From Thermofilaceae archaeon (GTDB lineage: Archaea > Thermoproteota > Thermoprotei > Thermofilales > Thermofilaceae), in contig JALSNQ010000002.1 of assembly GCA_026986905.1 (NCBI GenBank), positions 1 to 61,764 of the forward strand: a DNA stretch of 61,764 nucleotides. Reading direction: 5' to 3'. Under the pieces are notes generated by a model. That model ran no database searches. It was not told the origin of the DNA and worked only from the letters and a program-made list of their open reading frames with translations. Shown one piece after another: positions 1 to 61,764 of the stretch; positions within the stretch are counted from its first letter, which is position 1; every line of letters starts with the position of its first letter. Made by a program: the position numbers and the translations under genes.

Positions 1-42
1 GCGAAAACGGGTAGGCCGCCGGCTATCTGCTAGCCCCCACAG

Positions 43-342
43 CTATATCTCCTCGAGGTCTGTTACAAAGTACTTGGAAGAATTCTTTGAGACCTGTAGC
101 GTTATCCAAGCCTTAAGTTCCAGCGCTGACTGCTTGTCGAGCACGAGGATCACTCTTCTGCCGCCGAGGGGGTCATCGACTTCTTCTACCTCCTCTACGC
201 CGAGGTCTTTGAGGTGCTTCTTTAGGCCTTCCTCGTATAGCCTGTAAGGTATGTTGAAGAACACGTGGCTAGTGTTCTCTATAATGACTATCTCCTCCTC
301 CATGACTGGCCAGCGGAGCCATTCTCTCCTCACGTCCAGCAC
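43..342 (-). CDS. Hypothetical protein, 99 aa
   Basis: I do not recognise this protein. It is a small, acidic, soluble-looking chain with no signal peptide, membrane segment or cysteine motif. The GTG at 342 is preceded, on the minus strand, by an AT-rich box at 368-374, about 25-30 nt upstream, which fits a leaderless start; an ATG at 303 is the alternative and would remove 13 residues. It is divergent from the disulfide oxidoreductase gene at 455. The coding frame is credible because it is uninterrupted, uses the local AGG/ATA codon style and has its own promoter-like sequence, but there is no family evidence. Confidence 0.55.
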   Translation of the reverse strand: MLDVRREWLRWPVMEEEIVIIENTSHVFFNIPYRLYEEGLKKHLKDLGVEEVEEVDDPLGGRRVILVLDKQSALELKAWITLQVSKNSSKYFVTDLEEI

Positions 343-365
343 CCTCGATCATAACATTGCCGGGC

Positions 366-390
366 CGATATTATGGCAATCATTTAAAAT
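366..390. promoter_or_regulatory. Divergent TATA-like boxes
   Basis: Two AT-rich boxes lie in the divergent gap: ATATTAT at 368-374, suitably placed for the minus-strand gene starting at 342, and TTTAAA at 383-388, which could serve the plus-strand gene starting at 455 with a leader of roughly 40 nt. Inferred from position and composition only. Confidence 0.4.
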
Positions 391-454
391 TCGCCTAGGG
401 CTTGAAGGGTAAGGTATATCTTCTACGCTGCAGAGTGAGGCTGGGTGCAATGTT

Positions 455-1204
455 ATGCCGGTTGAATACGACGAGGGGCTCGTAAACGAGCTCAGGCAGA
501 TGCTGAGAGCGCTGGAGAACCCTGTTACAATCTACTTCTTCGTTGACCCCGAAGCACACTGCCACTACTGTGAAGACACCGAGCAAATACTGAAGCTGGT
601 CACAATGGCCTCTGACGGCAAGGTCAGCTACGCTAAGCTCGAGAAGGGATCTCCCGAGGCGGAGAAGTATAGGATAGACATGTTTCCGGCGCTGCTCATA
701 CATGGAAAGGAGGAGTGGAATATAAGGTACTTCGGCATACCAGCGGGGTACGAGTTTGGAGCCTTCGTGGAAGACATAATAGACGTGTCTAGGGGTAGCA
801 CGGAGCTTTCCCCCTACCTCGCAGAGCTTCTCCGGAAGTACGTCACCAAGCCGACGAGGATAATGATCTTCGTCACGCCCACTTGCCCCTACTGCCCGCT
901 CGCTGTGAGGGCGGCCCACCGCTTCGCGATGGCGAACAAGAACATCTACGGGGATATGATAGAAGCCCTAGAATTCCCGGATCTAGCCGATAGGTACGGT
1001 GTCTACGCTGTTCCAAAGAACGTGATACAGGTTGACGGCGAGGACAAGGTGGAGTTCGAGGGCGCCGCGCCGGATCCCTACTTTGTCGCAAAGGTTTTGG
1101 AGGCGTATGAGGTCGAGATACCTAAGGAGCTTGAGGACGCCATACTGGGTATAGGTGAGCCGAAGGAGACATACGTGGACGAGGAACTCGGACACGGCCA
1201 CTAG
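455..1204 (+). CDS. Protein disulfide oxidoreductase (glutaredoxin-like PDO)
   Basis: This is the cytosolic protein disulfide oxidoreductase typical of hyperthermophiles, two thioredoxin folds in one chain that form, shuffle or reduce disulfides. Both redox sites are visible: Cys36-His-Tyr-Cys39 in the N-terminal unit and Cys144-Pro-Tyr-Cys147 in the C-terminal unit, each after a beta strand ending in a small or polar residue. At 249 aa it is slightly longer than family members I know, because of an acidic tail ending in Gly-His-Gly-His. The ATG at 455 follows a purine-rich stretch. The two CxxC sites and the overall length make the assignment firm; the in vivo substrate cannot be read from sequence. 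Confidence 0.9.
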   Translation: MPVEYDEGLVNELRQMLRALENPVTIYFFVDPEAHCHYCEDTEQILKLVTMASDGKVSYAKLEKGSPEAEKYRIDMFPALLIHGKEEWNIRYFGIPAGYEFGAFVEDIIDVSRGSTELSPYLAELLRKYVTKPTRIMIFVTPTCPYCPLAVRAAHRFAMANKNIYGDMIEALEFPDLADRYGVYAVPKNVIQVDGEDKVEFEGAAPDPYFVAKVLEAYEVEIPKELEDAILGIGEPKETYVDEELGHGH

Positions 1205-1227
1205 AGGTAAAACTATTTTTATGGCTG

Positions 1228-1299
1228 TCACCCGTATCTTTTCCGGGTGATGGAGACGCTGGGCGTATGGTTCTAAGAGCCCGGCAGGAACCCATCACC
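1228..1299 (+). promoter_or_regulatory. Structured intergenic element before valS
   Basis: Three inverted repeats crowd this gap. TCACCCG (1228-1234) pairs perfectly with CGGGTGA (1244-1250). GGTGATGG (1246-1253) pairs perfectly with CCATCACC (1292-1299), and inside that stem GCTGGGC (1258-1264) pairs with GCCCGGC (1279-1285) with one G-U. The first pairing and the long stem share bases 1246-1250, so they exclude each other. A TATA-like run (about 1210-1221) lies upstream and a second (TTATAT, about 1300-1305) just downstream, so this may be a small RNA gene rather than a valS leader. Confidence 0.35.
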
Positions 1300-1324
1300 T
1301 TATATCTCCTAGCTTCTATTAGGG

Positions 1325-3775
1325 GTGGTTGCGATGGCCCAGGCTAGTGAGGAGTTTCCAAAGAGGTACGACTTCGCCGAGATAGAGGAAAAGTGGCAGC
1401 GCAGGTGGGAAGAAGCTGGGCTGTACAGGTTCGACAGGGATGACCGGGAGAGGCCTACCTATAGCATAGATACCCCGCCTCCCTACCCGAGCGGTGAAGT
1501 CCACGTCGGTAATGCCCTCAACTTCTCCTACATAGACTTTGTCGCCAGGTATAAGAGGATGCGGGGCTACAACGTGCTCTTCCCCCAGGGCTGGGACTGC
1601 CACGGCCTCCCCACGGAGGTTAGGGTTGAGAAGGAGACTGGGAAGAGGAAGAGCGAGTACGACCCACAGGAGTTCATCGAGCTGTGTAGGAAATATACTC
1701 TCGAGTGGATAAAGCCTATGAGGAAGGCTCTGAAGTCCCTCGGCCTAAGCATAGACTGGTCGACAGAGTACGTGACCATGGATCCCGACTATTGGAGGAG
1801 GACCCAGATAAGCTTTATCCGCATGTACAGGAAGGGGCTGGTTTACAGGGGGGAGCACCCGGTCATATGGTGCCCCCGCTGCGAGACGGCAATAGCCGAG
1901 GCCGAGGTAGAGTATGTCGAGAAGGACAGGCCCCTCTATTACTTCAAGTTCCAGGTGGAGGAGACTGGGGAGGATCTAGTAATAGCGTCTACCAGGCCTG
2001 AACTACTGCCCTCCTGCGTGGCTGTCGCTGTTCACCCGGAGGATGAGAGGTATAAGCACCTTGTCGGCAAGCACGCGGTGGTTCCCATATATGGGCGCCG
2101 CGTACCGATAATCGCCGACGAGGAGGTTGAGAGAAGCTTTGGCACTGGCGCCGTGATGATATGCACGTACGGCGACAAGACAGACGTTAAGTGGCAGAAA
2201 CGCTACAATCTCCCAGTAATAATTTCTATAACCGAGAAGGGTGTTATGAACGAGAATGCCGGGCCCCTTAAGGGCCTCAAGGTAGAGGAGGCGAGGCGGC
2301 GTATAGTTGAACTTCTAAGGGAGAAAGGGCTCCTCGTGAAGACGGAGACTGTAAAAAGTAGCGTCGGGACATGCTGGAGGTGTCACACTCCGGTCGAAAT
2401 ACTTCCAAAGTATCAATGGTTCGTCAAGTCTAGGGAGCTCGCCGAGAAGGTGCTTGAGGAGGCCCACAGGGTTAAGTGGGTGCCGCCCTATATGTACAAG
2501 AGGCTTGAAAACTGGGTTAAAAGCCTGGACTGGGATTGGGTGATTTCGCGGCAGAGGCTCTTCGCAACTCCTTTCCCAGTCTACTATTGTAAAAAGTGCG
2601 GGCACGTCATAGTTGTCGACGAGAAGGACACGCCGATAGATCCCCGGAAAGACCCGCCGCCTGTTGAGAAGTGTCCGGTTTGCGGGTCGAGGGAGCTGGT
2701 GGGGGAGACCGATGTAATGGACACGTGGATGGACTCCAGCATTACCGCGGCTGTGCATGCCGGATGGCCGGACAACATGGATGAACGACTGTTTCCAGCG
2801 GACTTGCAGCCTAACGGGTACGATATAATAAGGACGTGGGATTATTATCTTATTCTACGAGGTATTGCGCTTTTCGGAAAAACACAGTTTAAGACGGCAC
2901 TCATAAACGGGATGGTACGCGGCACTGACGGGAGGATGATGCATAAAAGCTACGGAAACTACGTCTCGCTGCTCGAGGTGATAGAGAGGTATGGCGCCGA
3001 CACCTTCAGGCTGTGGGTTGCCACGGCCGCCACCACGGGGCAGGATGTAAGGTTCAGCTGGGACGGCTTAAAGTATACCAAGAGGTTCCTGACTAAGATC
3101 TGGAACGCCAGCCGCTTCGCCTACCGCTACCTAAAGGACTACAAGCTGGACAGCGTGGAGACTCCAACCCTTACGCCCGTTGATCACTGGATTCTAAGAG
3201 AGCTATCAGATACCATCAGAACAGTAACGGAGAGCATGGAAAAATTCGACTTCCAGGGCGCCGCTTTGAAGCTCATAGACTTCGCGTGGCATAAGCTTTG
3301 CGACCACTACCTTGAAGCAATAAAGTACAGGCTTTCAGAGGGGAACGATGATGCGGCGCTCTACACGCTCTCGAAAGTCCTCCTGGCTCTCTACAGGATG
3401 CTTAGCGTCTTCACGCCTCACATAGCCGAAGAGCTGTATCACAGGTTGTTCCCCGGGTACATGTGGGAAAGCATAACTACGGCTCCGTGGCCCGAGCCCC
3501 TAAGCTTCGATGAAGAGGCGGCGAGGATAGGCGAGCTCGCTGTAGACGTGATAGCTGAGGGTCGTCGCTTAAAGCATGATCTCCGCATACCGCTTGGCTC
3601 GGAGATAGCGAAGATAATAGTACATGCCGACGAGGAGCGGGCAAGGATGATAGAAAAGGTGTCGAGGGATATTGCCGGGACGCTCCGCGCTAGGGAGATC
3701 GAAATAAGGATCGGCGAGGGCGGCGACAGGAAGGTTGAGGGCGTAGAGGGCGTCTCTATATCCGTGCTGAGATAG
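1325..3775 (+). CDS. valS: Valyl-tRNA synthetase
   Basis: Class I aminoacyl-tRNA synthetase that charges tRNA-Val. The HIGH-type motif is His-Val-Gly-Asn at residues 60-63 after the PPPYPSGE strand, and the KMSKS-type motif is Met-Met-His-Lys-Ser at about 538-542. The editing (CP1) domain, zinc-type cysteines (WCPRCE and a later CKKCG ... CPVCG) and an anticodon-binding C-terminal half are all present. ValRS is favoured over IleRS and LeuRS by the DTWMDSS segment and the archaeal ValRS-like PQGWDCHGLPTEVRVEKE block. 816 aa fits archaeal ValRS. GTG 1325 or ATG 1334 could be the start; ATG 1334 follows an AGGGGTGG ribosome-binding-like stretch. Confidence 0.9.
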   Translation: MVAMAQASEEFPKRYDFAEIEEKWQRRWEEAGLYRFDRDDRERPTYSIDTPPPYPSGEVHVGNALNFSYIDFVARYKRMRGYNVLFPQGWDCHGLPTEVRVEKETGKRKSEYDPQEFIELCRKYTLEWIKPMRKALKSLGLSIDWSTEYVTMDPDYWRRTQISFIRMYRKGLVYRGEHPVIWCPRCETAIAEAEVEYVEKDRPLYYFKFQVEETGEDLVIASTRPELLPSCVAVAVHPEDERYKHLVGKHAVVPIYGRRVPIIADEEVERSFGTGAVMICTYGDKTDVKWQKRYNLPVIISITEKGVMNENAGPLKGLKVEEARRRIVELLREKGLLVKTETVKSSVGTCWRCHTPVEILPKYQWFVKSRELAEKVLEEAHRVKWVPPYMYKRLENWVKSLDWDWVISRQRLFATPFPVYYCKKCGHVIVVDEKDTPIDPRKDPPPVEKCPVCGSRELVGETDVMDTWMDSSITAAVHAGWPDNMDERLFPADLQPNGYDIIRTWDYYLILRGIALFGKTQFKTALINGMVRGTDGRMMHKSYGNYVSLLEVIERYGADTFRLWVATAATTGQDVRFSWDGLKYTKRFLTKIWNASRFAYRYLKDYKLDSVETPTLTPVDHWILRELSDTIRTVTESMEKFDFQGAALKLIDFAWHKLCDHYLEAIKYRLSEGNDDAALYTLSKVLLALYRMLSVFTPHIAEELYHRLFPGYMWESITTAPWPEPLSFDEEAARIGELAVDVIAEGRRLKHDLRIPLGSEIAKIIVHADEERARMIEKVSRDIAGTLRAREIEIRIGEGGDRKVEGVEGVSISVLR

Positions 3776-3869
3776 CCAGTTTATGGGTTAGAAATATTTT
3801 ATTTAAAACCCTTTGTCGAGGAACAAAATGATTTGAGTATTTTATTTTTATTACAAAACCATCCTAATG

Positions 3870-3880
3870 TTTATAAAATA
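3870..3880 (+). promoter_or_regulatory. TATA box for first V4R-like paralog
   Basis: TTTATAAAATA lies about 22-32 nt before the ATG at 3902, the spacing expected for a leaderless crenarchaeal transcript. It supports the start at 3902 rather than the longer frame opening at the TTG at 3833. Confidence 0.5.
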
Positions 3881-3901
3881 ATTATTAGATATAATAATGC
3901 G

Positions 3902-4360
3902 ATGGATGAGAATCCTGCGAAGAAAAATCTACTTCTAACTATAATTTATAGTGTTGAAAAGACGTTGTGGGATGCACTTGGCAAAAGCAGCTTCGCCTTG
4001 TTACCGTTTATAGGCGAAAATCTCTGCGAGGAATTGAATATAAGTACTTGTGAAGACGAATACGAGAGTTCCGGTAATGCTATAAAAACTGTTAGTGGTG
4101 ATTTTGTTAAACTCGGGATATTTGATAGCTTGTCGATGTCTGACAGCGACAGTAAAATTGATGTAACAATAAACGGTTGTATGTTGCTACCCGTCGAGAA
4201 AAAACTCTTAGAGAGCGGGGTTAAGCCCTTCGTGTGCCCTGTAATGAACTCCATGATGTACGTGCTCAGGGAGAGGGTGAGGGTAAAGGCTAGGGTGAAG
4301 AGTATAACCGTTGATGATAGGAAAGGAGTCTGTAATATAGTAATTGAAAAAATTCTGTGA
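3902..4360 (+). CDS. V4R-like domain protein, paralog A
   Basis: A 152-aa protein that I can relate securely only to its downstream neighbour. Both share a core with KxLWDALGK, an LPFIGE-type block, a GC...VEKKLLESGVKPFVCP block, MNS and a C-terminal IxVD...VC segment. The pattern of a Cys-Pro pair, a helix and a final Asp...Cys strand resembles V4R / hydrocarbon-binding domains, but this is a weak inference. Codon use is much more AT-rich than its neighbours and the flanks are AT-rich too. The acidic central segment is shorter and more degenerate than in paralog B, suggesting relaxed or divergent evolution. Ligand and role are unknown. Confidence 0.6.
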   Translation: MDENPAKKNLLLTIIYSVEKTLWDALGKSSFALLPFIGENLCEELNISTCEDEYESSGNAIKTVSGDFVKLGIFDSLSMSDSDSKIDVTINGCMLLPVEKKLLESGVKPFVCPVMNSMMYVLRERVRVKARVKSITVDDRKGVCNIVIEKIL

Positions 4361-4466
4361 TAAAGACGTTAATTTCACCATAAAATGATTTGTATCTACG
4401 TGATTTTCAGCCGCTTATTAGGAAAAAATCTATAGGCGTCGAGTGCCTCCTCTACTAGGTGGATTT

Positions 4467-4940
4467 ATGGCCGAGAAGGAGAAGTGCGGTATAGAGCTAA
4501 AGTTGTTGAAAACGATACTTTACGGCGTGGAGAAGGCGCTCTGGGACGCGCTCGGTAAGGGTAGTTTAGCATTTACACCATTTATAGGGGAGAAGATATA
4601 TGAAGAAGTTGGGCAGCAGTTCGGGAAGCGTATCGAAAACTCTTCTCTCCAGGAGCTCTTAGAGGAAATTGGCCGCTTCTACACGGAGAAGACGGGCTTC
4701 AGCAAAAGTTTCCGTACAGAGATTACTGATAGCCGTTACACGCTCTACGTTGAAGGATGTCAGCTCATGGATGTTGAAAAGAAGCTGATAGAGGACGGTG
4801 TTACCCCATTTATATGCCCCTTGATGAACTCGGTGGCCTACCTTGTGAGGAAGAAGCTGGGGGTGAAGAGCCGTATCACGGAGATAAACGTGGATCCTGA
4901 AAGGGCTGTGTGTAAGCTTTCCTTCGAAGTCATTAAGTAG
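4467..4940 (+). CDS. V4R-like domain protein, paralog B
   Basis: A 157-aa tandem paralog of the preceding gene, with clear similarity over its length: KALWDALGKGSLAF, PFIGEK, a VEKKLIEDGVTPFICP block, the MNS triad and a C-terminal VD...AVCKL strand. ATG 4467 is chosen because it follows an AGGTGG ribosome-binding-like stretch; the frame opens upstream at a GTG without support. Codon use is closer to the chromosomal norm than paralog A. The fold may belong to the V4R ligand-binding class, by the conserved cysteines and late Asp-Cys strand, but I cannot confirm that. The pair stands between valS and a UxaE-like gene without an obvious shared pathway. Confidence 0.65.
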   Translation: MAEKEKCGIELKLLKTILYGVEKALWDALGKGSLAFTPFIGEKIYEEVGQQFGKRIENSSLQELLEEIGRFYTEKTGFSKSFRTEITDSRYTLYVEGCQLMDVEKKLIEDGVTPFICPLMNSVAYLVRKKLGVKSRITEINVDPERAVCKLSFEVIK

Positions 4941-5021
4941 TTTTCCGTAAGCCCCCTCATCTATCTGGGATATATGTGTTGTTTTTAACGTTGATTTAGG
5001 GTTACTGGGAATCTATAAGTG

Positions 5022-6470
5022 ATGGTCGAGACACCCCTGTATCTCGGAGTTATCCACCACCCCGCCATAGGTATAAGGATACCTGAAGTGTTGCTTCAGG
5101 GGATACTGGCAGCTTTTAGAAAGCACGCTGTCGCAGGCACGTTGATGCTGTCATATGGCAGGGAGACCGCGCCGGAGTACGTTATTAACGCGGAGCCCGG
5201 TGCCTACGAGATAACGAGGGGGCACACGGGTACGTCGATTAAAAGGTACCTTACTCTTGCCGGTGAAGCCGCGCGCCGCTGGAATGTTCCTGTAGAACTG
5301 GAGGCTGACCACGTAACCCTGTCGACGTCTAGCGTGAAGGCGGTTAAGAGGATATCCGGCGTCAAAGAGGTCGCGGAGGCGTCTGGAGAGGAGTTGGAGG
5401 AGGCTTTACGCTATATTCGGGATGAAGTTAGGGAGGCCGTTGAGACGGGTTATATAAGGTTTTATACCATTGACACGTGCGACTTGATCCACTATAGGGC
5501 TGAGAGGGAATCGATCGGGGATGTAGAGGCGGAGTTCGAGGAAATCGATAACGGTGATAGGCTGCTTAAGCGGTATTTAGGAAGGAGTTTTACGGCTATA
5601 GGTGAGAGCGGCCGCGCCTACTATTACAGGTTTAGCGAAGACGAGGTCAAGAGGCTGGCCGTAAAGTATTGGAGGAGCATTGAGGGCGTCGAGAAGGTCC
5701 TTGATATTATTAGGGAGAATACCCCCTGGGAGTTTGGAGTCGAGATAGCGTTTGACGAGACACCTGGCCTTACAAGGCCCAAAGAGATGCTCTTCTTCCT
5801 AAACGAGCTCTGGGAGAGGGGGATAAACGTCGACTATATAGCGCCAAACGTGGGGTTTGAGAAAAAGCAGGACTACAGGGGTAGCGTGGCTGAGCTGTAT
5901 AAGAGGGTTGACGAGGCCGCGGCTGTAGCGCTGCGGTACGGGGCTTTGCTGTCCTTCCATAGTGGAAGCGGGTCGAGCCCGTGGAGCGGTAAGGGGCCGG
6001 GGGTGTATGAGGCGCTCCTGTCGGCTACGGGTGGCAGGCTAAAGTATAAGGTATCTGGCGTCTACTACGAGCTCCTACTCGAGATAATGGCCGCGCAGCC
6101 TAGGGGTAGCAGGGCTAGAGCGCTTTACGAGGAGATCTACGAGGAGGTTATAAGGTACGTGCGGCGCGAGGTCGAGGATAAGGGGCCTCTGTACAGCGGC
6201 GTGCTTGTGAGGCAGCTTGAAGACTATGACAGGCTTGTGGAAAGGCTGGGGGACAGATATCCTCCTTGGGCGGATGTTTTCCGCTACTACTCGTTCCTTG
6301 CCCTAAACATTAGGAAGCGGGGTAGAAGGGTTTACAGGGAGGGTATAGTCGAGCTGTACGAGGAAGACGGGCTTTTCCGGAGTCTCGTTGACCGCGGCGT
6401 GGAGGAGCTTACCTCTAGGCTGATAGAAGGTCTCGAGTTCGGGGGAAATATCGAGTTGCTCGGAAAGTAG
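5022..6470 (+). CDS. UxaE-family (tagaturonate epimerase-like) protein
   Basis: About 482 aa, resembling the UxaE / tagaturonate epimerase family. The telling region is a strand with EIAFDET, then an NVDYIAPNVGFEKK segment and a FHSGSGSSPWSGKG block, all of which have counterparts in UxaE where metal and sugar-acid ligands are held. A long helical C-terminal portion follows. The GTG at 5019 immediately precedes the ATG at 5022, and an AT-rich promoter-like run (about 4980-4990) lies upstream. No other hexuronate genes are nearby, so the substrate may differ; the name denotes family, not proven reaction. Confidence 0.6.
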   Translation: MVETPLYLGVIHHPAIGIRIPEVLLQGILAAFRKHAVAGTLMLSYGRETAPEYVINAEPGAYEITRGHTGTSIKRYLTLAGEAARRWNVPVELEADHVTLSTSSVKAVKRISGVKEVAEASGEELEEALRYIRDEVREAVETGYIRFYTIDTCDLIHYRAERESIGDVEAEFEEIDNGDRLLKRYLGRSFTAIGESGRAYYYRFSEDEVKRLAVKYWRSIEGVEKVLDIIRENTPWEFGVEIAFDETPGLTRPKEMLFFLNELWERGINVDYIAPNVGFEKKQDYRGSVAELYKRVDEAAAVALRYGALLSFHSGSGSSPWSGKGPGVYEALLSATGGRLKYKVSGVYYELLLEIMAAQPRGSRARALYEEIYEEVIRYVRREVEDKGPLYSGVLVRQLEDYDRLVERLGDRYPPWADVFRYYSFLALNIRKRGRRVYREGIVELYEEDGLFRSLVDRGVEELTSRLIEGLEFGGNIELLGK

Positions 6471-6525
6471 CCGGGCGAAATACACTTTTCTAACCTTTTC
6501 CAAGGTTATGGGCTGGGTGGAGGGC

Positions 6526-6783
6526 ATGAGGGGCAGGGTTGCATCGTTTAGGAGAGGGGGTAACAGGTATTACGGGAGGCAGGTGATAATAGTCGTCCAG
6601 GACGCTGAAGGAGGCTTTCACAGGCTGGTTGGTCGTAGGGTTGTGTGGAAGCACCCTAAGACGGGGGAAGTCTTTTCTGGGCGGATTGTTAGGCTCCATG
6701 GACGCAGGGGGAGGGTTATAGCCTATTTTAAGCGGCAGCTACCCGGAGAGGCTGTTGGCAGCGTGGTCGAGATAGAGGAGTAG
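6526..6783 (+). CDS. rpl35ae: 50S ribosomal protein L35Ae
   Basis: Small basic ribosomal protein of the archaeal/eukaryotic L35Ae family, part of the large subunit. The C-terminal block GRIVRLHGRRGRVIAYF followed by LPGEAVGS is diagnostic, as is the N-terminal RGRV...FRRG segment. The ATG at 6526 is preferred over the ATG at 6508: it matches the usual N-terminus of the family and follows a GGTGGAGG ribosome-binding stretch, giving 85 aa, a normal size. It stands alone, outside the main ribosomal clusters. Confidence 0.88.
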   Translation: MRGRVASFRRGGNRYYGRQVIIVVQDAEGGFHRLVGRRVVWKHPKTGEVFSGRIVRLHGRRGRVIAYFKRQLPGEAVGSVVEIEE

Positions 6784-6961
6784 GGGCTCAGCCGCGACGG
6801 CCTTCATCACTGTGTCAATTCGGGTTCAAGTCTTCATAGCCCCCCTTCAAAAGGGATAGCTGGCTCGCTATAATCTTATCTAGTCAGAGCCCCCAGGGCC
6901 CCATGTTTGCCGGGGATGTCTCTTGTGAAGGGCTCGGAGGCGATGCAGGCTTCTTCACTTC

Positions 6962-7147
6962 TCAGTGCCGCCTGAGTTCGTCATAGCCCGTGTCCCTATA
7001 GCGTCTGATAGGTACAATTATCTTCCTCGCGTCGCGCCTCGTGCGCCAGTGCTTATACTCTATGGCGAATACTATTAGCAGCAGTATGAGCGCTATAGCC
7101 CCCAGTAGTAGTCCTATAAACTCGGCTAGGCTGAGCACTATCTCCAT
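6962..7147 (-). CDS. Small membrane protein, 61 aa
   Basis: A short protein with one strong hydrophobic helix (about residues 8-32, rich in Leu, Ile and Val with GLLLGAIALILLLIV) followed by a very basic, Arg-rich tail (KHWRTRRDARK), so the C-terminus is probably cytoplasmic. ATG 7147 is chosen because an AT-rich box lies about 25-35 nt upstream on the minus strand (7172-7182), fitting leaderless expression; the frame extends 8 residues further. I do not recognise a family. The 180 nt between it and rpl35ae hold no gene that I can support. Confidence 0.5.
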   Translation of the reverse strand: MEIVLSLAEFIGLLLGAIALILLLIVFAIEYKHWRTRRDARKIIVPIRRYRDTGYDELRRH

Positions 7148-7246
7148 ACGTGAGTATATGTGCCGGATCAACGTATATTACGCTGATTTTTGAGATAGGC
7201 AGTAGGCGTAGCGCTGTATCGGGCCAGCCGTGCCGGGTGCGGTTCT

Positions 7247-8725
7247 ATGGGAATAGGTGGAGGCGTCGACGCGCGTAGACGGGAGGTTGTAGTGGTGAGG
7301 CTCGGCGAGTACACGGTAAAGTCGAAGGGTACGCGTAGGTGGTTTGAAAGATTACTTGTGAGGAACATTAGAGACGCGCTAAGCCGTGAGGGCCTAAGGG
7401 CTGAGATACGGTGGGACTGGGGTCGCGTGTACGTCTATGGGGGCCTGGACGCGGCCCAGGTTTTGAGGAGGGTATTCGGTATAAAGAGCGTGTCGCCTGG
7501 AGTGGAGGTTGAGTATCAGGGTTTAGATGATCTCCTCGCAAAGGCGGAGGAGCATTTCTCGAATATTGTGGAGGGTAAGAGGTTCGCTGTAAGAGCGCGT
7601 AGAAGCTGGGTTGAGGGATTTACTTCGCTAGACATAGAAAAGAGGCTTGGCGAAAGGCTCCTAAGGTATGCTGCAGGCGTGAACCTGGAAAACCCGGACG
7701 TGGTGGTGTATGTCGAGGTGAGGGGCAGGAAGGCTTTCTTGTACACGGATATAATCCCCGGTTATGGAGGCCTGCCCCTAGGCAGTGAAGGAAGGGCCTT
7801 GGCGCTGTTCTCCGGTGGCATAGATTCGCCGGTGGCGGCGTGGTATATCATGAGGAGAGGTGCAAAAGTAGACCTGGTATTTTTCAATGTGGGCGGAGAG
7901 GCTTATCTTAGAGCTGTAATGCCCGTGGCTAGAACACTGGCTTGGAGGTGGAGCTACGGGTATAGGCAAAGGTTGTTCGTAGTGCCCTTCTGGGATGTGA
8001 TGAAGGCGCTGAGGGAGGCCGTTAAGCCGGGTCTCAGGCACGTCGTGTTGAAAAGGCTAATGTATAGGGGCGCAGAGGCGCTGGCGAAGAGGCTTGGCGC
8101 GGAGGCGCTGGTTACAGGTGAGAGCCTGGGCCAGGTTGCCTCACAGACTATGAGGAACCTATATGTGACTGAGGAGGCGGTATCGATCCCCGTTTTTAGG
8201 CCGTTGATAGGGTTTGACAAGGATGATATAGTTTCTCTGGCGAGGGATATTGGTACATATGAATACTCTATACTCGTGAAGGAGTACTGTGGCGCCTTTA
8301 CGCAGCACCCGGTGACGCATGCTAAGCTTGATGAAGTGGAAGCCGAGGAGGCTAAAATACCGGGTAAGCTTCTTGAAGACGCTCTTTCGGCCGTAGTGGA
8401 GATGGACTTAGTCTCTTTAGGCAGCATTGAGGGTGTCGAGGATTTAGAGATAGATGAAATACCTCCTGGGAGCGTGGTGGTAGACCTCAGGCCTGTAGAG
8501 AAGTTTGAGAGGTGGCATATACCGGGTAGCGTGCACGTAGAGTTTTTTGACATATTTGAAAACCCGGGGTCTCTAGATGCCGATAAGACGTATGTTTTCG
8601 TGTGCGACGAGGGTGCTCTAAGCCGTGAGGCGGCCCTGTTTTTGAGAAAACATGGATATAGGGCGTATAGTTTAAGGGGTGGAATAAAGAGATTTAAAAG
8701 GAGGCTTAAACCTCCCAGCGGCTAA
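7247..8725 (+). CDS. thiI: tRNA 4-thiouridine synthase ThiI with rhodanese domain
   Basis: Adenylates U8 of tRNA and transfers sulfur to make 4-thiouridine; the family can also supply sulfur for thiazole. The order is an N-terminal ferredoxin-like/THUMP region (about 10-165), an ATP pyrophosphatase domain with the PP-loop SGGIDSPVA (about 185), and a C-terminal rhodanese-like domain (about 400-490) with Cys453 in the loop FVCDEG. A further cysteine sits in KEYCGAF near residue 345, as in other ThiI proteins. A C-terminal rhodanese domain is common in enteric bacteria but absent from many archaeal ThiI. ATG 7247 is used; GTG codons at 7292 and 7295 after a GGGAGG stretch are alternatives. Its 3' end overlaps the convergent M28 gene by 20 bp. 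Confidence 0.9.
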   Translation: MGIGGGVDARRREVVVVRLGEYTVKSKGTRRWFERLLVRNIRDALSREGLRAEIRWDWGRVYVYGGLDAAQVLRRVFGIKSVSPGVEVEYQGLDDLLAKAEEHFSNIVEGKRFAVRARRSWVEGFTSLDIEKRLGERLLRYAAGVNLENPDVVVYVEVRGRKAFLYTDIIPGYGGLPLGSEGRALALFSGGIDSPVAAWYIMRRGAKVDLVFFNVGGEAYLRAVMPVARTLAWRWSYGYRQRLFVVPFWDVMKALREAVKPGLRHVVLKRLMYRGAEALAKRLGAEALVTGESLGQVASQTMRNLYVTEEAVSIPVFRPLIGFDKDDIVSLARDIGTYEYSILVKEYCGAFTQHPVTHAKLDEVEAEEAKIPGKLLEDALSAVVEMDLVSLGSIEGVEDLEIDEIPPGSVVVDLRPVEKFERWHIPGSVHVEFFDIFENPGSLDADKTYVFVCDEGALSREAALFLRKHGYRAYSLRGGIKRFKRRLKPPSG

Positions 8726-9935
8726 AGTACTCCTTAACCTTCTTACTTAGCTCTTCCGGTATACTGTGAGGGAACGGTATTGTTTCGGCGTTAAGTAGTT
8801 CGTCTAGGAGCGTCTCAGCATATGCTCCGAGAATGCGGTAAGCTAGGGGTGAAATGTGGTCGCCCCGGTCCCTGACTGTGTGCATGTCGATGTTTGTGCC
8901 TCCAGCCCTGTAGAGGTTTAGTACGGGAACCCCCTCTCTGGCGAAACTCGTGCCGTCGCTGCTCATAACGTCTTCCCTGAAGGATATCGTGTACCCGAGG
9001 ATTTTTGCCCTCGACTCAGCATAGTCCTTCAATTCCTTAGGCCCTGTCACCACCGCTCCGTTTCTCCCTATAGCGTCCCCATGTACGTCAAGGTTTAACA
9101 CCAGCTTTATCTTATCAAGTTCTTCTCGGTGCCGCTTTACATATGCCTGACTCCCCCTAAGCCCCAACTCCTCGCCTGAGAAGAGGGCAACGCGTAGAGT
9201 TCTCTTAGAGTCTCGTTGAGCGAAGGCACGCGCCAATGCTACTGCGAAAGCTGTGCCTCCAGCGTTGTCGACCGCGCCTCGCACCCCATAAACGCTGTCG
9301 TAGTGCGCCGTGACTAGAATTATCTCGTCGGGATACTTTGTGCCGCGTTTTTCCGCCACAACATTATACGAGAGTGGCCGAAGGTATTTTTGCTCCAGAA
9401 CTATCCGCGCCTTCTTAGACGAGAGGAGCCTTATAGCGTCACCATAGCTTACATACATTGAGGGCAGGCTTCCATACTTCTCCCGCCACTCGTACGGCAC
9501 TGCTACATGGCTGGGAAGCCTGTACCTGTTATCCTCCGCTATTATGAGCCCTGAGGCTTTCCCCACGATGCGGCGCCACTCATCCTTTCCTGGACGCCTC
9601 GAGGCAAGCCCGATCCATCCCTCCCGGGACGGCGTCAGCGCTTTGTCCACGGACTCGATGTATATTACGTCCCCCGTGACGCCCTCAGGCCCCGTCTCCC
9701 CGCTGAAACCTAGCGGGCTGCAGGGCACTTGGAAGGGTGGGTCGATCGACTCCAGTCTACACGCGTTTACTTTAAATGTCCTTACGCGGAACGGCTCCGC
9801 GATGGCTTCTAAGCCTGCCTGTGAAAGCTCGTTTAACAATAGATCCCGCGCTTTTCGTTCGCCGCTTGTGCCGGCGAACCTCGGGGCGGCGGCCAGCCTC
9901 TTCGCGAGGCTTGCCGCGTACTCTGCGTCGAACAC
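8706..9935 (-). CDS. M28 family zinc aminopeptidase
   Basis: Metallopeptidase of family M28, which removes N-terminal residues from peptides using two zinc ions. The metal ligands are visible in order: His-Tyr-Asp in ILVTAHYDSV, Asp in GAVDNAGG, the catalytic Glu-Glu in FSGEELGLRG, Asp in LNLDVHGDA and a final His in DMHTVRDRGDHI. There is no signal peptide, suggesting cytosolic peptide turnover. The GTG at 9935 lies about 25 nt downstream of the AT box at 9955-9965, consistent with leaderless expression. It is divergent from hypF and shares that box. Confidence 0.88.
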   Translation of the reverse strand: MFDAEYAASLAKRLAAAPRFAGTSGERKARDLLLNELSQAGLEAIAEPFRVRTFKVNACRLESIDPPFQVPCSPLGFSGETGPEGVTGDVIYIESVDKALTPSREGWIGLASRRPGKDEWRRIVGKASGLIIAEDNRYRLPSHVAVPYEWREKYGSLPSMYVSYGDAIRLLSSKKARIVLEQKYLRPLSYNVVAEKRGTKYPDEIILVTAHYDSVYGVRGAVDNAGGTAFAVALARAFAQRDSKRTLRVALFSGEELGLRGSQAYVKRHREELDKIKLVLNLDVHGDAIGRNGAVVTGPKELKDYAESRAKILGYTISFREDVMSSDGTSFAREGVPVLNLYRAGGTNIDMHTVRDRGDHISPLAYRILGAYAETLLDELLNAETIPFPHSIPEELSKKVKEYFSRWEV

Positions 9936-9954
9936 GTTTTCAGTATCACGGTCT

Positions 9955-9965
9955 ATTCATAAATA
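9955..9965. promoter_or_regulatory. Shared TATA-like box, M28 gene and hypF
   Basis: ATTCATAAATA is the only AT-rich box in the short divergent gap. It sits about 20-30 nt before the GTG at 9935 on one strand and about 24-37 nt before the GTG codons at 9989/9992 on the other, so one box may position both promoters. Inference from spacing. Confidence 0.4.
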
Positions 9966-9988
9966 CCTTCTAGGAGGCATTGGGTGAT

Positions 9989-12262
9989 GTGGTGAAGGCT
10001 GTTAAGGTGCGGGTTGCGGGGATAGTGCAGGGCGTGGGGTTTAGGCCTTACGTCTACAGGCTGGCCTCGTCTCTAGGCCTTTCAGGCTATGTGGTCAACC
10101 TAGGGGGGTCAGAGGTTGAGATACATGTGGAAGGCGATGAACATGCATTAGGGGAGTTTATCAGAAGGCTTGCAGAGGAGGCTCCCCCGGCGGCAGTTAT
10201 CGATAAGCTTACATATGAGGAGGTCGAGGCGAGGGGCTTTATAGGCTTCAAGATAGAAAAGAGCGGTTCTGAGCGCAGGCTTCTCTCGATGATCCCGCCG
10301 GATATAGGCATGTGTGAACACTGTTTACGGGAAGTTCTAGACCCCTCTTCGAGATGGTACAGGTATCCCTTCCACAGCTGTGCATGGTGTGGCCCACGCT
10401 TCACCGTGATGGAGCGTGCCCCCTATGATAGGGAGAACACCTCTATGGCGAGCTTTCCTCTTTGCGTGAAGTGTAGGGAGGAATACGGCGACCCGGCCAA
10501 TATAAGAAGGTTCCATATACAGGGCATCTCCTGCCCACATTGCGGCCCCCAGCTCTACCTGGCTGATGGGAGAGGGGCCCCCGTTAGGTGCGGCGATCCG
10601 ATAAGAGAGGCTGCTAAGTTAATCGACGAGGGATACATTGTAGCGGTAAAAGGTATAGGCGGTTTTCACCTGGCGGCGCTTGCCACGGACGACTCTGTTG
10701 TGGAGAAGCTCAGAGCCCGTAAGAAGAGGAGTAGGAAGCCCTTCGCGATAATGGCGTTAAACCTTGACGTGGCGTCTAGACTGGTCTATATAAGCGAGGA
10801 GGCTAGAAAGCTCCTCACCGGGCCCGCTAGGCCAATCGTGGTTCTGCCTAGAAAGAGCCGTGAAGTTTCACCAGAGGTCGCGCCTGGGCTGGATACCCTG
10901 GGCGTAATGATTGCCTACACTCCGCTCCACTATCTTCTACTCATGGAGACGCGAGACAAGTTCCTCATAATGACTAGCGGGAACATTAGCGGCAGCCCGA
11001 TGGTAAAGGATCCTCGGGAGGCTTTAGAGAAACTGGGCGGCGTTGCGGACTACTTTCTCATGCACAATAGGAGGATAGTCAATAGAGCCGATGACAGCGT
11101 TATCCGCTTCACAGATGGAACGCCAGTCTTTCTTAGGAGAAGTAGGGGCTATGCCCCCCGGTGGATAGAGGTTCCCAGGCCTCTTAGCACGCCTGCAATC
11201 GCTGTGGGTGCGATGCTGAATAACGCCGGGGCAGTGGGGATTGACAAGTACATAATCCCAACGCAGTACATAGGTGACGTCGAGAACCTAGAAACGCTGG
11301 AATACCTTAAGGAGGCGGTATCCTTCCTTGCTAGGAACTATGGGGTTGATGCCTGTGGGGCAAAGATTGTGGCGGATAAGCACCCCGGATACCTCTCGTT
11401 GAGGTACGCGGAGGAGCTCTCACGCAGGTGCGGCAGCGCGGTGTTCAGGGTTCAACACCACGTGGCGCATATAGCCTCGGTTATGGCGGAGTACGGCCTC
11501 ACAGAGGCGTATGGTATAGCGGTTGACGGCGTCGGATACGGTGATGATGGAAGGATATGGGGAGGCGAGGTCCTCTACGTAGGGAGAGATGGGATATATG
11601 AGAGGCTCGGCCATCTCGAATATATACCCTTGCCCGGCGGCGATAGGGCCACCAAGTATCCGGCCAGGATCCTGGCCGGGATTCTAGGAGAAATATATGG
11701 CGTGGAGGAGGCGTTGAGGCTCGGAAAAAGGCTGGGTTTAGAAAAAATGCTCCCGGGAGGCTTCACAGAGTATAGGCTCTCTGTGCTGCAGGCCAAGTCG
11801 AGCATAAGGGCTTCTAGTATGGGGAGGATTCTTGACGCCTTCTCGTCCCTGCTAGGGGTGTGCTGGGAGAGGAGCTACGAGGGGGAGCCCGCTATAAGGT
11901 TAGAGGCCGCTGGAAGAGGGGGCGAGCACCTTGGCGTACGTGTCGAGGTGGAGGGGGGCGTGGTGCTGACGAAGGAGTTTATGTCGAGGTTTCTGGAGAA
12001 GGGTCTAAGCGGGAATAGTGTACGGGACGTGGCTTATACCGTTCAGTACGAGCTTGCCAGGGGGCTTGCCGCAGTGGCGAGGGAGAATGGAGCTAAAAGG
12101 GTCCTGGTTTCCGGCGGGGCTGCCGTAAACACGTTTATCGTCAAGGGTATCAGAGACGTCTTCGGCAAGGAAAACGTGGTGCTTCCCAGGAAACTTCCAG
12201 CCGGCGATGGCGGCATCTCTACAGGGCAGATCTACTACGCTATGCTCTCAGGTGTAGTTTAG
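9989..12262 (+). CDS. hypF: Carbamoyltransferase HypF, [NiFe]-hydrogenase maturation
   Basis: HypF uses carbamoyl phosphate and ATP to make the thiocarbamate on HypE that becomes the cyanide ligands of [NiFe] hydrogenase. Domains in order: acylphosphatase (GIVQGVGFRPYVYRLA, residues about 10-90), paired zinc fingers (CEHC ... CAWCGPR and CVKC ... CPHCGP), a YrdC-like domain (from about residue 195) and a Kae1-like domain (from about 385, with HHVAHIASVMAE and VSGGAAVN). The length of about 758 aa is normal. Start choice is uncertain: TTG 9980 is only 2 nt after an AGGAGG, whereas GTG 9989 or 9992 has better spacing. No other hyp or hydrogenase gene lies in the window. Confidence 0.93.
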   Translation: MVKAVKVRVAGIVQGVGFRPYVYRLASSLGLSGYVVNLGGSEVEIHVEGDEHALGEFIRRLAEEAPPAAVIDKLTYEEVEARGFIGFKIEKSGSERRLLSMIPPDIGMCEHCLREVLDPSSRWYRYPFHSCAWCGPRFTVMERAPYDRENTSMASFPLCVKCREEYGDPANIRRFHIQGISCPHCGPQLYLADGRGAPVRCGDPIREAAKLIDEGYIVAVKGIGGFHLAALATDDSVVEKLRARKKRSRKPFAIMALNLDVASRLVYISEEARKLLTGPARPIVVLPRKSREVSPEVAPGLDTLGVMIAYTPLHYLLLMETRDKFLIMTSGNISGSPMVKDPREALEKLGGVADYFLMHNRRIVNRADDSVIRFTDGTPVFLRRSRGYAPRWIEVPRPLSTPAIAVGAMLNNAGAVGIDKYIIPTQYIGDVENLETLEYLKEAVSFLARNYGVDACGAKIVADKHPGYLSLRYAEELSRRCGSAVFRVQHHVAHIASVMAEYGLTEAYGIAVDGVGYGDDGRIWGGEVLYVGRDGIYERLGHLEYIPLPGGDRATKYPARILAGILGEIYGVEEALRLGKRLGLEKMLPGGFTEYRLSVLQAKSSIRASSMGRILDAFSSLLGVCWERSYEGEPAIRLEAAGRGGEHLGVRVEVEGGVVLTKEFMSRFLEKGLSGNSVRDVAYTVQYELARGLAAVARENGAKRVLVSGGAAVNTFIVKGIRDVFGKENVVLPRKLPAGDGGISTGQIYYAMLSGVV

Positions 12263-12296
12263 ACCCTAGCTCCATTATTGTAGTGTTGGTGGCAAC

Positions 12297-12304
12297 TTAT
12301 TTTT
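12297..12304 (+). promoter_or_regulatory. TATA box for prs
   Basis: TTATTTTT lies about 24-31 nt before the ATG at 12328, with no ribosome-binding-like sequence between, fitting a leaderless transcript. Confidence 0.45.
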
Positions 12305-12327
12305 CACACATGCTTCTCTAACACGGT

Positions 12328-13215
12328 ATGACCGTATACACTGTCGACGCGGGTAACGGGCTTGCAGCCAGGATTGCTAGGGGGCTGGGGGACAAGCTGG
12401 TAATCTTTGAAAAGAAGACTTTTCCCGACGGCGAGTCCTACGTTAGGGTGGCCGAAAAGCCTGAAGGCGCGGCTATACTCGTACACTCTCTCTACTATCC
12501 CCAGGAGAAGAGGACTATGGAGCTTCTAATGGCCATCGACGCCCTGAAGGGCATCGGGGCGGACGTAGTGGTGGTAGTTGTCCCGTACATGGCCTACGCC
12601 CGGCAGGATAAGCGCTTCCTGGAGGGGGAGCCTATAAGCATCGGGATACTGCTTAGGAGTATCGAGGCGGCTGGGGCCGATGCCCTCGTAGTTGTAGATA
12701 TCCACAAACCCTCTGTGCTTGAAGAGTGGCTAAGGATACCCTCTTTGAACGTTGTACCCTATGCGGAGGTCGCGGATTACTTCAGGGATAGGGTTGAGGA
12801 CCCCGTCGTATTGGCTCCTGATAAAGGCGCGTTGGAGAGGGCCGGTAAAGTCGCGGAGCGCCTCGGCGCCGAGTTCGACTATATAGTAAAGGAGAGGGAC
12901 AGGATTACTGGCGAGGTGAGGGCCATCGCTAAGAAGCTTGATGTAAAGGATCATGATGTCATCATAGTTGACGATATAATCAGTACGGGAGGCACAATGG
13001 CTCTGGCGGCGAAACATAGTTTAGAAAATGGAGCGAGGAGGGTCTACGCTGCATGTACCCATGCGGTCATGGTGAAGGGGGCATTGGACAGGTTGATAGC
13101 AGCCGGTATAGAGGATGTCGTCGCCACGGACACCGTGCCCTCACCGGTTTCAAAAATAACGGTTGCCCCATCCCTCGTAGAGGCTGTAAAGAACGTGATG
13201 GGCGAGATCGCCTAG
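12328..13215 (+). CDS. prs: Ribose-phosphate pyrophosphokinase
   Basis: Makes PRPP from ribose 5-phosphate and ATP, feeding purine, pyrimidine, histidine and NAD synthesis. The key blocks are present: KTFPDGESYVR near the N-terminus, the PYMAYARQDKRF loop, the VVVDIHKPS metal/ribose region, and the C-terminal PRPP motif VDDIISTGGTM, which binds the 5-phosphate. 295 aa is the compact archaeal size. Its last 4 bases overlap the convergent herA gene. Confidence 0.93.
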   Translation: MTVYTVDAGNGLAARIARGLGDKLVIFEKKTFPDGESYVRVAEKPEGAAILVHSLYYPQEKRTMELLMAIDALKGIGADVVVVVVPYMAYARQDKRFLEGEPISIGILLRSIEAAGADALVVVDIHKPSVLEEWLRIPSLNVVPYAEVADYFRDRVEDPVVLAPDKGALERAGKVAERLGAEFDYIVKERDRITGEVRAIAKKLDVKDHDVIIVDDIISTGGTMALAAKHSLENGARRVYAACTHAVMVKGALDRLIAAGIEDVVATDTVPSPVSKITVAPSLVEAVKNVMGEIA

Positions 13216-14906
13216 CTGCTTAGAAACTTTGTAAGATCCGGGTTAGCGCCGCTCTTCCCCTCTTTTCTAGCAAGAGTGCGTGCATAGAGGTACGGGATTA
13301 TATCCTCCTCTGATGGCTTACGGCTCCACTCAGACACCCAGTCCACATCCTTGCCGCCAAGTTCTACGCCATATCTCTCCTTGAAATAGTGTATTTTGAC
13401 TACGGCTGGCAGAGGCGCTGCTGGGCCGGAGACTATGGCCTCGCCGACGCTTAGGCCGGAGAGCCCTGTTACAAGTTCCTCCATTATGTCCTCCATGCTT
13501 CTGAGGATCTGCCTCTGATCCTCCGGGTTCGACGTGCGCAAAGCTATCAGTGTACCGCACTGCGCCAGTAGAGTCTGTGAAAGCTCTCTAGGTCTCTGGG
13601 ATACTATTATCAGCCCCACACCGAATTTGCGCCCTTCTTTAGCGATCTTCTCTAGGATCTGCTTTGAGGGCTGTTCTCTGAAAGCGGAGGCGTATACATG
13701 GGCCTCTTCAACCAGTATTAACGTGGGAAGTCTACTGCCGGCCTGCGCGTATGCGCTGGCTATCCTCCAGAGCGCTTTGAGGAGAGTCGAAACTGTTGCC
13801 GCTTGAACCTCGCTGGGTAGGCCGCCCAGGGCTACGATGTCGACCCCCGGCCGCAGGAGCCTCCTGTAAACTTCGACGAAGGCTTTGCCGCTCCTCTCAG
13901 GTTCCCCTTCTTTAAACTCCTCATAGGCCTTTACATCGCTCTCTGTTCTCGTTATGAAGTCTAGATCGGGGTTGTCGATCATGCTTTCAAGCTTTAGTAC
14001 GAGGTCTTCAAGCGACTTGTCGCTTTTTCCACGGCCGGAGGGCTCCTCGACGCCCTTCCGCAGCTCATTGAGGGAAAAGAATACTGGGTCATCGGCTGAG
14101 GCAAGCTCCCACTTGGATGCGCGTATCCTCCTGAGGATGTTCCTCAGATGTAGTCTCTGCTTTGTAGCCCTCGAGTCGAGGCCTAAAAGACCAGCCACCT
14201 CTTCGAAGCCCAGCGTCCATAGAGGTATTTCGAGGGGCTCCGCCTCGATGCCATACCTTTTTTCGAGTAGGAGGCTTATCTTACCGCTAGGCGCGTAGAC
14301 GTGTATTTTATCTGGGTAAAGACTTTTTAGCGGTACATACTCGCTGTGAGTGTCCACCACGAGGATCCTGGGATAGTCGAGGCGTCTAACTATCTCGGCG
14401 AGCAGTACCGCCACAGTATTGCTTTTGCCGGCCCCCGTCATAGCTAGGACTGCCAGGTGCCTTGAAGCCAGCATGTTTAGATCCAATGTGAACCTTGACT
14501 TCATGTTTGAGGAGAGAACGCCCAGCTCTACCTCGCCCCGCCCCATCACTCTGTCAAGCTCTTCGTCGCTAGCCAAGAATACGGGGCCGCCAGGCATAGG
14601 CGGCGCCTTGACTCCTTTACGTACAGCGTCCTTCTCTAGGTACCCGACTATCTTTGCCACAACCTCATTCCTGGTCCTAGCGAAGGACGAGTACCCCTCT
14701 ATCTCCTCTATGATACCGCTCTTCAGGTAGTTTTCGTCACTCATATAGTAGCCGACTGTGAGAGCGTACAGGGTTGAGCCGTCCACTCCCTCCATCTTCA
14801 CATATGTTCCATGCCCTGCAACCAGCGGGAGCATCTCTCTCTTTACAGCTATCTTCACGGTATTACGGCCCCAGACGCTTACCACCCTGCCTATTTCAGA
14901 CTCCAC
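13212..14906 (-). CDS. herA: DNA helicase/translocase HerA
   Basis: Hexameric bipolar DNA-pumping ATPase that works with NurA in DNA end resection. An N-terminal HAS-barrel (GRVVSVWGRNTVKIAV) precedes the RecA-like core with Walker A MTGAGKSNT, Walker B LILVEEAHVY and the sensor SQRPRELSQT. GTG 14906 is chosen over the upstream 14966 because it follows a GGGGTGAG ribosome-binding stretch just after the nurA stop (14911), giving 564 aa. The nurA-herA order makes an operon; no mre11 or rad50 is adjacent. The 3' end overlaps prs by 4 bp. Confidence 0.9.
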   Translation of the reverse strand: MESEIGRVVSVWGRNTVKIAVKREMLPLVAGHGTYVKMEGVDGSTLYALTVGYYMSDENYLKSGIIEEIEGYSSFARTRNEVVAKIVGYLEKDAVRKGVKAPPMPGGPVFLASDEELDRVMGRGEVELGVLSSNMKSRFTLDLNMLASRHLAVLAMTGAGKSNTVAVLLAEIVRRLDYPRILVVDTHSEYVPLKSLYPDKIHVYAPSGKISLLLEKRYGIEAEPLEIPLWTLGFEEVAGLLGLDSRATKQRLHLRNILRRIRASKWELASADDPVFFSLNELRKGVEEPSGRGKSDKSLEDLVLKLESMIDNPDLDFITRTESDVKAYEEFKEGEPERSGKAFVEVYRRLLRPGVDIVALGGLPSEVQAATVSTLLKALWRIASAYAQAGSRLPTLILVEEAHVYASAFREQPSKQILEKIAKEGRKFGVGLIIVSQRPRELSQTLLAQCGTLIALRTSNPEDQRQILRSMEDIMEELVTGLSGLSVGEAIVSGPAAPLPAVVKIHYFKERYGVELGGKDVDWVSEWSRKPSEEDIIPYLYARTLARKEGKSGANPDLTKFLSS

Positions 14907-14910
14907 TTTC

Positions 14911-16092
14911 TCACCCCGGAAGCCCCAACAGTATACGCCCCATTGGGGCAAGAAGTATACGCTCAATACCGTTCGAGGAAGCCCAAAGTATATCGGCGTA
15001 GTGGCGCGCGCGTTCCCTGGGGATAGCCGCCATGTGGTGCACGTGTATAAGGGGTCTAGGATAGCCGCTGTCGCTGCTGAGTAGCGTAAGCGTGCTCAAA
15101 ACGTCTTCCACGTCGTGTAGAAGCAAGGGGTAGGTTATCTGTAGGGTGGCGCCACCGAGTTTCGCGTAGGTTACCTCGTACCTGTTCCAGGGAGGCCTAT
15201 ATATGCGCGCTAAGACGTCCTCCGGTGCCAGAGTCCTACGCGGCTTACCTATCTCTTTTTCCGGCGTTACAGTCAGATAACATTTCTTGTAGCTCTTCCA
15301 AAGTTCATCCAGAGCTATAAGGTCCCTCATCCACTTCTCTACCCCGAGTTTTTCTGAAAGCACGTCCATCCCTGTTTCCTTGGAAACCCATACTACATCC
15401 ACCCCCTTCTTTCTTGCCTCCTCCAGCAGTGCCGCGCCCGTCTCCAGCACTATTTCGAGTGCGAGGCGGGAGGTGCAGGTAAGGGCGTCTTCCCAGCTGC
15501 TCGACGTGGATAATGCGTCGGCGTATGCCTTTATGAACACGTTCACGGCCTTATAGAATGCCTCGGTGGAGTGATCCTCCGCGATCTCATCGAACGCGGC
15601 TCTAATCACCTCTACATCGCTCTCGCAGTGTAGGCCCCCCATACGGGATGCTATTTCCTCGGGAAACCCGTACGCGGAGAGGAGTAGGGTCACGTAGCTG
15701 CCATCCATAACGACAAGTGGTGTGCCCAGGTGTGCTGCCCTTAGTGCCTCCAAAAGCTCTAGCCCCCTCATGAAATAGGAGGCCCGCTCCTCTCCGTACG
15801 ACTTCGGTATGAGGACTAGAGGGTGCATCCTCTCCCTGCCGGGGAGGCCTTTCTCGTATCGTAGGGGTTCTCCCTTGACGTAGAGTGATGCGACCGAGAG
15901 CAGCGTAACCAGGCTTCCACGCCGCTCGTCTACCGCTAAGCTCCCGTCGATGTATGCCGAATCGAGCAGCACGGTTTTATCGAAAGTCTTCGTATTACTG
16001 GTTACATAGTTTGCGATGGGATCAAGCGAAGATGAGAGTTTTTCCAATAAGGGGGAGGGGAGGCTCGTAGCCATGACGCCGCATCCATGCAT
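14911..16092 (-). CDS. nurA: DNA double-strand break repair nuclease NurA
   Basis: RNase H-like nuclease that partners HerA. The acidic site is visible as the YIDGS block early in the protein, VMDGSYVT in the middle and VWVSKETGMD later, with the C-terminal histidine region IHVHHMAAIPRERA. Position immediately upstream of herA, 4 nt apart, supports the call. The start is set at ATG 16092 because a TTAAAAA box lies about 25 nt upstream on the minus strand; the frame extends to 16128 and another ATG lies at 16074. Confidence 0.85.
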   Translation of the reverse strand: MHGCGVMATSLPSPLLEKLSSSLDPIANYVTSNTKTFDKTVLLDSAYIDGSLAVDERRGSLVTLLSVASLYVKGEPLRYEKGLPGRERMHPLVLIPKSYGEERASYFMRGLELLEALRAAHLGTPLVVMDGSYVTLLLSAYGFPEEIASRMGGLHCESDVEVIRAAFDEIAEDHSTEAFYKAVNVFIKAYADALSTSSSWEDALTCTSRLALEIVLETGAALLEEARKKGVDVVWVSKETGMDVLSEKLGVEKWMRDLIALDELWKSYKKCYLTVTPEKEIGKPRRTLAPEDVLARIYRPPWNRYEVTYAKLGGATLQITYPLLLHDVEDVLSTLTLLSSDSGYPRPLIHVHHMAAIPRERARHYADILWASSNGIERILLAPMGRILLGLPG

Positions 16093-16154
16093 AGAAGCTT
16101 TACCAACCGTTTTTAACCTGTCCGCCAAGAGTATGTAGCGAAAGTGGTGAGAGA

Positions 16155-17504
16155 GTGAAGCTGCTCGGCTTATCCAGGGAGAAGGCTTCAGAAGCTGTGA
16201 AGAACGGCAAAGTCGTGGTAGTACAGTTTGGCCTGGGAAAGCTTGGCCTACCGCTCGCAGTAGCGACTGCGGCGGCTGGGGCCAAGGTGATTGGCGTGGA
16301 CATCAGCAGGGAGCTCGTGGAGATGATCAATGAGGGCAGAAACCCCCTCCCGGGGGAGCCGGGTATAGGGGATCTCCTCCCCCGGCTAGTATCAGAGGGG
16401 AGACTTATGGTCACCACCGATTGGCGCAGCGCCGTCACTAAGGGAGACGTGTACGTAGTGGCAGTGCCCGTTACCGTAGAGGAGGATATGAGGCCGCGGC
16501 TTGGCGCACTACTGGACGTCGCGGGTAAGATAAGCGAAGGGCTGGAGAAAGGCGACCTTGTAATGATTGAGACCACACTACCCCTAGGCACTACCAGGAG
16601 GATTACTTCGCTTCTAGAGGAAAAGACCGGGTATAGGCACGGGGTAGATTTCGGCGTCGTCCACGCGCCCGAGAGGACTAGTAGTGGCCGAATGTTGAAG
16701 GATATAACCGAGAGTTACCCCAAGGTCGTTGGATCCGACTCTCCTAAAGCGCTAGAAGCAGCCGTGGGCTTCTACTCCGCAATTAACAAGCGGGGTATAG
16801 TCGAGGTTTCTACAAGCTTGGCCGCCGAGGCCGTAAAGGTGTTTGAAGGTGTCTACCGGTATGTAAATATCGCGTTGGCCAACGAGCTCGCTCTCTACGC
16901 CGAGAACGTCGGGCTTAACGTGTGGGAGGTTATTGAGGCGGCAAACACCCAGCCTTACTGCCACCTGCACAGGCCCGGAGCGGGCGTGGGGGGCCACTGT
17001 ATACCCGTGTACCCCCGCTTCGTAATGTATGACGCCTTGAAGAGGGGGCTTGACTTGAGGCTTCTCAACGCCGCGAAGGCGGTAAACGAGCACATGCCTC
17101 TTCACGTGGTGTTGATGGCTGTGAAGGCCTTGAACAGTATAGGTAAGCCTGTAAGGGGGAGTAGGATACTCATCGTTGGGCTCACGTATCGCGCCGGGGT
17201 ACGCGAGTACTATATGGCTCCTTCGCTAAGGGTTCTCAGAGAATTAAAGGATATGGGCGCAGAGGTCTACGGCTATGAGCCGGCAGCTATGCCGGAGGAC
17301 TTCCTAAAGCTGGGAGTGGAGAAGTGGGGCGGAGAGGAGGTTGATCTCGCGATAATAATTAACGCCTACAGAGAAGTCGTCGAGGATATATATCGCGGCC
17401 GGCTGCCTGCAAAGACGGTTCTCGACGCGAGGGGCATCGTGGATCTTGAAAGGGCTAGAAGTTCTGGCTACTATGCTATACAGCTTGGAAGAGCGGGTCC
17501 TTGA
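16155..17504 (+). CDS. Nucleotide-sugar dehydrogenase (UDP-ManNAc/UDP-Glc type)
   Basis: NAD-dependent four-electron oxidation of a UDP-sugar to its uronic acid, used for surface glycans or protein glycosylation. The N-terminal dinucleotide motif is FGLGKLGLPLA with an acidic strand end at GVDIS; the middle domain holds an ETTLPLGTT block, and the catalytic cysteine lies in GVGGHCIPVYP. The C-terminal UDP-binding domain starts with VGLTYRAGV. 449 aa is typical. It resembles the WecC (UDP-N-acetylmannosamine) branch more than UDP-glucose dehydrogenase, but the sugar cannot be fixed from sequence. GTG 16155 follows a GGTGAG stretch. Confidence 0.85.
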   Translation: MKLLGLSREKASEAVKNGKVVVVQFGLGKLGLPLAVATAAAGAKVIGVDISRELVEMINEGRNPLPGEPGIGDLLPRLVSEGRLMVTTDWRSAVTKGDVYVVAVPVTVEEDMRPRLGALLDVAGKISEGLEKGDLVMIETTLPLGTTRRITSLLEEKTGYRHGVDFGVVHAPERTSSGRMLKDITESYPKVVGSDSPKALEAAVGFYSAINKRGIVEVSTSLAAEAVKVFEGVYRYVNIALANELALYAENVGLNVWEVIEAANTQPYCHLHRPGAGVGGHCIPVYPRFVMYDALKRGLDLRLLNAAKAVNEHMPLHVVLMAVKALNSIGKPVRGSRILIVGLTYRAGVREYYMAPSLRVLRELKDMGAEVYGYEPAAMPEDFLKLGVEKWGGEEVDLAIIINAYREVVEDIYRGRLPAKTVLDARGIVDLERARSSGYYAIQLGRAGP

Positions 17505-17554
17505 CGCCGGGATACACTAATAGGGGGTGACAGCCGAATATAGTTGGTGGCCCC

Positions 17555-18778
17555 ATGCCCCTAGACATTGTAGAGTCATTGGAAAAGCTGGTTCGAATAC
17601 CCTCCGAGTCGAGCTATGGCAAAGAGGGCATTGTCAGGAAGCATTACAGGGAAGCGGCGGACGCTGTAGCTGAGATAGCCGAGGGTAGCGGGCTTAAAGT
17701 TGAAAAAATAGATCTCCTAGGCGGGGAGATACCGACTCTGATAATAACCTTGCCTAATCCCCCTGAAAACAAGCCTACGCTCGCGCTTGTCTCCCACTAC
17801 GATGTTGTGCCCGCGAAAGGCCCCTGGATCGTCGAGGGACAGGAGATGGATCCCTATGACCCCGTGGTGATAGACGGCAAGATGTATGGAAGGGGTGCTG
17901 CAGACGACAAGTCCGGTATAGTTGCCTCCCTCGCCGGGCTCGTGGATCTCGCGGAGAAGGGGGCCGAGCTCCGCTATAACCCCGTCGTTGTGGTCACCGG
18001 CGACGAGGAGGTCGGCGGAAACGGCATAAAGGCACTGTTGGAAGAGGGGTATAGATGGGACCGCGTGATAATCGTTGATGCGGGCTCCGAGTATGTCTCT
18101 ATCGGCGCGAGCGGCGTTGTTGAAGGCTGGATAAGGGTTTTCGGAAAGGCCGGCCACGCGGGCTATCCCCATGCTACCAGAAACGCCGCCGAGCAACTCG
18201 CGCGGCTAGTCAACGAGTTCTTCTCGTTTAAGGCTGCGCGGGCGGCTAAGCTCTCGTCTCTGCCGTCGCCCCCGGGGAGCCCCATCCCGTACGTGTGGGG
18301 GCGTTTCACAGTGAATATTCTCAAACTGCCTGAGACCGAGGCTGAGAAGCACAACAGGGTACCCGGCGAGGCGTGGGCCGGATTTGACATGAGGCTGATA
18401 CCGGAGGAGGAGCTCGAGGATGCGCTGAGGGAGCTCTACTCCTTCTTCTCTTCCGCTATAGCCAGGCTAGGAGTGGAAGCAGAGCTAGAGATAGTTGCGA
18501 AGCAGAAGGGATGGTATGCGAAGAACAAGGAGTTTGTATCCGAGGCTGTGGCTGCTGCGAGGGAGGCATACCGTAAGGCGGGCTTCGCCGGAGAGCCCGG
18601 TGTTGCCGCCGAGCTTGGAGGAAACGATGGGTCACACTTCGACGAGTACGGGATGGATGTGATAGCCTTCGGCACTATAAGGGCTGACACCAACATACAT
18701 GCGCAAGGCGAGTTCGTCTACTTGGAGGATATCGAGATGTTCAGGCATTTCGTCTATGAGCTTTCTGTAAAACGGTGA
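17555..18778 (+). CDS. M20 family metallohydrolase (ArgE/DapE/ACY1-like)
   Basis: Zinc hydrolase that removes acyl groups from amino acids or cleaves small peptides. The metal ligands follow the family order: His in LVSHYDVV, the bridging Asp in YGRGAADDKSG, the catalytic Glu pair in VTGDEEVGGNG, Asp in IIVDAGSE and His in GNDGSHFDEYG. The dimerisation domain occupies about residues 195-305. Substrate is unknown; succinyl- and acetyl-amino acids are both plausible. It could supply the desuccinylase step for the racemase pair at 58.3-60.3 kb, but that is inference because the genes are far apart. Next gene starts 7 nt downstream. Confidence 0.85.
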   Translation: MPLDIVESLEKLVRIPSESSYGKEGIVRKHYREAADAVAEIAEGSGLKVEKIDLLGGEIPTLIITLPNPPENKPTLALVSHYDVVPAKGPWIVEGQEMDPYDPVVIDGKMYGRGAADDKSGIVASLAGLVDLAEKGAELRYNPVVVVTGDEEVGGNGIKALLEEGYRWDRVIIVDAGSEYVSIGASGVVEGWIRVFGKAGHAGYPHATRNAAEQLARLVNEFFSFKAARAAKLSSLPSPPGSPIPYVWGRFTVNILKLPETEAEKHNRVPGEAWAGFDMRLIPEEELEDALRELYSFFSSAIARLGVEAELEIVAKQKGWYAKNKEFVSEAVAAAREAYRKAGFAGEPGVAAELGGNDGSHFDEYGMDVIAFGTIRADTNIHAQGEFVYLEDIEMFRHFVYELSVKR

Positions 18779-18785
18779 TCAGCTG

Positions 18786-19466
18786 GTGGTAAAGGTACGT
18801 TTTTTCTCTATTTTCAGGGAGTTGGCTGGTGTTGAAGAAGAATCCGTCGAAGGCGTCAGAACACTCGGTGAACTGAAAAAAGCCTTGCTGGAAAAGTATC
18901 CGTGGCTAGGTGAGTGGGCGGAGAGGGGGGAAGCGGTTTTCCTGGTAGACGGTAAACGCGAGCACGGCGATGTGAAGCTGAATGAGGAGTCAGAGGTCGC
19001 GGTGATACCTCCCGTAGCCGGGGGAGGTGAACAGGCCTTTGTGGACAGGGTTGAACCCGCTGAGCTCTTAAGGTCGGTTCTAGAGCTCGCGGGTGAAAAG
19101 GATGGAGCAGTGGCGTTGTTTGTTGGCAGGGTAAAAGGCGTGATCCCAGCTGGCAGAGTGAAGTCCCTATACTATGAGGTATACGAGCCTCACGGAACAC
19201 GTACCTTGAAGGAGATAGCTGGGGACGCGGTAAAGAAGTGGAAGGTAAGTAGTGTCTATATCTACCACAAGAAGGGTGAGGCTATACCCGGAGAGCCTGT
19301 TCTCTTCATAGCGGTGGTTTCTCCGGGTAGAAGGGAGGCAATTTCGGCCCTAAAAGAGGTGCTTGAAAGGGTCAAGCATGAGCCTCCCGTGTGGAAGCTG
19401 GAAAAACTAGAGAATGGTGAGTACTGGATACTTGGTGGAAAGAGGGTTCCTAGGGGTTCTCCTTAA
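18786..19466 (+). CDS. MoaD-MoaE fusion, molybdopterin synthase
   Basis: Both halves of molybdopterin synthase in one chain. Residues about 1-80 are a MoaD ubiquitin-like fold (VKVRFFSIFRELAGV at the start, VAVIPPVAGGG at the end) and about 87-226 are MoaE (ALFVGRVKG, SLYYEVYE, YIYHKKGEAIPGEPV, PVWKLEK). MoaD works through a thiocarboxylate on its terminal Gly-Gly, yet here the glycines at about 78-80 run directly into MoaE. Actinobacterial MoaX is a comparable fusion. The chain must therefore be cleaved after the glycines or use another mechanism. It lies 7 nt after the M20 gene and overlaps moaC (convergent) by 17 bp. Confidence 0.9.
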   Translation: MVKVRFFSIFRELAGVEEESVEGVRTLGELKKALLEKYPWLGEWAERGEAVFLVDGKREHGDVKLNEESEVAVIPPVAGGGEQAFVDRVEPAELLRSVLELAGEKDGAVALFVGRVKGVIPAGRVKSLYYEVYEPHGTRTLKEIAGDAVKKWKVSSVYIYHKKGEAIPGEPVLFIAVVSPGRREAISALKEVLERVKHEPPVWKLEKLENGEYWILGGKRVPRGSP

Positions 19467-19905
19467 CCTTCTCTACAACCTCTATGCTCTCTATCCTCGT
19501 GTATGGGTACTGGCCTCTCTCGTCTTTTTCAAGTGCTTTCACCATGTCCCATACTGCCAGAAGCGCGGCTGAGACCCCGGTGAGGGCTTCCATCTCCACG
19601 CCGGTCTTGGCGATAGTCTTTACCGTTACTACCGCCTCTACCCTGTTGCCTTCCGCGTGGAGGTCCACGTCCACTGAGGTTATAGGTATGGGGTGGCACA
19701 GGGGGACTATTTCCCAGGTTCTCTTTACGGCCAGTATAGCTGCTACTCTAGCCACCGAGAATACATCACCCTTTGGCACACGGCCCTCCACTATCGCTTT
19801 TACAGTGCTTTCACGGAGCCTTATTACACCTCTAGCCTTGGCAATCCTCACAACATCTCTTTTAGGGCTTATATCCACCATCCTGACGTTACCCATGCAA
19901 TTCAC
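19450..19905 (-). CDS. moaC: Cyclic pyranopterin monophosphate synthase MoaC
   Basis: Converts the 3',8-cyclo-GTP made by MoaA into cyclic pyranopterin monophosphate, the first stable precursor of molybdopterin. Diagnostic blocks are MVDISPK at the N-terminus, IVPLCHPIPIT in the centre and TGVEMEALTGVSAALLAVWDMVKA, which hold the active site. 151 aa is normal. The GTG at 19905 overlaps the stop of moaB (GTGA), giving tight coupling; an ATG lies 3 codons later. The 3' end overlaps the convergent moaD-E fusion, so the three cofactor genes form one locus. No moaA is visible here. Confidence 0.93.
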   Translation of the reverse strand: MNCMGNVRMVDISPKRDVVRIAKARGVIRLRESTVKAIVEGRVPKGDVFSVARVAAILAVKRTWEIVPLCHPIPITSVDVDLHAEGNRVEAVVTVKTIAKTGVEMEALTGVSAALLAVWDMVKALEKDERGQYPYTRIESIEVVEKVKENP

Positions 19906-20447
19906 CTTATTAGCCCAAGTATGTGGCCTGCCTCGGGTAGAATAATCTTCTCGAGAGCTAGCCTCGCCGCGCCCGGGCTCCCTGGAAGTACGAATACAAC
20001 TTTACCCCCTACTATGCCGGCAGTAGCATTCGAAAGGAACGCTGCACTGCCTATTTCGCCGTAACTCAGCATCCTAAATATGCAGCCGAACCCCTCCAGC
20101 TCTTTTTCGAAAAGTGGCCTCAGCGTGGCCACGGTGACGTCGCTGGGGGCTGGCCCTGTACCGCCCATTGTAACCACGATGTCTACGTCTTCTCTTCTAA
20201 GTAGATCCGCGAGGGCGTTTACAATTTCCAGCGGATCGTCCGCCACGAGCCTGTATGCGGACGCCCTGTGGCCGTTTTTCTCAACGAGTTCCCTGGCTAT
20301 TCTATACGACTCGTCGGGTAAAGGTGTCTCCCCCCTCTTTACTGCCAGCGCTCTAGAGGTGCTGATCGTGATGAACGCGAAACCTATATGGCGAGGCCCC
20401 CTTTTCCTGTGTTCCTCATGCGGGTGTTCCTTCATAGGTTGTTTCAC
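19902..20447 (-). CDS. moaB: Molybdenum cofactor biosynthesis protein MoaB
   Basis: MoaB/MogA-type molybdopterin adenylyltransferase, which activates molybdopterin with AMP before metal insertion. The substrate motif TMGGTGPAPSDVT and the later VLPGSPGAA block identify it. A His/Lys-rich N-terminal extension of about 15 residues precedes the core and may start later. It is first in a two-gene operon with moaC, overlapping it by 4 nt. In archaea MoaB often serves tungsten enzymes, so molybdenum is not implied. Confidence 0.9.
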   Translation of the reverse strand: MKQPMKEHPHEEHRKRGPRHIGFAFITISTSRALAVKRGETPLPDESYRIARELVEKNGHRASAYRLVADDPLEIVNALADLLRREDVDIVVTMGGTGPAPSDVTVATLRPLFEKELEGFGCIFRMLSYGEIGSAAFLSNATAGIVGGKVVFVLPGSPGAARLALEKIILPEAGHILGLIR

Positions 20448-20695
20448 GCGTAGAGGGGGATAACCTTTGCCCCATGCACCATTAGATGTCTATGGGCATT
20501 GTGGGTTGTCGGGGCTCCCTTAGCGTACTCCTACTTTGTGCAGGCTTTCATACCTACTGCTCAGAGAGCCTGATGTAGCGTATGCCGGTATAGAGCCGGG
20601 GAGAAGATTGTTATTGCGGGGGGTCGACGTGGAAGCGCAGAACGGTTAAAGAGGACAAATAAAGATTATCAGTATTCTTGCTAATCTTATCTTCT
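20448..20695. other. Intergenic region with one short hairpin
   Basis: About 250 nt divergent gap between moaB and the kinase gene. I see no ORF worth naming. AGGCTTTC (20542-20549) can pair with GAGAGCCT (20564-20571) with one G-U, and an AT-rich box (AAATAAAG, about 20658-20665) suits the downstream gene as a promoter. The rest shows no feature that I can support. Confidence 0.4.
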
Positions 20696-21502
20696 GTGAA
20701 GGAGACGATAGCTGTCAAGATAGGCGGATCTGTCCTTATGGATAAGAAGGCGGCGAGCACCCGTCTCAGAGAGGAGGTTTTAAGGAACATCGCCGGCGAC
20801 GTCAAGGAGCTACTGGAGAGGGGGTATAGAGTAGTGTTGACCCATGGCGTAGGTACTGTGGGCCACATGATTGTTGGAAAGTACGGCTTACACAAAGGCA
20901 TCGACAGCGACGAAAAACTTCTGGGGCTAACGGAAGCGCAGAACCGTGTAAACGAGTTGGTGCGTGCGCCTCTGTTAAGGGTTTTTGAGGAAACTGGAGT
21001 ACCTGTGGTGATGTTTTACCCCAGTAGCTGTATTGTGCAGGAAAGAGGTAGAGTGAAAGAGTTCTACGACGCCCCACTTAGGCGCTTCTACGAGCGGGGC
21101 TTTGTCCCCGTGATGTCAGGTGATATGGCCGCGGACGTCGACGATAAGCTATACATGAGTGTATGTTCAGCAGACCAATTGACGCTAATTCTTGCCGAGA
21201 GACTAGGGGCTTCAAAGGCGATCTTCTTGGTCGACGGCGACGGCGTGTACGAAGGGGGAAACCCCGAAAAGACTATTCCACACTTGACTATAAGCGAGCT
21301 GAGGAAGGTACTTGAGAAAGTGGGAGGGGGAGCAGCCATTGATGTAAGTGGAAGTATGAAGGGAAAGCTTTGGGAGATACTTTTGCACGGCGACTTCCTG
21401 CGTAGGGGAGGCGAGGTGTGGATAATAAATGGGCTCAGGCCGCACAGTCTCCTCAGAGCGTTGGAGGGCGAGTTGGAGCGTTTTACCAGGATAACAGCCT
21501 AG
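20696..21502 (+). CDS. Isopentenyl phosphate kinase (amino acid kinase family)
   Basis: Likely phosphorylates isopentenyl phosphate to IPP, the last step of the archaeal mevalonate pathway. It has the amino acid kinase start AVKIGGSVLMDKK, a VLTHGVGTVGHM loop whose His corresponds to the IPK catalytic histidine, and late SGSMKGKLWE and VWIINGLRP strands. The histidine argues for IPK over UMP kinase or glutamate kinase. GTG 20696 is preferred to TTG 20678: it lies about 30 nt after an AT box and gives the usual N-terminus. A prenol-kinase-like gene follows, and an IPP isomerase is at 49.7 kb. Confidence 0.82.
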   Translation: MKETIAVKIGGSVLMDKKAASTRLREEVLRNIAGDVKELLERGYRVVLTHGVGTVGHMIVGKYGLHKGIDSDEKLLGLTEAQNRVNELVRAPLLRVFEETGVPVVMFYPSSCIVQERGRVKEFYDAPLRRFYERGFVPVMSGDMAADVDDKLYMSVCSADQLTLILAERLGASKAIFLVDGDGVYEGGNPEKTIPHLTISELRKVLEKVGGGAAIDVSGSMKGKLWEILLHGDFLRRGGEVWIINGLRPHSLLRALEGELERFTRITA

Positions 21503-21547
21503 AATAGGTAATTCTTATTTCCTCTTATCGGGACAGAGTATAACTGT

Positions 21548-22261
21548 ATGAGAGCTCTCTTTCAGCCAGTATGGCTATGGAATGCGGCAATAGGCATAGT
21601 GCTGCCACTAATCTACATAAACACGATAATCGCGTTGATGAACAAGTTTGTCGAAAAAGGCTTTCCACCAGATCTCTCCAGGAAAATTATACACATAGCG
21701 GCTGGAAGCTGGATTTGGGTATGGCCGCTCATGGATCCCAGCGACGGGTGGAGCTACGTTTTCAACATAGCCGTCGCCTTCCTGTGGTTCCTCATGTTCC
21801 TTTTAAAGGGGCTTAAAGGCAGCCCGGACGACCCCGCTGTAAAGACTATGACTAGAACCGGAGACCCCCACGAGCTTCTAAGAGGTCCCCTCTTCTTCAC
21901 CGTATCGATGATGTTTGTCGGAGTGTTCCTGTTCATGAAGTTCATCGGGGTAGCTATAATGGGATATCTGGGCTGGGGCGACGGAATAGCGCCGTATGTA
22001 GGTAAGAGGTGGGGTAAACACAAGTATAGGCTCCTGGGCCGCGAGAAGAGCATTGAAGGGTCAATATCTGTCTTCGTAGCCGGTTTTCTAGGATCACTGC
22101 TATTATATATCCTCGTATTCCTATCACTGCCCACCATGGCCGAGATCATACGGCTCGTCATTCTAGGCATAGTAGCCGTATTGGTGGAGGCGGTTAGCCC
22201 AGCCGACGTGGATAACCTTGCTATACCGGCGGCGTTATACCTTACCGACCTCGTCCTCTAA
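21548..22261 (+). CDS. CTP-dependent prenol kinase-like membrane protein (SEC59/VTE5 family)
   Basis: Polytopic membrane protein of the dolichol kinase / phytol kinase / CDP-diacylglycerol synthase superfamily. About six hydrophobic helices are visible; the conserved signature lies between two of them: DLSRKIIHIAAGSW early, then GWGDGIAPYVGKRWGKHKY and KSIEGSISVF. Members use CTP to phosphorylate long-chain polyprenols. Its place directly after the IPK gene fits isoprenoid lipid metabolism. Whether it acts on dolichol, geranylgeraniol or a lipid phosphate cannot be told from sequence. Confidence 0.75.
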   Translation: MRALFQPVWLWNAAIGIVLPLIYINTIIALMNKFVEKGFPPDLSRKIIHIAAGSWIWVWPLMDPSDGWSYVFNIAVAFLWFLMFLLKGLKGSPDDPAVKTMTRTGDPHELLRGPLFFTVSMMFVGVFLFMKFIGVAIMGYLGWGDGIAPYVGKRWGKHKYRLLGREKSIEGSISVFVAGFLGSLLLYILVFLSLPTMAEIIRLVILGIVAVLVEAVSPADVDNLAIPAALYLTDLVL

Positions 22262-22299
22262 TACATCACCCTTTTAACCGTGAAACGTTTTTTCTCCAC

Positions 22300-22887
22300 G
22301 TGTCTCATATGGAGAATGAACCCGCCGAGAATACGGGAAAAAACGTGCCTCTAAGCCACGGCAGGCTTTCGGGAGACCATGTGGTGGTCGAGGATTCAGA
22401 GGAGATAGAGTTTCTCTACGAGAAGGGCTATGGTGTAAAGGTCGGTGAAAAGCTTCGGCTGGAACTTGTAGAGGCGGCGTACCTGTTGTATAGGGGTTTT
22501 CTGGAAGTAGAGGATGATAATGGAAATAAGGTGGGGTTCTGGGACATAGTGAAGATAGGCTCCAAGAAGAACGCGGAGTTCTGGACCATACTCAACGTGT
22601 ACTCCGACCTTAGGAACCGCGCGCTAATAGCCAAGCCGGGGGTTACTGACGAGGAGATATTGCTAGACTGGAAGAAGCGCGGCGGAGTAAAAAGATTCCT
22701 CGTTAGAGTTATCCGTGAAGGAATACGTGTGGGCTTTCCGCTCTTTGAGGATCTCTTTAGGAGGGCGCTTGAGAGCGGCAGGGAACTCGTGATGGCGGTG
22801 GTGGATAAGGAGGGTGTAATCTCCTATTACATAGTTGAAGGTGTGAGCCGTGAAGGGCCGGAAGTCCTTACTGGTGTCCCGATATAA
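22300..22887 (+). CDS. tRNA-splicing endonuclease, structural (non-catalytic) subunit
   Basis: EndA-family protein. The N-terminal domain (about 20-90) has the family pattern, with LYEKGYG and a LELVEAAYLLYRGFLEV helix. The C-terminal domain retains the last strands (ELVMAVVDKEGVISYYIV) but the stretch that normally holds the catalytic Tyr, His and Lys is shortened and none of the three is recognisable. That is what is expected of the structural partner in the heterotetrameric crenarchaeal enzyme, which cuts relaxed bulge-helix-bulge motifs. The catalytic subunit is not in this window. GTG 22300 or ATG 22309 may be the start. Overlaps the next gene. Confidence 0.7.
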   Translation: MSHMENEPAENTGKNVPLSHGRLSGDHVVVEDSEEIEFLYEKGYGVKVGEKLRLELVEAAYLLYRGFLEVEDDNGNKVGFWDIVKIGSKKNAEFWTILNVYSDLRNRALIAKPGVTDEEILLDWKKRGGVKRFLVRVIREGIRVGFPLFEDLFRRALESGRELVMAVVDKEGVISYYIVEGVSREGPEVLTGVPI

Positions 22888-23371
22888 GGTGAGTAAAAAG
22901 GAGAGACGGGAGCTTGCGTCGCGCATAGCCTTGCAGGTCAGCGAGGCCGCGGCGAGACTACTTGAAGGAGACGTCGAGGTTGCCAGGCTTAGGCATCAAA
23001 AGTTTGGCGGACTTATAATCCTCAAAGGTGTGCCGGCGTTCTTTTTCTACGGGGAGAGGATCTACCCTACGCTACTGCTCATCTACAGGCTCGGCGTTGA
23101 CCCGGGGTTGCCGAAGGTGCATGTGGATGAAGGCGCGGTGCCGCATGTACTAAATGGGGCTGATGTAATGGTGCCTGGGATAACGAGGGTTGAGGGTGAA
23201 GTGGAGAGGGGAAAGGAGGTACTCGTTGTGGATCCTAGAGGAAGGGTCTTTGCTGTCGGCGAGGCTCTAATGACGGGGGAGGAAATCAAGGAGGCGGGTA
23301 AAGGTAAGGCTGTGAAAAACGTCCATTACGCTGGCGACGATTTGTGGGAGATAATCACAAAGATGTTCTAG
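22850..23371 (+). CDS. PUA-domain protein, MCT-1/Tma20-like
   Basis: The order is a short basic N-terminal domain and a C-terminal PUA domain (about 85-170). The segment PTLLLIYRLG then HVDEGAVPHVLNGADVMVPGI, followed by an EIKEAGKGKAVKNVHYAGDDLWE block, closely parallels eukaryotic MCT-1/Tma20, which acts with DENR in ribosome recycling and re-initiation. An RNA- or ribosome-binding role is likely. The GTG at 22850 has a GAAGGTG stretch upstream and overlaps the previous gene by 38 nt; GTG 22889 is an alternative. Confidence 0.75.
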   Translation: MKGRKSLLVSRYKVSKKERRELASRIALQVSEAAARLLEGDVEVARLRHQKFGGLIILKGVPAFFFYGERIYPTLLLIYRLGVDPGLPKVHVDEGAVPHVLNGADVMVPGITRVEGEVERGKEVLVVDPRGRVFAVGEALMTGEEIKEAGKGKAVKNVHYAGDDLWEIITKMF

Positions 23372-23373
23372 AT

Positions 23374-25290
23374 TTACCGTAGCCTTAACGAGTCCATGTT
23401 GTTCGGCGTCAGTACTTCAAAGCCCAGGTTAAACCTCGGTTTAAGATATTTGTAAATGTCCGCTCTGAATTCTCTAATCTTGTTTCTCTCGCCGTGGTTT
23501 AGTATGACTTGTCTCGGAGTGGGGGATATGTGTCTGAGGTATCTTTCAAGCTGTTTCCTATCGCTGTGCCCTGAGAATCCCTCAACCCTGTAGACCTTCA
23601 TTTTTAGTTCTTTTATTATCTTTCTCCCCTTTTCATCCGTAAATGTTAATTGATTAAGGCCTTGTAGTATACGCCTACCCAATGTGCCCTCCACCTGGTA
23701 GCTGACGAACACCAAACTACTCCTACTATCACTTGCAAGAAGCCTCAAGTAATCGAGTACGGGGCCACCAGTCAGCATGCCCGAGGTAGCCAGTATGATC
23801 GACGGCCTATTACTGACGATGTCTTCACGGTTCTCACGGCGCACTATATGGATATTTTCGGCTGTGAAGGGGTTACGGCCTTCATATATCATGCTTCTAA
23901 TATTTGATGAAAGATATTCCGGGAACGCGGTGTGCACTGCGGAGACCTCGTTTATCATCCCCTCAATGAATATGGGAACCTCTGGTAGCAGGCCCCTCCT
24001 AATAGAGTTGGTCAGGGTAAGCAGGATCTCCTGCGCTCTCCCTATAGCGAGTACCGGTATAAGTACTATCCCCTCCTTATCAATAGTCTCCTTCACTATC
24101 GTCGCCAGCTCCAGCTGTGCCTCCTTTTCATCAGGCAGCCTGTCGCCCCTGCCGCCATAGGTGCTCTCCATTATTAGAACCTCGACCCTAGGAAACTTTG
24201 TGTGCGCTTTTTCTAGAAGCATTGTGTTTGCATATTTTAGGTCGCCCGTGTAAACAATGTTCAGGAGACCCTCCCCTATGTGTAGGTGGACAAGCGCGGA
24301 GCCTATTATGTGGCCTGAGCGGTAAAGGGTGAGTTTCGTGTCGGGCGAAATGTCCGTAACTTCGCCGTAAGTCAGCGTGTAGGCGTGTAATAGTGTAGAA
24401 GCGACGTCGCGTGTACTGTAGGGGGCTTGTTTACCCTCACGCTCGGCGATTTTAAGGTAGTCTTCGTAGAGGAGTTTGGCTAGATGAAGGGTTGGCTCCG
24501 TCATGAACACGGGGCCCTTATAACCGTATTTATAGAGAAATGGGAGTATTCCACAGTGATCTAGGTGTGCATGGGTTATCACTACCGCGTCTAGATCACT
24601 TATATCGAATTCTGGTAGATCGAAGTAGGGGAGTTCGTCCCCGTTAGACGAGGGCTTTATCCCAGCGTCTAGGAGGATGTTCGAGTCTGGGGTCTGTACG
24701 AGTATCGCGCTACGCCCTACTTCCTGGAAACTTCCCAGGGCGACTATGCGTACGAACTTGTTCTGAAAAAGAGGTTTCCTGTAGATCCAGTACCCTAGTT
24801 CTCTTAGAAACTTCAGCCTCTCCTCCGCGTGAGAACGGTAAAGCGCCCGTATTTCACTTACCGTGCGGCTGCTTAGCGGGGGTTTCCGTATAAGTTTCGG
24901 CTGCCACAGGGTTTTAGCCAATATTTCGTATAGTATAACGTCGGGGATCTTTTCGGGGGCTTCCGCCTCTATCTCTACTTCGCCCGTTATAATGTTGAAG
25001 TATATATCGCTGAGCCCGGCCTCTGGAGGAATAAGTGATTGGATGAAGGCCTTTGCCTCTTGTTCGCTCATCCTGCCATCCGGATCCCCCCTGACGATCA
25101 CACGCTTTTTTATGGCTTTAGCGACTTTTCTCACGAGTTCTCCGTCGTTTTCGAAAAAGAGATGGGGCTTTCTACTATAGATGGCCACTTTTGGCCCTTC
25201 AAAGTCTACCTTTGTCACCTCGGCCTGCGGGGGTATTAGCTGGAATATCACATCTCTAATCTCCTTCGCCGCTCTAGCTAGAGTCTCCAA
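23374..25290 (-). CDS. aCPSF1/FttA, beta-CASP ribonuclease and termination factor
   Basis: Archaeal CPSF73 homologue that cleaves nascent RNA 3' ends and terminates transcription. Two N-terminal KH-like domains (about residues 1-150) precede the metallo-beta-lactamase core with the zinc motif THAHLDHCG and the downstream TGDLKYA strand, the beta-CASP insertion (about 370-580) with the ATSGMLTGG block, and the closing GHSDRKQ and LNHGE motifs. 638 aa matches the long aCPSF1 group, not the shorter aCPSF2. The gene ends 3 nt from the convergent PUA gene. Confidence 0.93.
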   Translation of the reverse strand: METLARAAKEIRDVIFQLIPPQAEVTKVDFEGPKVAIYSRKPHLFFENDGELVRKVAKAIKKRVIVRGDPDGRMSEQEAKAFIQSLIPPEAGLSDIYFNIITGEVEIEAEAPEKIPDVILYEILAKTLWQPKLIRKPPLSSRTVSEIRALYRSHAEERLKFLRELGYWIYRKPLFQNKFVRIVALGSFQEVGRSAILVQTPDSNILLDAGIKPSSNGDELPYFDLPEFDISDLDAVVITHAHLDHCGILPFLYKYGYKGPVFMTEPTLHLAKLLYEDYLKIAEREGKQAPYSTRDVASTLLHAYTLTYGEVTDISPDTKLTLYRSGHIIGSALVHLHIGEGLLNIVYTGDLKYANTMLLEKAHTKFPRVEVLIMESTYGGRGDRLPDEKEAQLELATIVKETIDKEGIVLIPVLAIGRAQEILLTLTNSIRRGLLPEVPIFIEGMINEVSAVHTAFPEYLSSNIRSMIYEGRNPFTAENIHIVRRENREDIVSNRPSIILATSGMLTGGPVLDYLRLLASDSRSSLVFVSYQVEGTLGRRILQGLNQLTFTDEKGRKIIKELKMKVYRVEGFSGHSDRKQLERYLRHISPTPRQVILNHGERNKIREFRADIYKYLKPRFNLGFEVLTPNNMDSLRLR

Positions 25291-25359
25291 ACTATCCTCA
25301 CCACATGTGAACTAATTAGCCAAATCACCTGGAGTCCTGGGAAAAACTCAGGGCTTCTG

Positions 25360-26019
25360 TTAAACCGAGACCTCTTCTCCTTTAATAAGCCTTATGCCGT
25401 CTTTTCTCACAACTGCGACGTCTACGCCCTCGCCGCTCCCCGGGTCTCTCTGGATAGCAGCCCTTACCGCGCGGACGGCGAGCTTTATAGCATCATCCTC
25501 CTCGAGGTCTTCCCTATACTCCTCCTCTATTATCGCTATCGCAAACGGGGTGCCCGAACCAGTTGCAACGTATTTCTCCTTCGTCACCGTGCCCAGCCAG
25601 TCCACACTATAGAGCGTGGCCCCTTCTTCTTGATCGACGCCGCCTATTAGCATCTGTACTACGAGTATCGGCCTGTTCTGGAATAGTATAAGCGAGGCTA
25701 GTGTCGCGAGGCTTCTGACAGGTATAGGAGCATCCATCTCGGCCCGGTAAAGACCAGCCTCGGCGCGTAGCCTATCAATGAGCTGCTGGGCGTCGCCCAC
25801 GGTTCCAGCAATAGTTACTGCGACGTGCCTGTCTATTTCAGCTATTTTTCGCGCCCGTTTGCTGGCGATGAAGTATCCGCTCGTCGCGCGCCGATCAGTG
25901 GCAAGGACTACGAAGTCTCTGCCTATCATTCCCACGGTAGTTGTACCCTTGAAGGCCTTCTTTAGTACGTCCTGGGAGAAGGCTTCTGCCACCATAAGCT
26001 TCACTTTTCGCAAAGGCAT
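25360..26019 (-). CDS. psmB: Proteasome beta subunit
   Basis: Catalytic subunit of the 20S proteasome. A propeptide of about 25 residues ends at Lys-Gly, and autocleavage would expose Thr26 in GTTTVGM as the nucleophile; the partner residues are Asp in ATDRRATSG and Lys in ASKRARKI. Gly-Ser-Gly-Thr-Pro and a late [10 protein letters not shown] strand complete the fold. It could start at the ATG eight codons in, shortening the propeptide. The first gene of a probable unit with aCPSF1 downstream. Confidence 0.93.
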
Positions 26020-26163
26020 TTCTCCAAATTTAAGGTTTTGGAGCTTCTACCGGTCTCCCTAGGATACCGCGTGGCCTATGTACAGATGACGGGTGTCGAG
26101 AAATAATATAATTATGGGTCAAAGATATCTTTCATTTACATTAACCGGATGGGTGGTCACCAT

Positions 26164-26769
26164 ATGGGTAGAAAGACCGTGTCGATGCTGACCGAGACTA
26201 TGGCCAAGGAGGGCGTAGAATTCTCCCCTTACGCCTCCGAGAAGTGTATTGGATGCAGATTTTTTAACGTATGTATAGGTAATCTCAGGCCTGGAGCCCG
26301 CTACAGAGTCGTCAAGGTTAGGAGCCACCGCAACAAGTGTCCCCTGCTTAGCGAAGAAATGTACGTTGTTGAGGTCGAGGAGCTGCCCGTAAGATTGGTG
26401 GTGCCGTCCAATATGGCTATTGAAGGAATGACGATCACCTACAGGAAACCCCCTCGCTGCCCAGATGAGGTTAAAAGGTTCGGCGTAGACTGTAATCCTC
26501 CCTACATTCTGGAGGGAGAGAAGGCTACCGTGAAAAAGATCGTAGGCAGGCTTAGGGGCGGGTTAACGGTCGTTGAGGCGGAATTATTGGATCCCCCAAA
26601 AAGGGAGCTTTGGATAAAGGTGTTCCCGGTAACTACTGCTGCTCGGACGAGGAGGTCTCCTCGCCGCCAGGAGCCTCGCTCTCGGTCTTCTCGCTCTTCA
26701 CGGCCTCCTCGGAAGTCTTCTCGGAAGCGCTCTCCCCGGTTTCCTGGGGCTTCTCGATCTTCAGGCTGA
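26164..26769 (+). CDS. UPF0179 family protein with antisense-overlapping tail
   Basis: The first 155 residues or so match UPF0179, a conserved archaeal family of unknown function with cysteines in CIGCRFFNVCIGNLRPG and a later NKCPL. The usual end is near the WIKVF strand. Here the frame runs on for about 45 residues of Arg/Ser-rich low-complexity sequence that is simply the antisense of the Glu/Ser/Thr tail of the convergent FKBP gene, a 137-bp overlap. A TAA in the next frame (GGTAACTAC, about 26627-26635) suggests the ancestral stop was lost through a frame change. ATG 26164 follows a GGTGG stretch; ATG 26149 is an alternative. Confidence 0.75.
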   Translation: MGRKTVSMLTETMAKEGVEFSPYASEKCIGCRFFNVCIGNLRPGARYRVVKVRSHRNKCPLLSEEMYVVEVEELPVRLVVPSNMAIEGMTITYRKPPRCPDEVKRFGVDCNPPYILEGEKATVKKIVGRLRGGLTVVEAELLDPPKRELWIKVFPVTTAARTRRSPRRQEPRSRSSRSSRPPRKSSRKRSPRFPGASRSSG

Positions 26770-27439
26770 TAAGGATTTTCACCGTGTCAATGTCTCCTAC
26801 GTGTTTTTCAACGTCTCTCTTAAAGCCCTGGATTAATACATGGGCGCCTTCGTAGCCGAGTATTTTTGCCGGTACTTCGAGTATGGCTTCGCCGTCTTTT
26901 ACCTCAACTTTTATTTCGTCACGTGAGATGCCGCGGAACCAGCGGTGGAAGAGTTCCTTCACCTTTTCATCGGGATTTTGAAGTATTTTTTCAACTTTTA
27001 CCTTGAACTTTACCTTACGCCCTGCGTAGGGGTGGTTAAAGTCGATCACTACACGTCCAGCGCCTACGCGTATCACCCGGCCTCTCTGACCATTTATTTC
27101 CACCTCTTCGCCGACACGCGGTATGATGTTGCGCCGCGTCAACTCCCTTGCGGAGAGTATCCTGATCTTTTTAGGGTCCCTTTCACCGAATGCATCCTTA
27201 GGTTCCAGTACTATCTCTTTCTCCTCCCCCTCTTCCATGCCTATAAGGGACTTCTCTACCGGTTCTAGGAGAAACTTTTCACCGACTATTACTAGCTCGG
27301 GCTCATAGACGCTACCTTCCCTATAGATGCCTGCTTCTCTAGCCGTCTCCTCGGAGGTCGTATCGATGACTTTTTCCTCACCATTTAATAGCCAGGCGGT
27401 GTATGATACAAGTACAAAGTTTTTCTCCTCTACCTTCAA
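26633..27439 (-). CDS. FKBP-type peptidyl-prolyl isomerase, long archaeal form
   Basis: Cytosolic prolyl isomerase and chaperone. The FKBP core carries an inserted IF domain, as in SlyD and archaeal long FKBPs: LVSYTAWLLNGEEKVIDTT, then the insert-flanking VEKSLIGMEEGEEKEIVLEPKDAFGERD and the closing VVIDFNHPYAGRKVKFKVKVEKI. A further C-terminal domain (about 155-230) and an acidic Glu/Ser/Thr tail (about 232-268) follow. The tail is the part encoded opposite the UPF0179 extension. Confidence 0.88.
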   Translation of the reverse strand: MKVEEKNFVLVSYTAWLLNGEEKVIDTTSEETAREAGIYREGSVYEPELVIVGEKFLLEPVEKSLIGMEEGEEKEIVLEPKDAFGERDPKKIRILSARELTRRNIIPRVGEEVEINGQRGRVIRVGAGRVVIDFNHPYAGRKVKFKVKVEKILQNPDEKVKELFHRWFRGISRDEIKVEVKDGEAILEVPAKILGYEGAHVLIQGFKRDVEKHVGDIDTVKILISLKIEKPQETGESASEKTSEEAVKSEKTESEAPGGEETSSSEQQ

Positions 27440-27514
27440 GTGGATCGCCGTCTATCTACACGGGAAGGTCGGTTAAATCTTTCGTTGAGCGACGGAGGGC
27501 CCGGTGCCCGTTAA

Positions 27515-27522
27515 GTTTTAAA
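27515..27522 (+). promoter_or_regulatory. TATA box for cdc48
   Basis: GTTTTAAA, about 48-55 nt before the GTG at 27570, with an AAGGGGATAGG ribosome-binding stretch at 27557-27567. This implies a leader of about 20 nt, unlike the leaderless genes around it. Confidence 0.45.
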
Positions 27523-27566
27523 CCCCTTGAGTGGTGATGTGTATCAGCCATCTTCTAAGGGGATAG

Positions 27567-29768
<2,202 letters not shown>

Positions 29769-29774
29769 GAGGCG

Positions 29775-30005
29775 ATGAATACCGCTCTTTTATATCTCTT
29801 AACGGAGCTTAAGAGGCGTGGCGGGTCGGCGCGGGATAAGGAACTTTTCGAGTACGTGAAGAAGCACCTAGAATATATGGGCAAGGACATTTCGAAGACA
29901 GAGTTCGTCAAGGCTCTTATGACACTGGAGGTTAGAGGCTTCATACGCGTCGAGCACATAAAGAAGAATACCTGGATGGTTTACCTTGTAAAGGACGACT
30001 ATTAG
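29775..30005 (+). CDS. Small winged-helix-like protein, 76 aa
   Basis: A short basic protein whose pattern (ALLYLLTELKRRGG, KELFEYVKKHLEYMG, SKTEFVKALMTLEVRGFIRVEHIKKNTWMVYLV) reads as helix-helix-helix-wing, typical of small archaeal winged-helix DNA-binding or scaffold proteins. It starts 6 nt after cdc48 stops and precedes fen1, so it may be co-transcribed with both. I cannot name a target. The frame is well supported by spacing and by uniform codon style. Confidence 0.7.
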   Translation: MNTALLYLLTELKRRGGSARDKELFEYVKKHLEYMGKDISKTEFVKALMTLEVRGFIRVEHIKKNTWMVYLVKDDY

Positions 30006-30065
30006 CGTGGACGGGGCTAGCTTTTTTCATCCCTCGTGCCAGTAATTCTAATAGAGGGGTGAACC

Positions 30066-31106
30066 TTGGGCGTAGACCTTAGGGAGCTTGTCGCCCCAGT
30101 AAAGGTAGAGTTGGAGCTTTCAGACCTGTCACGCAAGGCGTTAGCCCTCGACGCCTACAACATGCTGTACCAATTCTTAGCGACGATACGTCAGCGCGAC
30201 GGCACGCCTCTAATGGACGCATATGGGAGGGTTACTAGCCACCTTAACGGGCTTTTCTACAGGACAATAAACTTTCTCGAGCACGGGATTAAGCCCGCAT
30301 ACGTGTTCGACGGTAAGCCGCCGGAGCTCAAGGCGCGCGAAGTGGCGAAGAGGATGCGTGTAAGAGCCGAGGCAGAGAAGAAGTATAGGGCGGCTTTGGA
30401 GCGTGGAGACTTAGAGGAGGCGAGGGTGTATGCTCAACAAACCGGGAGATTAACGAGCGATATGGTTGAGGACTCTAAAAAACTACTAGAATACATGGGG
30501 GTACCGTGGGTTCAGGCACCTTCAGAAGGCGAGGCGCAAGCAGCATACATGGCAAGTAGGGGAAGTGTATGGGCTTCCGGTAGCCAGGACTATGATTCTC
30601 TTCTCTTCGGCGCACCCCGCCTCGTACGCAACTTGGCCATCACCGGCAGAAGAAAACTCCCTAGGAAGAACGTGTACATCGAGGTGAAGCCGGAGCTCAT
30701 AGAGCTCAACAGGCTCTTAAAACATTATGGGCTGACGCGGGAACAGCTAGTTGTAATAGGCATACTCCTTGGCACGGATTATGCGCCGGAAGGAGTGCAT
30801 GGAGTGGGCATTAAGAGGGCTCTCCGTCTAGTAAAGGAGGTTGATGAACCGTTAAGGGTTTTCGAACTTGTAAAATGGGAGAACGACGTTCCACCGGATA
30901 AAATATTTGAGATATTCATGCATCCCCAGGTCACGGATAACTACAAGTTGGAGTGGAGGCCGCCCGACCGGGAGAAGGTGTTCAAACTGCTCGTAGATGA
31001 GCACAACTTCTCCCCCGAGAGGGTGAACAACGCGTTAGAGAGGCTCGAAAAGGCTTACAATACCTACTTTAAACAGACCTCTCTTGAAAGCTGGTTCGGG
31101 TTCTAA
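30066..31106 (+). CDS. fen1: Flap endonuclease 1
   Basis: Structure-specific nuclease that removes 5' flaps during Okazaki fragment maturation and repair. N-terminal [12 protein letters not shown] carries the first catalytic Asp, [10 protein letters not shown] the second; [12 protein letters not shown] and [11 protein letters not shown] supply the further metal ligands, and [19 protein letters not shown] is the helix-hairpin-helix. The C-terminus [10 protein letters not shown] is a PCNA-interaction box. TTG 30066 follows GAGGGGTGA, and the next codons give the Gly-Val needed for the family's N-terminal entry. Confidence 0.95.
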
Positions 31107-31113
31107 CTCCACA

Positions 31114-31782
31114 ATGTACAGCGAACTACGTCGTAAACTAGTGGAGAAGCTGGCCGCCGAGGGCTATATACGGTCACCCGCGGTTCGCAGAGCTTTCATG
31201 AGAGTGCCCCGCGAAGAGTTCGTCCCAGCTAGGCTAAGGCACCTAGCCTATGTTGACACGCCTCTACCAACGCTTAAGGGGCAGACCATCTCGGCACCCC
31301 ACATGTGCGCACTCATGTGTGAACTGCTATCTCCGCTTGAGGGCGAAAAAATACTCGAGATCGGTACTGGGAGCGGGTACCACGCAGCGCTCTGTGCCGA
31401 GGTTGTTGCTCCCGGCGATCTGGGTGATGGGACGGTTGTAACGGTGGAGATAGAGGAAAGCCTTGCTAGGTTTGCGGTAGAAAATCTTAGACGCAGCGGC
31501 TACTATGGCAAGGTGAACCCTATAGTAGCTGACGGCAGTGTAACCCTCCCCCTAAGGAGAGGGTTCGACAAGGCTTTTATCACAGCCGCGTGCCCCAGCG
31601 AGCCGCATAACGTTCTAGAAGTCGTCGAGGATGGGGGTGTAGTGGTAGCTCCTGTAGGCACTGGCTATGTGCAGGAACTCGTCGTATACCGTCTAAATAA
31701 AGGTATTATCATCGGCGAGAGAAGGGGCCCTGTGATATTTGTCCCACTTAGGGGTGCAGGAGTTGGCGGCAGATATAGTTAA
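31114..31782 (+). CDS. pcm: Protein-L-isoaspartate O-methyltransferase
   Basis: SAM-dependent repair of isoaspartyl residues, important for proteins at high temperature. The SAM motif is EIGTGSGYHAAL, followed by VTVEIEE; the family signature before it is PHMCALMCELL with QTISAPHM. The frame opens at 31084 but ATG 31114, just past the fen1 stop, gives the usual N-terminus YSELRRKLVEKL. 222 aa is standard. The last 29 nt overlap the start of the DUF371 gene. Confidence 0.92.
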   Translation: MYSELRRKLVEKLAAEGYIRSPAVRRAFMRVPREEFVPARLRHLAYVDTPLPTLKGQTISAPHMCALMCELLSPLEGEKILEIGTGSGYHAALCAEVVAPGDLGDGTVVTVEIEESLARFAVENLRRSGYYGKVNPIVADGSVTLPLRRGFDKAFITAACPSEPHNVLEVVEDGGVVVAPVGTGYVQELVVYRLNKGIIIGERRGPVIFVPLRGAGVGGRYS

Positions 31783-32221
31783 TGCGCGGGGGCATCCCAA
31801 TGTTCGTGCACGCCACCCCACTACAATGGAGATAACTAAGGAGGACACGTTAACGCCGAGAGGGGATTGCGTCATAGGCGTCGCTGCAGACAAGGCTGCA
31901 GCCGATCTCTCGCCGGAGCTCTTAAGCGAACTAGCCAAAGGCTACAGCTTAGCAGCAGCGATACTTGTAGGGGGGCTTATAGACGTCTTCTTCGCGGAAG
32001 GTTCACCGGGCCACATACCGACAAGCTCTACCTCAATCGTGATTAGGAGAAGCAGCTACCTCGATGAACGCACGCTGGGGATCAGAGCCACCAAGTCCGC
32101 AAGAGGCCTTGACAGGCAAATAGTAAACCTGTTGAAAAAACCCGAGACTGAGATGAAGATTGTCTTCGTCACCGCGCCTAACAGGAGGGAGGCGCTAATA
32201 GCACTGGCGGCGCAGCTCTAA
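31754..32221 (+). CDS. DUF371 family protein
   Basis: Conserved archaeal protein of unknown function. The DUF371 signature is the N-terminal block with ARGHPNVRARHPTTMEITKED followed by LTPRGDCVIGV (the first stretch is given only to its first residues: ARGH at about 12-15). 155 aa is normal. GTG 31754 follows an AGGGGTGCAGG stretch; the frame opens 5 codons earlier at 31739. It overlaps the end of pcm, so fen1-pcm-DUF371 form one unit. Confidence 0.75.
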   Translation: MQELAADIVNARGHPNVRARHPTTMEITKEDTLTPRGDCVIGVAADKAAADLSPELLSELAKGYSLAAAILVGGLIDVFFAEGSPGHIPTSSTSIVIRRSSYLDERTLGIRATKSARGLDRQIVNLLKKPETEMKIVFVTAPNRREALIALAAQL

Positions 32222-32269
32222 CTGTAATGGGATAAGGTATAAAAGCTAGGGATATAGAAAAAATACCGA

Positions 32270-32361
32270 GCCCCGGTCGTCTAGTCCGGCCCAGGATAGC
32301 TGGTAGCCCTGAAGGCGGCCTGTCGAGCCGCAGATCCCGGGTTCAAATCCCGGCCGGGGCG
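32270..32361 (+). tRNA. tRNA-Asp (GTC) with a 16-nt intron at position 25/26
   Basis: Acceptor GCCCCGG pairs with CCGGGGC (32354-32360), followed by discriminator G and an encoded CCA (32362-32364). The anticodon loop CTGTCGA (32320-32326) is flanked by GCGGC/GCCGC and gives anticodon GTC (32322-32324). A 16-nt insertion lies between the D stem and anticodon stem. Folding gives a bulge-helix-bulge: central helix CAGG (32292-32295) with CCTG (32308-32311), bulges ATA (32296-32298) and AAG (32312-32314). Cutting after the second bulge base places the intron at 32298-32313 and leaves G26. Confidence 0.93.
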
Positions 32362-32478
32362 CCATTTTTATTTTCACGGTATTTTTCCGGCTGAATAATT
32401 GCATTACGTATAGAAAATTACGTTGCAGAGCCATAACACCAATAAAGGTTTCCCCTCCTCTACCATGGGTGCGTATAG

Positions 32479-33987
32479 ATGGAGAAAACTGTCACACTGG
32501 ACGACATTGTTAATCTCTGCTTAAGGCGGGGCTTCTTCTACCCGTCAGGGAAGATCTACGGCGGGTTCAGAGGGTTCTACGACTATGGACCGCTCGGCGC
32601 TGAGATGAGACGGGATCTTATAAACGACTGGTGGAACTACTTCGTAGAGACCAGAGGCGACATATACGGGATCTACGGTGCGGTCATAACGCATCCTAAG
32701 ACCTGGGAGGCCAGCGGGCACGTCGAGTCCTTCATAGACTACATCGTCAGGTGCACTAGGTGCGGTGAAGAGTACAGGGCAGACCACCTACTCGAGGACG
32801 CCGGGATAAAAGTCGTCGACCTGACCCCAGAAGAGCTCTCCCGGCTGATAAGGGAAAACAACATCAGGTGCCCCAAGTGCGGCGGCGAGCTCGGCGACCC
32901 CCAGCCCTTCAACCTCATGTTCTCAACGCACGTCGGCCCTAAACACACGAAATCCAGCATAGCGTACCTGAGGCCTGAAACGGCGCAGCTCATCTTCACA
33001 AACTTCAAAAACGTCGTATTCACCATGGGGGCCACACTCCCCTTCGGCATAGCACAGTACGGCAAAGCCTTCCGAAACGAGATTTCTCCCAGAAACTTTC
33101 TCTTCCGGCTTAGGGAATTCGAGCAAATGGAGATAGAGTACTTTGTGAATCCTAAAAAGATGGATGAATGCCCATACTTTTCCTCCATAGAGGACTTTGA
33201 GCTATATATACTGACAGCCGAGGAGCAGGAAGAAGGCGTAGATGAGGCAAGGCCCGCTCGAGTGGGAGAGCTTGTAGAGACGGGCGTCATAGGCAATAAA
33301 TGGCACGCTTATTGGATAGCCGAATCCCTTAAGTGGCTTGAGCGGCTAGGGCTAAGGAAGGAGCATCTTCGTGTAAGGGAGCACGTGAAAACTGAGCTCG
33401 CCCACTATGCGGCTCAGACGTTTGACGTCGAATACCTCTTTCCCTTCATGGGCTGGAAGGAGATAGAGGGTATATCGAATAGGACAGATTATGATCTTCG
33501 TAGGCACATGGAGTATAGTGGGGAAGAGCTGCACATAGTCGATGACGGCGAGAAAGTAGTACCCTACGTCATCGAGCCCTCTTTTGGCGTTGAGCGTATA
33601 TTGATGGCGCTGCTTACTGAGGGCTATACTAAACATAAGAAGAGGATTACGCTCAAGATTAGTCCAAGAGTGGCTCCCTACAAGCTAGCCGTTTTTCCAC
33701 TAGTGAATAAGGAGGGAATAGACGTTAAGGCCCGTGAAATATACCATGCCTTAAAGAACAGGTACAGGGCATATTATGACGACCGGGGAAGCATAGGTAA
33801 AAGATATGCGAAAGCGGATGAAATAGGGGTTCCGATATGCCTCACCGTTGACGGCCAAACCCTCCAGGACGGTACTGTTACACTTAGACTGCGCGACACA
33901 AGGGAGCAGGTCAGGGTGGGTGTAGATGAGGCTGAGAGGCGCATAGAAGAGCTGCTTTCCTCGTGGCCGTGGAGGCGCGGATATTAA
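32479..33987 (+). CDS. glyS: Glycyl-tRNA synthetase (archaeal dimeric type)
   Basis: Class II synthetase charging tRNA-Gly. The N-terminal YDYGPLGAEMRRDL region and a zinc-type CxxC pair (RCTRCGEEY, CPKCGGEL) belong to the alpha-2 archaeal/eukaryotic form. Motif 2 is FRNEISPRNFLFRLREFEQME and motif 3 is EPSFGVERILMALL (first residues FRNE at about 198). The C-terminal anticodon domain begins near KLAVFPLVNKEG. 502 aa is short, lacking some insertions of the eukaryotic enzyme. ATG 32479 fits. It lies between two intron-bearing tRNA genes. Confidence 0.93.
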   Translation: MEKTVTLDDIVNLCLRRGFFYPSGKIYGGFRGFYDYGPLGAEMRRDLINDWWNYFVETRGDIYGIYGAVITHPKTWEASGHVESFIDYIVRCTRCGEEYRADHLLEDAGIKVVDLTPEELSRLIRENNIRCPKCGGELGDPQPFNLMFSTHVGPKHTKSSIAYLRPETAQLIFTNFKNVVFTMGATLPFGIAQYGKAFRNEISPRNFLFRLREFEQMEIEYFVNPKKMDECPYFSSIEDFELYILTAEEQEEGVDEARPARVGELVETGVIGNKWHAYWIAESLKWLERLGLRKEHLRVREHVKTELAHYAAQTFDVEYLFPFMGWKEIEGISNRTDYDLRRHMEYSGEELHIVDDGEKVVPYVIEPSFGVERILMALLTEGYTKHKKRITLKISPRVAPYKLAVFPLVNKEGIDVKAREIYHALKNRYRAYYDDRGSIGKRYAKADEIGVPICLTVDGQTLQDGTVTLRLRDTREQVRVGVDEAERRIEELLSSWPWRRGY

Positions 33988-34049
33988 AGCTTCTCCCGGG
34001 CTGGGCTCGAAAAGTATTTCATTTTAGTGTTGGAGGTTATAGGTGTGAC

Positions 34050-34152
34050 GGGCCGGTAGCTCAGCCTGGATAGAGCGATGGCCATACTAGCTCTGGCTGG
34101 GTGGTCGAGGCTTTTAACCCATAGGTCCCGGGTTCGAATCCCGGCCGGCCCG
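34050..34152 (+). tRNA. tRNA-Lys (TTT) with a 28-nt intron at position 30/31
   Basis: Acceptor GGGCCGG pairs with CCGGCCC (34145-34151) with discriminator G and encoded CCA (34153-34155). The T arm is CCGGG-TTCGAAT-CCCGG. The anticodon loop CTTTTAA (34111-34117) reads TTT at 34113-34115, and the 3' stem CCCAT needs ATGGG, which is split: ATGG (34078-34081) plus G34110. The intron is 34082-34109. A bulge-helix-bulge supports it: CGAT (34076-34079) pairs GTCG (34104-34107), one G-U, with bulges GGC and AGG cut as expected. The junction is inside the anticodon stem. Confidence 0.93.
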
Positions 34153-34155
34153 CCA

Positions 34156-34324
34156 CGTGTTTTCTTGGCTCAACTTCTTGTGTAAAGTGATGAATATACT
34201 TGGATAGTTATATAGAATATTATATAAAACCAGCCTCTTTTTTTAAATAGTGTTAGAATCATTTTCAAAATTATCAGATAAATTAAATAAATGTATTTTT
34301 TAAGATAGTTAGTAAAATATAAAT
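34156..34324. other. AT-rich intergenic region
   Basis: The 338 nt between glyS and the UbiA gene hold tRNA-Lys and this 169-nt AT-rich stretch. It contains a T-tract at 34238-34244, probably the tRNA terminator, and several TATA-like runs that could promote the UbiA gene. A GTGATGA at 34187-34193 looks like a C box but has no partner D box. I see no further gene. Confidence 0.5.
34238..34244 (+). terminator. T-tract terminator after tRNA-Lys
   Basis: A run of seven T after CTC, about 83 nt past the encoded CCA. Archaeal RNA polymerase stops at such T-runs without a hairpin. Confidence 0.35.
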
Positions 34325-35296
34325 GTGATTATTTTGAAAAATTTTATCGATATGGCTATATCAAATAAGGAAATAAAGACGACGCGTAAAGGATACACGG
34401 ACGTCGACATGTTGTTCTCAAGCATATTCTATGAAACACGACCATTCTTCGTTTTATCAATACTTAATCCAATACTCGCGGCTGTCCTGGCATTAGGCTA
34501 TGTGCCCGACATAGTTTCACTCCAGGCCTGGTTCATAGCACTTGGCTTCCTCTCCTACGCGTTAATGGAGTCCGGGAGCAACATATGGAACAACCTTAAC
34601 GATATAGAGGAGGACGCGGTTTCAAAGCCTACGACACTTCAAGTTGCGGGAAGGCTTCCACCCAGCATAGCACTCAAAGCAAGCTTTACCTTCTACACCT
34701 TAGGCCTACTCTTGGCATTGTACTTTACTCTGCGCATAAATAGGCCTTGGGCGCTTATCGGCTACCTTATATACATGGTACTAAGCTTCCTTTATAGCGA
34801 TAGAAGGTACACCAACGTTAGGTTAAAAGCTAGATGGTGGGCTGGACCGGGAGCTATTGGCGTCGGCTTTGCAGCCCTTTCGTATTCACTCTATGAGATA
34901 TTCAAGGACATTGATATCACAGGGTGGGGTATAGTAGTCATAACCTTCCTCACTTATCTCTACATGGGGGCTGTGAAGGATTTCAGAGACATAGAGGGAG
35001 ATCGTAAAGCGGGAAACATTACGCCGGCTAGTGTGAACCCGTGGGGTACAATGGTAATTTCCCTCTTCGTTGCCTGGCTCGCGCTTGCGGTGCAGCTTGT
35101 CCTGGCATTTCTGGGATATTTTCCTTTAATACCGTCACTTGTGTCTTCAGTGTGCTGGGTGCGTGTGGCGAAGCTTACACTTGAGGGGAGAAGGGCGTTA
35201 GAGGACGGCATAACGATGATGAAGAGCTTCATGGATCTGAAGGTGTTTTACCCGCTATTGTTTATCTTAGTGATGTGGCTAATGCAGTTGATTTAA
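34325..35296 (+). CDS. UbiA-family prenyltransferase
   Basis: Membrane-bound intramembrane prenyltransferase with about eight or nine hydrophobic helices. The two aspartate-rich motifs are NNLNDIEEDAVSKP (about residue 90) and KDFRDIEGDRKAG (about 220), which bind Mg-prenyl diphosphate. The acceptor is unknown: quinone, haem and archaeal lipid synthesis are all possible. The frame opens at a GTG (34325) with ATG 34352 as the alternative. It stands 67 nt upstream of the V4R gene on the same strand, with an AT-rich gap that may hold a separate promoter. The upstream flank is strongly AT-rich. Confidence 0.85.
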   Translation: MIILKNFIDMAISNKEIKTTRKGYTDVDMLFSSIFYETRPFFVLSILNPILAAVLALGYVPDIVSLQAWFIALGFLSYALMESGSNIWNNLNDIEEDAVSKPTTLQVAGRLPPSIALKASFTFYTLGLLLALYFTLRINRPWALIGYLIYMVLSFLYSDRRYTNVRLKARWWAGPGAIGVGFAALSYSLYEIFKDIDITGWGIVVITFLTYLYMGAVKDFRDIEGDRKAGNITPASVNPWGTMVISLFVAWLALAVQLVLAFLGYFPLIPSLVSSVCWVRVAKLTLEGRRALEDGITMMKSFMDLKVFYPLLFILVMWLMQLI

Positions 35297-35363
35297 ATAT
35301 AAAAATTTTTGTAAAGGGAAACATTTTTTCGAATAATCTTTATCTATATAAAAAGGAGATACC

Positions 35364-35876
35364 ATGTCCGCCATCAAAAAGAGAGTAGCAGACGTGTTGA
35401 TCAATGTGTCTAAGAACATTTTCATACCGGTCCTGATGCCCCAAATACAGCTTCTCAACGCTCATCTACTGCAGCTGGGTCTTGACAAGCAGCTCTACAT
35501 TTACGGTACCCAAGTAGGCGTTGAAGTCGCCCGTATGGCGGGCAAAGCTATGGGCCGTGAGAGGATGAGCTTAGATGAACTGGTAGAATGGACGCCTTTC
35601 ATAATAAAGCATTTGACCATAGGTATAGCTAGTGGAAGAATAGTCGAAGTAAATAGGGAGAAGGGGGAATATACCGTCAGGGTATATAACAGTCCTTACG
35701 CTAAACTTCCCGACGGCAAAACGTTAAGCCTAGGCAGGCCGGCATGCCATATGCTTGCGGGCATATTTGCGGGTGGCGCTACACGCGTGCTGGGTAAGCC
35801 GTATTCCGCCGTGGAGACAAAATGTATAGCTAAGGGCGATGATTACTGTGAGTTCAAGTTGAAGCCGGTGCAGTAG
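35364..35876 (+). CDS. V4R domain protein (Bet3-related fold)
   Basis: A 170-aa protein with a helical N-terminal half and a V4R (4-vinyl reductase / hydrocarbon-binding) domain. The C-terminal signature is clear: Cys128 in GRPACHMLAGIF, then GKPYSAVETKC with Cys154 and GDDYCEF with Cys162, the paired cysteines that bind zinc in V4R proteins. V4R is related to Bet3, a subunit of the TRAPP complex that activates Rab GTPases. ATG 35364 follows an AAGGAGAT stretch. It ends 2 nt before a 95-aa gene that overlaps a small GTPase, a tight three-gene operon. Confidence 0.85.
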   Translation: MSAIKKRVADVLINVSKNIFIPVLMPQIQLLNAHLLQLGLDKQLYIYGTQVGVEVARMAGKAMGRERMSLDELVEWTPFIIKHLTIGIASGRIVEVNREKGEYTVRVYNSPYAKLPDGKTLSLGRPACHMLAGIFAGGATRVLGKPYSAVETKCIAKGDDYCEFKLKPVQ

Positions 35877-35878
35877 AG

Positions 35879-36166
35879 ATGTCTAAGGGCCTTAAGGTGA
35901 TAATACCCGATGTGCACGTCCCTGTATGGGTTAGCCCGATAAAGGCTCGAGAGTTTATGGAGGAGAAACTAGACGTGATTTCCGCCAAGTGGGGTGAAGC
36001 CGGCGCCTTGATAGCAACTTACATCGGGCTTTACACGGTGAGAGAGATCTACGATAAGATCCGCGACCTGTATCCTGATTTCAAGCTCCAAGACGTTATG
36101 GACGTGTTAATGGAGATGTACGAGGATGGATATATCGACTTTAAAGAGGCGGAGGCAAGAAGATGA
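35879..36166 (+). CDS. Unknown 95-aa protein in V4R-GTPase operon
   Basis: I do not recognise the family. It is a small, mostly helical, acidic protein with a central aliphatic helix (GALIATYIGLYTVREIYDKI) and a C-terminal helix-turn-helix-like end (PDFKLQDVMDVLMEMYEDGYI). No cysteines or catalytic pattern. It may be an adaptor or a winged-helix-like scaffold between V4R and GTPase, but that rests only on operon position: 2 nt after the V4R stop and overlapping the GTPase start by 4 nt (ATGA). It is not a recognisable Roadblock/LC7 domain. Confidence 0.75.
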   Translation: MSKGLKVIIPDVHVPVWVSPIKAREFMEEKLDVISAKWGEAGALIATYIGLYTVREIYDKIRDLYPDFKLQDVMDVLMEMYEDGYIDFKEAEARR

Positions 36167-36819
36167 TAGCCGGAGATAAACGTTACAAATTAGCCTGGCT
36201 TACAAAGAAGGTTAGGATAGGGGTTATTGGTGCGTACGCCTCCGGGAAGACTAGTTTTATTAAGGCTCTATCCGAGGTCTTCGACACGATAGCGACTAAG
36301 CGCTATGTAGATAGGATAGGCGTCTATAACAGCACTCTGGCTTATGATTACGGCGTGCTATATGCTGTACGAGATACGGGTAGAATATTGAAAGTGCGTG
36401 ACGAAGAGGCTGTGAGGAGGATCGAAGAGGGTCATCCACATGTATACAGGGTTGAGTTGTGGGGCGCTGCCGGGCAGAGGCACCTCTACGCGGCCCGTCA
36501 AGCAATAGTTTATCCGAAGATAGACGGTGTGATATTGTTTTTTGACCCGTCTAGAGAGGATTCTCTTGAGCTAAGCATTTTTCTCTACAGGGAGGCTAAG
36601 GAGAACATTGCTGGACTTGGCGAGACGAAACCAATAGTAGTCGTATTCAATAAACTGGACTTAGTTGATGAATGGGATGCCCGCCGCCTGGCTGAGAAGG
36701 TGGCACGCTTTCTGGACGAGGAGTACGTGGAGGGGGAGAACCTCTTCTTTATATCAGTGAAGGAAAAGCGGGGAATATGGCTGCCTGTAGAAGCGTTTAT
36801 CCGCATGTATGAGGGATAG
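36163..36819 (+). CDS. Ras-like small GTPase (COG2229/MglA-like)
   Basis: A 218-aa small GTPase. G1 P-loop is GAYASGKTS (residues 23-31); G2-like Thr58 sits in STLAYDYG; G3 is the atypical LWGAAGQ (99-105), lacking the usual Asp as in the COG2229 predicted GTPases with a GTPGQ motif; G4 is NKLD (163-166); G5 is ISVKEK (about 196-201). It has no lipid-anchoring cysteine end. The overlap with the 95-aa gene and close V4R gene suggest that V4R may regulate or bind it, like TRAPP with Rab. Substrate binding is inferred, not tested. Confidence 0.85.
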   Translation: MIAGDKRYKLAWLTKKVRIGVIGAYASGKTSFIKALSEVFDTIATKRYVDRIGVYNSTLAYDYGVLYAVRDTGRILKVRDEEAVRRIEEGHPHVYRVELWGAAGQRHLYAARQAIVYPKIDGVILFFDPSREDSLELSIFLYREAKENIAGLGETKPIVVVFNKLDLVDEWDARRLAEKVARFLDEEYVEGENLFFISVKEKRGIWLPVEAFIRMYEG

Positions 36820-36900
36820 CTGGGGGAGTCTAAGGCTGGGTAAGATTTTTATCCAGGTGTTTGTGTGGTTCATAGCCGCTATACTGGTTAGGGTGGTTTG

Positions 36901-37143
36901 TTGACGCGGAAAATAAATGTTTTGAAACATAGGTTAGTGCCTCGCCATGTGGTTCTATCCAGGGAGGATGCTAAACGCGTTCTGTCCAGGATGGGTGTGA
37001 AAAAGACTGAGCTTCCCTGGATGTTCTCGACAGACCCCGTGGCGGAAGCCCTAGGCGCGCAGCCGGGAGACGTAGTCATGATTATAAGGGAGAGCCCGAC
37101 TGCGGGCCGGTCGGTCTCCTATAGGCTCGTGATTTCAGGGTGA
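36901..37143 (+). CDS. rpoH: RNA polymerase subunit H (Rpb5 homologue)
   Basis: Small archaeal RNA polymerase subunit matching the C-terminal domain of Rpb5. The blocks LVPRHVVLS, DPVAEALGAQPGDVV and ESPTAGRSVSYR are diagnostic. 80 aa is normal. TTG 36901 is used; TTG 36898 immediately before is equivalent, and a GGGTGG stretch lies upstream. A TATA-like run at about 36841-36851 probably drives the rpoH-rpoB-rpoA1-rpoA2 operon. The stop overlaps the rpoB start (GTGA). Confidence 0.93.
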   Translation: MTRKINVLKHRLVPRHVVLSREDAKRVLSRMGVKKTELPWMFSTDPVAEALGAQPGDVVMIIRESPTAGRSVSYRLVISG

Positions 37144-40100
37144 AAGGCGTGGGGGCCTCCACCCTACCCAGGGATTTCTCCTGGAAGCTGGTAAAAGCCT
37201 ATGTCGACGAGTTGGGTATAGTCAGGCAGCACCTTGATTCCTTCAATAACTTCTTGGAGAAGGGCCTGCAAGAAATAGTCGACGAGTTCGGCAGTGTAAA
37301 GATAGAGGCCGCCGACGTCGAGGTTCGTTTCGGCAAGGTAGAGGTCGGTACACCGGTTTTCAAGGAGGCGGACGGCTCTGAGACGAAGATTACACCAATG
37401 ATGGCTAGGCTCCGTAACATAACCTATGCCGCGCCAATCTACCTTAACATGACGCTTTACGTGGAGGGGGAGGAGAGGAGGAGTAGCAGGGTCTACATAG
37501 GAATGCTACCCATAATGGTTAGGAGCGAACGATGCATCCTCTCTCAGGCTAAGAGCCCCGAGGATCTTGTAAAACTGGGGGAAGACCCCAACGACCCCGG
37601 AGGCTATTTCATCGTAAACGGTTCTGAACGTGTAATCGTGATGCAGGAAGATCTATCTGTGAACAGGGTTCTAGTCGATTATGGCGGCTCAGGGTCTGCG
37701 GTGACGCATACCGCGAAGGTCTTCTCGACAGCTGGCGGCTATAGGATCCCCGTCACCGTGGAGAGGACTAAGGATGGCCTCTTCTACATTAACTTCCCGG
37801 CGGTTCCGGTAAAGATACCGGTTGTCGTCGTGATGAGGGCACTTGGCCTAAAGACTGACAGGGAAATCATGCTTGCTGTGAGTAATAACGAGAGGATACA
37901 GTACGAGTTCTTGCCCAGCCTAATAGAGCAGTCAAAGATAGCGTCTACACCGGAAGAAGCGCTCGACTATATAGGCTCCAGGGTCTCGGCCGGGCAGCCA
38001 AGAGCGGTGAGGATTGCTAGGGCTCAACAGGTTCTCGACGAAAACTTTCTCCCGCATATAGGGAGGACGCCGGAGGCTAGGAGGGCTAAGGCATACTTCG
38101 TTGGCCAGATGATTGAGAGGCTGCTTGAACTTAAACTAGGGCTCCGAGGCCCCGACGATAAGGATCACTACGCGAATAAGAGGCTGAGGCATGCGGGAGA
38201 GCTTATAGCGATGGTGTTCCGCCAGGCGTTTAGACAGCTTGTCAGGGAGATGACGTATTCTCTAGAGCGGCACCTGGGGCGTACAAGGGACATAAACCTG
38301 GTTACCATAGTGAGGCCCGACATAATTTCGGACAGGCTTAGGCACGCTTTGGCTACTGGGAACTGGGTTGGCGGCCGTACGGGAGTTAGCCAGATACTGG
38401 ATAGGACGAACTATCTGGCCACCGTCTCGCATCTCCGGAGAGTTGTTTCCCCCCTCTCGAGGACACAGCCCCACTTTGAGGCTAGGGAGCTGCACCCCAC
38501 TCAGTGGGGCCGGCTATGCCCTGTAGAGTCACCTGAGGGCCAGAACTGTGGCCTTGTAAAGAATCTTGCCTTGCTGGCAACCCTGTCTAACGGTGTACCC
38601 GAGAAGGAGGTAGAGGATCTCCTCATAAACAGGCTCGGTGTAATACCCATAGAGATAGCACATGAGAGCGGGGTTACAGGGTCTAAAGTGTTTCTCAACG
38701 GAAGGTTTATAGGATACGTGGAGGACGGCGAGGAGCTGGCACAGACCATTCGGAGGCTTCGGCGGCAGAGTAGGATAAGCCACGAGATAAACGTTGCACA
38801 CTATAAGTTCGGCGAGATAGACGAGGTCTATGTAAACTGTGACGCGGGCAGGCTCCGGAGGCCTCTTCTAGTTGTTGAGAACGGGTCCTTGAAGCTTAAA
38901 CCCGAGCACATAGAGCTGTTGGAGAAGGGTGAGTGGAGGTGGAGCGACCTAATAGAGTATGGTATCGTGGAGTACCTAGATGCTGAGGAGGAAGAAAACG
39001 CGCTTATAGCGCCGTCGCCGTGGGAGGTGGGGCCGGAACACACTCACGCCGAGATAACCCCGGCTGCGATACTTGGCATCTCCGCGTTAATAATACCATA
39101 TATAGAGTATAACCAGTCGCCTAGAAACACCTACGAGGCCGCAATGGCTAAACAGGCGCTGGGCGTGCCGGCGCACAATTACAAGCTACGCATGGATCCC
39201 AGGATGCATGTACTGCACTACCCCCAGAAGCCGCTTGTGAAGACGAAGGCCTTCGATTTTCTCCCCTTGGACGAGATGCCGTTTGGGACGAACATGGTAG
39301 TCGCCGTATTGACGGGCGGCGGATACAATATTCAGGATGCGGTGATTATCAATAAGGCGGCCGTCGAGCGCGGCATGACTAGGTCGACCTTCCTAAGAAC
39401 ATATGAGGCAGAAGAGCGCCGCTACTCCGGCGGCCTCGAGGATCGTTTCGAGAAGCCGCTAGTGGAAGGCGAGGAGCTCCTAGACGCCAAGTCTAAGGAA
39501 GCATATGAGGCCCTCGACGAGGAGGACGGAATAGCCCAGCTGGAATCCGAACTCAAAGGAGGCCAGGTGGTTATTGGCCGCACCAGTCCACCAAGGTTTT
39601 ACTCGGCCTTCTACGAGCAGCGGCTTATAACTAAGCGCAAGGACACGTCTATAACGCTGCGCCACGGGGAGAGGGGAATAGTTGACAGAGCTATTCTCAC
39701 GGAGAGCCCTGACGGCGTGAAACTAGTAAAGGTTAGGGTTAGGGATCAGCGGATTACGGAGCTTGGAGACAAGTTTGCCTCGAGGCACGGCCAGAAGGGA
39801 GTAGTTGGCATGCTGGTGCCGCAGGAGGATATGCCGTTCACAGAGGACGGGATAGTGCCTGACCTCCTAATCAATCCTCATGCTATCCCGTCTAGGATGA
39901 CCGTGGGCCAGTTGTTGGAGTCTATAGCCGGCAAGGCTGCGGCCCTTTCGGGTAAGAGGATAGACGCTACTGCTTTCGAGGGAACGCCGGAGGAGTACAT
40001 TAGGGAGCTCTTGAAGAGCTACGGCTTCCGCAGCGACGGCAAAGAAGTTCTCTACAATGGGATAACTGGCGAGAGGATGGAGGCAGAAATATTCATCGGG

Positions 40101-40523
40101 ATAGTCTATTACCAGAAGCTGCACCACCTAGTTGCAGACAAGATGCATGCGCGCGCCCGCGGCAGGGTTCAGATACTTACGAGGCAGCCCACCGAGGGCA
40201 GGGCGCGCGAAGGCGGGCTAAGGTTCGGAGAAATGGAGAAGGACTGCCTGGTGGGGCATGGAGCCGCCCTACTGTTGAAGGAGAGGCTTGTTGAGAGCTC
40301 CGATAAGACTACTATATGGGTTTGCGAGAAATGCGGGTTCATGGGATGGTTTGATGCACGCAAGAATATCCCGGTGTGCCCCATATGCGGTGAGAAGGGT
40401 AAGCTGCACCCAGTGGAGGTTTCGTACGCCTTCAAGCTTCTGCTCCAGGAGCTTATGGGACTCGGGCTCTCCGTAAGGCTGGAATTGAAGGATAAGGTTC
40501 CTCAGGAGGAGAGTGAGGGGTGA
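37140..40523 (+). CDS. rpoB: DNA-directed RNA polymerase subunit B (unsplit)
   Basis: Second-largest subunit, forming one side of the catalytic cleft. It is a single chain of 1127 aa, unlike the split B'/B'' form of many methanogens and halophiles. The hallmark blocks include the SPEGQNCGLVKNL region, NPHAIPSRMTVGQLLES, and the C-terminal zinc ribbon CEKCGF ... CPICGEKG. GTG 37140 overlaps the rpoH stop. The 3' end overlaps the region before rpoA1. Confidence 0.97.
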   Translation: MKGVGASTLPRDFSWKLVKAYVDELGIVRQHLDSFNNFLEKGLQEIVDEFGSVKIEAADVEVRFGKVEVGTPVFKEADGSETKITPMMARLRNITYAAPIYLNMTLYVEGEERRSSRVYIGMLPIMVRSERCILSQAKSPEDLVKLGEDPNDPGGYFIVNGSERVIVMQEDLSVNRVLVDYGGSGSAVTHTAKVFSTAGGYRIPVTVERTKDGLFYINFPAVPVKIPVVVVMRALGLKTDREIMLAVSNNERIQYEFLPSLIEQSKIASTPEEALDYIGSRVSAGQPRAVRIARAQQVLDENFLPHIGRTPEARRAKAYFVGQMIERLLELKLGLRGPDDKDHYANKRLRHAGELIAMVFRQAFRQLVREMTYSLERHLGRTRDINLVTIVRPDIISDRLRHALATGNWVGGRTGVSQILDRTNYLATVSHLRRVVSPLSRTQPHFEARELHPTQWGRLCPVESPEGQNCGLVKNLALLATLSNGVPEKEVEDLLINRLGVIPIEIAHESGVTGSKVFLNGRFIGYVEDGEELAQTIRRLRRQSRISHEINVAHYKFGEIDEVYVNCDAGRLRRPLLVVENGSLKLKPEHIELLEKGEWRWSDLIEYGIVEYLDAEEEENALIAPSPWEVGPEHTHAEITPAAILGISALIIPYIEYNQSPRNTYEAAMAKQALGVPAHNYKLRMDPRMHVLHYPQKPLVKTKAFDFLPLDEMPFGTNMVVAVLTGGGYNIQDAVIINKAAVERGMTRSTFLRTYEAEERRYSGGLEDRFEKPLVEGEELLDAKSKEAYEALDEEDGIAQLESELKGGQVVIGRTSPPRFYSAFYEQRLITKRKDTSITLRHGERGIVDRAILTESPDGVKLVKVRVRDQRITELGDKFASRHGQKGVVGMLVPQEDMPFTEDGIVPDLLINPHAIPSRMTVGQLLESIAGKAAALSGKRIDATAFEGTPEEYIRELLKSYGFRSDGKEVLYNGITGERMEAEIFIGIVYYQKLHHLVADKMHARARGRVQILTRQPTEGRAREGGLRFGEMEKDCLVGHGAALLLKERLVESSDKTTIWVCEKCGFMGWFDARKNIPVCPICGEKGKLHPVEVSYAFKLLLQELMGLGLSVRLELKDKVPQEESEG

Positions 40524-40530
40524 GGGGGCT

Positions 40531-43197
40531 GTGTCGGCAAGCGAGCCGTCCGAGATGAAGGTTATTGGCGGGATAAAGTTCGGGGTATTATCGCCCGATA
40601 TGATGAGGAAGCTCTCCGTCATGGAGGTCACCACTTCGGAGCTTTACGATGAAGAAGGGTTCCCCGTGCCTGGCGGCGTTATGGATAGGAGGCTTGGCAG
40701 CGTCGAGCCGGGCGTCCGGTGCGCGACATGCGGCAACACATCTATTAACTGTCCAGGCCACTTTGGTCATATAGAATTAGCGAGGCCTGTTATACACCCC
40801 GAGTTTGCGCCTTATATCGCCAATATACTGAAGGCCACCTGTAACACTTGTGGCCGCCTTAAGTTGCCTGAGGAGAAGATAAAGTCCGCTAGGGAGAAGA
40901 TGTACAAGCTAGGAAAACACTGGGTTATGCTGAAGTATAAGTACGCTCAAACGCTCATAAAGGAGGCCTCCAAGGTTACCACCTGTCCCCATTGTGGAGC
41001 CCAGCAGTACAAGATAAAGTTTGACAAGCCGTACACTTTTTATGAGCAAAGGGATGACGGCGTCCACCGGCTTACGCCGGAAGAGATAAGGGAGAGGCTT
41101 GAGAGAATCCCCGACGAAGACTTAGAGCTTCTAGGGTTAAACCCCAAGGAGGCAAGACCTGAGTGGATGGTTCTTCGCGTACTCTTAGTGGTGCCGCCGT
41201 CGGTGAGGCCTAGTATAACGCTCGAGTCTGGTGACAGAAGCGAGGACGACCTTACCCACAAACTAGTGGATATTGTTAGGGTTAATCAGAGGCTGAGGGA
41301 AAACTTGGAGAGTGGGGCGCCGAACCTGATAATAGACGACTTGTGGAACCTTCTACAATACCATGTTGCAACGTATTTTGACAACGAACTACCCGGTATA
41401 CCGCCTGCCAGGCATCGCTCAGGAAGGCCTCTGCGCACGCTTGCTCAGAGGCTTAAGGGCAAGGAGGGCAGGTTTAGGGGGAGCCTTGCCGGCAAGAGGG
41501 TCGATTTTTCTGCGAGAACCGTCATCTCGCCCGACCCCAATATCAGCATAAACGAGGTGGGCGTGCCTATAGAGATCGCAAAGATACTTAGCGTGCCGGA
41601 GAAGGTTACTTATTGGAACATCGAGAGGCTTAAGAAGTTCGTCCTAAATGGCCCGGAGAAGTGGCCTGGTGCAAACTATATAGTGAGGCCTGATGGCGGC
41701 AGAATAGACCTTAGGTTCGCGAAGAACAGGGAGGAGATAGTTGAGACGTTGAAGCCTGGATACATAGTCGAGCGCCACCTGATAGACGGAGACATAGTTC
41801 TCTTCAACAGGCAGCCCTCTCTCCACAGGATGTCCATTATGGCGCATATAGTGAAGGTTCTGCCGTACAAGACTTTTAGGCTAAATCTCCTCGTGACAGT
41901 GCCCTACAACGCGGACTTCGACGGAGACGAGATGAACCTCCACGTGCCCCAGGGAGAGGAGGCCAGGGCTGAGGCCAGGACGCTCATGCTCGTCCAGGAG
42001 CACATCCTGACGCCGAGGTACGGTGGCCCCATAATAGGAGGCATACATGACTACATCACCGGCGCTTATCTGCTTACAAGAAAGGACTCTGTGTTCGATA
42101 AGGGGCAGGCTATGAGGCTTCTATTCGAAGCTAAATATGACGGTGAGCTTCCAGAGCCTGCGGTGCTAAAGCCGGGCCCCTATTGGACCGGGAAACAGCT
42201 AGTGAGCGTTTTCTTGCCGAAAGATCTCGACTACGTTGGGCGCGCCGCCGTGGCGCCGCCCGTTGGCCGCTGCGACGAGGAGGAGTGTGGCAACGACGGC
42301 TACGTTTTGATAAAGAGGGGGAGGCTGCTTCTAGGAGTATTTGACAAGCAGGCGATAGGCGCGGAGAAGCCTGAAACGGTTCTACACGAGATAGTCAAGG
42401 AGTATGGCTCCGACATGGGCAGGGAGATCATGGATACCATGTTCAAGATGTTTGTTGCCTACCTGGACATGCACGGGTTGACGATGGGTATAGATACCAT
42501 TGAGATCCCAGAGGCGGCCATACATGATATAGAGGAGGTTCTCAGGGAGGCTGAAGAAAGGGTAAAAGAGCTTATAAAGGACTATGAGGAAGGGAGGCTC
42601 CAGGCTACGCCGGGTAAGACGAGGCGTGAAACCCTGGAAGATCTTATAATGAACGTGTTGGCGGACGCTAGAACCAGGGCCGGAGAGATAGCTAGCCAAT
42701 ACCTCGGCATGACGAACCATGCAGTGATAATGGCTAAGACCGGCGCTAGAGGCAGCATGCTGAACCTGACACAGATGGCGGCAGTTGTGGGGCAGCAGTC
42801 GGTTAGGGGTAAGCGTGTTGAGAGGGGGTATTCGGGTAGAACACTACCCCACTTTAGTGTAGGCGATCTAATGCCGGAGGCCCGCGGCTTTGTATATAGT
42901 AGCTTCAGGAAGGGTTTGAAGCCGACCGAGTTCTTCTTCCACGCAATCTCCGGTAGAGAGGGCCTCGTGGACACCGCGGTTAGGACGGCGCAGAGCGGAT
43001 ACATGTACAGGAGGCTCCAGAACGCCATGCAGGACTTCTACGTATCCTACGACGGCAGCGTCCGCACCAGCGAGGGGTTCGTGATACAGCTACGTTACGG
43101 TGAGGACGGCGTTGACCCCGCTAGGAGCGACCATGGCCGTGCAGTCAACGTTGACAAGCTTATAAAGAGAGTGCTCGCGCTGAGGGGTGAGAGGTAA
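40531..43197 (+). CDS. rpoA1: DNA-directed RNA polymerase subunit A' (A1)
   Basis: N-terminal part of the largest subunit, holding the catalytic Mg motif [10 protein letters not shown] (about 41909-41938) and the zinc-binding [17 protein letters not shown] near the start, with a second CPHCGA zinc site. GTG 40531 is preferred to the GTG at 40513, because it follows a GAGGGGTGAGGG stretch that covers the rpoB stop. The split after the A' portion is archaeal. The TAA stop and the rpoA2 ATG share one base at 43197. Confidence 0.97.
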
Positions 43198-44417
43198 TGG
43201 CCAGGCCGGTCTCTGAAAAGGTTCTTTGGAGCCTGGTGGAGCAGTACTATGATGTACTGCCTGAAAGACTGCGGAGAGAGCTATACGAGAAGATACTGGA
43301 GGCAGGCCTTACAAAGAGTGAAGCAGTCGAGGTTATAGAGGAAGCCGTGAGGCGATATAAGGCCAGCCTCGTGGCCCCGGGAGAGGCTGTAGGCATGGTG
43401 GCTGCACAGAGCCTGGGCGAGCCCGCAACACAGATGACCCTTAGAACCTTCCACTTCGCAGGCGTCAGAGAGCTGAACGTGACGCTGGGCCTGCCTAGGA
43501 TGATAGAGATAGTTGATGTGAGAAGGGAGCCCTCCACGCCTATAATGGAGATATACCTTGAGCCCGAGCTCGCAAAGGATGAAAAGGCGGCCTTGAGGAT
43601 AGCGAGTGAAATAGAGCTGACCACCGTGGAAAACGTGACTCGCTCAGTGATGCTCGACTACTACGAATACGCGGTGGTTCTGGAACTCGACCCGGACGTC
43701 ATGGAGAATAGGGGGGTTACGCTCGACGACGTTGTGAAGGCGCTCAACAGGGTGAAGGGGAGGCGTGGTAGGGTAGAGGTTCAGGGGGAGAATACTGTGG
43801 TCGTATACCTAGGCGTAGAGGATATACCGAAGCTAAGGAGGCTACACGATAGGATACTGCAGCTCAGGATCAAGGGGATAAAGGGTATACGCCACGCGAT
43901 AGTTAAGCCCGTGAGGGACGATGAAGGTAACATTGTGGAGTATATGATAATGACCGAGGGGTCTAACCTGCAAGCGGTGCTAAGCCTTGAGGGCATAGAT
44001 CCCGAGAGGACGACTACGAACAACATCCTAGAGGTATATGAGGTCTTAGGGATCGAGGCTGCGCGCGCCGCGATAATAGAGGAGATAAAGAAGGTGCTGG
44101 ACGAGCACGGGCTAGACGTGGATTACAGGCACATAATGATGGTAGCGGACACCATGACCTATACGGGTAAGGTGAGGCAGGTTGGCAGGCACGGCGTAGC
44201 CGGCGAGAAGAGTAGCGTCCTTGCCAGGGCCAGTTTTGAGGTCACTGTAAAGAATCTTGTAGAGGCTGCTATGAGGGGCGAGGAGGACCCGCTGAGGGGT
44301 GTGATAGAGAATATTATTGTCGGAAACAAGCCTGTCCCTATTGGAACGGGGGCGGTAAAGCTTAAGATGCGGTACGAGTTTCCAGTAGCCGTAGCCAATA
44401 AGGGTGGAGAAGAATGA
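43197..44417 (+). CDS. rpoA2: DNA-directed RNA polymerase subunit A'' (A2)
   Basis: C-terminal part of the largest subunit, with the trigger-loop region [20 protein letters not shown] and TFHFAG, and the end blocks [13 protein letters not shown] and [11 protein letters not shown]. 406 aa is normal. It starts on the last base of rpoA1 and overlaps rpl30e by 4 nt. Confidence 0.97.
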
Positions 44418-44725
44418 GCGTGAACCCGGTTCGTGAGATACAGACGGCTTTAAAGACGGGAAAAGTGGTTCTCGGGTTTAACAGGACTCGTCGGGTCCTA
44501 GTAAATGGCAAGGCTAAGATGATAATAATAGCCCGTAACGCCCCCTCAGATCTCCGCGAGGAGCTCGAGTACTACGCTAGGCTGGCCAGGGTTCCTGTAT
44601 ACGTGTTTGATGGTACAAGTAGGGATCTGGGCGCCACCTGTAACAAGCCCTTCTTCGTTTCGGCGATGGCTGTAATAGATCCTGGAGAGAGCATGATATT
44701 AGAACTTGCGAAAAAGAAGGGGTAA
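44414..44725 (+). CDS. rpl30e: 50S ribosomal protein L30e
   Basis: Large-subunit protein of the L7Ae/L30e fold, binding kink-turn RNA. It shows the family blocks [22 protein letters not shown] and [10 protein letters not shown]. 103 aa. It overlaps rpoA2 by 4 nt (ATGA) and precedes nusA by 2 nt, the usual archaeal order. Confidence 0.93.
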
Positions 44726-44727
44726 GG

Positions 44728-45174
44728 ATGAGTGGAATCGAAGGAGTAAAACTCACGGATTACGAGCTACAGCTTATGGCCCTTTTCGAGAAGCTGACTA
44801 GGGTGCCGGCGAAGGACTGTATAGTCGACGACGAGTCGGACAGAATAATATTTGTGGTCGGGAAGGGGCTAGCCCCCTTTGCCGTAGGAAAAAACGGGTC
44901 GAAGATACAGTTGCTCAAGAGGGTTTTTAGAAAGGACGTTGAGATAATAGAGTACGGGAAGAGTATAGAGGAGGCGATGAGGAACAGCCTTTACCCGGCC
45001 GAGGTCGTCGATGTGAAGGTTAAGGGAGAGGGTGACCGGAAGACTGTTTACGTAAGGGTTCCAGAGAACCACATGGGCATGGCGATTGGGAGGGGAGGAA
45101 AAAACATCAAAAGGGCAAAGCTGGTGGCTCGCAGGTACTTTGGCGTCAGCGACGTTAAGCTCATCCCTGCATAG
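44728..45174 (+). CDS. nusA: NusA-like transcription factor (two KH domains)
   Basis: Archaeal NusA, two KH domains without the bacterial N-terminal and S1 domains. GKGLAPFAVGKNGSKI and GMAIGRGGKNIKRAK are the two GxxG RNA-binding loops. 148 aa is normal. Its usual place before rps12 is kept. Confidence 0.92.
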   Translation: MSGIEGVKLTDYELQLMALFEKLTRVPAKDCIVDDESDRIIFVVGKGLAPFAVGKNGSKIQLLKRVFRKDVEIIEYGKSIEEAMRNSLYPAEVVDVKVKGEGDRKTVYVRVPENHMGMAIGRGGKNIKRAKLVARRYFGVSDVKLIPA

Positions 45175-45186
45175 AGGCCGCACAAG

Positions 45187-45196
45187 TTTTTTATAA
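45187..45196 (+). promoter_or_regulatory. TATA box / T-tract before rps12
   Basis: TTTTTTATAA about 31-40 nt before the ATG at 45227, with a GATGAGGAG stretch (about 45205-45213) between. The T-run may also terminate transcripts from the rpo operon. Confidence 0.45.
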
Positions 45197-45226
45197 CCGC
45201 TAATTGATGAGGAGTCGGGTCCTATT

Positions 45227-45670
45227 ATGCCTGGCAGCAAGTCCCCTATGGGGATGTTCGCGGCGCGGAAGCTACGCGAGAAGAGGAAGAAGTTCCGCTG
45301 GAGCGACATATACTACAAGAGGCGCATGCTACAACTTAAGAAGAAGGTAGACCCTCTGGAAGGCGCGCCCATGGCGAGAGGTATAGTGCTGGAGAAGGTG
45401 GGTATCGAGAGCAGGCAGCCGAATAGCGCGGTGAGGAAGTGCGTGCGTGTACAATTAATAAAGAACGGGAAAATAGTCACGGCGTTTCTTCCTGGAGACG
45501 GTGCGCTGCTTTTCGTCAACGAGCACGACGAAGTTGTAATAGAGGGCATAGGCGGCCCGGAGGGCAGGGCGTACGGAGACCTGCCTGGTGTTCGCTGGCG
45601 TGTAGTGAAGGTAAACGGCGTGTCCCTGAAGGAGATACTTAGAGGTAGGAAGCAGAAGCCTATCCGGTGA
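45227..45670 (+). CDS. rps12: 30S ribosomal protein S12
   Basis: Decoding-centre protein, identified by [14 protein letters not shown] and the loop [15 protein letters not shown]. 147 aa is the archaeal length. In many crenarchaea rps7 follows; here rpoD does, and rps7 sits at 53.3 kb. Confidence 0.95.
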
Positions 45671-45677
45671 ACCGTCT

Positions 45678-46544
45678 TTGAAGCCCTCCTCGTCTCTCCG
45701 GGTTAAGGTCGTTGAAAACACGTATGACAAGTTGGTAATTGAGGTTGAAAACACTAGGCCGGCTTTTCTGAATAGCCTGAGAAGGGCGTCTATTTCAGAA
45801 GTACCCATACTGGCAATCGATGAAGTCGTGATATACGAGAATGACAGCGTGATGTGGGACGAAGTACTCGCCCACAGGCTGGCACTGGTCCCCTTAAAGG
45901 TTGATCCAAGCGACTACGAGGTTTTACTCGACTGCTATAAGAGTGGGGAGGACTGTGCCGCGGTTTTTGTATTAGACGAGGAGGCCGTGGAGAGGGTAAA
46001 AACGGTTTATAGCGGCCATCTGCGGTTTGAGGGCTTTGAGGGAGCCGTAGAGGCTCCGCGTAGAATAAACGTTGAGGTAGTCTCGAAGAAGATTCCTCTT
46101 GTGAAGCTGGCTAGGGGGCAGAGGCTTCGGCTTACAGCTATTGCCAGGATGGGGGTAGGCAGGGATCACGCGAAGTGGCAGCCTACAGCAGCGGTGGCGT
46201 ACAAGTTTAAGGCGAGAATAAACATTCTTAGAGAGCCCACTACAGAGGAGGCAGAGGCCCTCGCCTCTCTGTGCCCACGCAAGGTGTTTAAAGTCGTAGA
46301 TGGCCGCCTCATCGTAGACAACCTGGATGCATGCAACACGTGTCGTGAGTGCCAGGACAAGTATCCCGACATAGTCTCTGTTGGATGGGATGACAGCAGT
46401 GCGACTTTCTTTATCGAAAGCGTAGGGCCGCTTCCCGCCTGGAAGATACTGCTCACGGCGGCGGACATATTAGAGGAGAGGGCGTCCGGGTTCCTAAAAG
46501 CCGTAGAGGCCGCTATAGGCGACGGCGGGAAGCCCGAAAGCTAA
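45678..46544 (+). CDS. rpoD: RNA polymerase subunit D (Rpb3 homologue) with Fe-S motif
   Basis: Assembly subunit related to bacterial alpha, with NTRPAFLNSLRRASISEVP at the dimer interface region. An inserted ferredoxin-like domain has four cysteines, Cys199 (LCPRKVF) and Cys219, 222 and 225 (CNTCREC), enough for one 4Fe-4S cluster as in other archaeal D subunits. TTG 45678 is 7 nt after the rps12 stop. Normally this gene follows rps13-rps4-rps11; here those are at 60.5 kb. Confidence 0.93.
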   Translation: MKPSSSLRVKVVENTYDKLVIEVENTRPAFLNSLRRASISEVPILAIDEVVIYENDSVMWDEVLAHRLALVPLKVDPSDYEVLLDCYKSGEDCAAVFVLDEEAVERVKTVYSGHLRFEGFEGAVEAPRRINVEVVSKKIPLVKLARGQRLRLTAIARMGVGRDHAKWQPTAAVAYKFKARINILREPTTEEAEALASLCPRKVFKVVDGRLIVDNLDACNTCRECQDKYPDIVSVGWDDSSATFFIESVGPLPAWKILLTAADILEERASGFLKAVEAAIGDGGKPES

Positions 46545-46582
46545 ATTTAGATGTGTCTAGTGGATGTGTGGGGTTGTGATAT

Positions 46583-46942
46583 ATGAAGAGGACTGGGCCC
46601 ACAAACATACACCTGCGGCGACTGGTGCACAAGCTCCGTAAATATAGTCGTGAGTATAAGGCGCCTATATGGAAGGCTGTTGCCGAGAAGCTTTGGAAGC
46701 CTAGGAGACAGAGGATAGAAGTTAATCTTAGCACTATAAACCGTTACACAGAGGAGGGCGATATAGTCGTGGTGCCAGGGAAGGTGCTGGGCAGCGGTGT
46801 TCTGGACCACTCAGTCACGGTTGCTGCTTGGCGCTTTAGCCGTCGGGCAGTGAAGGAGATTAAAAAAATAGGCGAGGCTATTTCGATAGAAGACCTACTT
46901 GAGAGAAACCCCGAAGGTAAGGGTGTGAAAATCATAGGGTGA
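46583..46942 (+). CDS. rpl18e: 50S ribosomal protein L18e
   Basis: Large-subunit protein of the L15/L18e family. It starts [17 protein letters not shown] and has [14 protein letters not shown] in the core, both diagnostic. 119 aa. In the standard rpoD-rpl18e-rpl13-rps9 order. Confidence 0.93.
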
Positions 46943-46947
46943 GGGAC

Positions 46948-47397
46948 ATGGGAGAACTAGTTGTGATTGACGGCAGCGGCCATGTCGCAGGCAGGTTGGC
47001 CAGCATTGTTGCGAAGAGGCTTCTAGAGGGAGACGAGGTTGTAGTAGTGAATGCGCAGGACATAATTATAACCGGGAAGAAGAAGAGGGTTCTCGAGAAG
47101 TTTCTAAAGAGGATAACCGAGTGGAGGACGTATTATAACCCTGAGAAGAGGGGGCCCAAATATCCCAGGACGCCCGACAGGATCTTTAAGAGGATGGTTA
47201 GGGGCATGCTTCCCCACAAGAAGCCCCGTGGACGCAGCGCTTTAAAGAGGCTAAAGGTGTATGTGGGGGTGCCTCCAGAGTATAGGGGCAGGGAGGCTAT
47301 AAGAATAGAAGAAGCCTTGTTCAAGAACGAGTTTTGCCCCTACGTGACGTTGGGCCAAATTTATGAGGAGATAGCTCAGAGAAAGATAGAGGTGTGA
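46948..47397 (+). CDS. rpl13: 50S ribosomal protein L13
   Basis: Large-subunit protein. HVAGRLASIVAKRLLEG begins the core and GMLPHKKPRGRSALKRL is the usual loop. ATG 46948, 6 nt past the rpl18e stop and after GGTGAGGG, is chosen over GTG 46939. 149 aa. Confidence 0.93.
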   Translation: MGELVVIDGSGHVAGRLASIVAKRLLEGDEVVVVNAQDIIITGKKKRVLEKFLKRITEWRTYYNPEKRGPKYPRTPDRIFKRMVRGMLPHKKPRGRSALKRLKVYVGVPPEYRGREAIRIEEALFKNEFCPYVTLGQIYEEIAQRKIEV

Positions 47398-47401
47398 AGG
47401 C

Positions 47402-47800
47402 TTGAAGATAGTGGTCACGTCGGCTAGGAGGAAGACCGCTAGGGCTAGGGCGCTTGTAAAGGACGGTAGGGGACGGGTGTTAATAAACGGCGTTCCGCTA
47501 GAGATATTGGAGCCGGAACTTGTCCGGATGAAAATAGAGGAGCCCATAATGCTGGCCGGCGATGTGGCTAGGCAGGTTGACATAATAGTTGAAAGCCATG
47601 GCGGCGGCATTATGGGTCAGGCCTCCGCCATCAGGACGGCGATAGCCAGGGGGCTCGTGGAGTGGAGTGGAAACGAGCAGTTAAAGGCGCTCTATGAGGA
47701 GTATGACAGGCACCTCTTGGTTGAGGATCCACGCCAGACGGAGCCGAAAAAGCCTAGGGGGAGGAGCGCTAGAGCTAAGAGGCAGAAGAGCTACAGGTAG
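47402..47800 (+). CDS. rps9: 30S ribosomal protein S9
   Basis: Small-subunit protein reaching the P site. TSARRKTARARA begins it, GGGIMGQASAIRTAIARGL is the core, and the basic C-terminal tail ends in KSYR, as required to contact tRNA. TTG 47402 follows a GAAGG stretch, 5 nt after rpl13. Confidence 0.93.
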   Translation: MKIVVTSARRKTARARALVKDGRGRVLINGVPLEILEPELVRMKIEEPIMLAGDVARQVDIIVESHGGGIMGQASAIRTAIARGLVEWSGNEQLKALYEEYDRHLLVEDPRQTEPKKPRGRSARAKRQKSYR

Positions 47801-47845
47801 CCGGGCCCGGAACCCTTATATTTGGAACCGGGGGTGTATGCTGCG

Positions 47846-48073
47846 ATGATTATACCCGTAAGATGTTTCACCTGTGGTAGCCTTATAGGGGATAAGTGGT
47901 ATGAGTACGCTAGGAGGGTGAGTAACGGGGAGGATCCGGGTAAGGTTTTAGACGATCTTGGTGTAAAAAGGTATTGTTGCCGTAGAATGTTTCTATCGCA
48001 CACGGAGATCATCGACAAGATATTGCTGTACACTAGAGTAGGCGAGGTTGAGGAGGAAGAGTTCGCGCCTTAA
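47846..48073 (+). CDS. rpoN: RNA polymerase subunit N (Rpb10 homologue)
   Basis: Zinc-binding small subunit with the atypical zinc site CFTCG near the N-terminus and a paired YCCRR block; both cysteine clusters are visible. ATG 47846 begins [11 protein letters not shown], the family start; the frame opens earlier at 47822. About 75 aa. rpoK, which often follows, is absent; rps2 comes next. Confidence 0.92.
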
Positions 48074-48122
48074 CAGACGGTAGCCTTTATATTGGAGAAG
48101 GCTTTGAGGTTGTGGGAGTCTT

Positions 48123-48767
48123 ATGTCCAGCGAAGATCTCCACATCGAGGAAGGAGAACTACTAATACCCCTAGAGATGTACCTAGCCGCCGGCGTCAGG
48201 ATAGGTACGAGGATGAAAAGCAAGTTCATGGAGCCGTTCATTTATAGTGTCAGGCCCGACGGCTTATACCTCCTAGACGTCAAGAAGACCGACGAGCGTA
48301 TAAGGCTAGCCGCGAAATTTATAGCTAGATACGACCCGCCACGCGTTGTGGCGGTTTCGGGTAGGCAGTACGGCCACAGGCCTGTAAAGAAGTTCTGCGG
48401 GGTCGTGGGGTGCAAGGCGATTGCAGGTAGGGTTCTGCCGGGAACCTTCACGAATCCTGCGCTTAAACACTTCATTGAGGCCGACCTAATGATAGTGACC
48501 GACCCCAGGGTTGACGAACAGGCTATAGATGAAGCGGGAAAAATGGGTATACCAGTGGTGGCGCTCTGCGACACGGACTCGCCCATATCCTACGTAGACC
48601 TTATAATTCCCACGAACAACAGGGGTAGGAAGGCCTTAGCCCTGGTCTACTGGCTACTGGCTAGAGAGGTTCTGAGGGCGCGGGGCGAGTTGCCGCCCGA
48701 CGGGGAGCTGTCTGTCCCGCTCTCAGAGTTTGAGGCAAAGGTTCTTGCCACTGGAGAAGTAGTATAA
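48123..48767 (+). CDS. rps2: 30S ribosomal protein S2
   Basis: Small-subunit protein. [32 protein letters not shown] and the late [18 protein letters not shown] are diagnostic. 214 aa. It ends the superoperon; the enolase gene that sits before it in many archaea is missing here. Confidence 0.94.
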
Positions 48768-48813
48768 ACTCTTTTCTCCCAAGGATTTTAGTTCCTCTTA
48801 TCCGTACATTATA

Positions 48814-49689
48814 TTGGTGGTAGAGTTGAAGCGGCAACCCGCTCATGCGGGTACCTTTTATCCCGATACGCGTGAGAGTCTTATCGACGCTATAGAGAAG
48901 GCGTTTATGCACAGGCTGGGCCCAGGCGAGTTGCCGCCCAGGCCCCCTCCCCCCTATAAGGGGTCTGCTATCGGAATAATGTCTCCCCACGCTGGTTACA
49001 TGTATTCAGGTCATGTAGCGGCGCACGGCTATCTTAGGCTTGCAGAGGCGGGTGAGCCGGAGGTCGTATTTCTGATAGGCCCAAATCACTATGGGTACGG
49101 GTCACCTATAGCGCTGGATGAAAGCGAGTACTGGGTCACCCCCCTGGGAGAAGTAGAGGTCGACGTTGAGTTGGAAGAGGAGATGGCTTCTCTCGAGAGG
49201 CTTTTCGCCTTTGACTTTACAGCGCATAAGTATGAACACAGCCTGGAGGTTCAGCTGCCTTTCCTCCAATACGTATTCGGCGACGAGTTTAAGATAGTCC
49301 CCATCTCGATGATGCTCCAAAGCCCGGAGGCGGCTTCTAGAGTGGGAAGAACCATAGCGCGCGTAATCGAGGAACACGGACTCAAGGCGTACGTTGTGGC
49401 AAGCAGCGACATGAGTCATTACGTGGATGCACGGATAGCACGGGAAAAGGATATGAGAGCTATATCGAGGATTCTCGAACTTGACGTTGAAGGCCTTTAC
49501 CGCGTCGTCGTGGAGGAAGACGTGTCGATGTGCGGTGTGGGCCCCGTCATGTCTCTAATAGAGGTGGCCCGGGGCCTCGGCTATACTTCTCCCAGGCTTC
49601 TACAATATGCAAACTCCGGCGATGTTACAGGAGACTATAGGCAGGTAGTAGCCTATGCGAGTATAATTTTCGAGAGGGCAAAGGCTTAG
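48814..49689 (+). CDS. MEMO1-family protein (AmmeMemoRadiSam B)
   Basis: Homologue of human MEMO1 within the class III extradiol dioxygenase fold. The metal-site blocks SPHAGYMYSG, GPNHYGYG and SSDMSHYV are visible. In archaea it often follows rps2 and precedes mevalonate genes, as here (IPP isomerase next). The AMMECR1 and radical SAM partners are not in the window, so function remains uncertain. GTG 48814; a TTG 4 codons on is an alternative. Confidence 0.88.
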   Translation: MVVELKRQPAHAGTFYPDTRESLIDAIEKAFMHRLGPGELPPRPPPPYKGSAIGIMSPHAGYMYSGHVAAHGYLRLAEAGEPEVVFLIGPNHYGYGSPIALDESEYWVTPLGEVEVDVELEEEMASLERLFAFDFTAHKYEHSLEVQLPFLQYVFGDEFKIVPISMMLQSPEAASRVGRTIARVIEEHGLKAYVVASSDMSHYVDARIAREKDMRAISRILELDVEGLYRVVVEEDVSMCGVGPVMSLIEVARGLGYTSPRLLQYANSGDVTGDYRQVVAYASIIFERAKA

Positions 49690-49735
49690 CCTGAGTTAGA
49701 GATAACTATCCCGGCTTTTTCCTTAATGTGATAAG

Positions 49736-50824
49736 ATGGAGTGTAGAGGCCAAACTGAGAGGCGTAAAATAGAGCACATAGTAATAGCCGTGAAGGAGAA
49801 TGTAGAGGCCCCCTCTAAGACGACCCTCCTCGACGACGTGGAGCTGGTTCACATGCCACTGACCTCTATCTCTCTAGAGGAAGTGGAGCTGGAGACGTCG
49901 TTTCTAGGTAAAAGGGTTAAAGCCCCCATTTTCGTGAGCGGTATGACTGGCGGCACCCCCCTGGCGGCAGAGATAAACAGGGCTATTGGGGAAGCCGTGG
50001 AGGAGTTGGGGCTAGCCATGGGCGTGGGAAGCCAGCGTGCAGCTCTCGAAGACCCCTCCCTGAGCTACACTTTTAGGGTTGCTAGGGAGGCCGCGCCCAC
50101 TGCGCCTATCGTCGCAAACATAGGCGCCAGCCAGCTGGTATCGGGGCTTAGCGAGAGAGATGTAGAGAAACTCGTGGAGATGATAGATGCTGACGCGATA
50201 GCGTTGCACCTCAACCCCCTGCAGGAGGCTGTGCAGCCGGAGGGGGAAGCTGACTATAGAGGTCTTGTTGACAGGATAAGGTGGCTTGTCGAGGTTTCAC
50301 CGGTACCTGTGATTGTGAAGGAGACGGGAGCCGGCTTCTCGAGGGAAGCTGCAGAGCTCCTAGCTGATACTGGGATAAAAGCCATAGACGTGGGGGGAGC
50401 CGGCGGCACGTCGTTTTCCATAATCGAGTCTATAAGGGCTGAAAGAATGGGGTTCGACGATAAAGCCGTTACGGCGAGGGTGTATGGGGATTGGGGTGTG
50501 CCTACTGCAGCCAGCATATTGGAGGTTCGCAACGCCTTGCCGGGAATCTTTGTGATAGCTACTGGGGGCCTCAGGAGCGGGCTTGACGCCGCTAAGGCTA
50601 TAAGACTGGGGGCTGACATGGCCGGCTACGCCCTGCCAGTCATCAGGGCTGCTTATTCTGGAGGTGCGGGGGCTGTGAAGAGACTGTTGAGACGATTCAT
50701 CGAAGAACTCAGGATAGCGCTGTTTCTCACAGGGTCCAGGGATCTCGCCTCCTTTAGGAGTGCGCCCATAGTCGTCTACGGGAGGCTTAAAGAGTGGATC
50801 GAGTCTAGGGGCTTGAAGATCTAG
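49736..50824 (+). CDS. fni: Type 2 isopentenyl-diphosphate isomerase
   Basis: FMN-dependent isomerase converting IPP to DMAPP. FVSGMTGGTP is near the flavin site, HLNPLQEAVQPEG gives the catalytic region, and GVGSQRAALED and DVGGAGGTSFS are further signatures. 362 aa is normal. It completes the archaeal isoprenoid route with the IPK at 20.7 kb. Confidence 0.94.
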   Translation: MECRGQTERRKIEHIVIAVKENVEAPSKTTLLDDVELVHMPLTSISLEEVELETSFLGKRVKAPIFVSGMTGGTPLAAEINRAIGEAVEELGLAMGVGSQRAALEDPSLSYTFRVAREAAPTAPIVANIGASQLVSGLSERDVEKLVEMIDADAIALHLNPLQEAVQPEGEADYRGLVDRIRWLVEVSPVPVIVKETGAGFSREAAELLADTGIKAIDVGGAGGTSFSIIESIRAERMGFDDKAVTARVYGDWGVPTAASILEVRNALPGIFVIATGGLRSGLDAAKAIRLGADMAGYALPVIRAAYSGGAGAVKRLLRRFIEELRIALFLTGSRDLASFRSAPIVVYGRLKEWIESRGLKI

Positions 50825-50869
50825 CCTGGTTTTTATTATTTTAGCGCCAAGCTATATGTTGATTACGGG

Positions 50870-51310
50870 GTGGTGCTCGTGGCTGGGGGGTTCGAGTTAT
50901 TACCGCACACCGCTGACGTCTTAATTAGAGCTTGGGGGGACACTCTGGAGGAGGCGTTCTCCTATGGTGCGCTTGGCATGTACGAGGTAATGACCGATAC
51001 TGGAAGCGTAGTCCCCAGGGTCGAGAGGGCTGTTGATAGCAGCGGCTTCGACTTGGAGAACCTATTATATAACTGGCTGGAGGATATGATCACGCTCTTC
51101 GATTTAGAGTCGTTTCTAGCTTCGAAGGTTGTTGTCCACGAGATAGTAGAGAAGAATGGGGAATGTTTTCTCAGGTCGACGTTATGGGGGGAGCCGTACG
51201 ATCCCGAGAGGCATGAGAGTAGGGCTTTGGTGAAGGCCGCAACCTATCATATGATGAAGATATGGGAGGAGAATGGAAGGCACTATGTTCAATTTGTGGT
51301 CGACATATAG
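50870..51310 (+). CDS. Archease, RtcB activator
   Basis: Small acidic protein that binds RtcB, helps its guanylylation and allows multiple turnovers. The block FELLPHTADVLIRAWG carries the metal-binding Asp and WLEDMITLFDLES the core; the C-terminal KAATYHMMKI follows. 146 aa. It ends 1 nt from the convergent wHTH gene, beyond which rtcB lies, so the pair is linked but split by the regulator. Confidence 0.92.
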   Translation: MVLVAGGFELLPHTADVLIRAWGDTLEEAFSYGALGMYEVMTDTGSVVPRVERAVDSSGFDLENLLYNWLEDMITLFDLESFLASKVVVHEIVEKNGECFLRSTLWGEPYDPERHESRALVKAATYHMMKIWEENGRHYVQFVVDI

Positions 51311-51311
51311 A

Positions 51312-51689
51312 CTAGGGCTCGATTATGATCTTTCTCAAGTTTAGCATGGGGATCTTCTTCCGCCCCTCCCTCTTGTAAACGACAAGATTATAGGCTTCGA
51401 GGAGTTTAAGATCCCTATAGACGTTAGGCGTTGAGCGGCCAAGGGCTTCGGCGATCTCGCTGACGCTGAGCCTAGTGTTTTCCTTCAGGATTGTTATCAG
51501 CTCCTCCGCCTTCCCGCTAAGTATCTTGCGGGCGACCCAGAGCGGTATTTCCGTCTTGATAGTGTAAACATATTCCCCGTCCTCCTCGTACTCCATGTAG
51601 GCTTTCCATGCTCCCCCCTCTCTTCCCTCTTTATGTACGATTTCTATGAGCTCTTCCGGCGCGGCTTTACGCTCGACGTAGGCTTTCAT
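51312..51689 (-). CDS. Winged-helix transcriptional regulator between archease and rtcB
   Basis: A 125-aa DNA-binding protein. The first 50 residues are of unknown fold (EELIEIVHKEG, WKAYMEYEE); residues about 58-125 form a winged helix: AEELITILKENTRLSVSEIAEALGRSTPNVYRDLKLLEAYNLV is given only in outline, with the recognition-helix region around STPNVYRDL. It is divergent from rtcB across a 74-nt gap that holds two palindromes, the first 3 nt from its own start, so autoregulation and rtcB control are likely. The inducer is unknown. Confidence 0.85.
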   Translation of the reverse strand: MKAYVERKAAPEELIEIVHKEGREGGAWKAYMEYEEDGEYVYTIKTEIPLWVARKILSGKAEELITILKENTRLSVSEIAEALGRSTPNVYRDLKLLEAYNLVVYKREGRKKIPMLNLRKIIIEP

Positions 51690-51692
51690 TAT

Positions 51693-51708
51693 ATGATATA
51701 TTTATCAT
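51693..51708. promoter_or_regulatory. Palindromic operator candidate 1
   Basis: ATGATA-TATT-TATCAT is a perfect 6-4-6 inverted repeat, 3 nt from the start codon of the divergent wHTH gene, in the right place to repress it. Confidence 0.55.
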
Positions 51709-51711
51709 CTT

Positions 51712-51725
51712 TAGATAAAAATCTA
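51712..51725. promoter_or_regulatory. Palindromic operator candidate 2, overlapping TATA
   Basis: TAGAT-AAAA-ATCTA is a perfect 5-4-5 inverted repeat whose centre is 18 bp from that of candidate 1. It covers the AT-rich box placed about 25 nt before the wHTH start on the minus strand and may overlap the rtcB promoter on the plus strand. Confidence 0.55.
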
Positions 51726-51763
51726 TTTTGATGTGAGACGTATATATGTAGGGGTAGAGGAAA

Positions 51764-53212
51764 ATGGTGCCTCCACTTAGACGCATCTCCCCATATATAT
51801 GGGAGATACCTCAAAAGTATAAACCAGGCATGCGTGTGCCCGCCAGAGTATTTGCGGACGAAGTTCTTTTAGAGAAGATGAAGCAGGACATGACCCTTGA
51901 ACAGGCGGCCAACGTCGCCCACCTGCCCGGTATATACAAGTATTCCATAGTGTTACCGGACGGACACCAGGGCTATGGTTTTCCCATAGGTGGCGTAGCC
52001 GCGTTTGACGCCGACAACGGCGTCATAAGCCCCGGCGGAGTAGGCTATGATATTAACTGTGGCGTACGCGTGATTAGGACAAACCTCATGGAAAAAGATG
52101 TTCGCCCGCATCTGCGTGAACTGGCAGAGGTATTATTCCACAATGTGCCCTCTGGACTGGGCAGTACGGGGAAGATCAGGTTAACTGTGGACGAGCTCGA
52201 CAAGGTGCTTGAAGAAGGGGTTGCGTGGGCTATAAGGCAGGGATACGGGTGGCCCGAGGATCCGGAGCACATAGAGGAGAGGGGAAGCATGGAGGGTGCC
52301 TCAGCAGCTATGGTGTCTTCGAGGGCTAAGGCTAGGGGTAGAAACCAGCTGGGGACGCTTGGTAGTGGAAACCATTTCCTGGAGGTGCAGAAGGTTGTTG
52401 AGATATATGATGAGAAGGTCGCACGGCAGCTGGGCATTGTGGAGAAGGGCCAGGTTCTAGTGATGGTTCATACTGGTAGCAGGGGGCTGGGCCACCAGGT
52501 TTGTAGCGATTACCTTAAGATAATGGAGAGGGCGGCTAGGAGGTACGGGGTTCCGTTGCCAGATAGGGAGCTCGTCTCCGTGCCGACTACGAGTAGGGAA
52601 GCGCAAGACTATTTTGCCGCGATGAAGGCGGCTGCAAACTTTGCGTGGACGAATAGGCAGCTTATAACTCACTGGGTCAGGCAGAGCTTCGAGAGGGTAT
52701 TTAAGAGGTCGGCAGACGAGATGGACATGCATATAATCTACGACGTAGCCCACAATATCGCCAAGCTGGAAGAGCATAGCGTCGACGGCCGCAGGGTAAA
52801 AGTGTACGTGCATAGAAAGGGCGCGACTAGGGCCTTCCCGCCCGGCCATCCAGCGGTGCCGGCAGACTACAGGGAGATCGGTCAACCCGTGCTTATCCCA
52901 GGGTCGATGGGTACCGCGAGCTACATTCTCGTTGGAACCGATACAGCCATGGGTATAACTTTTGGCTCATCCCCCCATGGAGCCGGGAGGATGAAGAGTA
53001 GGGCCGCCGCTAAGAGGGTCTATAGAGGTAGCAGTGTGAAGGCCGAGCTTGAGAGACGGGGTATTATAGTGAGGGCTGCTAGCATGGCCGTCGTCGCCGA
53101 GGAGGCGCCGGGAGCGTATAAGGACGTGGATAGGGTAGTCGACGTGGCCCACGCCGTCGGTATAGCGAAAAAGGTAGTCCGCATGGTGCCCCTTGCGGTG
53201 GTGAAGGGCTGA
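51764..53212 (+). CDS. rtcB: RNA-splicing ligase RtcB
   Basis: GTP- and Mn-dependent ligase that joins tRNA halves after intron removal. The motifs are [25 protein letters not shown] with the metal Cys, [22 protein letters not shown], and [11 protein letters not shown] with the histidine that becomes guanylylated. 482 aa with no intein. It is the last enzyme needed for the intron-bearing tRNAs in this window. The ATG at 51764 follows GGGGTAGAGG. Confidence 0.95.
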
Positions 53213-53220
53213 GGGCCGGG

Positions 53221-53245
53221 GGCAAAAATATATAGTCTTTTTGCC
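53221..53245 (+). promoter_or_regulatory. Inverted repeat spanning TATA before rps7
   Basis: GGCAAAAA (53221-53228) and TTTTTGCC (53238-53245) are a perfect 8-bp inverted repeat around TATATAGTC. The AAAAATATAT run is the likely rps7 TATA box, and the T-run could end rtcB transcripts. Confidence 0.5.
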
Positions 53246-53265
53246 GTGATGCTAGCGGTGTCTTA

Positions 53266-53877
53266 ATGAGCGAGGAACCCCAGGCCTCCACCACTCTGAG
53301 AACTCTTGACGGTAAGCCGATAAAGCTGTTCGGGAAGTGGAGCCTTGAAGAAGTTGAGGTGCGTGATCCAGGGCTAAGGAGGTATATATCGCTGAAACCC
53401 GTATATGTCCCCCATACTGAGGGCAGGCACGCAAAGTGGAGTTTCGGCAAATCCAAGGTTCCCATCGTGGAGAGGCTTATAAACAACCTCATGAGGCCCG
53501 GGAGGAATGCCGGGAAGAAGATGTTGGCCACGAATATTGTGAAGAGGGCCTTCGAGATCATAGAGCTGAGAACGGGTAAAAACCCGGTGCAGGTTCTCGT
53601 GTGGGCTATAGAGAATGCGTCGCCCAGGGAAGAGACGACGAGGATAGTCTACGGCGGTATACTCTACCACGTCTCCGTCGACGTCTCCCCGCAGAGGAGG
53701 ATAGACCTAGCTTTACGTTTCCTGGCTGACGGCGCTAGGCAGTGTGCTTTTGCTAACCCTAAGAGCATAGAGGAGTGCCTCGCCGACGAGATCATAGCTG
53801 CCGCATACGGCGATACGGCGAGCTATGCTATTAGGAAGAAGGAGGAGATAGAGAGGATAGCCTACGCGGCGAGGTAG
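53266..53877 (+). CDS. rps7: 30S ribosomal protein S7
   Basis: Small-subunit head protein. The blocks [38 protein letters not shown] and [13 protein letters not shown] identify it, and the C-terminal [14 protein letters not shown] is typical. 203 aa. It is separated from rps12 by about 7.6 kb, unlike the usual rps12-rps7 pair. Confidence 0.95.
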
Positions 53878-53983
53878 CCCCTAGGTACTGTATCGCTCCC
53901 CCTTTTCTCAGATATAAACCTCCGGGCTTCTTGCACATTAGCGTTAATACCTTGAAGCGTTCATGAGACATAGTGAGCTGACT

Positions 53984-54979
53984 ATGAGCACGGAGTTATG
54001 GGTAGAGAAGTACAGGCCAAAGACGCTGGACGAGATAATAGACCAGGAGGAAATAGTGTCCAGGCTTAAGGAGTTTGTTAGGACAAAGAGCATGCCGCAT
54101 CTACTTTTCGCTGGGCCCCCTGGTACCGGGAAGACTACCGCCGCGCTTGCACTGGCGCACGACCTTTATGGGGAGAATTGGCGCGAGAACACGCTTGAAC
54201 TTAATGCGAGTGACGAGAGAGGAATAGATGTAATAAGGAAGAGGATCAAGGAGTATGCACGCACAATACCCCTTGGCGAGGTTCCCTTCAAGCTAGTTAT
54301 ACTGGATGAAGCCGACAACATGACGAGCGACGCGCAGCAGGCGCTACGGAGGACGATGGAGCTATACTCCAGGACGACGCGTTTTATATTGATAGCCAAC
54401 TATATGTCCAAGATAATAGAGCCTATACAGTCCAGGTGCGCTATCTTCAGGTTCCAGCCCCTCCCCAAGGAAGCTGTTAAGGCTAGGCTCCGCTGGATCG
54501 CTGAACAGGAAGGCGTGGAGATAGACGATGAGGCGCTAGAGGCTATATGGGAGGAGAGCCAGGGAGACATGAGGAGGGCTATAAACATTCTCCAGTCAGC
54601 TGCTGCGATTAGGAAGAAGGTCGACGTTGACACGGTTTATGAGGCTTTGGGCAAGGTCAGGCCAAGGGAGGTAAAGGAGATGCTTGAACTAGCCGTCAAG
54701 GGCGATATTCTCGGCGCTAGGGAGAAGCTTAGAGCATTAATGTACAGTTACGGGCTTAGCGGCATAGATGTGATAAAACTGCTACACCGGGAGGTTTTGT
54801 CTTCGAGGAGCCCCCTACGTCTCAACGGGCTACCTTTAGCCGATCTCTTGGTGCTCATCGGTGACGCTAACTATAAGATTGTTGAGGGCGCCGACGACGA
54901 GATACAGCTGATGGCTATTATATCTAAGATCGCGCTCCTATCGAGTGAGGCGAAGAGTAGCGGTGCTGCTAGAAAGTGA
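53984..54979 (+). CDS. rfcS: Replication factor C small subunit
   Basis: Clamp loader subunit. WVEKYRPKTLDEI begins it, Walker A is GPPGTGKTT, Walker B VILDEADNM, and the SRC motif is QSRCAIF with the arginine finger. ATG 53984 is the family start; the frame opens at 53963. About 331 aa. Overlaps the rfcL upstream frame, with which it forms an operon. Confidence 0.95.
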   Translation: MSTELWVEKYRPKTLDEIIDQEEIVSRLKEFVRTKSMPHLLFAGPPGTGKTTAALALAHDLYGENWRENTLELNASDERGIDVIRKRIKEYARTIPLGEVPFKLVILDEADNMTSDAQQALRRTMELYSRTTRFILIANYMSKIIEPIQSRCAIFRFQPLPKEAVKARLRWIAEQEGVEIDDEALEAIWEESQGDMRRAINILQSAAAIRKKVDVDTVYEALGKVRPREVKEMLELAVKGDILGAREKLRALMYSYGLSGIDVIKLLHREVLSSRSPLRLNGLPLADLLVLIGDANYKIVEGADDEIQLMAIISKIALLSSEAKSSGAARK

Positions 54980-54984
54980 GGCTC

Positions 54985-56211
54985 ATGCCGTTGATCCCGT
55001 GGACAGAGAAATATAGGCCGAAAAGCCTCTCTGAGCTTGTAGGTAATGAAGATGCTAAGAAGAAGTTTATAGCCTGGCTCAACGCCTTTCTCAAGGGCAA
55101 GGCCCATAAGAAGGCTGCTCTCCTATATGGGCCACCCGGATCCGGGAAGACGAGTCTCGTACACGCTGTAGCGAGCCAGTTCGGATGGGAGCTAATAGAG
55201 CTTAATGCAAGCGACTTTAGGTCTAGAGAGGCTATTGAGAGGAGAGTTTATGGAGCAGCCACCATGGGGTCACTGTATGGTAAGAGAAAAATAATCCTCA
55301 TAGATGAAGTCGACGGGATAAACGCGCGTGAAGACGCTGGCGCGATACCGGCGATACTGAAACTTATCGAGAAAACCCGTTATCCAGTCGTTCTCACAGC
55401 CAACGACCCCTGGGATCCGAAGCTAAAGCCGCTGCGCGACGCCTGCGAGGTAATAGAGTTCAAGAAGCTTAAAAAGCGGGAAGTCATGAAGGTGTTGTCT
55501 GAGATATGCCGCCGAGAAGGTATAGAGTGTGACAGGAGCATACTCTCCGCGATCGCGGATAACGCTAAGGGCGATCTCAGGGCGGCTATAAACGATCTGC
55601 AGACACTAGCTATGGGGAAGAAGAGGATAAACCTTGCTGATCTAAACATCCTTGGTAGCAGGGCCGAGCAAGCCTCCATGTTCGATATTGTGAGAACCGT
55701 GCTCACTGCTAGAAAGCCTGAACAGGCGCTAGCCGTCACGAGGCTTCCTAGCCTTGACTACGAAATGCTGCTGCTATGGCTCAGCGAGAATATTCCCTAC
55801 CAGTACGCGGGCAGTTATAGGGCCATCGCGGACGCCTACGAGGCCCTCTCTTGGGCCGATATAATGCTTGCGAGGATGAAGAGGAAGCAGATATGGCAGC
55901 TCCTCCCCTACGCCCTAGAGCTTATGACGGCGGGCGTCGCATCTGCAAGGGATAAACCTCCCTACAGGTTTGTCAGGTATAGTTTTCCGCAGAGGCTTAG
56001 AATGCTTGCTAGGACTAAAAGCAGCCGTGAAAAGTTTAGGGAGGTCGCCTCTATGGTTGCGCGCAGCCTCCATATTTCAGTGTCCACGCTGAGGACAGAG
56101 GTGGTGCCCTTTCTCAGGGTTATATATGAGAACGATCCGGACATGGCGAAGAGGATCTACCGCTCACTAGGTTTATCTAAAAAGGAGTTTGAGATACTTA
56201 TAGGTGCATAA
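54985..56211 (+). CDS. rfcL: Replication factor C large subunit
   Basis: Clamp loader large subunit. PWTEKYRPKSLSELVG, Walker A GPPGSGKTS and Walker B ILIDEVDGI are clear. It lacks the SRC arginine-finger motif, as expected for RFC-L. About 408 aa is short, and I see no PCNA-interaction box at the C-terminus. ATG 54985 lies 5 nt after rfcS. Confidence 0.92.
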   Translation: MPLIPWTEKYRPKSLSELVGNEDAKKKFIAWLNAFLKGKAHKKAALLYGPPGSGKTSLVHAVASQFGWELIELNASDFRSREAIERRVYGAATMGSLYGKRKIILIDEVDGINAREDAGAIPAILKLIEKTRYPVVLTANDPWDPKLKPLRDACEVIEFKKLKKREVMKVLSEICRREGIECDRSILSAIADNAKGDLRAAINDLQTLAMGKKRINLADLNILGSRAEQASMFDIVRTVLTARKPEQALAVTRLPSLDYEMLLLWLSENIPYQYAGSYRAIADAYEALSWADIMLARMKRKQIWQLLPYALELMTAGVASARDKPPYRFVRYSFPQRLRMLARTKSSREKFREVASMVARSLHISVSTLRTEVVPFLRVIYENDPDMAKRIYRSLGLSKKEFEILIGA

Positions 56212-56432
56212 CATCTATACTCTTAATCTTATTTTGGAACTTTTTGATTGCCCATAGCGGCTATGAGGCCCGAGGGAGGCTTTTCTTTAAACACTGGAGC
56301 CCTGTCGATGCAAGTAAGCAAAACTCGGCAACTAGGATCTCGTATTAGTCTATTCAAAATACCGGGCAGAAAACTTTAGGTCGCAGGCATGTTATGCCCC
56401 CGTCTCCCAGACGGCTCTACACTCAATCTTGG
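56212..56432. other. Convergent intergenic region with two hairpins
   Basis: Gap of 221 nt between the convergent rfcL and cdc6. GGCAT-GTT-ATGCC (56386-56398) and CCGTCT-CCC-AGACGG (56400-56414) are perfect hairpins one base apart. A TTTAAAC-type box (about 56286-56292) precedes a 23-codon frame at 56308-56379. No protein family is recognised. Confidence 0.45.
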
Positions 56433-57710
56433 TTAGAGTGAAGAACGCCTAGAAATCTCCTGCTCTATAAGTTGTAACAAGGTCTTTTCGAGTAGTTCTA
56501 ATGGGACACGGTTTATTCCGAGCTCTTCCGGAATCTGGATCCTGGTTGTCCGCCCCCTAGTATATCCTTTAGCGACCTTTGCCTCTATTAAACCTAGGTT
56601 GGCGAGTTTCTGTACTCTTTCCCAGACACTCGTGTGGCCTAATGGTTTTATACCATATCTGTCGCAGAGATCTTCGTATTCCAGCTTCACCATGCCCATG
56701 CTAACATAGGCTTTCTCTCTGTTCAACACGAGTGTTCTCGCTATAGCCAAGAGGAGGATCTTTTCATGCAGCTGGAGTTTTTCCAGGAATTCTCTATCAT
56801 ATATGGTCGGCAAGACGTCCCTATTTATTACGTATCTTACATCATCGGGCAGTATCACGTCCCGCCCCTCCATCTCCGCGCGCCGCGCGGCGAACCAGAG
56901 TATTTTGATAGCCATCCTGGCGTCTCCATATCCTCTCTTAGTGGAAGGGTCGTAGCCCACCGCGTCGGCGATCATCGATACTATATCCTCGCTCACCGCC
57001 TCCTCTCTTATCGCTCCTTCATCTCTAATCCTAGCGTAGAGTATGTCTTCTAGCTCCTTTGACGTGTAGGGATTGAATTTCAAGTGATGGGCTACCAGCG
57101 AGCTTTGAACGGAGCGATCCATGTACTCGGAGCTTACCGTATAGTTTCTAAATATCAGGACTAGAGCCAATCCAAACCTCCTTTTGCCGTATATCTCGTT
57201 AAGCCGCAGGATTGTATAGAGAATCTTGTTCCCCTCTTTTTGTCGAAGTAGAATGTCGGCCTCGTCCATTACCAGGTAGAGGTTGTACCCGTTTTTATCG
57301 AGGAATTTTATAATATACTCTGTTACATCCTGCGTGGAGAAGCCTCGTATAGGTATGTTTATGCCGAGGCTCCTACCTATCATCCTCAATACTTGGAACC
57401 TCGTACTGATAGACTGACTGTTAAGATAGGCGTAGGCGATAGGCGGTATCCTCTTTTTTTCCACGTATTCTCCAAGCTTATTACCGATGGATTTTGCAAC
57501 CGCTGTTTTCCCGGTACCGATAGGGCCGTCGAATATCACCGTTCTAATAATGCTCTCCTCGCCCTGGAACACAGGTTTTAGGTGCTCTATGGTTTCCCTC
57601 AGGTGCTCCTCCCTGTGGGGCAGTTTCCTCGGTACATAGAAGTTTGCAAGCTTTTCCTCGTCTATAATTATCCTGTGCAGAGCGCCCCTGTATTCGCTGT
57701 ACGAGGCCAT
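56433..57710 (-). CDS. Orc1/Cdc6 replication initiator
   Basis: AAA+ initiator that binds origins and loads MCM. Walker A is GPIGTGKTAVAK, Walker B LYLVMDEADILL, and the C-terminal winged helix begins near EKILLLAIARTLVL. The family's FVP-like N-terminus (ANFYVPRKLPHREEHL) is present. 425 aa. The 106-nt gap upstream contains paired repeats and an AT-rich tract that could be an origin. Confidence 0.93.
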   Translation of the reverse strand: MASYSEYRGALHRIIIDEEKLANFYVPRKLPHREEHLRETIEHLKPVFQGEESIIRTVIFDGPIGTGKTAVAKSIGNKLGEYVEKKRIPPIAYAYLNSQSISTRFQVLRMIGRSLGINIPIRGFSTQDVTEYIIKFLDKNGYNLYLVMDEADILLRQKEGNKILYTILRLNEIYGKRRFGLALVLIFRNYTVSSEYMDRSVQSSLVAHHLKFNPYTSKELEDILYARIRDEGAIREEAVSEDIVSMIADAVGYDPSTKRGYGDARMAIKILWFAARRAEMEGRDVILPDDVRYVINRDVLPTIYDREFLEKLQLHEKILLLAIARTLVLNREKAYVSMGMVKLEYEDLCDRYGIKPLGHTSVWERVQKLANLGLIEAKVAKGYTRGRTTRIQIPEELGINRVPLELLEKTLLQLIEQEISRRSSL

Positions 57711-57830
57711 ATCCCGTCCCTGCTTGTCTAGGGATGATATTGTTCAATGGAGGTCTATAAAGCTTCCCCATGGAGAGTACTTGTCGTAGACCATCCAAAT
57801 ATTTTTATAAAGATTTTTATATTTTTGCGT
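57711..57830. other. Candidate replication origin next to cdc6
   Basis: On the minus strand CTCCATTGAAC (57752 to 57742) and CTCCATGGGGA (57775 to 57765) are two similar elements 23 nt apart, loosely like mini origin-recognition boxes, and an AT-rich tract (57797-57825) follows. Location beside cdc6 supports the guess; no GC-skew test was possible. Confidence 0.3.
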
Positions 57831-58308
57831 GATGACTGAAACTATCATATGTGAGCCTAAACAAAATTACCTCTACAGCTATTTTTCCTTCAACCTCCTC
57901 GATGGTAATTATTGAACCATTTTGTTTATTAAATAACTTTTTGAGTGATTTCTTCAAAAGATAGTAGTTTTCTTGACGCCATCCAGGAACCCTGTTGACA
58001 GAAATTTTCTTAACAAAAACTCCCCGTCTCTCCAGCAAGCCAGCAATATTTCTTAGCAATTCTTCCCAGTTCCTGTAATAGGATAAAATAACCTTGACAC
58101 TTCGAAGCCCCCTGATAGGATACTTCACAAGGATACTTCTAAGGGAACTAGGAGGCAGCCTAGTCTCGACTATGATTCTTCCAGGGGCTTTTACGTCCCC
58201 CTTCACGGAGGTGTCGTAGGGGAATAGGGCGTCAAGAAGGTCAGCCAGCACTCTTTTCTCCTTACCGGGCTGGCAGGTAACTATCATCTTCACGCTGTCA
58301 TGCTCCAT
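57817..58308 (-). CDS. THUMP-like RNA-binding protein
   Basis: A 163-aa protein resembling a THUMP domain (Tan1-like): KMIVTCQPGKEKRVLADLL, the VKYPIRGLRSVKVIL strand and a late GKIAVEVILFRL. THUMP domains bind tRNA. No catalytic domain follows. ATG 58308 overlaps the preceding racemase gene by 19 nt; GTG 58293, which forms GTGA with its stop, is the alternative. It is the last gene of the GNAT-racemase operon. Confidence 0.6.
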   Translation of the reverse strand: MEHDSVKMIVTCQPGKEKRVLADLLDALFPYDTSVKGDVKAPGRIIVETRLPPSSLRSILVKYPIRGLRSVKVILSYYRNWEELLRNIAGLLERRGVFVKKISVNRVPGWRQENYYLLKKSLKKLFNKQNGSIITIEEVEGKIAVEVILFRLTYDSFSHHAKI

Positions 58309-59402
58309 TTCTCAACAGCCTTTTCTTCTATATATTCTCGGAGGACTTCAACGCCCAGCCCCCTCCCCTTAGGCACTCTTAACGTGCTACTAGCTTCAAG
58401 TTCCCAGGGAGGCTCGACTATGTCCTCTTCCCAATACCTATTGCTGGCCGAGATATCCGAGTGGAAGCCCACTGAGGGATGGGCTGCAAGCGCTACTAGG
58501 AAGCTTCTCCCTATACCCGTCTCCAGCATACCGCCGATCCATGCGCCGAGTCCCAGTCCCGGTGCCGAATCGAGGATCTTCTTTCCCTCAAGAGGGCCAC
58601 CCACGCGTCCAGGCTTTACATTTATTATCTCGCCGCTGCCCAGCATGGCGGCTATTGAGGCGTCTCCAAGCCAACGTATGCTTTCATCAAGACATATAGG
58701 TGTGCTGAGCTTGCGTGAAAGTATGCTATGACCGTATAGATCGCGGTAGTCTAGGGGCTGTTCCAGCATCAAGAGGTTCAGCGAATCGAGTTGTTTTAGA
58801 TGATGGAGGTGGCCTAGCGTGTACGCCGCGTTCGCGTCCGCTTGTAGGAGTATGTCGCCGAAGTTTTTCCTAATACTTTTAAGCGGAGCAACGTCCCACC
58901 CGGGCTTTATTTTAATCTTTATCCTCTCGTATCCCTCCTCCAGCCGTTTGCCCACGGTTTTAAGAAGCTCCTCTACAGACGTCTTGATGCCGATACTCAC
59001 GCCCACCTTCACTCTTTCCTTCACGCCACCAAGCAGCCTAGCTATGCTAACCCCCCTGAGCCTTGCCTCCAAGTCGAGTAGCGCTTCCTCAAACATGGCT
59101 TTCGCCATGGGGTACCCCCTGATCCTCGAGGAGAGTCTTACAAAGTCGCCAGCACTGCCTATTTCCTCCCCCACGAGGAGTGGGGCTAGGTACCTTCTCG
59201 CTACCAAGTAGTCCTGCTCCACGGTTTCATAGCTGTACCAGGGCCCCTCGCCGGCAACGCTCTCACCCCACCCTTCTTCGCCACTTTTTTCCTCTATCCT
59301 GGCCAAGAGGACGTGTTTCATGTATACCGTCCCAAAGCTCGTTGTGAAGGGCTCTAACAGCCTCATGGGTAATATGTACAAGTCGGCCCGTCTTATCTCC
59401 AA
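58290..59402 (-). CDS. Enolase-superfamily racemase (NSAR/OSBS-like)
   Basis: Muconate lactonising subgroup of the enolase superfamily. The catalytic residues are visible: Lys in RIKIKIKPG, metal Asp in LQADANAAYT, Glu in LEQPLDY, Asp in CLDESIRWL, and the second acid-base Lys in NVKPGRVGG. Both o-succinylbenzoate synthase and N-succinylamino acid racemase activities occur in this group. The adjacent GNAT gene of the COG3375 type favours the racemase. TTG 59402 after a GAGAGG stretch, close to the GNAT stop, is used; the frame opens at 59444. Confidence 0.82.
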   Translation of the reverse strand: MEIRRADLYILPMRLLEPFTTSFGTVYMKHVLLARIEEKSGEEGWGESVAGEGPWYSYETVEQDYLVARRYLAPLLVGEEIGSAGDFVRLSSRIRGYPMAKAMFEEALLDLEARLRGVSIARLLGGVKERVKVGVSIGIKTSVEELLKTVGKRLEEGYERIKIKIKPGWDVAPLKSIRKNFGDILLQADANAAYTLGHLHHLKQLDSLNLLMLEQPLDYRDLYGHSILSRKLSTPICLDESIRWLGDASIAAMLGSGEIINVKPGRVGGPLEGKKILDSAPGLGLGAWIGGMLETGIGRSFLVALAAHPSVGFHSDISASNRYWEEDIVEPPWELEASSTLRVPKGRGLGVEVLREYIEEKAVEKWSMTA

Positions 59403-60271
59403 GGATAATCGCCTCTCAGCAAGGGGTTGATTCCTGTACGCCACAGCAGGTAAAAATTCCGCCTCTCCCCGTTTTCGCGTAGAGGTATGTGTTCGACAAC
59501 TATGTAGCCCCTATCTATATAATAGCTGAACACTTTCCTCAGCTCAAGTTTCCACCGCAGCGCTTCTCTTAGATCGTTTTCGCGGAGAAGGTTTATGTCA
59601 CCGGGGAATTCTACTAGGACTAGCTCGTCCCTCGTAGCCAGCTTCACGTCCTCGACTACTCTCAGCGAGCCCTTAAGCCTCGTTGTAACCGGCATATATA
59701 CGAGGTCCTTAACCTCGTCGAAGGACGGAGGCCTATCCCTTCCCCCTATTCTCATCTCTACACGCGGAGACTGTATCCACCACTCCACTCTAAACCTGTC
59801 ACTTGGGAGACCCCTGTTTATCGAGTCCCTCATCTCGCCGTAATAGTTGGGGTAGAACTCCCTGTTGATTACGCCGAGCTTGCCGAAATTGAACCTAGCG
59901 TTTAAACCTTGGTGGGGGTCATATGTCCATATGACTAGGGAGTAGCCGTTGTTGATCGCCCATTTCCTCTGCTCCAGCTTCAGTCTCAACGCTATGCCCC
60001 GTCCCCTATGGCTCCTCCTAACACCCACCATATGGCTGTAGTGGTAGAGGCCGTGTCTCTCATCTCTACCCGTGAACCCGAGCACGAACCCCACTACGCG
60101 CCCGTCCTCCTCGGCGACTTTTAAGAGCCCCCCGTTATGCATGATCGCCCACATGATATGTGGCGGAACAGCCTCCGTGTAGTCCTCCATCCCCCACGCG
60201 TCCTTCATTACATCCATTACCTCCCATAGTTCGCCAGCGTCTCGGACATCTCTGTAGACTATGTTTCCCAT
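59393..60271 (-). CDS. GNAT acyltransferase (COG3375-like)
   Basis: N-acetyltransferase fold with the acyl-CoA loop VRRSHRGRGIALRLK (RRSHRGRG), then a long C-terminal region with LVIWTYDPHQGLNARFNFGKLG, seen in the COG3375 group that pairs with NSAR enzymes, where it is a succinyl-CoA:D-amino acid succinyltransferase. ATG 60271 is chosen because an AT box (60293-60302) lies about 26 nt upstream; the frame extends to 60304. It is first in a probable operon with the racemase and the THUMP-like protein. Confidence 0.8.
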   Translation of the reverse strand: MGNIVYRDVRDAGELWEVMDVMKDAWGMEDYTEAVPPHIMWAIMHNGGLLKVAEEDGRVVGFVLGFTGRDERHGLYHYSHMVGVRRSHRGRGIALRLKLEQRKWAINNGYSLVIWTYDPHQGLNARFNFGKLGVINREFYPNYYGEMRDSINRGLPSDRFRVEWWIQSPRVEMRIGGRDRPPSFDEVKDLVYMPVTTRLKGSLRVVEDVKLATRDELVLVEFPGDINLLRENDLREALRWKLELRKVFSYYIDRGYIVVEHIPLRENGERRNFYLLWRTGINPLLRGDYPWR

Positions 60272-60358
60272 CAGGACATATTCACTCCACCGCGTTTTTA
60301 TCACTACTCCGCATTGAGGTAGATTTTTTACCGCTTTACAAGGCCTATAGTGTAGAGC

Positions 60359-60474
60359 GCCGGGGTGGCCGAGTGGACCAAGGCGGCGGACTTGAGATCC
60401 CAGCTATAGTATAGCCTGGACGCGTAATCCGCTGCCCCATGCGGGGCGCCCGGGTTCGAATCCCGGCCCCGGCG
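60359..60474 (+). tRNA. tRNA-Ser (TGA) with a 30-nt intron at 37/38
   Basis: Acceptor GCCGGGG pairs CCCCGGC (60467-60473), discriminator G and encoded CCA (60475-60477). D stem has GGC/GCC. The loop CTTGAG plus A38 (60427) gives anticodon TGA (60393-60395), stem GCGGA/TCCGC, and a long variable arm GCCCC-ATGC-GGGGC, so this is class II tRNA-Ser. The intron is 60397-60426 and folds with TCC/GGA inner pairs; the central helix CTTG/CGCG has one T-C mismatch, a relaxed bulge-helix-bulge. Confidence 0.92.
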
Positions 60475-60516
60475 CCAGAAATATATACTCTTTTGACTGA
60501 TGCTATGCGGTGCTGT

Positions 60517-60975
60517 ATGGCTGAGGAGTTTCGCTACATAGTTAGGATAGCCGGGGTTGACCTGCCGGGGGATAAAGCACTAGTCTATGCACTAGCCAGA
60601 ATTAAGGGTATTGGGATAAACCTCTCCCGCGCCATATGCCGCAAACTCGGCATGGATCCGAACAGGCTTGTCGGAACGCTAAGCGATGAGGAGATAGAGA
60701 TGCTTGATGAAAAGCTGCGGTCTGTGGAGAAGCTGGGTTTCCCCTCCTGGATGCTTAATAGGAGGCGTGACCCGTTTACGGGCGTGGACAGGCATCTTAT
60801 AACCTCCGACCTAGTCTTTGAGGTGAGAAGGGACATAGAGTTCATGAAGGCTATACGTTCCTATAAGGGTGTTAGGCATATGTACGGCCTCAAGGTTAGG
60901 GGTCAGCGCACCCGCACTACCGGTAGGTTCGGTATGACGCTTGGAGTGAAGAGGAGTAAGGGTGGCCGCAAGTAG
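60517..60975 (+). CDS. rps13: 30S ribosomal protein S13
   Basis: Head protein contacting the P site. RIAGVDLPGDKALVYALARIKGIG begins it, in outline, and RGQRTRTTGRFG ends the core. ATG 60517 (MAEEFRYIVRIAG) is chosen; the upstream frame runs into the tRNA-Ser gene. A TATATAC box at about 60480-60487 lies about 30 nt upstream. 152 aa. Confidence 0.94.
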   Translation: MAEEFRYIVRIAGVDLPGDKALVYALARIKGIGINLSRAICRKLGMDPNRLVGTLSDEEIEMLDEKLRSVEKLGFPSWMLNRRRDPFTGVDRHLITSDLVFEVRRDIEFMKAIRSYKGVRHMYGLKVRGQRTRTTGRFGMTLGVKRSKGGRK

Positions 60976-60986
60976 GGGGTGTTTAG

Positions 60987-61508
60987 ATGGGTGACCCGAA
61001 GAAGTCTAGGAAGAAGTGGCGTGGACCGACGCATCCGTGGAGAAAAGAGCAGCTTTTAGAGGAAATGAGGCTTGTCGGCGAATACGGGCTCAGGAACAAG
61101 AAGGAGCTGTGGATCGCGAGGAGCATTCTGAGAAACATAAGGGCGCGTGCTAGGGAGCTACTCGCGCTGCCAGAGGAGGAGAGGGTGAAGTATGAGAAGC
61201 CCCTTATAAGTAAGGCGTATAGGGAGGGGATAATTCCGAGCCCTGAAGCAACCCTCGACGACCTGCTGGGCCTCACGGTCCGCGACATATTGGAGCGGAG
61301 GCTGCAGACAATCGTATACAGGAAGGGACTTGCCAAGAGTATGTACCATGCCAGGCAGTTAATCACGCACGGCCATATAGCTATAGGAGGGCGTAGGGTT
61401 AGGAGTCCCGGATACCTTGTATCCAGGGAGGAGGAAGAGCTTATAGGCTTTTATCCTCTATCTCCACTCGCGAAGGCTGCTCAGGAGGCAGAGGGTGAGG
61501 CGCAGTGA
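60987..61508 (+). CDS. rps4: 30S ribosomal protein S4
   Basis: Primary rRNA-binding protein. [10 protein letters not shown] at the N-terminus and the S4 domain with [35 protein letters not shown] are clear. 173 aa. The rps11 GTG overlaps its stop (GTGA). Confidence 0.95.
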
Positions 61509-61764
61509 GCGAGGAGAAAAAGGGCAAGAGAAGGGGGGACGTTGGGATAGCGTGGATATATGCTAGCTATAACAATACAATCATACATATAACGGATCTC
61601 TCAGGCGCGGAGACGATAGCCAGAGTCTCTGGCGGTATGGTCGCCAAGGCGGATAGGGACAAACCCTCTCCGTGGGCCGCAATGCAGGCTGCTATGCGCG
61701 CGGCCAGGATAGCGCTAGATAAGGGTATACGCGTCGTACACGTGAAAGTTAAAGCTCCTGGGGG
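61505..61764 (+). CDS. rps11: 30S ribosomal protein S11, 3' end missing
   Basis: The open frame starts at GTG 61505, overlapping the rps4 stop, and runs to the window edge without a stop. It encodes a basic start, then [21 protein letters not shown], in outline, with NNTIIHITD as the diagnostic core, and [13 protein letters not shown]. The C-terminus lies beyond the window. Confidence 0.93.

Follow-up and report, generated by a model that had tools for sequence, protein, structure and literature searches.

Organization of the locus

The window (the whole 61,764-nt stretch of Thermofilaceae DNA that was analysed) carries on its plus strand, in this order, the genes of a UbiA-family prenyltransferase, a V4R-domain protein, a 95-aa protein, a small GTPase, rpoH and rpoB (Table 1). 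A sequence-only reading of the window had described the first four as a cluster, and its open reading frames and their spacing were confirmed: V4R and the 95-aa ORF are separated by a gap of exactly 2 nt, and the 95-aa ORF and the GTPase gene overlap by exactly 4 nt. The zinc-type cysteines of V4R and the WGAAGQ sequence in the G3 motif of the GTPase, pointed out in the same reading, were confirmed as well.

Table 1. Features of the locus and related gene groups in other Thermoproteota
Feature	Location	Strand	Basis
UbiA-family prenyltransferase, upstream neighbour outside the module	34325..35296	+	PF01040, E 4e-20
Region between UbiA and V4R, with conserved promoter-like (TATA-like) elements	35297..35363	+	alignment with G015; promoter role putative
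V4R-domain protein, 170 aa, without DNA-binding domain	35364..35876	+	PF02830, E 6e-15, above cut-off
95-aa acidic protein, predicted winged-helix fold	35879..36166	+	AF2/Foldseek; without Pfam/NCBIfam match
MglA-like small GTPase, 218 aa	36163..36819	+	PF00071 (Ras), E 5e-7, above cut-off
rpoH (Rpb5 C-terminal), downstream neighbour, opens the RNA polymerase cluster (context)	36898..37143	+	PF01191
V4R-fold/roadblock pair, G023	L211, 3328-4252		roadblock-locus survey of the order
V4R-fold/roadblock pair, G022	L212, 3986-4907		roadblock-locus survey of the order
ParA/MinD, V4R, roadblock, MglA-like GTPase operon, G087	L150, C11, 594-3110		

The identical order of V4R, 95-aa gene, GTPase and rpoH was found in G015 (contig JALVKT010000100.1, Thermofilaceae archaeon), the sole further genome of the genus. 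Identities to the G015 orthologs are 71% for V4R, 71% for the 95-aa protein and 68% for the GTPase, with pN/pS values of 0.26, 0.18 and 0.30, respectively. Since these ratios are low while synonymous divergence is at or close to saturation, the three genes are real and selected, and they are under purifying selection. They appear to form a conserved unit and one operon, presumably read as a single transcript.

The UbiA gene and the region upstream of V4R

UbiA scored 72.6 bits against a PF01040 cut-off of 34.2, and both of its Asp-rich motifs, NDIEED and DFRDIEGD, are visible. The gene ends 67 nt before the start of V4R. About 45 nt of this gap are nearly identical in G015, including the TATA-like element AAATATAAAnATTTTT and the element AAACATTTTTTCGAA, while farther upstream the two genomes do not align. 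Given this distance and the conservation of the TATA-like element, UbiA probably belongs to a separate transcription unit from V4R. A search of 80 other genomes of the class, G015 (76% complete) included, gave no UbiA ortholog at E ≤ 1e-6; matches in four of the genomes searched, at about 2e-7 to 5e-7, were at the level of paralogs. The G015 contig begins 89 bases before V4R, so that adjacency to UbiA is unreadable there. In relatives, rpoH is preceded by a divergent glyS or by other genes, and the module is absent.

UbiA was therefore rejected as a module member, and the conserved gap, the missing class ortholog and the module-free rpoH of relatives make it best treated as a neighbour. Of the four-gene association proposed earlier, the adjacency of V4R, the 95-aa gene and the GTPase was recovered in G015, and the part concerning UbiA was not. 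The accompanying idea of a UbiA-made prenyl lipid as the signal sensed by V4R is unsupported, since UbiA is unconserved and probably lies in another transcription unit.

Directly before UbiA is a 165-bp intergenic region (window 34160-34324) of 21% G+C, compared with 53% for the window. It is preceded by a tRNA-like sequence (window 34050-34155) with matching acceptor-stem ends (GGGCCGG...CCGGCCCGCCA) and a probable intron; ARAGORN with the bacterial code did not call it, and Rfam at its gathering cut-offs did not either. UbiA, with no ortholog in the class, may be a recent arrival beside this sequence. Elsewhere in the window, two tandem paralogs (3833-4360 and 4443-4940) have no confident Pfam match, the weak one being to L-2-amino-thiazoline-4-carboxylic acid hydrolase (E 0.07).

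The V4R protein

The V4R protein is a full-length, stand-alone domain (55.5 bits against a PF02830 cut-off of 31) and is basic, with a pI of 9.5 and a net charge of +7.7. In the PDB alignment its residues C128, E151, C154 and C162, which are invariant across 14 aligned V4Rs, pair with C155, E178, C181 and C189 of MopR, which we take to be the zinc ligands themselves. MopR-type sensor domains bind zinc through three Cys and one Glu (PMC10715001). A PDB search with the 14-row V4R profile matched MopR, PoxR, CapR and MJ1460, and no TRAPPC3 or Bet3 chain was found at E ≤ 1. The V4R fold is shared with all four, and the Cys-Glu-Cys-Cys pattern has identical spacing in MopR; unlike MopR, PoxR and CapR, the window V4R stands alone, unfused to an AAA+ or DNA-binding domain. 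Its NCBIfam matches are the MsvR and MobR regulators. V4R is present in 125 of 300 genomes of the phylum, mostly fused to other regulatory domains in open frames of about 260-290 aa.

The 95-aa protein

No Pfam or NCBIfam family matched the 95-aa protein at any usable threshold. The AF2 single-sequence model had a pLDDT of 70 overall and 82-91 in blocks over residues 31-80, and consisted of helices and a small wing. The best Foldseek matches were the winged helices of Fur/PerR, with a weak E of 0.2 and a probability of up to 0.97. On this one single-sequence model, the protein is predicted to be a winged helix. Among weak matches rejected, the one in G005 was HypD and due to chance; the others in the phylum reached E values of about 1e-3 to 1e-2, several sitting in stop-containing frames or long ORFs.

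The 95-aa gene occupies the slot and spacing of the roadblock genes found beside other archaeal MglA-like GTPases, and roadblocks diverge fast, so that the protein might be a strongly diverged MglB roadblock, in which case the unit would be a usual MglA/MglB pair with a V4R added. Yet Robl_LC7 gave no match up to E 10, a local archaeal roadblock profile gave none either, and the predicted fold, helical with a wing, is unlike the alpha/beta fold of roadblocks. A roadblock identity was rejected at the available sensitivity, and we find this explanation scarcely credible.

The protein is acidic (net charge -5.4, pI 4.8), and the winged-helix part carries about -6.6, which would suit an adaptor between proteins better than a DNA-binding role. 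The same charge bears on the possibility that a one-component transcription regulator of the MsvR kind has been split into two genes, V4R being its ligand sensor and the 95-aa protein its winged-helix DNA-binding part, with a co-expressed GTPase of separate function. Such a regulator would suit the usual fusion of V4R to regulatory domains, the MsvR and MobR matches and the predicted Fur/PerR-like fold, and MglA group 3 has itself been reported beside a winged-helix protein (PMC4316618). Against it, the acidic winged helix would be poor at binding DNA, the GTPase gene overlaps the 95-aa gene, and other links between V4R and MglA genes occur without a winged helix. Overall, we consider a split regulator unlikely.

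The GTPase and its relation to MglA

The GTPase contains the motifs GAYASGKT (G1), TLAYDYG (G2), LWGAAGQ (G3, lacking the Asp) and NKLD (G4). Its motifs and their spacing were compared with those of 35 Thermoproteota GTPases. A large group of these has an Asp-less G3 as the norm (LFGTPGQ, LFGVPGQ, LYGAPGQ) and shares the G2 pattern T(T/V/L)xxDxG, as does the window GTPase. MglA groups 2-5 have GTPGQ in G3 (PMC4316618), and the window motif is a variant of this type, not identical to it. It had been suggested that the atypical G3 might make the enzyme dependent on a partner. Because an Asp-less G3 is the rule in archaeal MglA-like GTPases, it is no sign by itself of unusual partner dependence.

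The distance from G2 to G3 is 41-42 residues, compared with 17-18 in the MglA-like group. The difference is an interswitch insertion of about 24 residues, which in the census occurs only in the window genome, G015 and G001, and which was modelled by AF2 as a long hairpin plus a helix. The whole AF2 model has a Ras-like fold (pLDDT 76, pTM 0.79). In the tree, the GTPases of the window, G015 and G001 group together on long branches, and the MglA-like group is placed as their sister clade (support 87/89). Foldseek returned many Rho/Rab matches and MglA (3t12) with near-equal scores and hence no placement. From motifs and tree, the GTPase is, with moderate support, a divergent member of the archaeal MglA-like class or a sister to it.

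In this class the usual partner gene lies directly upstream. A roadblock gene was found ≤45 nt upstream of 25 of 33 archaeal MglA-like GTPase genes, and a coupling to MglB has been reported for 390 of 449 small MglAs (PMC4316618). No roadblock gene was found within four genes of the window GTPase; since 390 of 449, and not all, small MglAs have MglB, a member of the class may lack it. An orphan roadblock, 65% identical to the Thermofilaceae roadblock, is encoded elsewhere in the window genome, at C17:22732-23001 (G000), and in G015, and could still act in trans.

The proposal of a Rab-like GTPase did not survive this comparison. The G3 motif reads WGAAGQ instead of the DxxGQ of Rab, while G2 and G3 match archaeal MglA-like GTPases. 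No cysteine, C-terminal or other, is present anywhere in the 218 residues, and Rab-like prenylation is therefore not possible.

Distribution of the module and other V4R-GTPase links

The full module of V4R, 95-aa gene and GTPase was found in two genomes of one genus, both partial MAGs, and was absent from all other relatives tested. No GTPase ortholog was found beyond three genomes among 398 Thermoproteota genomes, the phylum samples being 300-398 genomes out of a larger set, and none in the viral contigs searched; a Flavobacterium match was limited to the P-loop. The third homolog, in G001, has neither V4R nor the 95-aa gene beside it and lies at a contig edge with 212 non-coding bases upstream. 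Since it stands without both, the GTPase can exist without V4R and the 95-aa gene.

No Ras-like GTPase was found in 45 neighbourhoods of other stand-alone V4R genes in Thermoproteota, where the only GTPases were of the unrelated MeaB and DRG types. Conversely, V4R was found in one of 40 GTPase neighbourhoods. This one, in G087, belongs to another Thermoproteota lineage, whose class holds one genome. The G087 operon begins with a ParA/MinD ATPase gene. Next come the genes of a 260-aa V4R protein, whose N-terminus is weakly ACT-like, of a roadblock matching PF03259 at E 3e-17 and of an MglA-like GTPase with LFGTPGH as its G3; the gaps are -4, 31 and 3 nt in gene order. Its V4R, middle protein and GTPase have the same order and strand as in the window; it differs in the true roadblock in the middle, the longer V4R and the ATPase in front.

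In the Thermofilaceae genomes G022 and G023, a V4R-fold protein is encoded about 8 nt before a roadblock gene. These calls came from our own profile (E 4e-12 and 7e-11), the Pfam matches being weak and the zinc residues absent. The paired roadblock of G022 has a close paralog in the second roadblock of that genome's roadblock-GTPase-roadblock operon, the identity between the paralogs, measured from the G023 copy, being 92%. In G175, V4R and roadblock genes are divergent and about 500 nt apart. By gene density, 0.1-0.8 direct adjacencies would be expected, giving P(≥2) of 0.007-0.19 in this post hoc and rough estimate. The two independent adjacencies observed outside the window are suggestive, not proof.

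These counts bear on whether the arrangement is a chance or housekeeping neighbourhood ahead of the highly expressed RNA polymerase cluster, without shared function. The restriction to two genomes of one genus, and the rarity with which V4R and GTPase genes adjoin in the phylum, would agree with chance. The 2-nt gap and 4-nt overlap would not, nor would an order kept at saturated synonymous divergence or the recurrence of V4R beside roadblock/MglA genes in other lineages, and we think a chance arrangement improbable.

Two further observations were made during the survey. The 800-kb genome of G087 contains eight V4R genes, among them tandem arrays of three copies (L123, C85) and two (L104, C48). 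In nine Thermofilaceae loci (L151-L159; G012, G017-G021, G023, G025, G026), GTPases of about 170-200 aa have strong Ras-family scores (PF00071, E 1e-37 to 1e-42) and a G3 of WDLGGE; they adjoin roadblock genes in several genomes and are among the most Ras-like of the phylum sample.

Comparison with MglA/MglB and TRAPP

The module looks like a modified MglA switch, with another protein in the place of the roadblock and V4R at the head of the operon. With MglA/MglB (groups 2-5, PMC4316618) it would share a small single-domain GTPase, the Asp-less G3, the G2 pattern TxxxDxG and a partner gene directly upstream. It differs in that the operon has no roadblock, a 95-aa winged-helix-like protein instead, and an added V4R, and in that the GTPase has the interswitch insertion and GAAGQ in place of GTPGQ.

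The cluster had also been read as a possible TRAPP/Rab-like module of prokaryotes, with V4R sensing the UbiA product and controlling a Rab-like GTPase. In its favour, the homology of V4R to Bet3 is accepted (PMC2253512), lipids can be bound by TRAPPC3-family proteins (PMC10933270), and a single operon of G087 holds V4R, roadblock and GTPase genes. What the window shares with the TRAPP core (Bet3/TRAPPC3, longins and Rab) and with Asgard TRAPPC3-like proteins is a protein of the V4R/TRAPP-domain type that may act on a GTPase of the Ras superfamily. Longins make up most of the exchange site in TRAPP (PMC10152722), whereas no longin or roadblock gene was found in the window operon, the GTPase is not a Rab and has no prenylation site, and UbiA is outside. 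The claimed kinship with TRAPP/Bet3 also finds no backing in the V4R profile, which retrieves the phenol-sensor V4Rs and MJ1460. For the Asgard archaeon MK-D1, it is reported that small-GTPase genes do not as a rule share operons with the genes of TRAPPC3, roadblock or longin proteins (PMC10933270). The module is not a true Rab/TRAPP system, and we regard the TRAPP/Rab-like account as very unlikely.

Proposed mechanism

The reading we prefer, with a probability of roughly 0.5, is that the MglA-like switch is under the control of a zinc-type V4R sensor, with an adaptor other than a roadblock acting between them. The GTPase would be a GTP/GDP switch of a class that is usually regulated by a roadblock (MglB) dimer, the product of the gene immediately upstream. 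In this operon an acidic winged-helix-like adaptor would fill the roadblock slot, and the stand-alone zinc-type V4R would open the unit. A V4R dimer may bind a small hydrophobic ligand, and the ligand state may be relayed through the adaptor, whose charge is opposite to that of the basic V4R; the contacts and the direction of the relay are putative. V4R and adaptor would then act on the switch regions, probably via the interswitch insertion, and set the nucleotide state, perhaps through a GEF or GAP effect.

The order and spacing kept in the genus, the purifying selection, the G2/G3 match, the shared insertion, the V4R links elsewhere and the opposite charges are consistent with this mechanism. 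Weighing against it are the two partial MAGs, the G001 GTPase standing alone, the 0 of 45 V4R neighbourhoods with a Ras-like GTPase, the small number of V4R/MglA links elsewhere and a 95-aa fold predicted from one single-sequence model. Of the earlier proposal, then, control of the GTPase by V4R through the middle protein has comparative support, because the unit is conserved and V4R-GTPase/roadblock operons occur elsewhere in the phylum; the Rab, TRAPP and UbiA-lipid parts fell away.

A bolder and more doubtful extension is that V4R with a non-roadblock winged-helix adaptor represents a new class of MglA-like regulator and, together with the G087 operon, a non-Asgard counterpart of the V4R/longin/GTPase trio behind TRAPP. 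The module ties V4R proteins to GTPase switches outside Asgard archaea, and the wider question is by what route V4R proteins acquired their part in GTPase exchange in the TRAPP of eukaryotes. The V4R/MglA-like GTPase operons, one with a roadblock and one with a replacement adaptor, are small, thermostable and testable systems, and they let one ask whether V4R regulated GTPases before eukaryotes.
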